From: Chytridium lagenaria
Taxonomy: Eukaryota > Chytridiomycota > Chytridiomycetes > Chytridiales > Chytridiaceae
Direction of reading: 5' to 3'
NCBI GenBank assembly: GCA_025449115.1
Contig: JAHLKC010000020.1
Location: forward strand, 310,001-374,000
Length of the DNA stretch: 64,000 nt
Made by a program: the position numbers and the translations under genes. The notes under the pieces were generated by a model, which made no database searches, was not told the DNA's origin, and worked only from the letters and a program-made list of their open reading frames with translations. This document shows, in pieces, positions 1-64,000 of this stretch (the stretch's first letter is position 1; each line of letters opens with the position of its first letter).

Positions 1-455
1 GGGACTTTTTTAATTTTGATTCAGCATGCCCAATGTCTCCCCTTCTCCACTTTTTTTGTATTTTCTGTTGTTGCAGTTCTGACGGGTGGTTATATCTATT
101 GCGGATATTGATATTTTGGAATTCCCTGGCGTTTTTTGCTTGTATATGTTTTCCGTCTTCAACCCGTTTTCAACCTGGTTGAGTACGGTGTATCTTTGTG
201 AAATGGTTTCTTTCTTTTCTACTTTATTTTATTGGTTTCTAGTGTACTTTTGTACTGTTTGCTCTCTCTTGCATATGGATTCCGAGGTCCTGCAGCTGTG
301 TGCAGTTAACTTTTCTCCTTTTTTTTTTTTGGTTGTTGCTTTTTTCTTTTTTTATTGTTATCTCCCGTTGACGCGCTGCTCGTGCTGTCACTGTGAGCAG
401 ATTATTGAAAATGAATGAATGAAGCCGTGCGCTTCGGTTTTCTGAGTCTGCCGTA
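1..455. other. non-coding stretch upstream of first gene
   Basis: T-rich sequence with short homopolymer runs. The open frames here have no recognisable protein pattern. It probably holds the promoter and 5' leader of the F-box/ankyrin gene that begins near 0.5 kb. Confidence 0.4.
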
Positions 456-1763
456 TTGTGTTTCCCATTTTTGTTGTTTCCTCCCTTGAAAAAAATTAGT
501 AACGATTTCGCCAAAGGGAATGACTATTTCGATGCGTTCCCGATAGAGGTCATCGACCAGGTCTTGAAGTTCGTCCGTCATCCAGAGTACACCCGTCTTG
601 CTCTCACATGCCGCACCATACACACCGCAGCTCAAGCAACAACGGATTACTGCGATCTCAGCTTTTAGACCGAAAATTCGAGGATGAGTGGACACCCTGG
701 GAGCTGCTGTTGCCGCTGGAAACTTCAACGCCGTCGACTTTATCCTTAGAGATGAAGACCTTTTCCCATATTTGAACATTGACGATCCCTGCTGTCCCCG
801 ATACCTCTCTCCTGTAGAATTAGCTGCAGAAATGGGTCATTGGGAGTTATGCCATACGTTCATCAGCGTCGGTGCGTTTGCCGAAAACGTTTGCAATATA
901 GCAAGTCGAAAGAACAACACAGAGTTATGCAGGTTACTGTTGGGGAATATTCATAATGTGGATGGTGGGAAGAGACGTTTAACATGCATCCCCAGGCGGC
1001 TGAATTGCCGGATGGGATGACGCTTGAACAATATGAGAGCATGACGCCGTTGGAATGGGCGGCGTGGAATGGAAACGTTGAGATATGTAAAATGATCTTG
1101 GATAAACTCTATGGCGCTGAGCGGCAAATGGGTGAGATGGATCGACGATCACCGTTCGCCATTATGGTATCTGCTCTTGCGGGTCGCCCTGATGTGTGTC
1201 GATACTTTGTGCAGCGTGGCGCTGACGTTAATGCTGGGATTGACACAGAGAAGCGGGGAGAAGAGCCCAAACATCACCGCTTTCGATATTTGCCGCCGTT
1301 GTTTCAGGCGGTAAAGGGAGGATCGGTGGAAACGTGTGAGACGCTTCTTTCTCTTGGTGCAGATATACAGGCCACATATCATGGTCGTTCCATCCTATCA
1401 TTTGCAGCCTCTCACGATGGTACCGCTCAAACCCTTGAGTGGGTGCTATCTCATTACAACAAGACCTGAATGAATGCCTTTAATGGTCGCGTGTAATGGC
1501 TCTGCTGGTGGCCTCAAGATGGACGGTTGTACGTATGGCGCATATTGCTTGACACTGGCAGAGTATCGTTAAATTCAATAAGCGAGGCAGGACTTAATGC
1601 TCAGCATCAAGCCGTCGCTTATGAAAATGGCGAGGTCGTGAGGTTCTTGTTTAACGCTGGAACGGATTCTGTAGGAATTGTGCAAGTGTCGAAGAATATG
1701 TTAAGCGTGGATACAGATGATGATATCCTGGCTCTTTTAGTGATTTTGGGGCTTGATTTATAA
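456..1763 (+). CDS. F-box/ankyrin-repeat protein A (frame-broken, short copy)
   Basis: Probable substrate adaptor of an SCF ubiquitin ligase. An F-box-like segment at about 528-640 (FPIEVIDQVLKFVRHPEYTR) is followed by ankyrin repeats such as TPLEWAAWNGNVEICKMI (about 1040-1100) and PDVCRYFVQRGADVNAG (about 1190-1240). Order and wording closely match the gene that follows at 2149, so the two are tandem paralogues. The reading frame changes at about 640, 700, 980 and 1470. The start is unresolved because no ATG sits cleanly in front of the F-box. Against the paralogue it lacks roughly the last ten repeats and ends in a short degraded stretch. It could be a pseudogene; base-calling indels alone would not explain the missing 3' half. 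Its substrate cannot be inferred. Confidence 0.7.
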
Positions 1764-2148
1764 CAAGGAATTCTTTCCAGAGGCACGTTTTATCCGTTTC
1801 TCCTTGCTAAACCTCAGGCTGGAGCGGATGCTGGGGTCTTGAAACGGGAAGTGGATGACGTTCGAGCTTGCGATGCCAAAGATGAGTTTCTAGCACTCTT
1901 TGGTGATTTTGGCGAGCCCTTTTCTGATTTATAATCTGTCGGCACAAATTGGAGGTTTAGAAGCCTCACACTTTCTTGAGTTTCTTACGTTTAGTTTCGT
2001 TTATTTTCGCTTTTCATCCTCCTTTTCTGGAGTTCTGTTCTCTTCCCATCGGTGCTTAATAGGTAAAAAGGTAGTTTTTTACGTAGCTCTCAGCGGACTG
2101 CGACTCCTTCGAACCTTTTTTTTTTTTGCAAAAACAATTTTCGCACAT
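1764..2148. other. decayed tail and spacer between tandem paralogues
   Basis: About 385 bases. The first part carries a weak second copy of the C-terminal motif of the preceding gene: an acidic Asp-rich stretch, then LAL, then a stop near 1930. This suggests a degenerate extra repeat unit. The remainder is T-rich and should contain the promoter of the gene starting at 2149. Confidence 0.35.
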
Positions 2149-4192
2149 ATGGTGCCTCTGGCCTCCATCCCAAAAGAGGTCCTCGAACATGTCCTCCAAC
2201 TCCTCCGTCATCCCGATTACACTCACTTTGCACTCACATGTCGAATAGTGTACGTGGTTGCTACGCGTAATGATGGCTTGTTGTGGTCTCAGCTCGTAAA
2301 TCGAAAGTTTAAAGACAACTGGAATCCGTTAGGTGTGGCTACTGCTGGTGGAAGCCTTAAAGCCGTTCATTTCATTTTGCAAGAGCATCACCGTCTCTTT
2401 AAGGATTTATATCTCGCGGTTCCTGTTGTCCTCAAAAACTCAATCCAGTAGAGCTTGCTGCTGCCAAGGGCCATCGGTTAATATGTCTTGCGCTCATGAA
2501 TGCAGGATGCAATCCCGGCAACGCCATCAACGTCGCATGCAAGCATAACCAGACCAAACTATTCAGAATGCTTCTATCATGCGGTTTGAATCCACATAGT
2601 GAAGCAGACTGGTGGCGTGAAATGATGGTCCATCCAGGATCCGTCGAATGGAAACATGATCCAATGAACCCTGGTGATGGAGGCATGACTTCGCTGCATT
2701 GGGCAGCATGGAATGGGAATGTGGAGATCTGTGAGATGCTGCTGAATTGTGGGTATCACCTGGAGGACTGCTGTAGAGACTTTGAGGGAAGAATGCCGCT
2801 TGGACTAGCCGCACTCGCAGGTCGACCTGATGTTTGCCGTTTTTTTTATTCATCATGGCGCCAACGTCAATGCTGAGCTTGGAGACCCCGAAGGTGGGCT
2901 TATGAACCTTTTTACGTACGGCAAACCGCCATTGTTTTATGCAATTCAAGGAGGGTCACTCGAGACGTGTGAGGACGCTACTCTCTCTTGGTGCAGATTT
3001 CAAACTTCAAGCACCGTTATGAGTCTATCTTGTTCTTTGCTGCTTCAAATCAAGGAACTCCGCAAACTCTCGAGTGGGCTCTGTCTCGCTGCGAAGGTAA
3101 CCTCGAGCGCAGAACAACAAACATGGACAAACGGCGTCAATGATTGCAGCTCAAGGTCAACGAATAGACGTGTGTCGCAGGCTTCTCCAAACCGGCAAAA
3201 TATCAATCAACTTGAAAAGCTTAGCAGGATGCACTTATTTGCATCATGCTTCTGCAAATAATAATGCTGAAATCGTCAGGTTCCTTTTAGAGGCCGGGGC
3301 GGACCCGGAAATCCAAACACCTATTGGACTGACCTCCATCGCGTTGGCTATCACGCAGGGTGCAAACGACGCCACCGAAGTTCTCGCAAGAACCGCTAAT
3401 ATGGACTCAAAAAACACTGAAGCGGAGCTTACACCCCTCGGTATCGCGATCTCTAGAAGAAAAAGCGCGGTCATTCCACTTCTCCTTGAACACGGCGCAT
3501 CTTTGACGAATATAGATGTCCATGGTTATACCGCCGTCTTCAGAGCTATTAAGGAGCAAAGCTGGGCTGAACTTGAGCTTCTTGTAAAGCTACGGCCGGA
3601 AGCTTTGGAACTCCGAGATGTGGGTGGTCGAACCCCACTCATGGCCGCTGCCGGGTTATGTTCGGCTCAGGGCTGTTTACGGTTGATCGCGTTGGGGGCC
3701 GATGTGAATGTACAAGTGGGTAAATACATGTGTACACCGTTAATGAAGGCTATAAATAATGGATGTACAGAACTGGTCGAACTCTTCTTGGATCATGGTG
3801 CTAAAATTGACCAAGAACACAATCATTATTCTCCGCTTTACCGTGCCGCGAGTTGGGGTTTGGTTGATGTATGCAAGGTGCTTCTTGAAAATGGATGCCA
3901 GGTCGACGAGCTTGAGGAGGGGAGCACGGCTCTTCATGTTGCTATTACAAATCACCAGTTTGGGACTACATCTTTGCTTGCGCAGGAGATGGTCAAGGCG
4001 GGGATCTCGCTTGATATTCCTGATAAAGATGGGAACAGTGCACTTCATATGGCGGCGGATAATGGGAATATTGGAATTTTGCAGTGCCTTGTTGAATTAG
4101 GGGCGTCGTATGAGGTTAAGAATAACGACGGGAAGACGCCAATAGCTCTGGCAATGGATAAGGAGCATCGAGGTGGTTGGATTTTTGGATAG
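2149..4192 (+). CDS. F-box/ankyrin-repeat protein B
   Basis: Chosen start ATG 2149 gives MVPLASIPKEVLEHVLQLLR, an N-terminal F-box, then HPDYTHFALTCRIVY. At least twelve ankyrin repeats follow. The clearest run is about 3260-4190, with units such as NNNAEIVRFLLEAGADPE, GCTELVELFLDHGAKIDQ and DNGNIGILQCLVELGASYE. It appears to be one exon of about 680 codons. Family knowledge: F-box plus ankyrin proteins recruit targets to SCF ubiquitin ligases. Frame changes occur at about 2445, 2850 (an eight-T run), 2972 (an extra G in GAGGACG) and 3130, and each can be removed by one base. The flanking repeats are well conserved, so the gene is probably intact in the organism. Confidence 0.8.
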
Positions 4193-4432
4193 TTTATATA
4201 TAGTGGCTTTTTAAGATCGAAAAAGATGTGTTGCGAAATATCTCTGAGTTTGGTACAGATTTTCGGGAGTTTGCATAAGAAAAAGCAAGAGCAAGAGCAG
4301 GATTTTGTTTATATGGATAGTGGCATCTCTGTTCTGTAGTTTTTGTCGTCTGCGAGCACGCGGATGTAGTTTAACTACGAATATAGGTGTTTGTATTATA
4401 ATATTTCTTCCAAAGTTTTAATTCCAAATGCA

Positions 4433-6603
4433 CTATTCCAGCTTCATTATTTCATGGAAGAATAGAATATTACGTAAATATTGTTCTACCTCGGAATGTC
4501 CACCGCTAGCCGCATTTTCGGCCGCATCCCGGGTAAACCCTTCTGCGCGATTCTCATACAGGAACCGAACCACCTCCATACGCCCGTATTTAGCCGCCAT
4601 GTCTATCGCGTCGGTAGTGCAACCTTCATGGCGGTTCTCGTGCAAGAACCTCACTATCTCTAGATGCCCATTTCCAGCAGCCTTATCCATCGCCTTGAAG
4701 GTGCAACCCTCATGACGGTTCTCGTGCAAGAACCTCACTACCTCTAGATGCCCATTTCCAGCAGCTCTATCCATCGCTTCTGAGGTGCAACCCTCGGATC
4801 GATTCTCATGCAGAAATCCCACCACTTTAATGTGACCCCTCTCCGCCGCTACATCCATGGCGCGCGTCGAACATCCTTCCGTCCGATTTTCGTGCAGATA
4901 TTGAACGACTTCAGATGTCCAGCTGAAGCCGCCCAATCCATTGCATAATTCGAACATCCCTCGGTTCGATTCTCATGCAGAAATCGAACAATGCTTAAAT
5001 GCCCATTCTTAGCAGCGAAATCCATCGCGTCATCCGTACACCCGGCGGTCTGATTTTCATGCAGGAATTGAACAACGTCAAATGACCGTGTTTAGCCGCT
5101 TTATCCATGGCGTAGTTTGAACAACCTTCTCTGCGGTTCTCGTGCAAGAACCTCACCACCTCTAAATACCCGTTTCTAGATGCTTTGTTCATGGCATGTA
5201 TTGTGCATCCCTCACTTCGGTTTTCATGCAGAAACCGAACAACCTCTAAATGTCCACCCTCCGCTGCTCCGTCCATGGCTACCTCAGTGCAAACCCCATG
5301 ACCATTCTCATGAAGATACTTGAGCACATCTAGATACCCAGCCTCAGCTACCCCAATCCATCGTATTTGTCATGCAGGGCTTTGTTGAATTCTCTACTAA
5401 AAACCTCAACACCTCCAAGTGGTCGTTCCTCGCCGCCCATTTTATTGCTTGTTCGCTACATTCTTCCTGAAGATGCTCGTGCAAATACTTTACAACCTCC
5501 AACTCCCCGTTCCAAGCAGCTCCAACAATCGCCTCTTTAGAACAACCTTCATGTCGATTCTCGTGTAAAAACTGAATAACCTGCAAATGCCCTCCCCTGG
5601 CAGCTTCATCCATGCCTCCTCTGAGCAGCCCTCACTTCGATTCTCGTGCAAGAATCTAACAACTTCAATAAACCCTCCCCCAGCTGCTCCATCCATCGCC
5701 CTCATTGTGCAGCCCTCCTTTCGATTCTCATGCAAAAATCGAACCACCTCCAAATGGCCAAACGCGCGGCGCCGTTCATGGCGGCTACCGTACATCCCTC
5801 AGATCGTTTCTCGTGCAAGAATTGAATCACGTCTAAATGTCCGTTCTTGGCCGCTTCGTCCATGGCCTTGGTGGTGCAACCCCCTGTTCGATTCTTGCAT
5901 TCATGCAGGTATTGAACCACCTCCAAATGGCCTCCTGCAGCCGCCAAATCCATGCTATTCTTTGAGCACTTTACAGCTCGTTTGTCATGCAAAAACCGCA
6001 CCCACTTCCAGATGCCCGTGTGCTGCTGCCCCATCCACGGAGGCAACACTGAATCCATCCTTGTGGAATCCATAAAGGAATTGAACGATATCGATATGAC
6101 CAAACCTGATGGCGGCGTCCATCACTTTAGCCGAAACTAGTGATGGATGGGTGCGGTGAAACATCTGGATGACTTTAATCGGCCATGCCTTGCCATCACG
6201 TCCAAAGGGAGTGCCCACTTTTGAGGATGATATTGGTGCATCCAGGCGATGACTGCGAGACTTGCTTCGGAAAAGAAGCCAAATAGGAGCAAAGATTAAA
6301 GTCGAAAGTGTTGAGACTGATCTCTTGAGAGGCGGGGAAGTAGTGGCTGGCGGGATGGAGTTGGTCAAAGGCCGTTGTAGGATCAGGATGGAGTGATGTC
6401 AAGCCGAGCCAAATGCATTCAAGCTTGATGGCGACAAACAGGTCGTCCGCATTTTGAAGTATCTTTTGACGGATCTCTGGAGGGAAGACGGCTAGTGGAT
6501 GTTGCGTTCGGTGCATAATGTGTCGTCCATTTTTCTTTTCTTTCACAAATCCCGTTTCTTTGGCAAGTACGTCTTCCTCGTACATAGTGCGCGACCGCAA
6601 CAT
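4433..6603 (-). CDS. 28-residue ankyrin-like repeat protein with F-box-like N-terminus
   Basis: The N-terminal segment (6603-6200) contains FPPEIRQKILQNADDLFVAI, an F-box-like helix pair similar to the start of the genes at 23056 and 25374. The rest is about 18 head-to-tail units of the form FLHENRxEGCTxxAMDxAA followed by GHLEVVR. The unit is 28 residues rather than the usual 33 of ankyrin. The C-terminus is a short tail at 4433. Frame changes at about 4960, 5330, 5620, 5760, 6010 and 6200 split it, while repeat phase is kept across them, so one gene is likely. It converges with the gene ending at 4192. The role is unknown; repeat solenoids of this kind bind proteins. The start codon is uncertain (an upstream in-frame extension exists to about 6619). 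Confidence 0.75.
4440..6010 (-). repeat. 84-bp tandem coding repeat array
   Basis: The coding units recur with an 84-base period. For example, the same GTTCTCGTGCAAGAACCTCA string begins at 4634 and 4718. Roughly 18 diverged copies encode the HENR...EGC...AMD...GHLEVV module. The array lies inside the minus-strand gene. Confidence 0.85.
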
Positions 6604-7686
6604 TCCGTTTGCTACGCATTATAACACGTTGTAACTTTCTTCATTTTTATTCATGATTTTGGTAGATTCCATGCTGGATCAGCTGAATTACATTTCCAAG
6701 AAGTTTGGACGTGATGGCCGCTTTAGTGTGAGAGAGACGACTGTGAAAGAACCCAAAAGTCTGCTCGAACAAGAGCGAAAGATCCGCTTTTTCATCCCTT
6801 CATCTTCATTAATATCGTCGAGCCCGTCGCCGCCTTCAAGGAAAATATCCCGTGATAAGTGATACTTTTTAATGATCAATTATACTGCCAACAAATTAGT
6901 TATAAACTGATTAGAAAACGGCATTGGATTTTTCTACACAACTTCGTGAATACGGAGCCGTCTTTGACATTCGACGCCGTTAAGAGCCGGGATTGATTCT
7001 GACGAAGCTCGAGCTACGTCTTTCAGCTTGGGTATTCTTGTCGATAGCCTCTTACTAAAAATTGCACTTAATACCAAGCTATAACCTGCATTTCTCGAGT
7101 GTACATATGCGCGTCATCAGAGACTTACTTTTCTTCCACTTGCTCAGGTAATTCGCATATCACGTATTTTAAACCTATACTGCAAGCTAGCTAAGAGCAG
7201 CTAGCGCTAATTGATGCGCCAGACTTAATTTTAAATACCAAACTTTCCTCTGCAGAACACTCCATAAACAATATGGTGTAGCTCAATTCTCCAGTGCTCG
7301 ATCGATGTCCACTGAATCTTCCAGTATCCCAATCTACTCTGCAGTGCGCGACGCGCGTACCAAACCAAAAGCGTCTCATGCCATCATGACGGTGCCGTCA
7401 CTCGATGATACATTCAGTCACACTAGAAATAGACACAAAAGAGGGTTGGCAAGGGGCAAGGGCTGCCGAACTCCGAAAAAGACGTTTTTTAATCAGAGCC
7501 GATCCGGCCACAAGCATAAGCACCACTCTCCCTTTTGACGTTTGTAATGATGCACTCTGTTTACAAATAACCACAACACCGCACTCTGGCTTCTTGGAGT
7601 ATAAAAAGTACGGCCTTCATCACCACTGCCGGCGCTCGTCTTGTCTGAAGCTGCAGATCATCGATCATTACGGTTAGCGCTGTTGT
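6604..7686. other. intergenic, no gene recognised
   Basis: About 1.1 kb between divergent genes. Opposed open frames around 6653-6879 and 7191-7540 show no domain, no repeat and no splice structure. The segment should contain the promoters of the minus-strand repeat gene and of the oxidoreductase at 7687. Confidence 0.4.
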
Positions 7687-9160
7687 ATGTCAAGAAGAGT
7701 TAATCCAAACATGTTCACAAAGATCGTTATTGTTGGCGTAAGTGATCTCGTTCAATCTCTTGATGATCTCTGCATACGTGCATATCTGCTGGAGTCTACA
7801 TCTTTCTCATTTTCGACAATAATAAGCTGACCAAAGGCCTTCATTACTTACGATCGTTTCCAACAGGGCTCAGTCGCTGGTGTCGCCATCGCTACTGAAC
7901 TCGACAAACTCTTGGACCCCGGCACCACCTACATCACTCTCATCGAAGAACGTGACTCCTACTACAATGCCATCTCTTCTGTTCGGACCGTCGTCGAATC
8001 TGGATTCTCTGACAAGATCTGGGTACCATACACCAACCTCTTCCTTAAACATGAGAACAGCTCCGAAATTATCCGTGCTAGAGCTGTGAGCGTCGATGCG
8101 GCTGAAAAGACGGTTGAGTTGAGTAATGGGGATAAAGTTGGGTATCATTACTTGGTGGTGGCTACTGGAACTACATTACCGGCTCCTGGAAAGACCACTC
8201 GGACGACAAAGGAGGATGGAAAGAAGGATGCCGAGGCTATTGTCGACGCGGTTAAGAAGGCTTCCTCTGTTGTGATTGTTGGAGGTGGAGGTGAGATCTC
8301 ATATCTTCTTGATACATAGCATTGCATTTTTTAATTTCCCTAAACTCTTTTATCTTCATTTTGTTTTAGTTGTTGGTGTTGAAATTGCCGGCGAAATCGC
8401 TACCGACTACCCCAACACAAAAGTCACCCTCATCCATTCCGGTCCTGAGCTCCTCCACACTACCGCTATCGCTCTCCCCAATCTACGTGCAGCTCTTCTC
8501 TCTAACCTCAAAGCTCTCAACATCAACGTCATCCTCAACGACCGTGTCGAACTCGATGCATCCGGCCACGTCCTCCCCAATGACGCTGGTTACCATATTG
8601 GAAAGCACACCATCAAGACTGCGACCGGGAAAACGTTTGAGAGCGAGGTTCAGTTGAATTGTACGGGGAAGCAGACGCCAAATTCGGAGTGGATTGTGAA
8701 GGGATTGGGGAGGGATGCAGTGGATGATAAAGGATTTGTGAAGGTGAAATTGACTGGACAGCTGATTAACCATCCCGAGATCTTCTCTCTGGGTGATGTT
8801 TCCACACTGGATGATCATAAAGTGGCTGGTGAGTAACTTGAATATCTTTTTCAATGCCGAAGAAACTCAAACCCTTTCCTGTTCTCAGTTACCATCGGCG
8901 TGGGCCAAGCTCCCGTTGTCTCCAAGAACATTGTCTCCCTCATCAACAAGCCGTCCGCGCCTCTCCAAGAATACACACCCGTCGCAAAATGGTACCTCAC
9001 GTTCCCAATGGTTGTATCTACAGGCCGGACAAGTGGAGCTGGACAACTCCCGTTTTTTGGTGTCATTGGAAACACTTTCGTCAAGAGATTGAAGAGTGGG
9101 GACCTTTTTGCGGCAAAGCCTTGGGCAACATTGAATTTGGCGGGTCAATACCCAAAGTGA
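7687..9160 (+). CDS. FAD-dependent oxidoreductase, FSP1/AIFM2-like
   Basis: Four exons by splice signals: 7687-7737, 7867-8290, 8370-8828 and 8889-9160, all joining in frame with no indel. The product is about 400 aa, near the usual AIFM2 length of about 373. First dinucleotide fold: KIVIVGGSVAGVAIATEL across the first junction. Second fold: SSVVIVGGGVVGVEIAGEIA across the second junction. The FAD-contacting FSLGDVSTLDDHK is near the end of exon 3. Family knowledge: these enzymes use NAD(P)H to reduce quinones at membranes and protect lipids from peroxidation. ATG 7687 and ATG 7711 are in the same frame, and either could start translation. The gene is convergent with the rhodopsin-cyclase ending at 9748. 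A generic AIF or nitrite-reductase-like NADH oxidoreductase is the alternative. Confidence 0.85.
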
Positions 9161-9747
9161 TGCCTTCCTGTGAAGTTGAGCCACCTTATAAAATTGGTTT
9201 TCTTTTTCGCTTTTCATTCAGTCAACACTTTTGCATTCTTTTGTTTTCTTTCTTTGCAAATAAATTGGTTTTTTCACGTTTTGGCAAAACCTGACTCTTA
9301 TGTACTTGGCTACCCATAATGTGACTTTCTCATTTCTCGTTTATCTATTATTATTCTTCCACCAAATAGACTGAGATATTAGAGAATATAGTCCCGGTCC
9401 ATTTTTTCCCCCGGAAGATTCACAGTGATCGTGGGTAATCCCAACCGCGTGTATCCTGCACTTTGATGCCTTCAGCCATGCGATAGATCCCGCTTGTTAG
9501 ATGGAGTCATTTTGCTTATAATTCTATGTGAAATTGGAGGCCAACTTTCCCAGTTCTTGCACTGTCGTCGGGTTATTTCAAACTTATGTATTCTCGGTCG
9601 GTTATGGATTACAATATTAAAACATTAAAAAACCTCGAAAGCTTATTAAAAAGACTCGACATGGAAGTAGTATCAAATTAGTGTAAGGATAAAAGAAAAG
9701 CATAAAAACAAAACGCCATCTATGGAAAACACCAAAACCCTTCCACA
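9161..9747. other. convergent 3' intergenic spacer
   Basis: AT-rich spacer between two converging genes, holding their 3' UTRs. No open frame or structure of note was seen. Confidence 0.5.
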
Positions 9748-11882
9748 TCAACTCCTCCCAAGAACCCAGAACGTGTTCATAGTCCCCTTCCCCTTAATGT
9801 TCATTGTTTCCGGTTCACTCAACACAAAGTTCTTGTCCTTGATCAACTTGTACGTGCTTTCAGAGATGTGAATTTTCCCAGGCTTTGACGTAGATTCCAT
9901 GCGGGAAGCCGTGTTGACGGTATCGCCGACAATGCACCAGTGAGGATTGGAATCACCGAGAATACCTGCAGTGATCTTTCCAGAGTTGAGACCGACTCGG
10001 GTTTGAATCTTTTCGCCCGAGACGGTGCGGAAGTCTTCGGCCATTTTAAGGATATCTAAATGTCGTCGGGATTAGGGAAACAATTTAAATGCGTATAAGA
10101 ACACGGTTCTAGAGCTTACCGAGAGCAAAATTCGTCATCCTCTCTGCATGATCACGAACTTTTTCGGGTGCACCGCAAACTCCCAAGAAGGCATCACCAA
10201 TGGTTTCGACCTTGTAGATACCCCATCGCTTTGCGATAACGTCATACTCTTGCCATAATTTGTTCAATGTCGCGAGCATATCCTTGGTCTGTTTGTGAAA
10301 TTACTTTAGTCTTTCCTATGGACTAGATGGAAAAGCTTACGTTGGATTTACTAGTAATGCCCCGAAATTGGTGACATCTGAGAAAAAGACAGTGACAGAC
10401 TCGAATTCTTCGGCACCGGTAGACTTTCCGCTCTTGAGTTGATCGATCAATCTGTAAAGCAGCAATATGTTAAAATCAGGAACTGAAAGGATACGTATAG
10501 ATCAAAGGAAAGCATCTAACCCAGGTGGAACGAGTTTCTCCAAAAGTTTATCGGCTTCAGCCCATTGCTTCTCGATTTGACTGTTCAGTGCTTCAATCTG
10601 GCTTGCCTTTTGGTTCTGGCTCTCCTCGAGAGTTGCGTTGACCAAGATGAGGGTGAGGAATACCTTTGCGAAAATGTCGGAAATGCAGAACATGATTTCG
10701 CCGACTTCATACGTAACGATCTTGCTGTGAATATTTGTACGCGATATTAGTGACGAGTCATTGAAACGAATAAGGCAAAAGCATTTAGAAGGGAGTGAAA
10801 CTATTTACCTTCGCTGAACATACCACGTGATTGGTAAAACGCATTCCATGCGAAAAACGTCACAAACCGAGCGTACCTCAACGACGTCGGGTTAAGGCGA
10901 CACCCTGTTTCGCCCCTAATAGCTGAATTGAACATCTCCATGATATTGTAGAGACAGCTGACAAAGAAACACTTGATAGGGTCGCCAATATCTCGCTGTA
11001 GGGTTGCTTGACCATCGTTGCGAGGAATCCGAGAATGAGGAGACTGTAGTCGGAGGTAGCCGGTATTGTCGGCCATAACTTCGTTTTTGGTGATCTCCGA
11101 GATGAGGTAAATGCTAAGTTCATCGAAAAGCAAGCGGAACGTAAGAATTCATGGCAAGGTGCGTAAAAGTAAAATTGCTTGGAGATGAAGAAGTCTGAGA
11201 TACTAACAGAACGGGACACGTTGCCAACCACTCCATATACCGACTCGGATCCACAGGATGTCCCATGTAATCCATGTAAGTAGGCGTGATCCTCAAAATC
11301 TGAATAATATACGACGACATTGCAATAATGTTTACTGCGCACAACACCTGCGCCAAACTCTTCTTATACCCCGTCTGCGAGTAGATATACGCAATGTAAG
11401 AGTACACCACCGCAACTCCAAACGCCGCTGCCGTGTACATGTACCATTCGTCGTCACGCCCCGATTAAACTTTTTCACACGATGGCCATTCGCCACGACG
11501 ACCATGCCACAGAGCGTGAAAAAGAGCCAGACGGTAAAGTTTCGCCAAACGTAAAAGTTGGCCCCGGCACTTGCTTTTTCTTTTTTGAGAAGGCGGAGAC
11601 GTTCTTGAACGCTCATTTCTGTGAGAGGGTTAGACGATCACGCAAGGCGTGCAAGTAGACTCACTTCCGTCCAAGGCTACAGAGTCGCTATCATCTATGA
11701 ATGTTGAGTTAGTTCATGTGGGACTTAGGTCTGTATCGTGGTCTGAGCGCCTCACCTGATCGGGAAATCTGGTTGTGAAGTGCGGCGCCATGTCCGCAGG
11801 AGAGACATCTCTTGTTCCCCGGTTGAGGCTCAAACTCCTTGCACTCGCAGGAGCGGCATGTTGTAATCTTCACTGTCTCCAT
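9748..11882 (-). CDS. rhodopsin-guanylyl cyclase fusion (ordinary counterion type)
   Basis: Light-activated cGMP-forming enzyme of the plasma membrane. Order: N-terminal zinc-ribbon-like motif (11865-11790), short linker exons (11694-11665, then from 11618), hydrophobic rhodopsin helices (about 11560-10650), coiled-coil linker, class III cyclase (about 10450-9750). Retinal-binding Lys codon 10664-10666 lies in SDIFAKVF, with Asp four residues before. Helix 3 has RYMEWLATCPVL, with Glu (11231-11233) at the bacteriorhodopsin Asp85 position and Thr at Thr89. The cyclase has VFFSDV (metal Asp), YKVETIGDAF (Glu for guanine), PHWCIVGDTVNTASRMES (Cys for guanine, and the catalytic Asn/Arg pair), all diagnostic of GTP use. 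Single-base frame breaks lie near 11458, 11080, 10980, 10840 and 10365. Removing them restores alignment with the divergent neighbour. ATG 11882 was chosen because it follows a splice/TATA-like stretch; the frame stays open to 12269. Confidence 0.93.
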
Positions 11883-12267
11883 GTATGCAGGCAAAAGATC
11901 ACAGGCTTTGTTGAGAAAAACGAAAGGAGCTGCGAAGTATAAAGGCTGGGGTCTTTGAAAAGGGTCTCCTACTCTTTCTGGATCTAGACTCATTCTCGCC
12001 CTATGACGCACCGTGCGCACCATTGTCGGAAATCGAGAACATAGGGGTCCAGGGTAATTGTTCCAGGGACTGCCATTGTTTGCCGGCGAAGCTGATTGTT
12101 GATCATGAATGGAGTTGTGATCGGCGAGTAAGAACTTCCGGAGATGAGTCAACAATGGAACATGCAGAACCGTAGGCGGGATACTGTTTTTAAAAGTTCG
12201 GAGAAAGTTGTTTTCATCGTTTTCTCTTCGGCTCTCATCATCTGCAAACGTCGAGGCTATTTCCGTC
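11883..12267. promoter_or_regulatory. shared divergent promoter of the two rhodopsin cyclases
   Basis: If the minus gene starts at 11882 and the plus gene at 12268, these 385 bases are the only region available for both promoters, suggesting co-expression. A TATA-like TTTATAC reads on the minus strand about 50 bases ahead of ATG 11882. The segment is also an open minus-strand frame of about 129 codons with no recognisable domain, so part of it could instead be coding. No symmetric operator-like element was identified. Confidence 0.5.
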
Positions 12268-14180
12268 ATGTCGTCAAATAAAGGTAAGCGGTCAGACGGC
12301 GTCTCCTTTGTGACGACGACATCCTCATGCTCCTTACAGCAAGATTCGTCCGCGAAAAGGCCAGCAAGGTTGAAGAAGATGCTTACGACCTCAAACCAAT
12401 GTCGTTCCTCTACGTCAATTTCAGCATCTGGGCGACGCTCACCACCCTCAACATCTACACCCGTCTTTTTGGCAATTTGCGAACCAACAAGTTCAACCGA
12501 TCCTATGCCGATGACTGGTACAAGGCAACCGCGTTCACGTTTGCCATTGCCTGCGTGTTTGCATTCTTGGGGTACATGGGGACGAACAATCGGGGGAAGA
12601 AGAATGTGATCTTTGGAATGTTTATGGTGATGTTTGTCGCGGGTTCGACGTGGTTTTTGCAGTCTTTAAGGGGAACGGTGACGCTGGTCGACCACGCAGG
12701 AAATCCGCTTGATGTTTCGCGGTACATTGAGTGGCTTCATTCGATGCCCGCACTGTAAGCTTTCTTTTTGTTCTATCCTCTTACTTACTGGTTTCTTACC
12801 TCCCCCTGCATGAAAACAGTTCCTACATTATCGGAAGAATGACCCGCGCCGACCCCAAAGAGACATTCGGCGCAATTCATACCTCCTACGGTCTCACCAT
12901 TACTGGCTTCCTCAGCGCTTTAGCAAAACACCCGTACCATGAACTGTTTGGAACAGTCTCCATGATCTATTTCATGTTTACGTGTGGAAACTTTGAAAGA
13001 ATGTACCAGCCTGCCATTGATGGAGAGACTGGATCGACGGTGGACCCGAACGTGTTGAAGGCGTTGAAGTGGATCACGCTGGGAGCTTGGTGGGAGATTA
13101 CGATTGCTTGGTACATTCAAAAAAGGTGAGCGTTTGTTTTTCCTTCGCACTCGGGTAAACTTTTTTTCGGTGGTTTTTGTTAACGCTGCTCTATATAGTC
13201 ACTTTGTTTCTTGGGCAACAGGCGAGGCCTTGATCTGTCTCGGCGAAATGACCGCCAAAATCGTGTTCATGCTCATCATTGTCAACAACACCATGGATCA
13301 AGCGCAATCTGAAAAGGTTTCGATTGCAGAGAGTATTGCGAATGAATTGGAAAAAGAAATGAACGATTCCGATAGACTTCTCTCAAAGATGATTCCTCAG
13401 AGGTATTGATTCCTACAAAAGAAGTTAGGTTAAAGGCTTTTTGTAGCGTGTTGGAACAGCTTAAGAGTGGAAAGGCGAGTGGAACAGAGGAGTATAGCTC
13501 TGTTACGGTCTTCTTTTCGGACATCGCCAACTTTACCGTTATCTCCAGTAGGACTTCGGTGAGATTTTTACTCAATAATGATGAGCCAACGGTTTTCCTT
13601 TGTATGATTAGACTCAAGATATGCTTGCGACTCTTAACAAGATGTGGGTGGAATACGATGCCATCGCGAAACGATACGGCATGTACAAGGTCGAAACCAT
13701 TGGAGACGCCTACCTCGGCATTGTTGGCGCACCTGACCGAGTCCCCGACCACGCTGAACGTGCCGCCAATTTCTCTCTCGGTAAGCCCATTGCCCATCGT
13801 TCAAACTAACATATAAAAGACATTATGTCCATGATCAAAGACTTTAAGACTGTCACTGGTGAATCCATTCCAAATTCGAGCTGGACTTGCCTCTGGACCT
13901 GTGACGGGTGGAATCATCCGGAGACGCGAATCCCCATTGGTGTATTGTGGGTGATACTGTCAACATTGCTTCCAAGATGGGGCGTCGTCTAAGCCTGGGA
14001 TGATTCATATCAATGAGGTGGCATATGACCTTCTTGCGCCTGGGAAGAAGTTTAAGTTTTCTGACGGCGATCCTTTCACGGTCAAGGTGAAATTTACCTG
14101 TTGCTTCTTTTTTGGTTTGCTAATACTCTGTGGTGTAGGGGAAGAGCATCAAAACTTATTTCGTTCTCGCGGAAGACTAA
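12268..14180 (+). CDS. rhodopsin-guanylyl cyclase fusion, NeoR-like
   Basis: Eight exons by splice signals: 12268-12283, 12340-12754, 12820-13125, 13199-13402, 13447-13558, 13612-13780, 13820-14086 and 14139-14180. Rhodopsin helices are followed by a coiled-coil linker (about 13270-13400) and a class III cyclase. Helix 3 reads RYIEWLHSMPAL, with Glu (12729-12731) at the Asp85 position and Ser four residues on. Helix 7 reads CLGEMTAKIVF, with retinal Lys at 13257-13259 and Glu (13245-13247) where most rhodopsins have Asp. That Glu is a hallmark of near-infrared NeoR. The cyclase has FFSDIANFT, KVETIGDAYLG and HWCIVGDTVN, so GTP is the expected substrate. The conserved Arg after that motif is Lys (13974-13976, NIASKMG). 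Frame breaks near 13869, 13917 and 13979 each need one base. Family knowledge: NeoR works only with an ordinary rhodopsin-cyclase partner; here that partner is the adjacent divergent gene. Confidence 0.92.
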
Positions 14181-15230
14181 AGGCCCTGTTTTTTTTGCTG
14201 TACTTAGCACCAATTCGATCTCTTCTTCCTTCTTTTTTACGACGGGCTATATTCAACTTTTTTTAAAAAATTTAGACCAAGTCTTTCATAAAATCCTGTT
14301 ACTCTCCCTCACCCCTTAATCACTTTATAAAATTAGTAAGAGTATCTATATACCAAACATGGATACCTCATTGATTAATCTTCGCTTAATAGCGTTATGT
14401 GTTGTGTTTTAGACAATTGCAATAGTGAGCCGATTTAGATGCCAAGGTAAAGACGGCGTAGGCTGTAGCGCCAGAATGGACCAGTTGGCAGCTGTCTTGG
14501 ATGCCAGCATATGAGTTGAAGATAAATGTGTGGGTGACCCGTTAGGCTCATGCAGCTCTGCTGGGTCTAAAGTTTTCTGCACGCACCCCAAGTATATTGT
14601 TGTTTTTAGCAAAGTGGTAATAAAAAACAAGAAAAACGCGTCATTCCATCTATACGCGTAGAATAGAAACAAAACACGTCCCTTTTTCCGTTCTGCCTCT
14701 GAACCCCGAATAATGGAAAACCCTATTGCCCTTTTTACGTCTATTCCCTCTGACATATGACTCATTGACATTCCTCTGACGCCATTGTACGTGCTGGCAC
14801 CATCCGATCTCGCACCCCTCCCATCCCTGAGTCTGACCAAAACACAATAAAAAACTGAGAACTGTCACCCCATCAAAATATTCAGAAATCACGGCAACTT
14901 TCACAATTAATATTTCATGAAAAATCACGACATTTCTTTGTGTTTTATGGTTTTCGCTCTTTCGCCTTTGGACGCTCCTTGTGCCCCTCAAACTGAAACC
15001 ATACGCAAAACAGCGACACACGGAGAGTTTGGGGGGGTTTCGGTGCCTGTTGTCGCTTAGCGAGATACTCGTTCGTGCACATCATCACACACATTACGCA
15101 CAAACCGTCGTCTCTCAGCATTAACGCACCACATACACATCCATCCATTCAGCAAGCATACACGAAGGACAAGAGCTGCAACACATATAAACAGCAAGAA
15201 AGCCTATCCCCGCCTCCCACACTCACACAA
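14181..15230. other. intergenic, probable promoter of downstream gene
   Basis: About 1 kb without a recognisable gene; a minus-strand open frame at 14409-14840 has no domain pattern. Two ACGCGT hexamers (MCB-type, bound by fungal MBF) lie about 20 bases apart at roughly 14635-14660. The last 150 bases before 15231 are rich in CA/AC, as expected for a leader. Confidence 0.4.
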
Positions 15231-17876
15231 ATGTCATCCTCTTCCAACCCTTTCACCTCCATTCCTCGTCGCAGCACACCCCCACCCTCAATCCGTCGAG
15301 TAACACCTCCTCCATCTCCAACTCTCCCGTCAACAGCCAAACAAGTCTCGGAGCAAATCCTCACAGATCCTGTCACAACTCTCCAACATCTTGGTGTCGA
15401 TGACGCTTCGAATGCGGCACCCGGGAAGTTGCCGGCGTTTGCGATACCCGCGGGTCTGGCGGTTACAGATGGGATAGGGGAAGGGGATGGAAATGGGACT
15501 GTGGGGAGTGTGGGCGGACAGACGTTGAGTTTGTTGTTGAAACCGGTGGTGGAGGAGATAACGGAGGAGGCGCAACAGGAGTATGCGGTATGTTTGCTGG
15601 TTCATTATATTTGTTTAAGGCGCCCGTGGCAAGTATGCTTGCCCGTCAATGCTTTAACATGGAGGGCAATTTTTAACGAAGCTGGGGGTTGGAAGTGGAG
15701 TCGGAGTTAGAGAATATGTTGACCTGCTGTAGGCAGTCTAAACATTCAAATGGGATCATTCTTATTTTTCATTAGCGACTTGCATGGTTTTATTTAACGT
15801 TATGTGAATTATAGGCCTTTCACTCTGTAGCCAAATGGATGATGGGCTCCACGCAATCCACACTCCCTTACTACGCCATGTACCCTCCCATCATGCGTTC
15901 CTACCAAATTTCATTACCCGCTTTGAGCGATATCCCGCGAACGGATCTGGGCCGTGGACCTATTTCGATTTGATCTGAGGAGAGCCGCGTTGCTCGTTGC
16001 TTGTATTCAATATCAAGGGTAAGTCTTTGTCCTCTCGGGGGGTTTTCTCATATATTCAACAATAGATATTATTGTGCTATCACTGCGGCTTCAGTTGGGA
16101 CATTGCGAGAGGGTCTTGGAGAGCTCAAGCCGCAAGTCTTAAAAAGCAACAAGAGCAACACCACCATCCCCGTCAATTCCCCTTCTTCTCATTTGGCTCT
16201 CCATCCTTACCATCCTCATCCCTCTCTTCCACATCTCATCCTCATCCGCCTCGTCCTCCCCCTCAATCGCCCCCTTCACTCTCCAACCCGCATCTCTCAC
16301 CCCAGCACCCCTCCCCGCACCTCCTACAAACCCCTTCACGAACCCTTTCACACCATCCTCCTCGTCAACAAGCCTCTACTCTGACCCGTTTAAACCGAAT
16401 CGTCCGGCAATGGATACCCCGTGCCAACGAGAAAGAACGGGACGCCTACTGCTCGTCACAGCAGCAACACGGATCCCTGGAAAAGTGACACCAGAATGAA
16501 ACGGAAGGTTATTAAAGGGCTCGTATTGATGGGTTGCAGTGTCTTGCGACTTTGATAGGATGATTGGGTTTACGAACGTGTTGACGGTTTGTTTTGTTTG
16601 CTTACTTTCTTGTCATTTGTTGTTCTATTTTTATGAGGCTGATGATGTGAATGTAGGATTTGCTGGGCATTGAAATCAGTTTGACGGATTTTGAGTTTGC
16701 AAAAGAATATCTAGGGACGAATTCGGATTGGAAGGTTGCGCAGCATGTACCGACTGTGGGGTTTGATAGGGAAACGGGGGTGTCCGATGTGGAGGTGTTT
16801 AAACAGCAGCTAAAGGAAGAGGTAATTTATTTAATTATAAGCTTTAAATCGCATGCAACCTATTTCCTTTCCCTTTTTATTTTCTATTTTATGCAACCTC
16901 TCTGTTCATTGTTATCTTTTCTTTACGATATCCATTAATTTTCGGTCATCTCATGCATATCTTTTCTCTCGGTTCATTTCTATTTAATAGCGTGCGAAAA
17001 AAACGGGCTTCAAACGTATCTTGGAATATGCATCCTTAATTAAAGACCTCGCCCTCTCCGCCTCCCAATCCGCCACCTGGCTGACCGCCATCCCCTCAAC
17101 CTCCCCTCTACTTAACGCCTTTCTCCACACCCACCTCGGTTTCACCCCATTGTACTTTTCCTCCCTTAAAAGCGTTGAGCAGTTACGCTCTCTCGTCCAC
17201 ATGACCTGGGTGTTTCTTCTTCGCGATCGAAATGCCGAGCCGGACTCGTGCGTGGAACATCAGACCTGGGAGAATTGGGAAAAGGCTGTGATTTGGGGGT
17301 TTTTGCGAGAGGATGTGGGGATAAGCATTTGGAGGTGCATGCGGCTTTTACGGCCAGACGGTTTGGTGTAGCTTGGAGGTGTGGAAGGCGGCTGCGAGGG
17401 TGGGTGTTGAAGAGGGGGAGAGGTATTTGGATGGGAGTGTTGGTGGTGGACCGTCGGATACGGTTTTATCGAAACGACTGCATCTTGCGATATTGTTGAC
17501 GTTGCATAGTGCTTCGACGATGGACCGGCACTACCCACCGCATATCACGACGGCGTTGTATGATTATTTCAGGAATTCGGAGACGGTGATGGAGGCGACG
17601 CCGCATGCGGCTGTGTTGGAGGTAATTGGGACGTTGGCTTTTGTGAATGCAGTGCATCGTATGGCGCCGATTCTCGTGCCTGATCCTTGTGTGTTTGAGG
17701 TGGAGATTGGTGGGTTTGTGGAGGATGGTGGAGATGAGTGGGGGGTTGGGAGGGAGATGTGCGGGGTGTTTGGGGAGGGGAGGGAGGGGGAACGGTATGG
17801 AGGGGAGGTGAATGTTTGGTGTAGTGCTGTGACGAGTTCGATGATGGGTGGCGTTGGGAGGGGGGCGAGGCCGTAG
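15231..17876 (+). CDS. unassigned multi-exon protein, weak AhpD/CMD-like features
   Basis: ATG 15231 opens a Pro/Ser-rich N-terminus (STPPPSIRRVTPPPSPTLP). Exon 1 ends at 15587, exon 2 starts at 15815 (AFHSVAKWMMGSTQSTLPYY), and further exons run to the stop at 17876. Around 15980-16120 the reading ACIQYQGYYCAITAASVG resembles the YC...A helix of AhpD/carboxymuconolactone decarboxylase proteins. Near 17630, LEVIGTLAFVNAVHRMAPIL resembles their C-terminal helix. The catalytic CxxC is not seen, so the family call is tentative and no reaction is proposed. Frame changes near 15972, in the Pro-rich region 16190-16500, and near 17345 disturb the model. Introns at 15588 and about 16818 are clear. 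Confidence 0.5.
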
Positions 17877-18436
17877 ATTTCGTTTGTTTTTGTTTGTTTC
17901 TGATTGTGGTCTTTCATTTATTTATTGTGGATGGATGTATTTGTTTTGAGAGATTGATGATATTTTGAATAACTTATTTTTTATCTTTTTATTTGTTGTT
18001 GGATGCGATGCTTTATCATGAATATTTTTGTAGAGATGGCAGCTTTTGTTTATATTTTCTTAGGGGATATTTGTTTTTTTTTAATTTTTAGTTGGTTTCA
18101 TTTTAGGGCATGTTTGGGCGGATAATTGTGAAAAATGGCTTGTCAGATGGGCTTGCCTTTTTTAGCCTTGACCTTTTGAGAGGAATATTTCATTGGATAG
18201 AATATTCTTGTGCGGAATATTCTCAAGAAAAGAGAGCATCTTTTGAGAATATTCCCAACAGTTGATCTGTCATCATTTTTGTTGTATTCATGGGAACCAG
18301 AATCAGTCATATTTTGTTAGTCCCTTTTTTTTTTCTTACCTTCCGACAGCTGCTAAATAACCGTTAACGGACATCATTTACACCATCACAGGACATCACA
18401 TCAACGACACCTCACCCCGTCATCATCCTACCTGCA
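17877..18436. other. intergenic, promoter of zinc transporter
   Basis: AT-rich, with long T runs. It contains the GAATATTC cluster and inverted repeat annotated separately, and a C/A-rich leader (about 18380-18436) directly ahead of ATG 18437. Confidence 0.5.
18181..18256. promoter_or_regulatory. clustered GAATATTC units with a 13-bp inverted repeat (HSE-like)
   Basis: Four copies of GAATATT(C/T) occur within about 75 bases. Two of them form the arms of an inverted repeat: GGAATATTCTCAA at 18214-18226 and its exact reverse complement at 18243-18255, separated by 16 bases. GAAnnTTC is the core of heat-shock-factor sites, and TTC...GAA spacing continues into the loop. It lies about 180-250 bases upstream of the zinc transporter start. 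Function is inferred from motif only; a hairpin or MITE end is the alternative. Confidence 0.45.
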
Positions 18437-20079
18437 ATGGTCGCTCCTTCCACAACCAACCCCGCCGCATTAACCACCGACACCTCCTCCATCACCTCCT
18501 CAACCCCATCCATAGACTCTGATCCCGAAACCCCTCTCCGCACTCATCCAACCCTCGCAACCCAAACCTTTCTCTCAATAGGCGGTTCCCTCTCATCCCT
18601 CCATCACCACACCCATACTCATCAAGATGCTGTTGTCGTTGCAGTCTCGGAACAGCAGAAAAGTAAAAAGGATAAAAAGAAGTCGAAGGAGGATATTGAG
18701 GCTGACGCGAATCTGAGAAAGTTGGGGATTGCGACTGTCTTGTGTTTGGCCTTTTTTTTGGTCGAGTTGGGAGCGGGGTTGTGGTCTGGTGAGTTTTGGG
18801 TTGTGTCTCTTTTATTTTACATCCGAGAGCAGCAAGGATTGCATGCATCAGCATGTTATGGCTGACGTAGGCAGTCGTCTACAGCAGTCGTGCTGGCGCC
18901 GCAGGCAATATCTCGCCAATGTGTCAGCCTTGAATACTTAAGGCTACCGTATATGCGGCAATATTTCGCCCATGCGTCAGTTTGGTTAGTTCCGGGCGAA
19001 GCGAGGCCTTGCACGCCAATTCGTCAGCATTGAATATTTAAGGCTGCCGTAGGAAGCCGTGTCTGGAGTGCCGTAGGCAGTTATGCGTCAGCATTGGATG
19101 AAGATTGGGGGTCATTCGAACTGGGATATTATAATACCAATTATAGCTTTGCAACTTGCATTACCTTTGGCGATGGAACACGTTTTCTGGTTTATTACTA
19201 TAACTTTGAAATACGCGCGGCTTCTAACCACTCGTAATCCATTTTTTTATATGCATTTCTAATAGGTTCCCTCGCCATTCTCTCTGACTCTTTCCACCTT
19301 CTCTCGGATATTGCCGGCTTCGGTATTTCGATTGCCGCACTCTACGTGGCCCGTCAGCCCCCAACATCTCGCCATTCCTTTGGATTTGCTCGTGTCGAAA
19401 TTTTGGGTGCCGTCTTATCAACATTTTTGATTTGGGTTCTCACCGCGTATCTTGTCTATGAGGCTGTTCAGAGGATCAGGAATCCTAGTCCTATTGACGG
19501 TGTCGTTATGTGCGCTACCGCTGTCGTTGGGGTGTTGGTGAATTTGGTGTTGGGTGCAACGTTGCATGGGGAGCATGGACATCATGGACATTCGCATTCT
19601 CATGGAGGCCATGACCACGGACATTCACATTCTCATGGTGGTCATTCTCACTCTCACGGGCACCAACATGGACATTCTCATGACAACCACTCTCACTCTC
19701 ACGGCCATTCACATTCCCACGACCACACCACCAATGAACAATCCACGCTCCTCCCTAAACCTCCAAGAAAACCACCAACATCAATGTCCAGTCTGCAGCC
19801 ATTCATGTCATTGGGGATCTCATTTCATCCATTGGAGTCTTGATTTCATCCATCGTCATCCTCATTTGGCCGAATATGACGATTGTGGATCCCATTTGCA
19901 CGTTTGTGTTTTCGGTTTTCGTCATCTTGACACCGTCACTCTTATGGATAATAGTTTAAGGGTGTTGATGGAGGGTGAGTATTCTAGAAATCCTTTCTTG
20001 GTTTATTTCTGTGACCTTTCCATATAGTTTTTTTTCACCCTTTACTCTTTCTTTCTTTCTTCCTTTTTTTTTTTTTTTT

Positions 20080-20133
<54 letters not shown>

Positions 20134-20825
20134 AACAACTTTTTAGCCACCGTTTTCTAACATCTATTTACCAGCAACCCCCTCCGACATTGACCCCCCG
20201 TCAATCCGTCATGCCCTCTTGACCGAAATCCCACACGTCGTCGACGTCCATGATCTCCATGTCTGGACCCTGACACAGGGCAAGGCCATCTTGACCGCCC
20301 ATATTGTGTTTAGGGTGCCCACTGCCGAGATTTGTGAGAGTGTGGGAGGGTCGCCTTTACTGGAAGTTGGGGATGTGGGATGTGGCGGGTGTAGTGAGGA
20401 GGAGGAGCCGACGTTGAAGGAGGACCATCACCACAGTCACGGTCACGGTCACGAGCATGATCATGATCACGATCACGCTCATGACCACGATCACAACCAC
20501 GACGATGCTCACGACCACTCTCACCCTCCCCACACCAACGGCAGCACTTCCTCACACCCCAGCACCTCTCTCACCCACGCTCAAGAAACACGTCCGTCTC
20601 CTCCGTTGTGGAGATCTCCATCGCAGGGTATTGCGAAAGGCTCAGGAGATTGTGAGGAGGGTTGGGGTGCATCATGCGACGTTTCAGATTGAACCGCTGG
20701 AAGCCGGGAAGGAGGCCAAGGGGAAGATGAGGGTTGTTGAGGAGGTGGAGGAGGTGGATGGAGTAAAGGAGGAGGAGGAGGAGGAGTGTTGTGGGTTACC
20801 TGAGATGTGTAAAGGGTTGAATTAA
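18437..20825 (+). CDS. vacuolar/organellar zinc transporter, CDF family (ZRC1/COT1-like)
   Basis: Exports Zn2+ (or Co2+) from cytosol into an organelle by proton exchange. Exon 1 is 18437-18788 (cytosolic N-terminus and first helix, ending LVELGAGLWS), exon 2 is 19266-19974, and exon 3 runs from 20175. Exon 2 starts with GSLAILSDSFHLLSDIAGFG, containing the HxxxD zinc-site pair of helix 2. After helices 3 and 4 comes a long His-rich loop (19570-19730). Next is AIHVIGDLISSIGVLI with the second HxxxD pair, then LLMEATPSDID across the intron and HVVDVHDLHVW, the conserved cytosolic domain. A second His/Asp-rich stretch sits at 20425-20525. Frame changes near 19780, 19940 and 20580 need one base each. 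The first intron (477 bases) is unusually long and repeat-bearing. The very acidic C-terminus ends EECCGLPEMCKGLN. Confidence 0.9.
18898..19100. repeat. imperfect ~100-bp direct repeats inside intron 1 of the zinc transporter
   Basis: A 38-base unit running from CGCCAAT through TTAAGGCT to CCGTA occurs at 18914-18951 and 19014-19051, with about 33 identical positions. Partial copies (CGCCCATGCGTCAG at 18967; TGCGTCAGCATTGG at about 19083) and GCCGTAGGCAGT strings flank them. A related CTGTAGGCAGTCTAAACATT lies at about 15727 in intron 1 of the preceding gene. This suggests a dispersed repeat family. Confidence 0.6.
20066..20126. repeat. long poly-T tract in zinc transporter intron
   Basis: Almost pure T interrupted by one CCC, in the intron 19975-20174 between donor GGTGAG and acceptor ACCAG. 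Its exact length is probably unreliable. Confidence 0.8.
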
Positions 20826-21312
20826 GGTGGAGGAAGGTGAAGGGAGTTGGGTTGTGGGAATGCGGGGAAGAGGTGTGGAGGCGGATGGGAGTTACGTACT
20901 TTATATAATGTGGGGTCTTTTTCACTGTACTCTTTATTCTACGCATATAAAGCTGCATTTTATTTTTATTATGAAGAGATTTCAGCACTTTTTCACGGAC
21001 TCTTGCTATCAACTTTTCATAAATTATTTTATTTACGACGCGGCCGCCTGGACTTACGCATTAAGGAATACTTGCCTCGTTTACCTATCTTCGATTTTGG
21101 CAAAAAAGTTTGGTCTTGTAAGAAAGATCTGCGGTAATGAAAAAAAGGAAGTAGCTTCTGTCCTGTACCAAATGAACTTGTGAGAGGCAGCTTGCTGATT
21201 TGAGATTTTGTTAAAAAAAGGGCGAGATTCCATCCAGGACGCGGTTGATGTCAAAGAGTAAGAGTAGAATTCAGACGATTGTGGTGTATTGCAAAAAAGC
21301 GTAGAAGCAACA
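20826..21312. other. intergenic, nothing recognised
   Basis: 3' flank of the zinc transporter followed by AT-rich sequence. Short open frames on both strands have no recognisable features. Confidence 0.4.
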
Positions 21313-21555
21313 GCGCATGCCAATAAGAATGACTCGGAAATATGTTGCAAGGCATCGTAAGCGCGAGAAGGAGGCATGAAGGAAAACTATGGCATGGTTG
21401 CATCTTGATCGCTAAAACGGCAGTGAATTCTTTGACGCAAAAGCGCATGCAATGGGAACAACTCCGAAATATATTGCAAAAGATTTGTAAGCGCGAGAAC
21501 GAGGCGTGAAGAACTATTCCGGTGGTTGCATCTTGACAGCTAATGCGGTTGTGAA
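21313..21555. repeat. two diverged tandem copies, ~130-bp period
   Basis: Copy one begins GCGCATGC at 21313 and copy two at 21443. Both continue with CGGAAATAT or CGAAATATATTGCAA, then GTAAGCGCGAGAA, then GAGGC(A/G)TGAAG, then TGGTTGCATCTTGA, and end in GTGAA. Order and spacing are kept. It lies just upstream of a short plus-strand open frame. Confidence 0.7.
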
Positions 21556-21561
21556 ATCGAT

Positions 21562-21786
21562 ATGAACTCAGAGACACGGCTAACTCTCAAGAATCTTGTT
21601 CAATCCGACTCGTTCGAACTTTCTGACAAGTACGGCAACAAATACTCTATGATCTTCGAGTTCTTCGTACCCCGCCTTTTCGAAGTCGACCTTACCCAAC
21701 TTGAGATCTCCTCTGTCACAACCTCTCCTCTCACTTACACCAAGTATTTGACGACATGTAGATGTCCGCTCTCAGCCGCGTTTTGA
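21562..21786 (+). CDS. short hypothetical open frame
   Basis: 74 codons from ATG 21562, starting MNSETRLTLKNLVQSDSFEL. The hydrophilic, protein-like composition and the conserved duplication upstream give modest support. Its 3' end overlaps the end of the convergent minus-strand gene by about 55 bases. No family was recognised. It may be a first exon or a fragment. Confidence 0.25.
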   Translation: MNSETRLTLKNLVQSDSFELSDKYGNKYSMIFEFFVPRLFEVDLTQLEISSVTTSPLTYTKYLTTCRCPLSAAF

Positions 21787-23056
21787 TTGCCGCTGCCGTG
21801 CACCCACAATACCGGCCACGTTCCAAAAAATTAATTCCGTCAAGCTGACCCATTCCCGCCCAGACGTCCATGACGGTTCCTGAAGATAGGGTAGATTTGA
21901 ATCTCTCGTAAAAAACCTCTAGCATGCCATCCTGCCCTAACTGTGCGGCCACGTCGATAGCATTTCCCCATTCAATATCCATGTCGTATTTGAGAAGCTG
22001 CTGAACTACGTCCAGTCTCTGAGTTCGGACTGCAAGCTCTAGAGTATCTTTCTCCAAGTGTTCTTCTTCGTATCTATCAAAGAGCTTGGGGATATTTGCG
22101 TAAAGTTCGGGAGTTTGCAACAAGGAATGTAACAAATCTTTAGAGCATCTAGCATTGGTATGATTGAAAAGGTACTCATAAACATCACTATGACCGTTTT
22201 TTTTTTGCCAAGTCCATGGCATCAGCCTGTGCAGGCTCTCTGGTTCTCTCGTTCAGCAAGCAAACCACGTCAAGATGTCCTTCTTTTGCCGCTGAAGTCA
22301 ATGCATTGAGGAGACAAGATCGTTCTGACCGTGGAAGAAGGTACTCGACAACATGACAATGTCCCTTTTTTGCTGCCTCTACTATTGCTCCTCGCGCTCT
22401 GAATTTATTAATAAAGAATGTTTCGACATATTCTTAACAGCATACCTTTCTGTTATACCTCCCAGTTTATTTGCATACAGAAGGCTAAAAAAGTATCTAA
22501 CCACAGGTAAATGACCTTCTCTCGCTGCTTTACAGATGGCCGAATTTAATTTTTGGGAGTGAAGGACGCTTTCGCAGACTAAGAATTTCACGAGCTCCAA
22601 GTTTCCTGAGCAAGCTGCTAATGTTACCATACTAGAACCACGCTTTGAAACTTGAGAGTTTGTGTAGATCATTTTCACGGCTCGATATCTTCCAGCTTCA
22701 ACAAGAGCATGCAAAAAACCAGACGACAAAGGGTTCGGATGGAAACGCAGCAACCAAGCGACTGACGATAATGAAAGCTCTTGGAAAGAACTCGTTTTGA
22801 TGAAATCATACGTTAGCTCAGAAGGCAAGAGTGTGGACAGCTGTCCGGCGGCCGGGAATCTCGAATAACCAACATCCTCAAGGGCGCAGAATTGGTCAGG
22901 GTTCTTTAACGGTAGACCTAGAGCGATACTCTCCAGTTTGATGCAAACCCATAAATCGTCGGTCATTGCAAGAATCCGTGTAAGAATCTCTTTCGGCACC
23001 TGCCCCTGTATGAGCCAGAAAGTGCGGCATCCTGGAGGTGGAGGACGGACCACCAC
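21731..23056 (-). CDS. F-box-like/ankyrin protein D
   Basis: The N-terminal block TFWLIQGQVPKEILTRILAM followed by DDLWVCIKLESIALGL (about 23020-22900) is an F-box-like helix set shared almost word for word with the next gene (25250-25160). Ankyrin-type repeats follow: AGRYRAVKMIY, SGNLELVKFLV, EGHLPVVRYFF, KKGHCHVVEYLL, EGHLDVVCLLN, NGHSDVYEYLF, QRLDVVQQLLKYDMDIEWG. The C-terminus is conserved with the paralogue (VMDVWAGMGQLDGINFLERG). Frame changes near 22390, 22220 and 21790 need single bases. The start at 23056 is a best guess (MVVRPPPPG). Probably an SCF-type adaptor or scaffold; the target is unknown. Confidence 0.75.
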
Positions 23057-23774
23057 CTGAATGCTCTTCCCTGTTCACACTTAAGGTGAGATTTCCAGCT
23101 ACAGATTTGCAAAATCATCATCAGAAACTAAAACTGTACCTCGAGAGAGTCTTTTAGACGTTCTTCGTACCCTTCTTTCAATAAACACCATCGTGAAGGA
23201 GTTGGAGTGCACAGGTTAGCAACGGCGGCGCTTTCTATCTACGAAAAGCTTTAATTTCTTTTATTCTTTCTTTTTTTTTCACGCTTACAGCAAAAGCGCA
23301 AAATGAATATTGTTTGTCGCCCGCGGGAGGCATGACGCAAGCTGCTCTTGTTCACGTTTTTTGCTATTTTTTTTTCTTTTGCAAAATATTAAAAAAGGGG
23401 AAAGAATAAAACGCGAACAAAACGCGAATTAAACGCGAATGAGCACCTTCCGTTTGACGAGAGAGTGTAAAAATGAAGCCCAACCGCACCATACTAAAGT
23501 TTATAAAGAATTTGACTAAAACCACCTCCAGTCTTACTCGCGTCAGCTTCAAAAAGTGAATCACTCACAGTATTTAAAAAACTAAAAGACGAATTGAATA
23601 ACATTTAGATTTATTTACAAAGACGACAAGCAAGAAAAGCAGCTTATGGAAAACCAAAATGCAGTACGGCGTATGGGGTTCAAGCAAAACGCGAAACTTG
23701 AACTCGCATATCTATGCAACATTAATAACCTTAGAAAAACTTTAATCGCGAAAGTCAAATGATATGTATTTACC
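23057..23774. other. spacer between tandem paralogues with phased ACGCGAA elements
   Basis: AT-rich, no gene. It holds the ACGCGAA cluster described separately and the 3' flank of the gene ending at 23775. Confidence 0.5.
23411..23439. promoter_or_regulatory. three ACGCGAA elements at 11-bp spacing
   Basis: ACGCGAA begins at 23411, 23422 and 23433, one helical turn apart, with a fourth at about 23689. TTCGCGT on the other strand resembles E2F/MBF-type cell-cycle sites. The cluster is about 360 bases upstream of the presumed start of the minus-strand ankyrin gene. Confidence 0.45.
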
Positions 23775-25374
23775 TTATTTCAAACTCTTACGTTTGACTT
23801 TCGGCATTGTTTTCAAGTAATTCCAGACTTGCGTATGCCCCAATTTCTTCGCCCGCTCCACAATATCAAATTCCGGCTTCGCCTTTTTCACATCCATGAA
23901 ATACTTGACCATATCGAGATGCCCATTTTCACCGCGTTGTTCAACGCCGCCGTTGTCCATCCACAATACATCCCTTTATCTAAAAACTTGACACCCTCAA
24001 GCTGACCCAATCCTGCCCACTTATCCATGACAGTTTCCTTAGATGGTTGAGCAGCGAATCTCTGGTAAAAAAAATCCAGCATGTCGTCCTGCCCTGTCTC
24101 AGCGGCTACGTCAATAGCATTACCCCACTCAATCTTCATGTCCATCCTAAGTATAGTCTGCAATATCTCTAACTTTCTAGTCTTCACGGCTAACTCGACA
24201 GTTTTCCAGAAATGAAGGAGCCTTCTAATCGATCAACAAGACTGGGAACCATCTTACGGAGAGCGGGTGCTTTCAGAAACGTATCCAAAAGCTTGGCAGA
24301 GCACCTGGCATTTGTGTGGTGAAGGAGATATTTGGATACGGCGAGATGGCCGTTTTCTACGGCCAGGTCCAAAGCTGTCGTGTGAGCCGGTTCTTTGGTG
24401 CTCAAGTTGAGCAAACGACAATATCGAGGTGACCTGCGCCAGCTGCCATATCTAATGCGTCAAGAAGAGAGTTCGGAAGTCGTGGAATAAGATACTGAAC
24501 TATGTTACGGTGTCCTTTTCTGGCAGCGCTGACGATCGCAACCCCCGCACTGTCAGCAAAAATCACGGTAAGAGTTAGATTTTTAAAATCCATATGCACT
24601 ATACTTTTCAATAACTCCTGAGCAGCAATCAGGGAGTTTGAATAAAAGGCAAACCATATCAAAGTCTCCTGCCTCTGCCGCAATACAAATCGAATTTATC
24701 ATAGCATCACTGGGAACAGAGGACATTCGCTTTTGATATATATATTCCATAACGTTCGTATTTCCTGAGCCAGCGGCCGCAGCAAGTATTTTTATAGTCT
24801 GAATTAAAGTCTAAACTATATGCTGCATTTTGAGGGTGTGCAGGTTTGAGTTTCGCATAAATCATCTTGATAGCTCGAAGTCGTCCCGCCAGAACAATTT
24901 TGTGCAGGTCTTCCATACACCAAGACTGTGGAGCGTAGCGTAAGAGCCAGGAAAGCACCATTAGTCCGAGGTCATTAGAGGACTTTCCCGTCAAATTATA
25001 CACCGTCAGCGATGACTTTGCGGTCGTAGGCGTTCAAGAAGCTCCCGAGATGCAGGAAGACGAGAAAGACTTATTCCTTCGAAAGCATTACATGGATCTA
25101 GGTTTGATGGGCAGAACCCATAGCAATAGACTCCAATTTGATGCAAACGCAGAGGTCACAGTCATTTTAAGAATCCTCGTAAGAATCTCCTTGGACACCT
25201 GCCCTTGAATAAACCAAAAAGTGCGGGCATCCTGGAGGTGGAGGAGCGAACCACCACCTCGCTGCACTTTGCTGGTAGTTGTGCATAATGTTTAGAATCC
25301 GTCAAAAAGTCGCGCATACCTTGCGAGCCTTGTTCAGTGGCCCTTGAATTTGCGACCACTCTATTTCGTGGCAT
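23775..25374 (-). CDS. F-box-like/ankyrin protein E (paralogue of D)
   Basis: A tandem duplicate of the preceding minus-strand gene. The N-terminal block is RTFWFIQGQVSKEILTRILK (25250-25160). The middle has DLGLMVLSWLLRYAPQSW (matching the other copy's SSVAWLLRFHPNP), AGRLRAIKMIY, GHRNIVQYLIPRL, GAGHLDIVV, ENGHLAVSKYLLHHTNARCS. The C-terminus is VMDKWAGLGQLEGVKFLDKG and a basic tail PKVKRKSLK. Breaks near 25150, 24990, 24700, 24420, 24190 and 23950 need single-base changes, with no missing domains. The start is uncertain; an ATG at 25374 lies in another frame from the conserved block. Function as for the paralogue: probable ubiquitin-ligase adaptor, target unknown. Confidence 0.7.
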
Positions 25375-25601
25375 TCGACTGTAGAGGCGTTATGCTATAA
25401 GCAGAGAAAGATGGTGGCGAAGTTTGATTTGTCGACGCTTGTGGGAAGCGCCGAACGTCACTTTGTTGCCCGCCGGGGGGCATGATGTTGCAGTCTGTTT
25501 GGGTGTGCACCTGAGACTACGCTCGGCGAGGCTAAAGTTACGAACGGTTCGAAGCCGTCAACGAACGGGAGTTGCAACGACCGTACCGAAAATTTGTAGA
25601 G

Positions 25602-26796
25602 TGATGTCTGATGATGATGGTGTGGAGTGTTCTTTGCCACATGAAAGTCTGTGGCTTACGAGTGCTGAGGGTGACGAGCCCACAGGTAGTGCTAGAAAGA
25701 GGTTAAAGGCTGCGGGGATGTCAACTCGAACAACAAGGGACGATGAAGGATGGGGAGGTGTTGAGGGACGACAGGGAGTCACACCTCGGAATAGTGTGGG
25801 TGGACGGGGAGAAAACCATAATAAAAACAGAGTAGAGGAAGTCGATACCGCATCAGAAAGTGACATTCAAGATGACCCTAGCCCTCAAACTAGACGAACA
25901 TCCAAAGTCAACCCTAAAAGTTCCTTGCAGCCTATAGTAATTGAAGACACCAATTCCTCAACTCAGTCGCCCACCCTCACTCCTTTAAACCCCATCCCCG
26001 CTCCTGCTGCACAAGGCGACAATGACGAAAACGCAATTCCCCATCTCCGCTACCACCTCGCACTTCTCATTCCGAACTCAACCAATACATGAAAAGACCC
26101 TGCGCCATACGTATCCCCTCCCAACCCTCATATCCCGCCCATGCACGGCCGCCACTCCACGGTCCCCAGAAACGAATATATAATGCACTGAAAGCCAGCA
26201 TCCGATGCTTGAACACCGCGAAACCCTTTTTGTAAGAGTTTCCCGACAAAAAAGTTCTAATTGTAAAGCCGGGAACAAAAAAGGGTCTGTGGCTTTTAAA
26301 AGCGTTGCGTGAATTCGTGGACGCATCTGCCAAAGCCCTCCTCATGAATGTGGAAGATGACACATTTGATTCAAAACTTCAACCCGCTTGGTATGAAATC
26401 CTACTCGGTCTCCAGACCAAGGTAAGCCCCTCCTTCTTTTTCGCATTTGACGTTTTAAGGCGGTTCTAGAGGGATACTTATGTACGTCGACTTGGCTTGA
26501 TGTTGTGGGGGTTTGGCGCGTTGCTGTGTCGGGATTTAGTGACTTGGTGAGTGAACATGAGGTTATGAGGGATGTGGAACGGTGTGAGTGGAGAGAGTGG
26601 TATGAGACTGCGATTGGGGAACGGATGAAGATGCTGGTAAGATCACCTACAGTTTGGTGTGAAACGTTTATGTTTTCAGGTGTCGAGAGGCGCGGAAGGC
26701 GTGTCGAGATTTAAGGATCTATTTCCGGTGGAGGATGACATTGAGGTGCAGATGATAGAGTTTTTTGAGATGGTATATGAGCAGGCTTGCCGATAA
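25602..26796 (+). CDS. hypothetical protein, disordered N-terminus
   Basis: Not recognised. ATG 25602 (MSDDDGVECSLPHESLWLT) opens an acidic, Ser/Thr/Pro-rich, probably disordered segment to about 26080. The frame then shifts near 26075. A more ordered part follows, with KRIYNALKASIRCLNTAKP, WLLKALREFVDASAKALL and WYEILLGLQTK. Introns appear at about 26231-26271, 26421-26460 and 26638-26680, and the protein ends FFEMVYEQACR at 26796. It is divergent from the ankyrin gene ending its 5' side at 25374, sharing about 230 bases of promoter. ATG 25411 opens a different, short frame. Confidence 0.5.
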
Positions 26797-27616
26797 AGTC
26801 AGTTTGTTGTGGTTTGGGGAACTTCTTAGATTACTTTTTTGGGAGATTCTTTACATGTTTATATATCGAACAGGAGTGTTTTTTATTTCATGTAAGGTTT
26901 TGGTTAAACCATTATTATATATAATTATTTCTTTACCTTCTTTTTGCAAAAACCGACAAGTGAGGTCAGAGACATCAATCACCAAAAACAAAGCAAAAAA
27001 CTACCTTTAAAGAAGTATCAAGTAAGCATACATTTAAGAACATTCGAAAAATGAAAGCAAAACAAACAAAAACAGAAACAGACGACAAAGTATATAGAAA
27101 CAAACCCGATAAAAGAACGCGTCAAACACACATACTGAGCAAAACTTAATCCTCTTCATCATTATCATCCTCAACATCTTCATGTCCCTCTTCCCCTCCA
27201 ACACAGACGTGCAAAATCCCGCTAAAAATCTCAATGGGTTCTCATCATCCGCAACTGCAATTAACGCTGAAAGGCGGTAATCTCGGTGGTGTCGGATGTG
27301 GCGTTACAGGTTCATCCCCAAAACTCGATTCAACCGTCTGCGTCGCCACTGTCAAAAACGCCTTTGCCGGCGCCATCGGGGTTGGGAAACGTGTACGGGG
27401 GGACATGAAGGTGGGTGGTCTGAGTCTGAGTCCGAAGAAGAGGAGGGAGAGGTGTCGGAGGAGGTCGAAGACGCGTACCGGACACGTTTTCTGACGCGAC
27501 GGATGGGGCGCGTTGGTTTAGGGTTAGGGGTCTGCGTGGGGTCAATGGTGAAGTGTGGATATAGGTGAGGGAGCGGGTATACCCGCGTAGGGGAAGAAAG
27601 ATGAACAGAAGGTTTA
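26797..27616. other. 3' region of T-box gene, possible extra coding tail
   Basis: 26797-27140 shows nothing. On the minus strand, 27545-27145 has Pro/Thr-rich open frames ending in an acidic tail (GGEEGHEDVEDDNDEED, stop at about 27148). This could be a spliced C-terminal part of the T-box protein or a separate small gene. The frame switches make the choice impossible by eye. Confidence 0.3.
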
Positions 27617-28745
27617 CTAAGAGCCAGTTCTCGTGATGTTGGTTTTTACGTGATCATCCTGTTCAAAAAACGGACAGAGTATAAGTTTTTGAATGGATAA
27701 ATAAAAATCTCACCTTGAATCCTTTTGCGTGTGGGTTATGATTCTGAAAAAAGATTCAGTTTTATTCATACTTAATATAAATCGCGCCTTACCTTTTTCA
27801 AACAATTCACTTTATGGTTCTGATAATGCGTCACAGCGATAAAGGACGTCTCCTCAAACTCAAAGCATGTGACTATATCCTCTCCATTTTCAACATGCTC
27901 GACGAGGTGAATTCGAGGTTGATACAAGAAGAAAGAAGTAACGCGAAAATGACCAGGTTCAAGATCTTAACTGTTACAGCGGGAAGAGATGAGGTAGGGT
28001 ACCTGAGAAATCGGTCTCATCGATGTCGTCGGGAATGTGGTTGGATAGCTTTACCATCCGAAAATCTATCGTGGGTTTCTGCATCCATTCGGCGCCTACG
28101 ACTATATTATCAGCAATCTAAAACAATTCATGGAAAGTCGAGCAAGAAACTCTTACCCGTCATAGGCCCACCCGCCGCCCAATACACATCCCCACAAGGT
28201 CCTCGGATCCCCACTCCCCCTCGCTCTTTAGCACCTTCCATTCATCATTCTTGAATCGATACCTGTCCCGCGACGTCCGCACAATATCAAGGCCAATCGA
28301 GTATGTAGATGATTTGGTCAAATTCTGCGCGACGAGCTTAATAAAGGGAAAGAGGCAACGACCGCCCTTTGTGATGATCATCTGAAAGAACAAGGCGTTA
28401 AAGAGTGATGCGAATGGGAAGAGAGGGATTACCTCGTTTTGAAGACGATGGAATGTTGACCATAATGCATGATCTGCAAGCATCACTCTCACATCTCTTG
28501 TATCCGCTTTCTTAACCATCCCGCGCCCTTCTTCACCTTGATCTTTGTTCACTAAATGGCGTCGAGGTTGACTCGCGTTGACGAGCAGAATTGCGGGTTT
28601 GCCGAGCTTATGAACTTGCATTAATAGGTGCGTGGAGTGGGACGCATAGCGCGCGCAGTTTACAGGGTCAACAAAGAGCCACAAAACGTTCGTTCGTATC
28701 CAAAAAAACACCAACAGAAAGGTCCTTACCTGACATATCCTCCAT
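27617..28745 (-). CDS. T-box transcription factor
   Basis: Nuclear DNA-binding factor. Exon 1 is only ATG 28745 to 28730, and exon 2 starts after the acceptor near 28620. The T-box reads VMLADHALWSTFHRLQNE, then after an intron MIITKGGRCLFPFIKLVAQN, TYSIGLDIVRTSRDRYRF, NDEWKVL, an intron, GAEWMQKPTIDFRMVKLSNH, an intron, GHFRVTSFFLYQPRIHLVEH, FEETSFIAVTHYQNHKVNC, and NHNPHAKGFK. These match, in order, the LWxxFhxLxTEMIITKxGRRMFP, YQPRxH and FIAVTxYQN...AKGFR signatures of the family. The segment after EWKVL (about 28210-28150) is poorly conserved and may hide a frame error. The last exon reaches a stop at 27617. Family knowledge: T-box genes occur in animals and their unicellular relatives and have been reported in a few early-diverging fungi. 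Confidence 0.9.
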
Positions 28746-29281
28746 GTGGTTTGATGCCTGGTTAAAATTAGTCGGGAGAGGCGAGCAGCGAGCACTCTTT
28801 TACTGCGCGCAAGGTTGTGAGTGAGAGGGAGATGCGGGAGAGATGTGGAGGGTTGTTAAAGAGAAAGAGGAAAAAAAATTACAGGCCCTTTAAACGTCCC
28901 CCTTAGAAATTCGGATGGACCTGCGGTACGTGTCTCCCTCGACGCGTTTTTTTGAGTGGTTGTGGATGGTTCGTGACATTTTGACGCGTTGTGAGGGGGG
29001 GCTGAAGGAGTTGATGAAACAAAGTGCTTTTTAGTGTGATTGCGTTTTTTGATTGCGCCTTTTGCTTATAAGCGCGTGGCTTCGACGCGTGAAATTAATT
29101 TAGGCAGTGGATTAGAAGGATGGGTGTGCCTGCATCGGTTGCTCGTATCTATTGTCCACATTTATTTGTCTTTGCTGAATTCTATAAATCACGTCGTATT
29201 CTCCTTCAACGCGAAGCCAGCGCGTCAAAGATGAAAACGCGTCATCATTCACTTTTTGGAAACAAGATGAGAGACGCGATA
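28746..29281. other. promoter region of T-box gene
   Basis: No gene seen. It contains the ACGCGT cluster annotated separately and is convergent-side flanked by the end of the methyltransferase gene at 29282. Confidence 0.5.
28942..29242. promoter_or_regulatory. cluster of four ACGCGT (MCB-like) hexamers
   Basis: Palindromic ACGCGT occurs at 28942, 28984, 29085 and 29237, plus near-matches GCGCGT at about 29071 and 29220. Random expectation is about 0.07 in 300 bases. MCB boxes bind the fungal MBF (Mbp1-Swi6) G1/S regulator. The cluster is 200-500 bases upstream of the T-box start. Regulation is an inference from motif density. Confidence 0.55.
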
Positions 29282-31261
29282 TTACACCATCCCCAACTTT
29301 TCCGCAACAATCACCATATTCCTCGGCGAATCCACCAGCCCAAACAACGGAAACACCTGCACCGAAAGCGGTATACCCTTCCCGCCAATTTTCTCCACCA
29401 TCTTCCCATCAACCACATCGTCACCTCCCGCAGCTTCCACGAAAAACAAAAGGCGGTCTAAATAATCAGACTTTCAATAGCAGACCCCATCATCGCCTCA
29501 AAGTCCATACAACCGCAAGTTCCTTTTCGCGGTCATTAACGAATTTTCATATTCTTTTAAAAGCGGCGGAGTAGCCCTATCGCTTCAACGTTCACGCCTA
29601 ATCGTGTTAATGCTACATGGACGTACCCCGAAAACCCATTTGCAAAAGCATTCGGCTTCAACCTCCCAATGACCAATCCTCCATCCACATCCCCATCTTC
29701 AATTCCCTTTTTCGCGTTACTACATTCCTGCACAGATCCTAACACGCCTCTATCACATATCACATACTGTAATAACGCGCGATAATGATGTCTCCGATAC
29801 GCGTCTCTTGCGCCTTCCTGTGTTGTCCAACGACTTGTGGCTTGACACGCTAAGGTGCGAGCTGTGAAGCCCAGATGGAAGAGATCGGAATGGAAGTATT
29901 GGGACATGGGGTAGCCAGGGGTTTTACAGGCGGTAGTTTGGCGATCGTGTGTATCTTTAGTGGATTCCCAGGTTGGTGCGGTGGAGGGGATGGCTTCAGT
30001 GAGTTTGTTATAGCAGCAGCTGACACATGCAAGTATTTGAGCGTCGCTAGTGAGGAAGTGGTGTATAGTGGCTGAGGCTTCACAAATAAATCAGTCGCTC
30101 GTTTTTAACACAAAAGGAAGGGTAAAGATAGGGATAATCTTACTCAAATCGCCGCATGCGTGTAATCCACACAAAAGCCATCGTTGACACATTTCACTGT
30201 CATCGGCAGGAGTCGCCACCGCCTCCTCATTTTTCTCCATCCGCACACCAGCCTTGACTTCTTTCAATAAATCCTTGAACGATTCCCGTGCTTCCACTCT
30301 GCGGTTAATATGGAACAACATTCCTCTTTTTCTGATCCCTGGGTTTCCCATCAACTTCTCTAGAGGCCCCTTCTTTGTCTCAGGTGATGTTTCCTTCTTT
30401 GGTTTGCTGGTGTACGCCTTAGTCAATTTCTCTGTGGGCGTTTCGCACCGCATGTTTGGATTGTATCGTCGTCTACACCTATCACGAGGCGGTTGTATTG
30501 GAAGGTGAGAACAGAGTCGAGATATCCTTGTCCCGCGCCTAAATCCAGAATGCCTAGTTTCGGACTTGAGTTCGAGGATGTGGATGACGGGACGGTAGTA
30601 GAGGATGAGGCTGATGAGGTGGTGACAGAGGATGACGATTCGGCTTTTGAGGCGAGGTGGTCAATGAGGCAAGCCATGATTTCGACTTCGTGTTGCTTCT
30701 TAGGGACATGCCTTGAACTTGATGCTTATCAAGACGAAGAGCTGAGAGGGTGTAAGGATCATTAGAAAGCTTCACGAATATGTACCTTTTTGTTCTAATG
30801 CTGCTACGAGCGGGTCTTGTTGCGGGTCACGGGGAAGAGGCAAGTCCTTTGACGCTCTCACAAACTCTATCAAGCTTTCAGGCCAGTCCTCCTGTCATCA
30901 AGTATCAACATTCATCTAAAAGCTTCGTCACAACCTTTGGTTCACCCCCGGATCCTAGCTCCAGAAGTTCCATGAACGAAAGCTCCTTCAGGATCCGCCA
31001 TTCCTCAGGAAACACTGTTTCCCAGTAATTCCTTGTAAAAAAGTCGACGGCATGATGCTGCCAGAGATACCCATATCGGTGGATAAATCCAGCCAGCGCC
31101 GATGCGTAGGCTCGGCATGATGTGAAGCTTTCGGGAAGACGGATGCGGAACTCTGATGATGCTGATGGTGGGGTCATCTCATTTGGGGACTTAATTTTTT
31201 TCAGCTTTTTCATTATGCGACATGCAGACGGGCTCAATGGGAGACGTAAAACCACGGGCAT
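29282..31261 (-). CDS. METTL25-family (RRNAD1-like) putative SAM methyltransferase
   Basis: N-terminus from ATG 31261 with the family block FFTRNYWETVFPEEWRIL (about 31020-30980), then LPRDPQQDPLVAAL, an intron near 30780, and the signature MSPKKQHEVEIMACLIDHLA. In that signature one C is missing from the CCCC run at about 30708. The SAM-binding motif is KLGILDLGAGQGYLDSVL (about 30555-30500). Next comes LLCGLHACGDLS (30170-30140), then YFHSDLFHLGFTARTLACQA, and the C-terminus SAIESLIILDRLLFFVEAAG ... PLFGLVDSPRNMVIVAEKLG to the stop at 29282. There are several one-base breaks, mostly in homopolymers (about 30708, 29560, 29460). Family members are predicted methyltransferases of unsettled substrate. 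It lies 190 bases downstream of the kinase gene on the same strand. Confidence 0.88.
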
Positions 31262-31451
31262 TCTATTAATGGCTTTAACGCTTTCTATAAAAGTCAAAGC
31301 GGGAAGAAAGTATCGTGATGATGGGGTATAAAAACTATAGAAAAATACAGGAGCCGACAAAAGCATTCCAAAGTCTAAATCAAAACATGGAGAGGAGCCC
31401 GAGCAATGGAGCCAGCCATACACAAAAAACCGCGTTCATGACTCTTTTCCG

Positions 31452-33989
31452 TCATAACTTTAGATTCTTGATGAGGTTTCTACACACTTCTTGGTAATTC
31501 CACGTTGATCCCTTTTTCCTTCTCAACTCCAACCCATACATATGCGTTCCCTTGACTTGACATATCTCAATCTGAAACTCCACGTTCTGCCCAACGCAAA
31601 GCACTTTATACCCGGTCCACGTTCCCTTGATACCAATTTGCGCAAACGCACATCCATCTCTTGTACGATAGCGTCTGGTGATTTACTGCTGGTCGTGTCT
31701 GCTGGGTACATGGATTTAGAGACGCGGGGTTTTGGGGCAGTGGATCCGGTTGAAGAGGCTGACGTGGCGCTGTCTTGGCGTTTGTGTGAGGATGTGGGAC
31801 GGAGTTTGTTGAACGCGGATGAGAGGGCTGAACCAAGGTTGATGCTGATGCGGCGTTTGGGTTTAGAGTCTGCAGGTGCGGGTGCGGAGGTATGAGCGTC
31901 TTGGTGGGGTTGATGGGATGAGGATATGGCGCTATGGGGGGTGATGGCGGATGGAGATGGACGTTGGAAAGAGCTTCTGTTGGATGGAGCGATGCTGGCT
32001 GGCCCAGAGATATTTGGTATGGGAGTGACGACATCTTCGTCTTGAGATGTAAGACTAGCCCTCCTTGAAGATTCAGTTGAGACCCCAGTTCTATGAGACC
32101 CATCAATCGTCAATGTTGAATTCTTCTTCCCCCCGTTAAAATTATGCTCCGTCATCGCCTTCGAAGCTTACTTTGTCCTGCGGATCCGGGAGTGAACTGC
32201 GTTTGCACCGCAGAAATGGAACGTCGCCTTTGAATAGCTGTTGAAGGAACCACCATCAAATCCTCGCTGTTACCAACGCCAGGAGCTACAACTTGAACAC
32301 TGCCGTTCACAGAGAATCTACTGTTGTGACTCTTCTGATCAGATCCAAGGTACATGCTCTTTGCTTCCTTTGGTGCAATATGATTATCTAAAGTCGATGT
32401 AGCTCTTCCTTTCAGTTGCGACGGCCTTGCATCATCCACATCTTCATCCGTCGACGGCATGGCAAGCGTCGAACGAGCTGGAACAAGGTTTTGACGTATT
32501 GCTCCTGATATCGATTTCCTCCTCTTGATGGTATGACGTTTTGCCGCGTCCAAATCTCCTGAGCTGTCCGTTCTTGGCGGCACCAGTCCAGGGCCAATCG
32601 CACCAGAATTGTGACGGTTCAAATATTGACTCCTTTGTCTTGCGAGCGTGACGCTTTCTTCTTGTTCTTTTAAAAGCCAGTACAGTGAGAATGCGGGGCC
32701 ACGCTCTGGGTTTGCGAGGATGGCGGCTTTCGCGGATGTGGAGTCATAACCGTAGAGTCTCATTGTATCTAGAATCTTGTCTTCAAAGGGTTCCTCTAGT
32801 TTGCAGCGCCATGGGATTAAAGACTCTGGGGGCCCGTCAAAGCCTCTGTTGACCCATCCGTGTGTACGGATGTAGTCCAGCGTTGCTCTTTGATTTGGGT
32901 CTACTGAGAGCATTTTCCGGATTAAAATTGATGCGTCTGCGACATTTTACCTAGTTAGATACAAATCTCGTGTAATGTATGAAAATATCTTAAAGACAAA
33001 TAACACAAAAAAGAAAACGTCAAAAGATGGGGAGTTATAACCCACCTTCAGGAACGTAGCTTGGAATATCAAAAGTGGATGTCGTGATTTTTCGATATAA
33101 ATCCTTTGTATTAACATCTCGAAACGGGAGTTGTCCCGTCAGCAGCGCGTACAGTATGACACCCATGCTCCACACATCCACCTCTGGCCCAACGTACTGC
33201 CTTCCCAAAATCATTTCTACCCTCAAAGTTAAAAACTGCTCGACGCGCACATAAGAAAAATCGAGATGCCTACCTGGTGATGCGTAAAAAGGCGACCCAC
33301 AGAACGTTTTTAGGGTATCTTCCGGATCGAAAAGGTTCACAAAGCCGAAATCAATAATCTTAATATTACGCTTATTGTCCATCAACAAGTTTTCCGGTTT
33401 CAGATCTTGATTATGAAATTAGCTTTTTTCTCGCAATTTGCATATAGGTTCTAACCTCGATGGATCACAGAGCTTTGATGACAGTAGTCCACAGCGCTAA
33501 CAATTTGGCGAAAAATCCTCCTAGCCGTTTTATCATTTAACCGATTCTGAGCAACGATATAGTCAAACAGCTCTCCACCCTCCACATACTCCATCGCCAA
33601 AATAATATCTTGTCCGTTTCCTTTGATGCGTGTGAGCCAAAAAAAGAAAAACAATAAAAGACACTCCCGCACTCACCGCTACATCATAAAGCTTTACGAT
33701 ATTTGGATGATTTAACAACCTCATAATCCGTACCTCCCGCTTGATCCTCGTGATATGTTCGGGCTTTTTGATGGTCGACTTATGGATCACTTTCAACGCA
33801 ACCTACGTAAAGTACAAATGAGTCAAGGTCGTCTCCCCTGCAAGCTCTTACTCTACGGTTTGTCTCATTGTCGATCGCGAGTTTAACTTTTCCATAGCTG
33901 CCTTCCCCTAACTGTCGTTCGATGATATAACGATCGAGAAAGAGGCCCTGCTCTTCCTCCTCCTGCGGAATCTCCTGCACGCTAGCCAT
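31452..33989 (-). CDS. Kin1/PAR-1 (MARK)-type serine/threonine kinase
   Basis: Polarity and cortex-associated kinase family. ATG 33989; the glycine loop LGEGSYGKVKLA is at about 33915. After an intron comes VALKVIHKS with the catalytic Lys, then MEYVEGGELFDYIV, IHRDLKPENLLMD (split by an intron near 33440), IIDFGFVNLF, TFCGSPFYASPE (split by an intron), VDVWSMGVILYALLTGQLPF, and the end of the kinase lobe RATLDYIRTHGWVN (about 32870). A UBA-like helix segment follows (LDTMRLYGYDSTSAKAAIL). The middle is long, Ser-rich and probably disordered. The C-terminus restores a KA1 membrane-binding domain: VEFQIEICQVKGTHMYGLEL ... QEVCRNLIKNLKL, stop 31452. This needs one frame change near 31600. About seven short introns. 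SNF1 is less likely because of the KA1 tail. Confidence 0.9.
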
Positions 33990-34830
33990 GTCCGCGAGCG
34001 CAGATTAAAGGGTGATGGATTCAACCAGAATATTCCAAGTAAGTCAGCGTTGGCTCCGGCTAACGAAATAAGTCCAAGAGCGTTGAAGATAGTAATATTG
34101 GTGATGCACACAATCGGTGCACGACTTCGATTCGGCACTTTGATTGGGGTTATGGTTTATTGTGTTTTTTGTTAAAGCTAGCAAGTCGATCGTCCCTTCT
34201 CCTTCTTGTGATTGGCATAATCACTTTGTCGTTTTACCGCTCCATTTGAGTTTCCATCTGAATGCACCCCAATTGTCTCAACGGTGGAAAAAACGTTTTT
34301 TTAAGCACTTCCTCTCCGAAGCGCTTATACCGATCCAACAACCGTCTACCTATGAAGAGCTTTTGCTTTAACTCCATTAACCGAGGATTTATAAACCTTG
34401 ACCAAAGCGCTACCAGGTCAGAGGCTTCATCGTAACGTCCATTCGCGTGCAGAGATTGTGTCAGAGGCTGACTCAGAAAGTTTATCATTATCGCCCATTT
34501 AAGTTAACTTTTTTTACGTGCACTCTCAGGTTATGAGAGTTTCCGAGCGACGTGTGCTTAAATCCCTTGGAAATGCCCATATATAAAATGCTTGCCTATT
34601 ATCTATCTATTATTTTCTGTGTGCTCTATGGGCTTAATAAATAGGGGGTTTTACAATAAAGTGAGGAACCAGCTCGCTTTCGCCTTCATGCCTCTCCAAT
34701 CGCGAAAAACCCCTCAACAAAAAATATATAAGAAATTCATTAAATAAAATAGAGTGGGGGTTTGTATAAATGGGTTTAGGGGGGAGTGGTGACCTCAACA
34801 AATGAGGAAATAAATTAAAGAGGTGGGTAG
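33990..34830. other. intergenic, one doubtful small frame
   Basis: Promoter side of the kinase and 3' flank of the cyclin. A minus-strand frame at 34488-34234 (84 codons, containing MELKQKLFIGRRLLDRYKRF) looks protein-like but has no known relative, and no supporting signals were seen. Confidence 0.3.
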
Positions 34831-37223
34831 TTAAAGACCGGTAGAGAGAGGATACTGCGTTACATTATACGGCGTGAACCTGAACCCATTTGACGGATTC
34901 GGCGGCACAGGAGCGTTTTGGTGGAACGTGTTCCCCATGGATGCATGCGGGACGGAATACATAGACGCGCCAAGAATATACCGATGGTTGGGATGCGCCG
35001 TCATGGATTGACGAGAAGAGTTGGGTTGAACCATAGGTTGAGTATAGTTCTGATATGGGGGCATTTTCCCCAACAAATCATCATCCAGCATTGCCATCAC
35101 GTCTGATGCGATAACGTCACTTGAGGAACGCGGCATGGAAGGATACATGGGTGGTTTTGGGTGGAATCCTCCGGATGGTATTGAAGAAATTGGGCGTTGA
35201 AGAGATCCTGCTCACTCATTTGACCCTTGGATGACGTTCTTGGAGGAAGTTGTGGATATTGATCATGAGATTTGTACATATACTGCTGTGACGCAGGTTG
35301 CTGATGCGGAAGATGATGACCATAGTTCATCGCCAACCCACCAGTAGCGTAGGGAAGCCCAGAGGGTGTGTTAAATTGCATGGGCGCGGAAAGCGGTGGA
35401 GCGAATCCATTGTTTTGCTGGAAACTTTGCGTTCTCGCCCAATCCATCCCTCCATCACTCATGTAATTTGGTGAAAACCCTGTCGGATCTGCAAACTGGT
35501 TGCTTTGGGGAAAGAGGTCGTGGAATCCGGGATCACTAAATTGACTCAAAGGAGTCGACCCGTGAATATGAACGTCGTGTGAACTTTCTTGCGCCTGCGC
35601 TTTAGGTTCTACACTAAATCCGTTCAACTGGTCCAGCAACGCAACATCAAATGAATGGCGGCGACTGAGGGTTTGTTGAAACGGATTATAAGAATTTGGA
35701 GTGGGTGAAGGTTCCGAGAAGGCTGCCGACGCGGCCATAGGGTAGTACTGATATGGTTGTGGTCGAATGTACCCTGCATCTTGAACGTACACAGGTCCAA
35801 CGTGTTGAAGAGATGGGAGATGTTGCATTTGTTCCAGTTGCTGGAATTCGTTTAGGTGAGGGAGGAGGATGTTTGGAGAGAATTTGCGGGCTTTTTGATG
35901 TTCAAAAAGAGAGGGAAGTTTGTTTTCTTGGAGCCTTTTGTAGCTGTGTTCCACTTCAGAGACCCAGTTGACAAACTCTTGACGTTTTAAGATCATTTTA
36001 TGGCCTAACAGTGAGAGGTAGTCGACCTAAGATAAAATATTGTAAGGAAACATTGCTTGTAGAGCTGTTTTGTTTACCTCTGCTCTGTTGATTGTGCCAA
36101 TGTCGGTTCTGGATAGATCACTCCAGGTGCGATTTGTAAATGTGCTAAAAGGAGAGAGAAAATTAGGATTCTGTTCTTGACATACTGTAAAGTTGAGGTA
36201 CATAATAAGGTAAAAGTTGAAGGAGTGTGAGCATGTATCATACTTACTGATCATCAAGGACTTTGTTGGCAAGAAGAATGCCGATAGTAAAATCAAGCTT
36301 TTCGGAACTATTCGGATCGGTCACTCTTATCATACAAACTTTATATATGAAATGGAGTGCAAGAACCGCGATGCTTCTTGACTATAATATTAATTAGCAA
36401 TCGGTCACCAGCGCATATAACAACGGAAGAGAAAAGATCAAACTCACCACATCAGTCGTAGTCAACACCGTCTCGATATACTCGACAAAGTCTTTCTCGT
36501 GAGCACAACACACAGTCCTATTCGAAGATGCCGGAATATTGCCCTTCCTACCATCTTTCTCACTATGACTATGCCAGCCCCTACATAATGCCACGAATTT
36601 CGCGATAAACCGTGCAAGGTATTTGAGGTTTTTGGGGAGTCCCGGAGCTTCTCCCAACTCTGCGGTTTTTCGGTAAGACTCTCTTTCGGCCGCTTCTGCG
36701 GCGGATGAAGCTTGAGTGGGGAAGGATTGGAGGGAAGAAGTTCTACGAGGAAGTTTTGAGAGAGTTTGATGAAAGGATTCAACGGATGGCGGGTCGGAGA
36801 TGAGGGATGCGATGGGAAAGGAACGTTGGTTGTGGTAATCCAGGCTGGTCCGTGATGATGTAGTGTTTTCGTTGTGGTAAACGGGCGGGTATTAAGGTCA
36901 AATGATGGTGTGAGAGTGAATTCCGGTGATAGTGGGGTGATGGGTTGGTATTGTGAGATGGGATTATTGTGGTTGTTGTTGTTGTAGTGGGTGTTTTTCG
37001 TTGCCGAGCCAAAGTTGGAGGAGGGTGATGGACCGTAAGAAGATGGCGAGGAGATGAAGGGTACGTCAAACGGTGTAAAGTCGATGCTGAGAAGCGGAGT
37101 CTGCAAAGATGCTCTGTGCCCTGCAATCTCTGCCCCGACATGACCATAGTAACCCTGATCCATTGCCTTTGTTTTTGAATTTCTTGAAGACCTGCTATGA
37201 CCTCGTTGCGCTATTTCCGCCAT
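34831..37223 (-). CDS. Pho80-type fungal cyclin with long low-complexity tails
   Basis: Regulatory subunit for a Pho85/CDK5-like kinase. ATG 37223 (MAEIAQRGHSR) was chosen; the frame continues upstream to 37478. The N-terminal 180 residues are Ser/Pro/Asn-rich. The cyclin box begins LPKNLKYLARFIAKFVALCR (after a frame change near 36660) and runs through FVEYIETVLTTTDVV, ALHFIYKVCMIRVTDPNSSE, LDFTIGILLANKVLDD, TNRTWSDLSRTDIGTINRAE and VDYLSLLGHKMILKRQEFVN, ending near 35930. Introns lie near 36440, 36370, 36250, 36150 and 36050. The C-terminal 370 residues are Gln/Pro/Ser-rich (QPYQYYPM, HQQPASQQYMY), with a frame change near 35130, stop 34831. The cyclin box matches the PF08613-type pattern of Pcl cyclins. 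Confidence 0.85.
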
Positions 37224-38400
37224 GATACCGGTTTTTGGCTTCTTTGCAGATGATTTTTTCTTTAAAGTAGCAGTGGTGTCGGTTGACTGATGCCTTCCGT
37301 ACGGCTCCACAGCGTCGCGAAGGCGACTTGAACGCCCGTCCTTTATTGTTGCGGAACCCAGCGTGGTGAGTGCCCAGAGGGGATATGTGTTTGATGCTTG
37401 GGCTTCCTCACAGGTGGTGGGATGCGACAAGCAACGGGTTGAAGGGACGACCACGACGACGATGACGACGGGGTTCAAGCAGAGTTGTGTTTTGAAGCTG
37501 CTTTTCAGTCGACAAGCCCTGACAAGGCTGAAATTGTTGACCAGGCAAAAACAGTCGCAGACCCAGATCGACGATGGCCTTCACGAGCGGGTGTGAGGGA
37601 CGGTTTTCCAGTGACGGATCCCTGCAGCTTGATACCCTCCGAGGTGATGGGAGGATGGAGTGAGATCCTGATGGGTGATGGGACAGGATCGCGGGATAGC
37701 AGATGAGGAATTTGGGCCTGTGATGTGAGACAGGCGGGCTGAAATTGAGGCTCCGATTTGAGGCAGGCTGGGTTTGGGCGGGCGATGCACGGCGAGTGGT
37801 AAAGCTGCTTAGCGACCACGGGGTGGAGGTGCGTAGCAACGGCAAGCGGGATGACGGCTGCCGAGCGTAGCAACAAGTGCGTGAGGAGGCTGCAAGGAGC
37901 TACAACGACGTTTGCGCTGATGAGTGTCGAGTGCAGAGAAATAAAATGGGTGGAGAACCCTGTTTTTGTGAATAATTAAATGTACCCCAATATTACAGAC
38001 GATGCTTGACACACACGGTCCGAAATAGGCCACTGGGAGAAGGAGGAAGTGAGGGGGAGGAAGGACCACTTTGTTTGTTTTTTACTAATTTGGTTTTTTT
38101 GTTCTTTTTCTTTCTCCCCCCCCAAATAAATCCCTTTGTTTTTTTTTTTGTTGTTGTCGCAGGTGTTTTTTATTCCATTTTCTTTTCATATGTACATTAT
38201 TTGTTTTTTCGTTTCTTTTTCTTCTTTTCTTTCCCTCAACAAATCATTAGCGCGCATCTCGCTCGTTCTTTCTTTCTTCCGCCCCGCTCCTATCGCCCAT
38301 TGTTGTTGTTTTGGGTGCAGCGAGTTGTTTTGGTCTGTGCTGTGTGTGTGCCTCGCGGACCTTTTCGTTCGTACTCCAAAAGATTGACGCGCCTGACAAC
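37224..38400. other. cyclin upstream region with pyrimidine-rich tract
   Basis: Open minus-strand frames up to about 37876 have no recognisable domain; part could be coding or leader for the cyclin. 38080-38240 is strongly pyrimidine-rich on the plus strand (T and C runs). Confidence 0.35.
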
Positions 38401-39760
38401 GAGAATTTAATTTTTTAAAAGTCAGCCAGAGTCCTCTGATTCGAACCACTGCTGGTTTTTGCTGCCTGAAAAGAGGGACGCGGTGCTCTAACGAGGGGGA
38501 TCGCCTTCGAGCCGTCTGGAACTGAAGCTCATTGGGTCCATCCATGATGTGGCGAGATGCCGTCCACCTAATTGAAAGCTTAGTGGGGATCAGGCTGCCT
38601 GCAGTACATGAGCTGCAGGGATAAACCTTTGATGGCCTCTGTCCTCACTCGTCAAGTTTATTCAACGAACAAACCACGGATCTTCAAATATTTACAGCCT
38701 CAGACAATAATGCTCATATGATGCACTCAATGCAGCACTGCTGTAGAGCTGGCTATACCCATCGTCACGTCTTATACAGCAATTAAAGGTGAGCGCACCT
38801 TTCGAGTCTTTGAGTATGCCAAATTACGACATCTTATTGATGGGGACTTTGTTTGATTCTCTATAAAGACAGATCCAGTTGCGAGGCGTCAATTACCTAC
38901 CTCTGGATGAGAATTGATATAATTATACGTTTTAAAGGTCGGCCAGCTGTAAGGGACGTACTTCGGACTGCAGGGCGTAGGCTTTAGAGGTCGATCGAGA
39001 GCCAATATGCTAAAGGCCGCTTTACGATTAGAATGAAAATGAGAAGGATTTACGGTGTCTCTTGAGTCTGCACGTCGTGACTAGGGTCGCTCTTGCCGAA
39101 CATCCTTCCGCCCCCTCTGCGCGCCTTGGAGACAGCCATTGTTCCTTAATGTAAATGTGCCATGAACCTTGATATACTTTACAGCCGATCTATATGGCAT
39201 GTAAGAGTGAGAAGGATTAGCAATCCAAAGATCGCTGTTGCAGGCCGTCCTTGAAATGAAATCTTGCACGTCTGGATGCCGCCATGTAGAAAGGTCGAGT
39301 CAGAGAACATACTGCGCCGCTTGACACAATGAACGTGGGCCGTCTATGACCGATACTGTTTTAACCGTAGACGATCTATACTCTTATCACCTTACGAGAG
39401 AATTCGGGTGGTCTTCTTTAAATGAATTAAATAATGGTACCCTTGACGAGGTCTAACATGAATAAAGCTGCACCAAGAAACTTATCAAAAGTCCTCGAGG
39501 CTTACTAGAACGGGCAAGGAACTTCCGTAAACGATAACTCGGAGCGTTGATTGATTGGGGGTTTTAAAAAAAGACAATGTCTACTCAAAGGAGGCCTCCT
39601 TTGGTTACAGTTCTCGATTGAGCCCTTCCAGAAAACACCCTTAATCGTACACCAAAACGAAAGAATATCCATATTGGCCTTTGAAGACTATCTCAAAGTA
39701 TTTACCACAGCGATACTAGTGTCCAGGCTACGACAAAATGGACGCTCTTCCTAACGCATA
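38401..39760. other. intergenic, no gene recognised
   Basis: About 1.35 kb with stops in all frames. Short open pieces such as 39269-39081 on the minus strand are too weak to call. Composition differs from the neighbouring genes (no C-to-G exon skew). It may be relic transposon or old pseudogene sequence. Confidence 0.35.
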
Positions 39761-42561
39761 ATGGACATTGAACCTTCTGAAGCTGCGGCAGCGCAACTCG
39801 CCTCCAACTGAAAAGATCAACCTCTCCATCTCCGATTTCGCCTCCTCCGACCACATCGACAACGCACACACCCTCTCCATGCCATCCATTCCCACCCCTT
39901 CTGCTTTGTCCAACTATGGAAGCATAATCGAAGGCGTGGACTCTACCAAGATTTCGGCGTCTCTGCCAGCGTTGAGTGTAAGGGACGTCGTGGAGGATGC
40001 TGGGAGCCCAACGGATGACGTGCCATTGACGGTCTTTGCGGCACAGAGTGGAGCGGTCTCGCCAGGGTCGAGTCCTACGGATAACGTGTCGCTGGCCGTT
40101 TTTGCGGCCGGCAATCCAGCGGCAGCGGCGCAACTGAGGCAGGACGCATTACGGGAGCAACGTGAGTGTTTTTCAACTATCCGGCTTTAAAGTTTTCGTT
40201 ATTCGCATCTGTGTACATAGATGAACTTTCCTTGCTTTATCCATGTCGTTTCTAACCCCCACGCAGAAATCGCTCTCGCAGACGAAGAAAACGACAGCGA
40301 TGAGGATGATCTCCCCCTCTCCCAATACTCTCGTGGTGATCCGCCTCCCTCCACTCCCGCTATACCCAACAATCTCGTCCCAACCACACCTACGCCTCCT
40401 CCACCCGTTCCCATCTCGACAGTGTCAACCCCATTTTCCCTCAACACACCTCTCATCCACCCCACCCGCCCCGCGAACGTCGCGGCTCCAACGCCTCCGC
40501 ATCCACATTCGCGTCCTTCTCACCTCAATCCCATCAACCCCTGGATGCTAACGCACAAGCCCTTGCTGCGACCGTTGCGCATTTGATTTTGTTGAGGTTT
40601 GAGCCTTGGATGGCTGAGACGAGTAGAACTTTAAGGGCTATGGATCATGCGATTTATAACCTTGAGAATAAGAATGGGGATGCGGAAAGTGGATTTGATG
40701 TGAGGGGGGATACTAGACCTCCGAAATGTGATCGTGAGTTTCATTTTTTCCATCCCTCTGCTGTCTTCTGTACTTTTTCTCCGTTCACGTTTCTCCTCCC
40801 TGTTCTCTTTCTCTTACGTTATTTATCAAAACTTCGCCTAAGTCGTCTAACTTCATTTCACAGACTGTGGCCATGACGTTGGCATTGGCAAATCCGGCAC
40901 ACTCCTGTTCGAAAGCACCCGTCGCCACGAAGAACGCATCCTCGACGGTCGACTCGGCCATCCGCTCCTCTCCATCGAAAAAGACCTTCAAGACGATTAC
41001 TTTAAAATCGCCAATTCCCTTGCTTCCAAACACAACTCCGCGCACAAGCCGAACAGCAGGCAACGGCGGATGCGCAACATGCTCAACAGAATGCTGGGAA
41101 TAAAAAGTTGTTGAATTTACCGGGGTTGACGGGAGATGGAGCTGTGCCGGGGCCTGGGCAGGCGAGGATTGAAACAGTACCGAAACGACAGCAGTGTTTG
41201 AGATGTGATGGTGAGCATTAAGCGAGTTTTTGGTTGATAGGGTTTTGTTTGTTTTTTTTCGACAACGTGGGCTAATTGGTTTTTTAAGGGTTTGGATTTA
41301 TTCATAACCCGAAGAGCAAGAAGAAGCATAATCAAGCAAAGAATGTGCAGTGCAAAAAGTGCCTCACTTGCAAGCGTATGTCTTTACTAAATCTTCTGGT
41401 GTTTTTTTTTTTATTTACTTACCCTAAATCAATTTCCAATGTTTTCGATAGTCTGCACCGGCACTGGTATTCTTATGAACGTTCAACCATGCAAAGACTG
41501 TGGGGGTGAGTACTTTTCTTTCTAATGCATTTTTACGCACATCTTTAACACCCACTCCCATTATTCAGCCAACGGTTTCCTCCACCCCGGAAGCGAAACC
41601 TGCCGTCTCGGTGTTGGCTGCGAAGAAGGCTGCGTCGACTGCCAAACCTGTTCCGGCTCTGGCTCGTTGACGACGAGAACCGCCCATCCCCCGTCACCGG
41701 GTGGATCCCTACAAAGGGTCTCCTCGCCAACCATCCCGAACTCCGATCTCCTGTTGGTGATCGCCCAGGTCGTCCACGGTCGGCTTCGAGATCTCATGAT
41801 ACCGTCAATAAAAGACCTGGGAGTCTCCTTAACTCGGATGGATCCCTTGACGACGCGTCGTTGTCTGGAAGTCGTGCTGATGCGTTTGGTGACGATGGTC
41901 GATCCATTCTCAGTAACCACACTGGACAAGTCGCGTCAAGTGAACATACTCTTCAACAACAGCAGCTTTCCGTTCACCCCGACTCTCGAAGAGTCTCCAC
42001 GTCCTCTGCTGCGAGAGAATTCTCCCGCTCTCCAAGTGCAAAGTCCTTTGCAGCTGATACCAATACACTTGGAGTCGAGTCTTTCAGCGAGGGAAGACGT
42101 GCGTCAGCTACTAGCGAAAGTTCTCGCTCCGTGGCGGAATCTTCCGACCTTAGCCCGCAAAAAGCACCAGCGCGTGACTCCACAGCCTCCGCAGCACGTC
42201 GTCCCCGCTCCCACACCACCAGCAGCATCGCCAAAAACCCTCTCGACTTTATCAAAGGCGGTCTCAGTCGTTCCGGAAGTCAAAAAAGCTTTGATACCGG
42301 ATCCATCGTCACGATCCCAGTTGAGAACGTCACCACAATAAAGACAAGAGTCCATTCAATGCCCTCAAGACGGCATTCAGTCGATCGTCGAGTACAAAGT
42401 CGTTTAACTATGAGGTGTCGGATGCCGAGGTTGGAGATGGGAAGGGTTTGAGGGTTGCGGATGAGTCGAATAGGACGTTGAGTCGATCGACCAGCAGTAA
42501 ATCATTTGCAGTTGATGTGGATTCGGTGTTGCAGGCTGGGGGACAGATTACTGTGGAGTAG
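39761..42561 (+). CDS. DnaJ-type Cys-rich (CxxCxGxG) protein, Ser-rich C-terminus
   Basis: ATG 39761 opens MDIEPSEAAAAQLAS, with a frame change directly after it. A disordered Pro/Ser-rich region follows to about 40500, then helical LEPWMAETSRTLRAMDHAIY-like sequence (about 40590) and DHCGHDVGIGKSGTLLFEST (across an intron at 40733-40862). The central zinc module (41200-41660, split by introns) has repeated CxxCxGxG units: CLRCDGFGFIHN, CLTCKLCTGTGILMN, CKDCGANGFLHPG, CVDCQTCSGSGSL. This resembles the zinc-binding region of DnaJ/Hsp40, but no J domain is seen. The C-terminal 250 residues are Ser-rich (FSRSPSAKSFA, LSRSTSSKSFAVDV), stop 42561. Frame changes near 39812, 40470, 41690 and 42330. 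The role is unknown; DnaJ-like zinc modules bind client proteins. Confidence 0.75.
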
Positions 42562-42911
42562 ATACTTTGCAGCGCCTTCCTTATTATGCTCGGTCTTTTC
42601 CTTTCCTTTACTCATCGTTTTCATATCGGTTTTCCATCGTCTGATATTTTATCTTTTTACGCTCTGCCTTTTTTTTTACATTTCAGTTTTCGGCTTTGTC
42701 GCGCTGTTAAGATACCTTTTTCATCATCTTTTATCGATGGAGATTCTTTTCAAATATTCATGCAATAAAATAAGGAATGATATTTCTCCGAGGTGTCTCA
42801 GCTGTCTCCTGTGTGCTGTGTGCTGGTTATATCACCTGGAATATTTCTTTAAAGGTTGTAAGTCTGTTTAGACTTGAATTCCGTATCATCACATAAAAAA
42901 AAAAAGTCTTC
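42562..42911. other. short intergenic spacer
   Basis: T-rich 3' flank of one gene and promoter of the next. No feature was recognised. Confidence 0.5.
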
Positions 42912-45581
42912 ATGACGCCGTCAAGCGAATTACGGTGGGATGCCTTGACGCGTCCGGAAATCATGACTGCTTTTATGAAAGAGCGGGGAGCCTTTGATTG
43001 GGGTAAAGTGCCTTTGTTGACCTCATATTACCATCGACTACCAAAGACTCTACTTGCATCTCGACACTACCAGAAAGATGCCGCGGGCCAGCTATCTTCG
43101 GGTCCCGTCCACTGATCCTTTGGATGATGAAGACGACGCCTCACCACAGCATCTCACCCTCTCCATCCCCTCCCCAAAACGTATTTTCAGTCCTATCTCC
43201 CCGTTCACAGAGGATGACACCGCATCGCCCCTAGAAAGAGGCCACTTGATCCGTTTGGTCGGGCTTCCAGAAACCCATCCTCGACAGCCGTCTCATCCAA
43301 ATCCATCATCCCAATATCAGCCAAGAAAGGAGACAGCGAAGCGGAAACAAGCCCTCAAATCAGCGCACCCGCGTCTTCCTCATCAAACAGCAGAGGATTG
43401 CTCTGCAAACCATGATCGCGACAGAGGAAGCTAAAGAGAAAGAAAGGTTCATGGCATCTGGCATATTATCGCCAACACCAGCGCAGGCCTTTTCTGGATC
43501 ATACGATGAACTTGGAAGACCGATTGTGGATGTCATTGATTCGTTGAATGAGGATCCGTTCACGTTGGAGAGTTTTGAGGCTATGATAAAAAGTCATGCG
43601 AATCGAGGAAGGGATTTCATAGTTGCGCGGGTGACGACGGTGGATCCGAATGATGAAAATAGGTTTTATTACTCTTACTACGCTGCGCATCATATCAATA
43701 AGGTCCTGTTTCGTACGCAGCCTGAAGAAGGACTTCTTCATCGAATGAAGGCGCGAATGTAAGTCGACGTGCGCTTTTGTTGAAGAAACTTTTTCTTTCA
43801 GTGCAAGCTGACTTTATTTGCATAAGCCCTTGAACAATATGATTATTGTAGGCGATGTCCACTATTACGGTACGTATTCTTTTCAACATTAGCTTGTTCT
43901 TTTTACAACTTGTGATTCTTTCTAACAACGGCCGTCATTTACAGCCATCAAAGCAATTGCGGTAAACTTGACAAGGGTATGCGGTAGCGCCGTCGTCAGA
44001 CGCAAATCACAGAATCCATCAGCACCCTCCTCTCCGCCATCACCAACACCATCAAATACGCCGGCGAAAATCTCCTCGCCGCAGCGTCCCGTGTGCGCAG
44101 CCCAACCATGAGCCCAACCCTCTTGTTCGAAGCTCCAGACGAGGAACGTTGTTTAGAATCACCGTCAACGTCTCCACTTTTTGCTTACTTTTCGGATATC
44201 CCTGCCGGAGAAGAAGCGTGACGTCGCCGACGGGTTCGTTTGATGATAGAAACACGTCTGCTGCGATGGCGCGGCTGGCGTATAAGATGAAACGGTTGGC
44301 GTATGTTTTGAGCTTGGGACAAACGGGGGAGCCGGGGTTTGCGGTGGCGAAGGAGAAGCGGTTACATCTTTTGATGAAGCCAGAGGCTTTGCTTGAGGAA
44401 AGGGACGAGATTAATGGTTTTGGCAGGCCCAAAAAACTACGTTGAGGAGGGGGTCTGCGGACGACGCAGCCGTTGATATATCAAGCAAATCATCCGGAAG
44501 CCTCGTTAAGAGTTCTCAGACTGCGGGTTAAAATGGTCACGCCGTCGGCGTATTCAGCCTACAGAAATGTCAAGTCGATCTCATTCCTTAACGAGGCCAC
44601 GTCAAAGACATTATTAAGTCTAGAAGATTGGATGCGAGATCACGATTTCACAGTTTCGCCAACTTCTCCCTTCCGGATCGTATCGCCGACAGCCGCTTTG
44701 CCGCAAAACGACATTGGTGAAAAGTAACACCGTCAACGTCAGATAGCTCCAGGCTTGAACATCCTCTCGTAGATCTCAGCGAAGTGGGGCCAGTTTCAAA
44801 AGGACAAAGCAGCAAGGACGCAACAAATCTTGCGGCTGCTAAAGCACATATCCAGCATCTTCAAGTACCGTCAATTTTCACGCGGGAAGCGCAAGGACAA
44901 GAAATTAGGAGGTGGAGTAAAATCATCAACTCATACGTCAAACCCATCCACAATAAAAAACGTCGGCTCTCCCCTCCCCAAATCTCCTGTCCCACGTCTC
45001 TACTATACGGCGGAATTTATTGGCACAGACGACGATTTTCTCATGAAAGCCACCACGCGCACTTATTTCAAAGAAAACGCGCTTGATCCTGATGACGCTG
45101 TGCTCTTCACGATCCCGGGGTCTGTTAATGAAACGGTAGATGGGGAGCAGCATCCGGCCCTTTTGAATTTTTGTGTTTGCGGTTAGAGAGCAGGAGGGTG
45201 AAGATGGGGAGGTCTGGAGAAATTTAGGGAATAGAAGCGATTAGAGCTTTGATTGTGTTTTATTGTGGGTTGGGGTTTGTGCTAGTGAAGTTTTTTGGTG
45301 AGTTGTGTTCTGAAGTTTCTCTATTATTATTTATTTTCTGTGTTATCCAGTAAGGTTAACTAATGCTTTTTTTCATTTTACGTAAATAGTTCCAGCGGCA
45401 TATACATTTGTAAGTATAACGTCGTTTCACGGCTAACCCCCATTCACCTCCACTCTCCCCTTCCCACCCCACCCTCATCTTCCTTATTTACTAACATAAT
45501 TCATTCCGATTGCCATATCTTTAGATCATATCGTTTCTACTCATTTTCTTCCTCTGCTTGGTCCTCGTGCTCTGCCTTTGA
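42912..45581 (+). CDS. unrecognised protein with C-terminal hydrophobic hairpin
   Basis: ATG 42912 opens MTPSSELRWDALTRPEIMTA. A Ser/Pro-rich part follows, then a well-ordered segment (43480-43770) with FTLESFEAMIKSHANRGRDF, VDPNDENRFYYSYYAAHHIN and LFRTQPEEGLLHRMKAR, continued after an intron by NPLNNMIIVGDVHYY (43820-43870). A later conserved block is RLYYTAEFIGTDDDFLMKAT ... FKENALDPDDAVLFTIPGS (44990-45120). The protein ends in two hydrophobic segments, IRALIVFYCGLGFVLVKFF and IISFLLIFFLCLVLVLCL, joined by VPAAYTF through two introns, with the stop at 45581. That predicts a tail-anchored membrane protein with a cytosolic body. No family was recognised. Frame breaks occur near 43110, 43250, 43400, 44100, 44540, 44730 and 45190. 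Confidence 0.6.
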
Positions 45582-46164
45582 AAACCGAGTACCTGTATCG
45601 TTATGCTCGTCAACGCGTTAATCTAATTTTCCACGATAATAAAATAATAATTTATTTTGTTTTAGTTATTGCACGATTCAACTTAGCTTTACTTTTACAG
45701 AAAAAAACTATATTTAATTGACGTGATATTTATGACGCATCATTAAGATAATTGCACGTTTCAGCTCAAATAACGCAAATTGCCTCATGCGAACGGCTGA
45801 TTCGATCGCTGAGAACAATGGAATATCTGGAAGGTTCACCTGGATGTTAAGCTAAGAGTCATTACGTGGCCAATCAGGCACCACCTTGTCTACTCTGTGT
45901 CTAAAGGCTGGGGATGCAAGGACCGAACAAAAACAAACTCGAAGGAACCGTCATTTATTGAGATTGGCTTTAGAACCGCCAAGAACCAGATTAACTAGAT
46001 ATCGACATTTTGACGACGAAGGGGGAAGGCTCCATCAACTTTCCAGAGAGAAGACATATCAGGGAAATAGCACACCATAAATGACATCAACAGAGGAGAG
46101 TTACGGAGGAGAGGCAGGTTTCAGGCATGTAACGCGCATCCTCACACTTTAAAAATCATACACA
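45582..46164. other. intergenic; first exon of next gene may lie here
   Basis: AT-rich. ATG 46081 and an acceptor-like CACAG at 46161-46165 make a short first exon for the SH3 gene possible, but no signal peptide could be identified with confidence. Confidence 0.35.
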
Positions 46165-47662
46165 GGTCCCATTCGACTTCCCCCTAATCCCGACAACAAC
46201 GACGCCAACGACAACGGCAATGAAGCCGTCGCCACCGTAACGCAATACATTGTCGTGGTGGAAAACACCCAAGTCCCATCGAAACCTTCACAACATCTCG
46301 TCGCGTACAATCCAACGGGATATGGGTTCAACCCAAATGAGGTGGTTTTAAGGGAGAGACAGATTCCTGCTGAGAAGGGCGGATTGACGAGGACAAACTT
46401 GCCGTCTCTCATCTCACCCGAGCCCGTTGTATGGTCCACAAAACACCTCCTCAAACACAAACCGCGAAAACAACCGAATCTGCCTTCTACGCCGTGACCC
46501 TTCCCATCATCTTTGTCACCGCCACCGTCATCCTCTGCTTTTCATTCTGTCTCTGCTCTGTTGCACGACACCGGTTGCATGCGCCTACCCAACTTCACGC
46601 GAATCCAAACGCTGATACCGAAAAGGAGAAAAAGAAGAACATTACGTGGACTACCCCATCCGTGAAAACGTCATCCATCGGCGCATCCCCTACTAGGGTG
46701 ACGGCAGGGAAAGAATCGGTTAAACCGGCAACTAAAATTAGCATTGTGACGGATCTAAAGGAGGAGGAGAGAAAATACGGGTTGCAGTCTCCCGGTGGCA
46801 AAAAAGTACCCAAGCGATCATCGAGTATCGGAAACCCGTATTCTCCCCGGCGACAGACTTTGACAGCAGTGCAGTTGGCGTTGACGGATTCGCAAAAGCA
46901 TAAGGGAAAAAAGAGCGGGTTGCTTGGAATGATTACAGCAGGGCTGGGACCGCAACGCCAATCGAGTATAAAGAACATTTCGTCACCAACGCAGGTTTAT
47001 AAAGGCGATCAAATGATTGTAAACTCCACGGGTCAGATCGTATCGCAGGAGCAGGGCAAGCAGTCAGGATTGACTATTTCTACGACAAAGGAAGATGAAG
47101 TTGAAGATGGGAGGTCGTCGACAACCTCCACCTCATCCTCCATCTCAACTGTATCAAGCGGTGCACCCGAAACAGAGTTCCGATACGATTGCATAGTTCC
47201 GTGGATTCCTCAACGTTTCGACGAGCTCGCGCTAGCGCCTGGCGACAGCGTCATTGTTTACAAAGTCTACGAAGACGGTGGTGTGACGGCAAACACGAGG
47301 CTTCGAATGAAGAAGGCGTGTTCCCCATGGCGTGTCTTCGAGGTCGAACGTGGAGTTTCTTTGGTGTCGCTGATGTTGATGTGGAGGAGGATGAGATGAC
47401 TATTGCTGGGGTGAAGGACGTTGATGAGCCAGTGGATCTTTCTACGGAGGAATTGGGAGAGACGTACGCGATAAAGCCGAATCAAAGTGGAGATGCGGTT
47501 GTGGAGGGTGGACCTTCGGGACAGTTATCCGAGGCTAGGCTGGAGATGATCAAGAATGAGGGGGTTGAATCGGGCCACCTCCAGTCCCATCAAAGTCGTC
47601 AGCAACTTGATTTTTATTCCCTCAACGTAGCCCCTTTTTGTACGCTTTACATGCATAAATAA
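46165..47662 (+). CDS. single-pass membrane protein with C-terminal SH3 domain
   Basis: An outer segment (about 46165-46440, containing ATVTQYIVVVENTQVPSKPS and YNPTGYGFNPNEVV) is followed, after a frame change near 46440, by one membrane helix AVTLPIIFVTATVILCFSFC (46490-46550). A long basic Ser/Lys-rich cytosolic region follows (NPYSPRRQTL, KHKGKKSGLLGM). The SH3 domain is at 47170-47340: RYDCIVPWIPQRFDELALAP, GDSVIVYKVYEDGWCDGKHE and EEGVFPMACL, with one frame change near 47275. The order of outer domain, helix and SH3 is like fungal cell-surface adaptors (for example the Fus1 layout), which link the membrane to actin or signalling partners. The last 90 residues are acidic. The start is unresolved. 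Confidence 0.75.
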
Positions 47663-47976
47663 TTACAATGTCCTTTTTGTTTTGGTCCGTCATGTATTCT
47701 GTATCATGAAGTGTGATGCTGGTGTTTCTTCATCAGCGTTATTATGACAAAAGTACCGTCGAACAGTCAAATTGCCTTGTCCAAGGCAACTACGGTCAAC
47801 GCCATCTTCCAAGCTCCTTCGCCCTCCATCACCAGCTTCCATCGCTGTCTTTCGCCCTTACGCAATGTCCAAACACGGCCTCATCTGGATCCGTCAGTCT
47901 GCACAATTCTCGGACAAGTTCAGGCTCTTTTTTTTTTTTTTTGAGAATTGTCATCACCACCAACACCACCGTCGTC
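47663..47976. other. promoter/5' leader of IMP4
   Basis: Open frames run through here, but none has recognisable content. A 14-15 T run at about 47928-47942 precedes the start codon at 47977. Confidence 0.45.
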
Positions 47977-49478
47977 ATGATCAGAAGAGAGAGCCGCAAA
48001 CGGAGAGAATACCTCTACAGAAAGTCACTTGAAGTCAAGGACAGGCAGATCTATGAGCGGAAGCAGCAGTTGAAGGACGCCATCACAGGTAACAAGTCAC
48101 CAGTCGGAGTTCCTTCAACCAGGGCTCCCAATTCACTCCATTCGTCGTTACAGCCGTTTGTTTTTCTCCTATTGCAAACACTCATTCATGTCTATATTCT
48201 AACCATCGACCTCGGTTATCAAAGAAAACAAGCATCTGTCGGCAGATTTGCGAAAAGACGTTGATGGGTTGCGGAAGGAGCTTTTTTTGGATGAAGGCCA
48301 AACAGGTAAGAACTTCAAAACTTACGAAAACTCTCGTTAACGCAAAAATATAGCCCCAACCACCCACATTGACGATGAATATGCGATGGCTGGTACAGTT
48401 GATCCCAAAGTGCTTATTACGACATCAAGAGATCCGTCGAGTCGGCTATTGCAGTTTTCAAAGGTGAGATTTCTCCTATTTGGTTGACGTCGAAAGGAAA
48501 CGTGTATCAAAAATAAGTATTAACGGGATCGTTGATTTATAGGAAATGAGATTAGTTTTACCAAACGCTCAACGGATTAACCGTGGTGGTTACGTCGTCA
48601 AAGAAATCTGTGACGCTTGTCGAGCGAATGAGGTGACGGATTTGGTGATTTTGCACGAGCATAGAGGAAAGCCGGACGGTCTCGTTATTTCTCATTTCCC
48701 ACACGGCCGACCTCCTATTTCTCCTTACATAACGTGGTTTTGCGACATGATATCCCTGATCGAGGAACTGTGAGCGAGCAATACCCGCATCTAATATTCA
48801 ACGGTTTTGGGACAAAGTTGGGGAGCAGAGTGAGTTTCCCTTTTGACTTAATGCATTTGAAATTATGGTGTTTTTAATTATGTGGGTTCGATAGGTACAA
48901 AACATCTTAAAATACTTGTTCCCGGTTCCAAAAGAGGACAGTAAGAGAGTTATGACATTCGCACAGGAGAATGACTTTATCTCGTTCAGGTATAAGAAAG
49001 AGACCTCATCTCATTTTCGTTTTTATTAGCTGTAACTTGTACTAAAATCAGCCTTCTCTTTTCAGACATCATGTTTATGTGCAGAACGGCAAAGAGGTGG
49101 AACTGATGGAAGTTGGACCTCGGTTTGAAATGCGACGTAAGTGTTTTTTCCTTATTCTTTACGTAGTAGGTAAAAAGGATTTCTTACAATGTGGTTATGG
49201 CAGCATATGAAATCAAGCTTGGGACAGTTGACATTTCGACAACGGCGGATACGGAATGGGTGCACAGGCCTTATTCGAATGCGGCAAAGAAGGACGAACA
49301 AATTTATAATATAATACGTATTCTTTCACTCCTTTTTTTTCAACGTTTGCTACCTTTTATACCCCAAAACCCCTCTTTGACGGAAAAGATCTTTGAAAAG
49401 CACACCGAAAAGCCTCTGACCCTTTGTTGTCCAGAGTACCTCTGGAGAAATGCGAAAGAGACTTCTTGGAGGTATTGA
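47977..49478 (+). CDS. IMP4: U3 snoRNP protein IMP4 (Brix domain)
   Basis: Nucleolar protein that joins the U3 snoRNA to pre-rRNA for 18S processing. ATG 47977 gives [16 protein letters not shown], the family N-terminus. Exons: 47977-48088, 48225-48305, 48354-48463, 48543-48829, from 48895 to about 48989, then two or three short ones. Brix-domain landmarks: [135 protein letters not shown]. One C is missing in GGCCGACC at about 48706, where the family has GPTSYF; without that base the frame ends early. The stop at 49478 depends on a last small exon; otherwise the protein ends near 49320. Confidence 0.95.
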
Positions 49479-50062
49479 GAGGCTTGTTGGGGTTGTCCAT
49501 CGAGTTTGCTGGTCAGACCCCATTTGATATCTAAAGGTGTGTCGGGGAGTAAGAATGTTGTCCCCGATCCCTGCTATTAATACACGTACATCTTCAACGT
49601 TGGTTCATTTTGACGAGTTAAGATAAGAAAGAAGTCGATTCCAACGAGATTGTAATGTATTTTTACGTGTTATTTATACACGTTAAAATTCAGCATTGGG
49701 TTTAAGTACATGTAGCGATGAAATGGAGAACCGTCATAATAGCACTAGGCTCTGCAAACAAGAACGTTCAAAGGCCACGCCTTTGGCTCCCCTTTCGATG
49801 ATCCGCGCGCGTGCACTTACAAGTGTGTGGTATGCTTTAGACGGCAAAGACTGCTCTCTAGCGGTGACGGGTTCCGTCCTCTTATCTCTTCCTGGCGTTG
49901 GAACGGCCGTTGATGTCGCTTCGGTGTACGGTGGTAAGATCTGGTGAAAGTGGAAATTTGTTGTTGTTACACCCTAATAGCTTGCTCACAAACGACTGTG
50001 GAGTAGAGTTGAGGCCTCTCGATGATCCACCGAGAACAGAAGGTATGTACATGCATACATCG
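49479..50062. other. intergenic, nothing recognised
   Basis: Separates IMP4 from the long coiled-coil gene on the same strand. An open frame at 49696-49947 shows no domain. Confidence 0.4.
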
Positions 50063-53000
50063 ATGATGGATGGTACTTCCGTAAGTGATTCTGCTAACGT
50101 CCTTTCCCAACTCTTGCTGCGCGGATAGCTTGCCGCTGCGAAGCGGAAGCTCAAGAAGTTTCAGGAGACGAGAAATGCCTCATCTACACCACACAACTTG
50201 ACGCCTGAGGGCGGATCTCCAGTCATCACACCCGAATCTTCCTCGGTTGCTTTGGAAGGGATTCCAGGCACATCCTCATCACCAAATATCCATATTCAAA
50301 TGGGAGGCAGTTTTCTAGTCTCGACGATCAAAACGACACCTTTCGCACATCCCTCGAGGCATCGGCCTCATTCCGATCGGAGAGTATGCTTTCAAACAGG
50401 TGATTGTATCTTCATATACATATTGTAAAGACTTCTATGCCTGTTCATGGGCTTATTCTTATTTTTGCTTTCTTTCTTTCTCCTTTTTCATTAAAACAAA
50501 CAGAGCTCATTCGCCTTCGTCCCCGCAATCTCTACGTATTACTACCGCAACAAAACTACCCGTAGGTATCTTTCGTGAGAAAACCTATTATTATTTTCAG
50601 ACACTCCGTCGACAGAGTCCAACGAAGACTTCTCCAACGCGAGTCAGCCCTACAAACAGACACGTGAGGCGTCTCAGTGCGTCGATGACGGTAAGTAATC
50701 ATCGGGGAAAAAAAATCTAACATTATCTAAAGAACGATCAAGGAGACGAAGCTCTGTCCATAGACGACTTACGGAGCCATTCAAGTTTTTTAAAAGCCAA
50801 CGTCAATGCCCTCATCGCCGAAAATGATGCCTTAATGCAAGAAAAGAGAGCTTGGCAGATAATCTGGCCACGATGGAGGCGGCACGGGATAAGGATAAAG
50901 CGGATCTTCATGAAGCTCGACAGTCGTCTGAGCATGCAACCGAGAAGTCTAACGCTCAACTCAAAATCATCGATGAACTTACTCTCAAGGTCAGTAAGCT
51001 CGAGAATCAGTTATCGACCTCTCGTCTTCACTTCATGATAAGGAAGAGCATATTCGTCATCTCACGGTGAATGAGAATGACGACCAAAAGTTCCAAAGCC
51101 TTCAAGCTGAGTTTCAAGAAGTATCAGAGCAAAAGCTACAAGTTGAAAAGACTCTCTTGGCTAAAGAGTCAGCTTTGGTAGATTTTGAAAAGCGGTTTGA
51201 GGAGATGTCGCAGGAGCTTCAAGCAAAGATACAATCCCTTCAAACTGAGTTTCAAGACGTGTCAGAACAAAAGCTGCAAATGGAAAAGGCGCTCTCGGCT
51301 AAAGAGTCCGCTTTGGTAGACCTGGAAACGAAAGTTGCGGAAATTTCGCTGAACTCTCATGCACAAATCCAAAGCCTTCAAGCTGAGTTGAACGACGTGT
51401 CAGAGCAAAAGCTACAAGTACAAAAGGCTCTTTCGGCTAAAGAGTCAGCTCTGGGGGATCCCGAAACGCGGGTCGCGGAAATTTCGGAGGATCTCAATGC
51501 AAAAATTGAAAGTCTTGAAGCTGATCTCAATGATATGTCGCAGCAAAAGCTACAAGTTGAAAAGGAACTATTGGTCAAAGAATCTGCTTTAGGGGTTCTT
51601 GAATCCCGGGTAGAGGAGGTGTCCCAGGAGCTTTTGGGTTGGAAGGAAAAAGCTGATACCTTTTCTCGTGAAAAATGTTGTGCTGAGGAAGACGCTACTA
51701 AATTAAGGACGAAAATTGGTGATCTTGAGGATGGTCTTGCGGTGATGACAAGAGAGGTATGCATCACTTGCATAAACATCCAGCAAAATACTAATGCCGT
51801 TTCATTTTAGCGTGACACTGTCAAGGGACGTCTTGAAGAGCTCGAAATTCTTTACAACGCTTCTTTGACCCAGGCCGGTGCGAAAGCGACGATGGAAGAA
51901 GAGCTGGTAGCTTCTCGAGCTGAAGTCAGTGCCTTAAAATCTCTCCTTGCCGAGGCCGAATCCCGATATGAAGATCTGTTCGATGTTGGAGAGAAGCATA
52001 CTGTTGATTTGGAGAGTCGGCTCAATGATGCCGAGAGTGAGGGGAAACGTCTTGAAGAAGCTCTCGCTGCTGCCTCTGGACGAAATCGTCAACTGGAGGA
52101 GGAGATTTCAACTACGTCGAACCACGTACAAGAGCTTTCGAATCACGTGGATTCCCTGCAAGCCCAAATTGATAAGATGAGAGAGGTGGGAGCAGCACTA
52201 TTGACGGCGAAAACCCAGCTGGAAGAGGAAAATGATGATTTGTTGGATCAGATGGCTGTTCTTAAAGAGGCTGGGTTGGCCGCTGATGCCGTTCGTACAG
52301 AATTGGAAGCCCAGCTTAAGTCTTGTGAGGGAGCTGTGGAGGAAGCGAAGGAGACAGCGAATGGTCTGCATCAACAACTTCAAAGACAACAGGAAGTAGT
52401 AAGAGAAGCTGAGGAAGAGCATAAGCGCCAGATTGCTCAGATCAGCGCCGATATCGCGACGACATTCAGCGATAAAGTTACCGTAGTGGAATTGGAGCGT
52501 GACGATATCCAGAGACGGTTTGAAGAGCTCGAAACTCTTTACAACACTTCGTTGTCGCGGGCCGGAGAGCAGGCCCAACTGGAAGAAGCGTTGGAGGCTT
52601 CTCGGGTTGAAGTAAATACCCTGAAATCACTCCTTGCTGAATCCGAAGCCCGATATGAAGGTCTTTTTGATGCCGGAGAGAAACATACTATTGATTTGGA
52701 GAGTCGGCTCAATGCTCCGAAAGTGAGCGGCAACATCTTGATGAAGCTCTCGCTACCGCCTTGGGACGGAATCGTCAACTTGAAGAGGATTTCGCAACTA
52801 CGTCGAACCATGTGCAAGAGCTTTCGAACCATGTTGATTCCCTGCAAGCCCAAATCGATAAGATGAGAGAGGCCGGAGCAGTACTTTTGACGGCGAAAAC
52901 CAGCTGGAGGAGGAAAATGACGATTTATTGGATCAGATGGCCGTTCTTAAAGAGGCTGGAGTGGGCTGCTGATGCCGTCCGTGGCGAGATGGAAACTCAG

Positions 53001-56000
53001 CTTAGGTCTTGTGAGAAAGCCGTGGAGGAAGCAAAGGAGACCGCAAATGGTCTGCATCGACAACTTAAAAGTCAACAAGAGTCGATTCAAGCAACCGAGG
53101 AGGAGCATAACCGTCAAATTGCTCAGATCAGAGCCGACATTGAGACGACATTCAGCGACAAAGTTGCGGTGGTGGAATCTGAGCGTGATGAGATCAAGAG
53201 ACGGTTGAAGAACTTGATATTCTCTACAACGCTTCGTTAACTCGGGCTAGCGCTCAAGCTCATATTGAAGAAGAGCTGGAGGCTTCTCGAATTGAAGTCA
53301 TTACCTTGAATTCACGTCTTTCAGAAGCCGAAAGTCGGTATGAAGAGCTTTTTCGATGCTGGAGAGAAGCATACATTGACTTAGAGAGTCGGCTTAACGC
53401 GGGAGAGTGAAAGGCAGCTTCTTGATGACGCTCTCGCTGCCGCCTCGAGACGAAATCAACAGCTTGAGGAGGAAATTGCAAACATATCGAGCCATGTGCA
53501 ATCCGCTGAACACGCGAGAAGGGATGCAGAGTCGAATTTGGGAGGAAGTCTACCGTCAGGTTGACGATAAAGATCAGCAGCTTGCTCAGCAGTCTGCCAA
53601 CCTTGCTGAGACGACTGCCACCCTACGGCAAATGGAACGAGAATTGGATGACCTTCGGAATTCGGCTATGAATGATGAATATGATCGCAAAATATGATTG
53701 ATCAGTACGAGGATCTTGTGGAGAGAAAATCAGGAGCTGGAGAGGGAGAAGGAGGAGCTTTTGCTAAGCTTGCGCATGCTTTGAGTGATTACGTCGTTGG
53801 AGACGGCATTGGATAAAGACCGAGCGGATCTTCATGAGGTTCGCAAGTCGTTGGAAAGGCAACCGAGAAGTCCAATGCTCAACTTAAGATGATCGACGAA
53901 CTCACTCTAAAGTCAGTAAGCTCGAGAATCAATTATCAGATGTCTCTTCCTCTCTCCGTGACAAAGAAGAGCATATTCGTCATCTCACGTTGAATGCGAA
54001 TGACGACGATGCAAGGATCCGGAACCTTCAAGCTGACCTTGAAGACGTGCTGAACCAAAATCAACAAATGGAAAAGGTTCTTTCGTCGAGAGAAGACGCC
54101 TTAAATGATATTGAAACGCGGGTCACGGAAATGTCACAGGAGCTTTCTTATCTGAGGAATCAAGCGGATACACTTTCTCGGAAAAGAAGTATGTTGAGGA
54201 AGACGCTACTGAACTCAGGGCGAAGATTCGTGATCTTCAGGATGCTCAGGAAGCGATGACGAGAGATCTTTGCAACCAAGTTGAACAAACGGATACGCTT
54301 TCTCGTGAGAAAACATACGCTGAGGAAGACGCTCATCAGTTGAGGATGAAGATTCGCGATCTTCAGGACCGTCTCAGTATTCTGACGAGAGAGGTGTGTA
54401 ATCACTTACAGCGACAAAGAAACGCCGAAATTTTAATTCTAATACCGTTTTCTTTTTTTTTGACTTTACTCATTGAAGAACAAGGAATTGGAACTACGAT
54501 TATCTGCAGCGCATGTCGAAGATGTAAAGATCCAAAATCTTCAGGCTGACCTTGAAGACATGTCGGAGCAAAAGCAGCAAGTTGAAAAGGTTCTTTCGTC
54601 GAGAGAGTCGGCTTTGATGATATTGAAATGCGGGTCACGGAAATGTCGCAGGAGCTTTCGCATTTGAGAGATCACGCGCACACGCTTCTCGTGAAAAGAA
54701 GTATGTTGAAGAAGACGCTACTCAGCTGAGGCGAAGATTCGTGATCTGCAAGATGCTATCGAAGCGATGACAAGAGAGGTATGTATCTAAGTTGCATTGG
54801 AATAGAACAGTTTTCGAACATCTAACTTTATTTCAGAAGCAGAAGCAGGAGAAAAGTGGTATCTCCTTTATCTCCTTCAAAGCCTAGTTCTCTTCAAAGA
54901 GAGATTGATCTTCTTAAGAAAGAAATTGAGCTAAAAAAGGAGGAAATCGAATCCATCCATCAAGATTACAAGCAAGTTCTTTCTGTAGCTGAAGAGAAAG
55001 TGAGGACGTACGCGAAGCTTAGCGACTCGAGCCTTCAGTCAATGGAGCTTTACAGGGACGAGCTCGCGAAGAAGAAGGAGAAGCTAGAGGAAGTGCAAAA
55101 GGAGCACCAGAAGCTTCAGCTACAAATTGCAAGGAGTATGCCGATCACAAATACTCCAGATGCAAGGTAATTTTTTGCGCTATTCCAAAGAAACTTGGTT
55201 TTAACTATGAATACTCACGCGTTTCACGTAGTATGGCCGACATTTCATCCATGGCCGACGCTCTTCATCGTGCAGGAAAAACTTCAAAGACCATCGACGA
55301 GTTGGTTCAGTCTGCTTCAAATAAGAAAGAGACGACGCCAAATTTCTGCTGCGGCCACGTCGTTTGCCATAAACGCTGCACCATCAAAGATCCCCCTTCG
55401 GAACCCGAACCTCAACCATCAAATGGTCAACCAGGTGAGCCAAAAAAACAGTAATTTGATTCTAATTTTTCAAAAGTCGGCGGCGACTACAGCCTGACGT
55501 TCGGAATACGTTGAGCTTGTTACTAAGGCTGCCCTTGTGGACAATTACACTCAACAAGTCAATACCGCCCATACCCTGCTTGATGAGCATCTTCGGGAAA
55601 TTCAAGTCTCAAGATGCCATAGAAGCGCTCTCTAGCCAAATGGCGGAGAAAGCTCATTCTGCCGAGACGTCATCTGCTTCCGTATGCTTCAGAGGCAGGT
55701 TGAGGAGCTCAAGAAAGTGTGGTCGCACGAGTTGGCTGCGAATATGATTTTGAGAAACCTCATTGCTAAAACACAAGCGGAGAACTTGGCTGCAGAAAAG
55801 TCTTCTCGGCAGCAGCAAATCCTTTTGCGGGAGGAATACGACGAGTTGGCAGGGATCTTGGAGGATACACATCGTGAGGCGGCTACTCTACGCGAGGAGG
55901 TTATCGCGAAAGATGTTGCGAGGGAGAAGGCTTTTGATCGAGATATCACGGCTCAAGGCATCCTTCCAGGACAAGATTTCATCTAGCTCAGACACTGTCG

Positions 56001-57277
56001 ACGATCTTACTAGGCGATTACAAGATTCGGAACGGACTCGCGAAAGCCTTCGACGACAGTGTAGTGCCTTGAAGGAAGATCTTCGGCGATCGCAAAATGA
56101 CCTTGAGCAGGCAAGGCACACGCTATCGTCTTTACCAAATGATAGGCTTGAGAGAGCTGTATCAAGCAAGATTCAACAGCTTGAGTCACGGATTAATTCG
56201 AGGGAGTCGGAGCTTCAACAGAAGGACTCTTTAATCCGAAATCTTGAGGTCCGACTGCAGGAGCTTTTCCAGTCGAATGGGGATATTCTGGAAGAAGGGA
56301 GGCAGCGCGAAAACGTTTTGAAGAAGGAAGCACAGGCTCGAATGAGTGAAGTGAAGGAATTATCTGAACGCTTGGCGGTTTTGGATGAGGTACGTTTCTT
56401 TTTCTTTTTTCTTTTTTTTCTCTCTTGTTTGAATCTGACCCTCGTTTTAATTAATGGCTAAATAGGGCAAGCGCGTCATTGAGTCTCACTACGCTCACGA
56501 AAGGGAAATGTCGACGTCTTAGCTTGAAGTTGGAAGATTTGAAGCGAAGGCTCGCGCAGACGATGCTGTGAACACGGCATTGCGGCCTGCAACGCGCTCA
56601 ACGAGTTATGAGGATCGCCTTCGTGAAGAGATTCAACAACTTCGACGGGAGCTGAGCCGTGCAAGGCATTCCACTTCAGAGATTGTGGCGGTTGTTCGCG
56701 AAACGCTGAATCAGACTATTGGACATGGGGATGGGACTAGTCTAAGTAGCCCTAATAGGCCACCTAGATTTGATATCAGCCGGTATGCTTTTCATATCTT
56801 ACTTTTTTTTTTTTCTTTGTTTTTGGTTCTGTTTCTCTTCTACCTCATATAATTATAACTTATCCATATATATTATAAGGTTGAGAGAGCAGATGGGCTC
56901 TTTGATTTCCGAGGTCATATACCTAAGAGCATTGGTAATCGACTTCTTCTCTGGAGAGCAGACCTCAAGTATCAAAAGTTTTACCTCTCCCTCAAAGTCG
57001 AAGACCTACTTACAAGTCAAAAGTCAACACTCACTTTTATACAAGAGATTGGCATCAACCTCCCCTCAACGGAACCCACCTTCACACCCTCCGCCACCAC
57101 TAAGCTAAAGAAATGTGCGAACGCGATTATCGCCGTGTATAGGATGATGGTGCTGGCGAGGAATGGCAGGATGTGTTGGAGGAGAATGGGAAGGAGCATT
57201 TTGCAGAGTTGGAGAGTAATAGCGATTATTGGGGGACGGATGGAGAAGTGTTCGGCGAGGAAGACGTGGTCGGGTGA
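50063..57277 (+). CDS. pericentrin/AKAP-like coiled-coil protein with PACT domain
   Basis: Predicted centrosome or spindle-pole scaffold. Tiny exon 1 (50063-50080, MMDGTS) joins at 50129 to LAAAKRKLKKFQETRN. This resembles the K-L/V-E-A-G-x-x-KLAxFRQRK start of AKAP9 and pericentrin. A Ser-rich part to about 50700 is followed by nearly 6 kb of heptad-rich coiled coil (NALIAENDALMQEKRAW onward), with several nested repeats. The C-terminus (56880-57200) is a PACT-type domain: LREQMGSLISEVIYL, GNRLLLWRADLKYQKFYLSL, LTFIQEIGINLP, then LKKCANAIIAVYRMMVLAR. An acidic tail ends at 57277. About 2,000 codons. More than twelve one-base frame changes interrupt it, many within repeats. Family knowledge: PACT domains anchor proteins to centrioles and spindle poles and recruit calmodulin and gamma-tubulin complexes. 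A Golgi golgin is the main alternative for the N-terminal part. Confidence 0.82.
51085..51650 (+). repeat. four 138-bp coding repeats (46 residues)
   Basis: The string TCAGA(G/A)CAAAAGCT or its variant begins at 51124, 51262, 51400 and 51538, exactly 138 bases apart. The units encode QSLQxEFQDVSEQKLQ followed by EKALSAKESALVD inside the coiled-coil gene. Confidence 0.9.
51830..53700 (+). repeat. three ~687-bp coding repeats (229 residues)
   Basis: The marker TTGGAGAGTCGG (or TTAGAGAGTCGG) occurs at 52009, 52696 and 53381, i.e. 687 and 685 bases apart. The whole context recurs: ALKSLLAEAESRYEDLFD, GEKHTVDLESRLN, VQELSNHVDSLQAQIDKMRE. The third copy is the most degraded. Confidence 0.88.
54035..54780 (+). 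repeat. two ~512-bp coding repeats
   Basis: GACCTTGAAGAC begins copies at 54035 and 54547. Both continue with GTTGAAAAG/ATGGAAAAG, GTTCTTTCGTCGAGAGA and the TEMSQELS coding motif. Confidence 0.7.
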
Positions 57278-58084
57278 GAGACGCATGTAAGAGGGGAAAC
57301 GAGTGGGGAGATGAATGAGGGAATGGCATGTCGCTTTTTTTTTATAGAGCGCGGCGGTTATGATGGAGCCAGCTATAGCGAATAAATACTTGATACCCCA
57401 TCCATCTCCATGAGCGAGTGATTTTTAACCTACTGTACTCGCTACAACTACTATATAAACTAATAAATTTATTCCCCACCCTGTCCAACAGTCACAGTCG
57501 TATGCACGATGATCCTTTCACTTATTTAATCATTGGCATGTCCCTCTCAGCCACCATCTTTGCCACCATCAGTTCTTCTCCGCGGTGCTCAAAGTATAGC
57601 TCCTCCTTCATGTCAACCATTTTGTTATGCCCATGGCCATCATAGTTGGAGGAATCAAGCAGCGCTCCGAGAAAGCGGGCGTTGTACATGAAAAGTGCAA
57701 GGAATCACCACGTCCACAGCAGAACAGAATATTTATTCACAGCAAAGACTGCATAAAATAAAGAGTCGACAAGAAAAGAAAAAGCAAAACATACAGTACA
57801 TAAAAAACAAAAACAAAAAAACAATGGACAGAAAGCGCTTTCAAAAAGAGTCCGAAAAGAAAAGGAAAAGGGGAGGTTGAGGAAAATAAAAATAGAAAAA
57901 CGACCGAGGAGAGAAATGAATGTGAACAATAAAATACACGCTGGCGGGATATACAAGGGGAGCCAAAGAAACAAAGTTTGCACACAGCAGTTTCCTAGGA
58001 TGCTGAGTGTCACAAGTGAATGATTTGCCCTCCATGACGAGCTAGCTGCTTGCGGTAAGGTAAGGTGTCTGCGAGTTGGTCCAA
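57278..58084. other. intergenic with one short minus-strand gene candidate
   Basis: 57690-58084 is A-rich on the plus strand, consistent with the 3' UTR of the minus-strand secreted-protein gene and the promoter of the small frame at 57522-57689. No other feature was seen. Confidence 0.4.
57522..57689 (-). CDS. small hydrophilic protein (55 aa), unassigned
   Basis: ATG 57689 to stop 57522, starting MYNARFLGALLDSSNYDGHG and continuing with a charged helix (KMVDMKEELYFEHRGEELMV). The EELYF...EEL pattern is loosely reminiscent of mitochondrial ATPase-inhibitor-type helices, but the glycine-rich inhibitory segment is not evident. I call it only as a plausible small gene. It could also be the last exon of a spliced gene. 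Confidence 0.4.
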   Translation of the reverse strand: MYNARFLGALLDSSNYDGHGHNKMVDMKEELYFEHRGEELMVAKMVAERDMPMIK

Positions 58085-58282
58085 CTAGACTGCTGCGGGA
58101 GCCTTGAGGAAGGCGGCCTCTTCAAGGTTAGGCACAAGGAGGACGGCTTCACCCTTCTTGCCCTTGGGGGAAGGCGAGGGGGAGGGTGCACCAGTGGGGG
58201 AACCGCCGGAAGGAGCTGCCTCGGTAAGCATGGCGGCGAAGATGGCGAGAAGGACGAAAAGGAAGGCAAAGTTGAACTGCAT
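58085..58282 (-). CDS. small secreted protein (65 aa)
   Basis: ATG 58282 gives MQFNFAFLFVLLAIFAAMLT, a clear signal peptide with probable cleavage after TEA. The mature part is about 43 residues: Gly/Pro/Ser-rich (PSGGSPTGAPSPSPSPKG), then LVPNLEEAAFLKAPAAV. There is no intron, no cysteine and no frame break. Upstream on the same strand are a TATA box and a long C/A-rich leader typical of a highly expressed gene. Could be a wall-associated or signalling peptide; function unknown. Confidence 0.75.
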   Translation of the reverse strand: MQFNFAFLFVLLAIFAAMLTEAAPSGGSPTGAPSPSPSPKGKKGEAVLLVPNLEEAAFLKAPAAV

Positions 58283-58676
58283 TTTGAAGTGTTTGTTTGA
58301 ACGGTGGAGTGAAGAAGGTTGTGGTGAGTGTTTGTTGAGTGAAGAAAGTGTTATGGGATTCTAGTGAAGACATTGCTGTTTTTATAAGGACGGTGTTCAG
58401 CGGCTGATGCCATCGCTGGGCTCCAGCACTGCATTTTCATTGTGGGATGACGGCGTCGCAAGCGTTTGTCATCCTGAGAAGATGATCTGTTGGCGGTGTT
58501 AGACGCTGGATTGACAGAGGTCTGCTTGTTGACGAGTTCCGTCGGTGACAGATGCAACTGTCAAGTGGAAATGTCACGAAAGAGCTAGGGGTTGACAATT
58601 GTCGATGACGAGGGTTGTGAGCGGGTGTCAGAAGCTCTGAACACTCTGGTGCAAAATGACTTTGAAACTCAACAGA
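58283..58676. other. divergent promoter region
   Basis: Lies between the secreted-protein gene (-) and the SET gene (+). It holds the TATA box above. A minus-strand open frame at 58437-58778 overlaps the SET gene start and has no recognisable content. Confidence 0.5.
58378..58387 (-). promoter_or_regulatory. TATA box of the small secreted-protein gene
   Basis: TTATAAAAA reads on the minus strand about 100 bases ahead of ATG 58282, followed by a CA-rich leader (CAACAAACACTCACC). This is one of the cleanest core promoters in the window. Confidence 0.6.
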
Positions 58677-59761
58677 CATGACAGCACCCGTGGAGAGCAA
58701 GTCGTCAATGGCCTCCAGCAACGTCAGCAAAAAGACTTCTAGCCTTCCCTCAGTGTTATCTGCGTTATTCGTCATCATTGCAGCCTTTGCTGCTGTGCAG
58801 GTAGAAGAATCATGCCCACGCTCAGCCTGCTAACAGCTTTTTATAGATATCAGCATCATCTCACAAGAACCATTGCAACTAAGGCGACTCGTCACCCATC
58901 TCACATCCCGTATTCCGCCTTTGTCCTTCTCGTCATCAAATGTGACTGACATCCCACCTACTTTTGCCCTAACCGCTGTCGAGGATCCTCAGAGATCGTT
59001 CAGTCAAGATGACTTTGAGACTCACTTTGGCATCTATCCGTTGCAATCCCAGATGGTTGATCCCGCCATTGCCGCGTTCCTTGATGCCCATGACATTACC
59101 AACGATGAGATGTATCAAAAGAGCGTCCGTTTGGCAGAGTTGAGGCGGCAGCAGTATCCATGTTTTTGGAAAAGGGGTTTAAGGATGATAAGAGGTTTAA
59201 GATCAAGTGGATTTCGCCAGAGAAGGGGTATGGAGTGTTTGCGGCGGTGAATATAGGTGCAACAAATATTGTTGGGGAGTATGTGGGCGTAGTGACGAAC
59301 AGTGAGTGATTGGCACCCCTTTTTTTCATCTTCTTCGTCAATTGTGACGTTTGCTCACTGCTTCTCCTTCTTAAAGACACGATCTCGGATTATATTTGGA
59401 ACTACCCGTCAGAGATCAAGGACGAGGAAGGGAGGATTTTTCCCCTCGGAATCGATAGTCGTTTTGCAGGAAACTTTGCTAGGTATGCGCACTGGCTTAG
59501 TTAACGGCCTTGATCGTCACGGATCCCATGCTAACATTTTATCATCTCCCCCTCTCTCTTTTTTTTTCGCCGCAGGTTTATCAACATGATGCAAACCCCA
59601 ACACGTATTCGATGATGGTGCCTTACAAAAACCGCTGGCACGTGATCTTTCACACAAAGAGATTGATCCGTGCTGGGGAGGAGATAACTGTTTCGTACGG
59701 AGACGAGTATTGGACTTCAAGGGCCAACTATCGTATTGTTGGAGCTGAAGAAAAAAAGTAA
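58677..59761 (+). CDS. membrane-anchored SET-domain protein, copy 1
   Basis: Likely protein-lysine methyltransferase. ATG 58677 gives MTAPVESKSS, then one hydrophobic segment SVLSALFVIIAAFAAVQ ending at the intron after 58799. The luminal or stalk part (58860-59100) has FSQDDFETHFGIYPLQSQMV and AAFLDAHDITNDEMYQKS. SET: GYGVFAAVNIGATNIVGEYV, an intron, DYIWNYPSEIKDEEGRIFPL, FAGNFAR, an intron, FINHDANPNT, HVIFHTKRLIRAGEEITV and SYGDEYW. The usual NHSC is NHDA, and no pre- or post-SET cysteines are seen, which resembles compact viral/bacterial-type SET proteins. One frame change near 59160 (CATGTTTTTGG). The introns inside SET match those of the convergent copy. Confidence 0.85.
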
Positions 59762-60057
59762 CGAATTGCGTTAATTAGCAGCTGTCTATAGTCGATCGTT
59801 TTTTGTTTGTTTTCTGTATGTTTCTTTTTTCTTGTTTTTTTTTTTTTTCATTTGCTCTTTTTAGTGTGTTGGATAAAGGTTGAATGAATACATGCTAGAG
59901 AAGAAGTAGCTGATTTCTGAAATGTTATCGTAGAAATGGCGAGGACTGATGCTACTTTGTTGTTCGGTACATGGAATTACGAAAGAAAAGACCAAGGTCT
60001 CCACAGACTCCTTTTATTACAAGCCTTTGTAATTACACTTTCTCGAGAATATTGTAT
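59762..60057. other. 3' spacer between convergent SET genes
   Basis: T-rich on both strands; contains the two 3' UTRs only. Confidence 0.5.
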
Positions 60058-61194
60058 TTATTTTACAAGGTGATAATCGGCCCGTGATTTCCAGTACTCA
60101 TCACCATAAGAAATGGTCACCTCCTCCCCAGCACGTATCAATCTTTTTGTAATAAACACGACATGCCAACGATTCTTGTACGGAACCAGCATTGAATTGG
60201 TGTTTGGGTTGGCGTCATGATTGATGAACCTTTGAAAAAAAAAATAATGGTGAGATGTAAAACTATTAGATGCTTATACAAGCGCATACACTAGCTTAAA
60301 TTAAGGGAGGGGGGGGGGTGATAACGATACCTTGCCCAATTTCCGGCAAAGCGAATGTCAATACCCAGAGCAATAGCTCTGCCCTGATCATCCTTGACGG
60401 AAGACGGGTAATTCCAAGAATAATCGGAAATGGTGTCTGCAGAAGGAAAGAAGTAGAAAAGTTAGGAAAACCACAAAAAAAAGGTGGGTGTATGGATAGG
60501 AGAGCGGAATGCAAAAAAAAAAACAAAAATAAAAGTAAAAGAGAGACAGCTTACTATTCGTTATCACACCCAAGTATTCTGCTACGATATTGGATGCACC
60601 CACATTCACCGCGGCAAACATTCCATACCCCTTCTCTGGTGATACCCACTTGATGATAAACCTCTTATCATCCTTGAACCCCTCCTTTTCAAAAAACAAT
60701 GAATACTGCTGCCGCCTCAAGTCTGCCAGTCGTGCGCTCTTTTGATATATCACGTCTGTTGTTATATCATGAGCTTCGACAAACGGAGCGATAACGGGGT
60801 CAACGCCTAAAGAGTGTAGACGGTGTACCCCGAAATGAACCTCGAGGTCTTCTTGAGTGAAAGACCTCTCTGATTCATCTGGAGTCGACGTAAAGGTGGG
60901 AGGGGTTCTCGAATGTAGAAACGGTAGAGGAGAGTTTGAGGAGAGACCTGTGAATAGGTTTGAGATGTGAGATGATTCTGATGCAGAAGTGGAATTGAAG
61001 AGCTGCATCATGTGTGTAATCATTGAGTTAGATTTGAGGAAAGAGTTGGGGTTTGGATCAATGTGGATTACCTGAACTGCAGCCAATGTGATGACTGCCA
61101 CTGTCACTGTAGACCACGCTAGCGGTATGTGAGAACTCTTTCTTGGCTGTCTCTTGATGTCGTTGGAGGCGCCCATGGGTGTTGCAGTGTACAT
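60058..61194 (-). CDS. membrane-anchored SET-domain protein, copy 2
   Basis: Tail-to-tail paralogue of the plus-strand SET gene. ATG 61194 gives MYTATPMGAS, then a membrane segment STVTVAVITLAAVQVIHI. The stalk FTQEDLEVHFGVHRLHSLGV and APFVEAHDITTDVIYQKS is nearly the same as in the other copy. SET: WVSPEKGYGMFAAVNVGASN, IVAEYLGVITN, an intron at about 60553-60441, DYSWNYPSSVKDDQGRAIAL, RFAGNWAR, an intron, FINHDANPNTNSMLVPYKNR, RLIRAGEEVTISYGDEYW, stop 60058. No frame break is seen in the first exon. The same two intron positions and the same NHDA substitution are kept. Function as for copy 1. Confidence 0.85.
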
Positions 61195-61241
61195 GCGCTT
61201 GGAAAGTCCTTGCAGCTAAGCATCATCCATGAGCTGCTGCT

Positions 61242-61960
61242 ATGAGCATGGTCCTATCAAAATTGTCAGCAAGGGAGGATCAGCCGCCGTCTATGAATCG
61301 CACAGCAAGGATGGATGCTTTTACATTCTCATTCAAACAAAGGCATCCAGATCCACAGTCACGCCAAACAATAATGGCATACCAACGGAAGTAAAGAGTC
61401 GAGTTTGTTGAGGATACAGCGGGGGGTTGGCGTCGTCGACGGTCAAGCCGGGGATGTTGGATATGCTGAGGCCGATTCTACAACCGTTCAGTTATATGAG
61501 ATTCGAGATGGAGAGAATCAATAATGAAAGGGATGCTTATGAGAGTTGCTCAAGGTGGTTTAGCGGAGAATCACCCTTTGTTCAAGAACCTTCGTGTCTT
61601 TCTTACATGTTACTAAAATACTCTTTGGAGGATGACTTCCCACTGTAAGTTATTGATCCCGTTCTTAATATAAAACCAAACTTCTGGCCATCGTCAGCGA
61701 GTTGATGAGTTCCTATAAATGTCAATCTCTGGCGGCGGTCCCTCAAGTTGAGGGACTGTCTCCGGGAGATGAGGTATTGGTCGCCGTGTTATGGAGGTAT
61801 GAGACTATAATCTTGCAAATGCTTATTTTCCTCTTCCACCACGGTGAAATTCCCTGCAGCCGATAAACATACCAATGCCGTCTTTAAACTGTGAGGTGGG
61901 AAAGTTCCACGAGTGGTGTGTTCTTGTCCAAAATTCACGTTTTATTTGCTTTTTGTGATA
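61242..61960 (+). CDS. poorly resolved multi-exon gene
   Basis: Several short coding-like pieces on the plus strand: ATG 61242 (MSMVLSKLSARED), LQPFSYMRFEMERINNERDA (about 61480), YESCSRWFSGESPFVQEPSC, and after an intron near 61645 the block CQSLAAVPQVEGLSPGDEVL followed by VAVLWR. A further intron ends CCTGCAG at 61859. No family was recognised and the reading frame is uncertain. It is divergent from the second SET gene by about 50 bases. Confidence 0.35.
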
Positions 61961-62289
61961 TTTTTTCTGCCTAGATATGATCGTAAAATATCTTTCCCTT
62001 TTTTCTGCGGCTTGATGGAATGTGGCGATTTGGTCTTGCTTTCGGCGTCGTCGTCTTCGAGTTTCTCCTTTTTCTTTTTCTATTTTTTTTGGAGACGTGT
62101 GTATCAGCAAAGATATTGCAAAACCACATGAAGAAAGATAATATACCAGATGCCTGATCTCCATTCTTTCCTTTCTCCGACGTTAACAGTTTCTTCTTCA
62201 ACTTTTTCCGATTCAAGGCCGAATCATCATCTTGAGATTTATACAGTCTTCAATGCCATTTCAGTTCAGAAAGAATCAGGGCTCGAAAC
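61961..62289. other. unassigned stretch
   Basis: T-rich on the plus strand, no recognisable coding sequence. Confidence 0.4.
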
Positions 62290-62481
62290 CTACTTTTTGG
62301 GTATCGGAGACTCTGACGCCTTCGCCTTACCCTGCGCAAACCCCTCATTCGGAATCCAAGTCTCGGCCAGTCGCCGCAGCTGCACATTCGCAGCTTCCGA
62401 CTTGAGTGCCAACGTTTTCAGCAAGTCCTTGTCCATGTCATTGTCGTACGAGTTTGTTGAAGCGATGGAGGTTGCAGACAT
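62290..62481 (-). CDS. short hypothetical protein overlapping the start of the SIKE-like gene
   Basis: 63 codons starting MSATSIASTNSYDNDMDKDL with a helix DLLKTLALKSEAANVQLRRL and a basic end. The composition is protein-like. However, it lies antisense to the 5' end of the plus-strand gene, and either could be a shadow of the other. Confidence 0.3.
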   Translation of the reverse strand: MSATSIASTNSYDNDMDKDLLKTLALKSEAANVQLRRLAETWIPNEGFAQGKAKASESPIPKK

Positions 62482-63046
62482 CTTGAAGGAAAACAAGTGC
62501 GATGTGGCGACGTTGAGGTTGCGGTTGGAGAAACTCAAGGTGGGGATGTGGTTGAGAAGAGGTGTATGTCTAATGTTGTTGCGTAGGAAAGGGTGCAGGA
62601 GGGTGGGGATGATGTCTTTCCGGAGGCGGTGGGGGGAGGTTTGGGCATTGATGATGTGTCATGGTGTTGACGGCTTTGTAGATAAGCATTACTTTGAGCT
62701 CGTCAAGGAGAACAGGATCTTGAATCAACTCATTAAGCAGTATGAATCTACCATGGAGGTCATCATGGCGAAATTTAGAGCTCAAACAGTAAGGGGTGTT
62801 TATCATTACCTACTGACGTGAAAAAGAGTTTAATTCAAAAGGAGAAGCACACGTTGCAATCGGATTGGAATCAAAATTACTATCAGCAAAGGTTTTGGAT
62901 AGAGCTGTATCCAGCGTATTGATTTTTTTTAAAAGGCGGAAAATGAGAAACTGAGGAAAGAAAACATGTTCCTGGCCGAACAACTCGGTCAATCTCTAGT
63001 CGCTATACGTAGCGCGTTACAAGCTGAAGCGGAAGAACATGAATAA
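62466..63046 (+). CDS. FGFR1OP2/SIKE-family coiled-coil protein (STRIPAK-associated)
   Basis: ATG 62466 gives MEVADILKENKCDVATLRLR. After an intron (about 62540-62682) comes FELVKENRILNQLIKQYEST followed by MEVIMAKFRAQT. This is close to the family core of the ENxxLRxxLEEHQxALELIMxKYR type. After a second intron (62791-62936) the protein ends ENEKLRKENMFLAEQLGQSL ... EAEEHE at 63046. Family knowledge: these proteins are accessory subunits of the STRIPAK phosphatase-kinase complex. About 100-110 residues, shorter than animal members (about 200-250), so the N-terminus may be longer (an in-frame Met lies at 62436). It is convergent with the NUBPL gene, 26 bases away. Confidence 0.6.
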
Positions 63047-63072
63047 CTACGTCGACGCCGACTGTACTTTAT

Positions 63073-64000
63073 TCAGAACGTTGCCTGCATTTTCAGATAT
63101 TCTTTTGTGAGGGGACTATCCGGCTTTGACACGACGATTGGCCGACCCATATCTGAAGTCTCGCATATATCTTCATGCAACGGAATTTCGCCAAGAATGG
63201 GAATCCCGAGAGCCGTTGCTTTCTTAATAGCACCATTATACCCAAAAACGTGGCTTTTGTTTCCACAGGATGAACATTGGAAAAAGCTCATATTTTGTAC
63301 TAGACCGAGGATCTAAAAAGTTGGAATAGACTCGAGATATTGTCAACGAACCTCTACATTCATTTTGTTAATAACGTTATGCCTTTCATCGTGTCCGCTA
63401 ATGCGACGTCTTGCGGAGTAGAGACTATGATGGCTCCTTCATGCAATTTTAGTTTCCATCAAAGATTCTTGGAGAATAACAAACCTGCTATCTTGACTTG
63501 CTGTGCAATCGATAACTGGACATCTCCTGTTCCTGGTGGCATATCATGACGAGGTAGTCCAACGATCCCCAATCAACATCCCACAACAATGCTGATCCCT
63601 TTCATCACCTACAAATATCGACGCTTCAGCGGTCCAGCCAATGCCAACTTCAAGAAAATACCATCAGACCTCGCCAAACGACCGGAGCACCCTCATCAAT
63701 CAAAAACCCCATTGACATGCATTTCACTCCATAGTTTTCAAGCGGTTGTAGTTTGTTTTCTATAATTGTATTGACATGAATCATCTTCTAACGTACACAT
63801 ACTTTCTGTAATGCCGGCTTTTCCTCTTAGGTTCATCATCAACGGGATAGAGGGTCCAAACAGATCTGCATCTAAAAGTCCAACGCGATGACCGGATGCC
63901 TTTAAGGCAGTGCCAAGTTGGCTGAAATGGGGTAAGCTGTCCAGAAATGTTCACAGTGATGCTCCAACCAGACACTGTTGATTTGCCGACACCTCCTTTG
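63073..64000 (-). CDS. IND1/NUBPL-type Fe-S P-loop ATPase (5' end outside window)
   Basis: Mitochondrial iron-sulfur carrier for respiratory complex I assembly. The window edge cuts the gene just upstream of the deviant Walker A motif [10 protein letters not shown]. Next come [20 protein letters not shown] and [17 protein letters not shown] (about 63890-63810), then [19 protein letters not shown] and [20 protein letters not shown] (63545-63370). The C-terminus [20 protein letters not shown] holds the CxxC that bridges the Fe-S cluster, then [20 protein letters not shown], stop 63073. Nbp35/Cfd1 are less likely because of the C-terminal pattern. Several introns and at least one frame change (about 63930). 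The mitochondrial presequence is not in the window. Confidence 0.9.

Follow-up and report, generated by a model that had tools for sequence, protein, structure and literature searches.

The window analysed here, 64,000 nucleotides of contig C20, comes from a genome of 41.9 Mb in 356 contigs, which the genes described below suggest to be that of a chytrid, a zoospore-forming fungus. At 9748-14180 it carries two divergently transcribed rhodopsin-guanylyl cyclase fusion genes, gene A on the minus strand (11882-9748) and gene B on the plus strand (12268-14180). Consistent with an earlier note on this DNA, which placed the two starts at most 385 bases apart, 385 bases separate the start of gene A at 11882 from that of gene B at 12268. 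Both genes comprise eight exons; the introns of gene B follow the GT-AG rule, as do those of gene A exons 3-8 on a second copy of the locus (contig C246, see below). The features of the locus are as follows.

11756..11882, minus strand: gene A exon 1; begins METVK; putative zinc-binding knuckle, C-x2-C-x-C...C-x2-C-x-H
11665..11694, minus strand: gene A exon 2
11208..11618, minus strand: gene A exon 3; rhodopsin domain begins here; E182 and T186 of helix C (BR D85 and BR T89, respectively)
10809..11113, minus strand: gene A exon 4; rhodopsin helices
10521..10724, minus strand: gene A exon 5, 204 bases long; covers helix G (D307; K311 as retinal Lys) and the linker
10341..10451, minus strand: gene A exon 6; start of the cyclase domain; metal D384
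10120..10288, minus strand: gene A exon 7 (169 bases); E424 and D428
9748..10055, minus strand: gene A exon 8; C493, NxxxR (N500, R504), stop
11883..12267, no strand: intergenic region of 385 bases; candidate bidirectional promoter
12268..12283, plus strand: gene B (NeoR-type) exon 1
12340..12754, plus strand: gene B exon 2; helices A-C; E136 and S140
12820..13125, plus strand: gene B exon 3; S191, M192, W234, I237, T238
13199..13402, plus strand: gene B exon 4, 204 bases long; covers helix G (E262; K266 as retinal Lys) and the linker
13447..13558, plus strand: gene B exon 5 (112 bases); metal D339
13612..13780, plus strand: gene B exon 6 (169 bases); E379 and D383
13820..14086, plus strand: gene B exon 7; base-recognition Cys; NxxxK (Lys for the catalytic Arg); three frame breaks in the window
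14139..14180, plus strand: gene B exon 8; C-terminus, stop

Bacteriorhodopsin-like and guanylate cyclase domains scored above the Pfam cut-off in both spliced proteins, with gene A spliced from window exons 1-2 and C246 exons 3-8 and gene B represented by the 424 amino acids preceding its first frame break. When the exons of gene A were taken one by one from the window, rhodopsin and cyclase matches over the cut-off were likewise obtained. The matches in both genes bear out the description in the earlier note of two divergent fusions of a microbial rhodopsin with a class III cyclase. The same note listed a retinal Lys, metal Asp residues, and Glu/Cys for GTP in each protein, and these are indeed present: K311, D384/D428, and E424/C493 in gene A; K266, D339/D383, and E379 together with the Cys in the piece PHWCIVGD in gene B. 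Exon lengths of 204, 112, and 169 bases are common to gene A (in the C246 copy), gene B, and a related gene on contig C258.

Frame breaks, the second copy, and the shared gap

The earlier note also called both fusions complete, which does not hold for the window as it is called, where the frame is broken at five places in gene A and at three in gene B. Contig C246 (30.6 kb) aligns almost throughout with window 6280-37631; the alignment falls into three collinear blocks of 92.3, 96.9, and 96.8% identity, the latter two being the main ones, and the contig is without ∼570 window bases (6690-7264). The frames of gene A exons 3, 4, and 6, broken in the window, are open on C246, where gene A reads openly from exon 3 through the stop. 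Gap differences on C246 number one in gene A exon 1 and seven in the exons of gene B (one of them three bases long), and the frame-breaking gaps of the two copies lie at different positions. Because the collinearity runs the length of C246, we prefer, short of proof, to regard the two copies as two haplotypes with sequencing errors rather than as a tandem or segmental duplication.

The eight breaks in the window, together with the gap differences that C246 has of its own in gene B and in gene A exon 1, could be taken to mean that both genes are pseudogenes, i.e. decayed rhodopsin-cyclases retained side by side. We consider this extremely unlikely, because on the second copy gene A can be read without interruption from exon 3 to its stop and the breaks of that copy fall at other places, which read errors explain better than does decay. 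Further, along window 30500-35000 (nine 500-base bins) only 5 substitutions but 65 indel events separate the window from C246, and so few substitutions beside so many indels point to indel read errors. The codon differences between the copies also argue against decay: gene A exons 3-8 differ by 11 synonymous codons and 1 nonsynonymous codon (497 codons compared, 5 skipped at gaps), leaving a single amino-acid difference, in exon 3, and gene B exons 1-6 differ by 10 synonymous codons and 1 nonsynonymous codon (400 compared, 7 skipped at gaps), the latter lying beside a gap and possibly being an alignment artefact. The best reading of genes A and B is thus that of intact genes whose sequence is poorly called.

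The 385-base gap between the genes is identical on C246 and lies within a stretch of 598 bases that is free of differences between the copies. Because the same contig has two longer identical stretches elsewhere, of 797 and 704 bases, nothing is claimed from this identity as to conservation. A shared promoter has been proposed for such loci (PMC8815786, PMC12264004), and the gap between genes A and B would be such a promoter, holding the two subunits near equal dose. Words of 10 bases common to the gap and to the 600 bases upstream of the C258 gene were not found, and the same comparison with the 600 bases upstream of a further gene, on contig C82, gave two short stretches that we judged not meaningful. 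Within the gap, the minus strand is also open in the phase of gene A. A longer gene A starting at 12269 is an alternative: its ATG overlaps that of gene B, and the phase is open 239 codons upstream. The 128 open codons in the phase of gene A have P = 0.0014 in 20,000 shuffles, a figure to be read as that of a post hoc look. We favor the METVK start (11882) as the probable one because the numbering of R. globosum RGC1 (RgRGC1) then fits, and keep 12269 as the alternative.

Residues and relationships of the two proteins

Gene B carries E136, E262, K266, D339, E379, and D383 at exactly the residue numbers published for NeoR of Rhizoclosmatium globosum, RgNeoR (PMC7655827, PMC12264004). Agreement extends to 11 of the 17 published positions, including S191, M192, W234, I237, and T238 (PMC8815786), and gene B differs at the remaining positions 134, 140, 141, 142, 143, and 195. 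Glu occupies both counterion positions (E136 and E262), and the retinal Lys K266 is present. The unusual Ile237 of NeoR is notable in gene B because Phe or Tyr is reported at this position for other microbial rhodopsins (PMC8815786). In the cyclase domain, gene B is without an intact NxxxR motif and reads N...K (piece NIASKM, with no difference there on C246); RgNeoR likewise is without NxxxR, having T455 and K459, so that gene B differs from it in keeping the Asn of the motif, and a missing catalytic Arg also marks mammalian one-site heterodimers (PMC12264004). Like gene B, NeoR (RGC3) of R. globosum is a rhodopsin-cyclase fusion encoded on the strand opposite its partner (PMC7655827, PMC8815786).

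Position 140 sets the two apart, as gene B has Ser140 where RgNeoR has Asp140, and the third carboxylate of the triad is absent. Of the RgNeoR mutants, D140T absorbs at 630 nm and D140C at 676 nm, and D140N has wild-type spectral properties (PMC8815786, in whose passages on these mutants no value for D140S was found). Since the D140N, D140C, and D140T mutants are still red-shifted, we take residue 140 to tune color rather than to define lineage. Going by its residues, we file gene B as a probable subunit of the NeoR lineage whose counterion set is a variant one, and not as a triad NeoR, and because of Ser140 we hold back the label near-infrared. By analogy, its product would be predicted to show a red shift and bistability, though possibly without reaching 690 nm. 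The NeoR assignment is made by comparison with published residue numbers and is to that extent provisional. Among the 46 PDB sequences listed for gene B, none is named as a NeoR, and the best of the listed matches to its rhodopsin part are phosphodiesterase-rhodopsins.

Gene A has the conventional Glu, Thr, and Asp at the counterion positions (E182/T186/D307) and a full catalytic set, with metal-binding D384/D428, E424/C493, and an intact NxxxR (N500/R504). The metal, base, and NxxxR residues are the same as in RGC1 and RGC2 of R. globosum, and at the four residues compared, D384, E424, D428, and C493, the numbers lie five above those of RgRGC1 (D379, E419, D423, and C488) (PMC12264004). Against PDB 6ao9, gene A gave an E value of 2.2e-84. 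Judged by these residues, gene A is an ordinary, conventional visible-light RGC. Its Cys-rich N-terminal knuckle recurs in the C82 protein, and no Pfam family scored over the cut-off for the knuckle of gene A.

Consistent with these assignments, a six-row tree of cyclase domains placed gene B and the C258 protein apart from gene A, the C82 protein, BeRGC, and CaRGC at 100/100 support, and a seven-row tree that included adenylyl cyclase 5, a long outgroup that was dropped for the six-row tree, gave the same split at 87/99. The rows named here made up the whole of both trees, and in neither were gene A and the C82 protein resolved as one RGC group. The cyclase domain found here closely resembles those of BeRGC and CaRGC (PDB 6ao9, 6sir, and 5oyh), and the proteins of gene B and C258 fall outside their group; CaRGC is described as homodimeric (PMC12264004). 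The two proteins of the locus were thus not seen to fall together in one ordinary clade outside NeoR, an outcome that the earlier note had named as telling against its proposal. That proposal, that the halves of a NeoR-type receptor are physically paired here, gains support from the NeoR residue numbering, Ile237, Glu262, and missing catalytic Arg of gene B next to an ordinary RGC in gene A.

Other rhodopsin-cyclases in the genome and a putative heterodimer

A Pfam rhodopsin search of the genome returned contigs C20, C246, and C82, and a protein search with the rhodopsin domains of genes B and A (E up to 0.01; 16 and 18 matches) returned these and C258 only. The C258 gene resembles gene B, with 69% identity in the rhodopsin domain (183/266) and 78% in the cyclase domain (141/181), and the two genes agree in the lengths of exons 2 to 6. 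At places aligned with gene B it has E136, S140, E262, Ile237, and Ala238, with D...K in place of NxxxR and one frame break near its end. The dN/dS between the C258 gene and gene B is 0.15 over the 417 codons before the first break of gene B, a ratio that is rough because dS is 1.13. The C82 gene is an ordinary RGC; its identity to gene A is 40% (103/260) for the rhodopsin domain and 74% (135/182) for the cyclase domain, and its single copy has several frame breaks. The genome thus holds two NeoR-type genes (B and C258) and two RGC-type genes (A and C82). A and B are the only ones observed side by side; on C258 and on C82 no second gene of this kind was found, and a partner of the C258 gene may lie beyond the end of its 27 kb contig.

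NeoR/RGC heterodimeric cyclases are used by chytrid zoospores for light orientation. It is very probable that the locus encodes both subunits of a light-activated guanylyl cyclase of this heterodimeric kind. In the R. globosum heterodimer only one of the two sites is reported to be active, with RGC1 giving the base-recognizing residues and NeoR the metal-binding Asp (PMC12264004), and genes A and B retain the residues needed for a single active site of that style. By analogy with R. globosum, we infer that A and B are expressed together as a heterodimer with comparable photochemistry. The visible-light photocycle of gene A would switch the enzyme on, and of the residues that make up the single catalytic site, gene A would supply the base-recognizing Glu/Cys and the Asn/Arg, and gene B the two metal-binding Asp; the second site, that of gene B itself, would be non-catalytic owing to the change of Arg to Lys, and the bistable, red-shifted chromophore of gene B would tune the output.

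If, instead, A and B were two independent homodimeric rhodopsin-cyclases that arose by head-to-head duplication and have no obligate pairing, the presence in both of the metal-binding Asp and the base-recognizing Glu/Cys, and in gene B of the NxxxR Asn, would be accounted for, and the solitary genes on C258 and C82 would fit as well, although for C258 this is a matter of just 27 kb. However, the catalytic Arg is lost to Lys in gene B, as it is lost in RgNeoR and in mammalian one-site heterodimers (PMC12264004), and gene B bears the NeoR fingerprint in its retinal pocket and numbering. We therefore regard independent homodimers as highly unlikely and retain the heterodimer as the preferred reading of the locus.

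The paired arrangement is not new. A head-to-head NeoR/RGC arrangement has been published for R. globosum (Broser 2022, PMC8815786; EMBO J 2025, PMC12264004) and is described as common for the heterodimeric RGC genes of various chytrids (EMBO J 2025, PMC12264004), and several distinct rhodopsin-cyclases are known from Chytridium (Chytriomyces) confervae and R. globosum (PMC9616733). The NeoR of C. confervae, which belongs, as gene B probably does, to the heterodimeric RGC set of a chytrid, absorbs at 677 nm (PMC8815786). In R. globosum a single NeoR gene and two RGC genes form one cluster (PMC8815786), with RGC1 and RGC2 in tandem at the NeoR locus, whereas here one RGC lies at that locus and the second on C82. 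What the present genome adds is the Ser140 of gene B, an unpaired second NeoR-type gene (C258), and a second ordinary RGC (C82). We claim no priority for these: searches of paper titles, which were not specific to either subject and did not cover the 2023 survey (Broser 2023, PNAS), found none on two NeoR genes per genome or on a natural Ser140 NeoR.

The A/B pair would add one more natural case to a group of rhodopsins that, when described in 2020, were the first known to act as heterodimers. A tentative extension, which we think possible though less likely than not, is a two-by-two set in which the NeoR-type subunits B and C258 combine with the RGCs A and C82 into up to four light-gated cyclases, with the NeoR halves at different and less extreme red wavelengths than RgNeoR and only one pair locked by a shared promoter. 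A genome with two NeoR and two RGC genes would offer a test of free mixing between the two kinds of subunit, and the absence of Asp140 from both of its NeoR-type subunits would allow a test of the share of the third carboxylate in near-infrared absorption.

Matches to other Pfam families were also recorded in the genome, without any being resolved to an ortholog of a known retinal-synthesis or channel gene: carotenoid oxygenase (PF03055) on C85 and C82, squalene/phytoene synthase (PF00494) on C28, C50, C80, and C232, and the cyclic-nucleotide-binding domain, for which 34 matches were listed.

Cyclic-nucleotide-binding gene beside the second RGC

The gene upstream of the second ordinary rhodopsin-guanylyl cyclase (RGC) of the genome, on contig C82, is transcribed in the same direction as that RGC:

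C82:12150-14440, minus strand, gene with cyclic-nucleotide-binding domains

It lies ∼1.1 kb upstream of the RGC start (C82:10993) and contains two cyclic-nucleotide-binding domain matches over the Pfam cut-off, the first of which has the EPAC2 entry 1o7f as its best PDB match (E 6.6e-38). This gene may encode a cyclic-nucleotide effector adjoining a light-gated source.

Guanylate-cyclase clusters on contig C19

Several guanylate-cyclase domain matches cluster at each of two places:

C19:6766-14100, cluster of domain matches
C19:104257-112079, cluster of domain matches

Both are possibly tandem cyclase genes, and the Pfam rhodopsin search of the genome's contigs found no match on C19.

Open frames and copy differences in the window

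11883-12600, minus strand, 239 codons open in the phase of gene A (ordinary RGC), upstream of its N-terminal METVK
3140-4192, plus strand, unbroken ankyrin-repeat frame of 350 aa

The gene A phase is open across the entire gap to gene B (NeoR-type RGC), where an in-phase minus-strand ATG at 12269 overlaps the gene B start codon; 128 codons open upstream of METVK gave p = 0.0014 (20,000 shuffles, looked at after the fact). Because 65 indel events but only 5 substitutions separate the two copies across 30500-35000, frameshifts anywhere in the assembly need checking.
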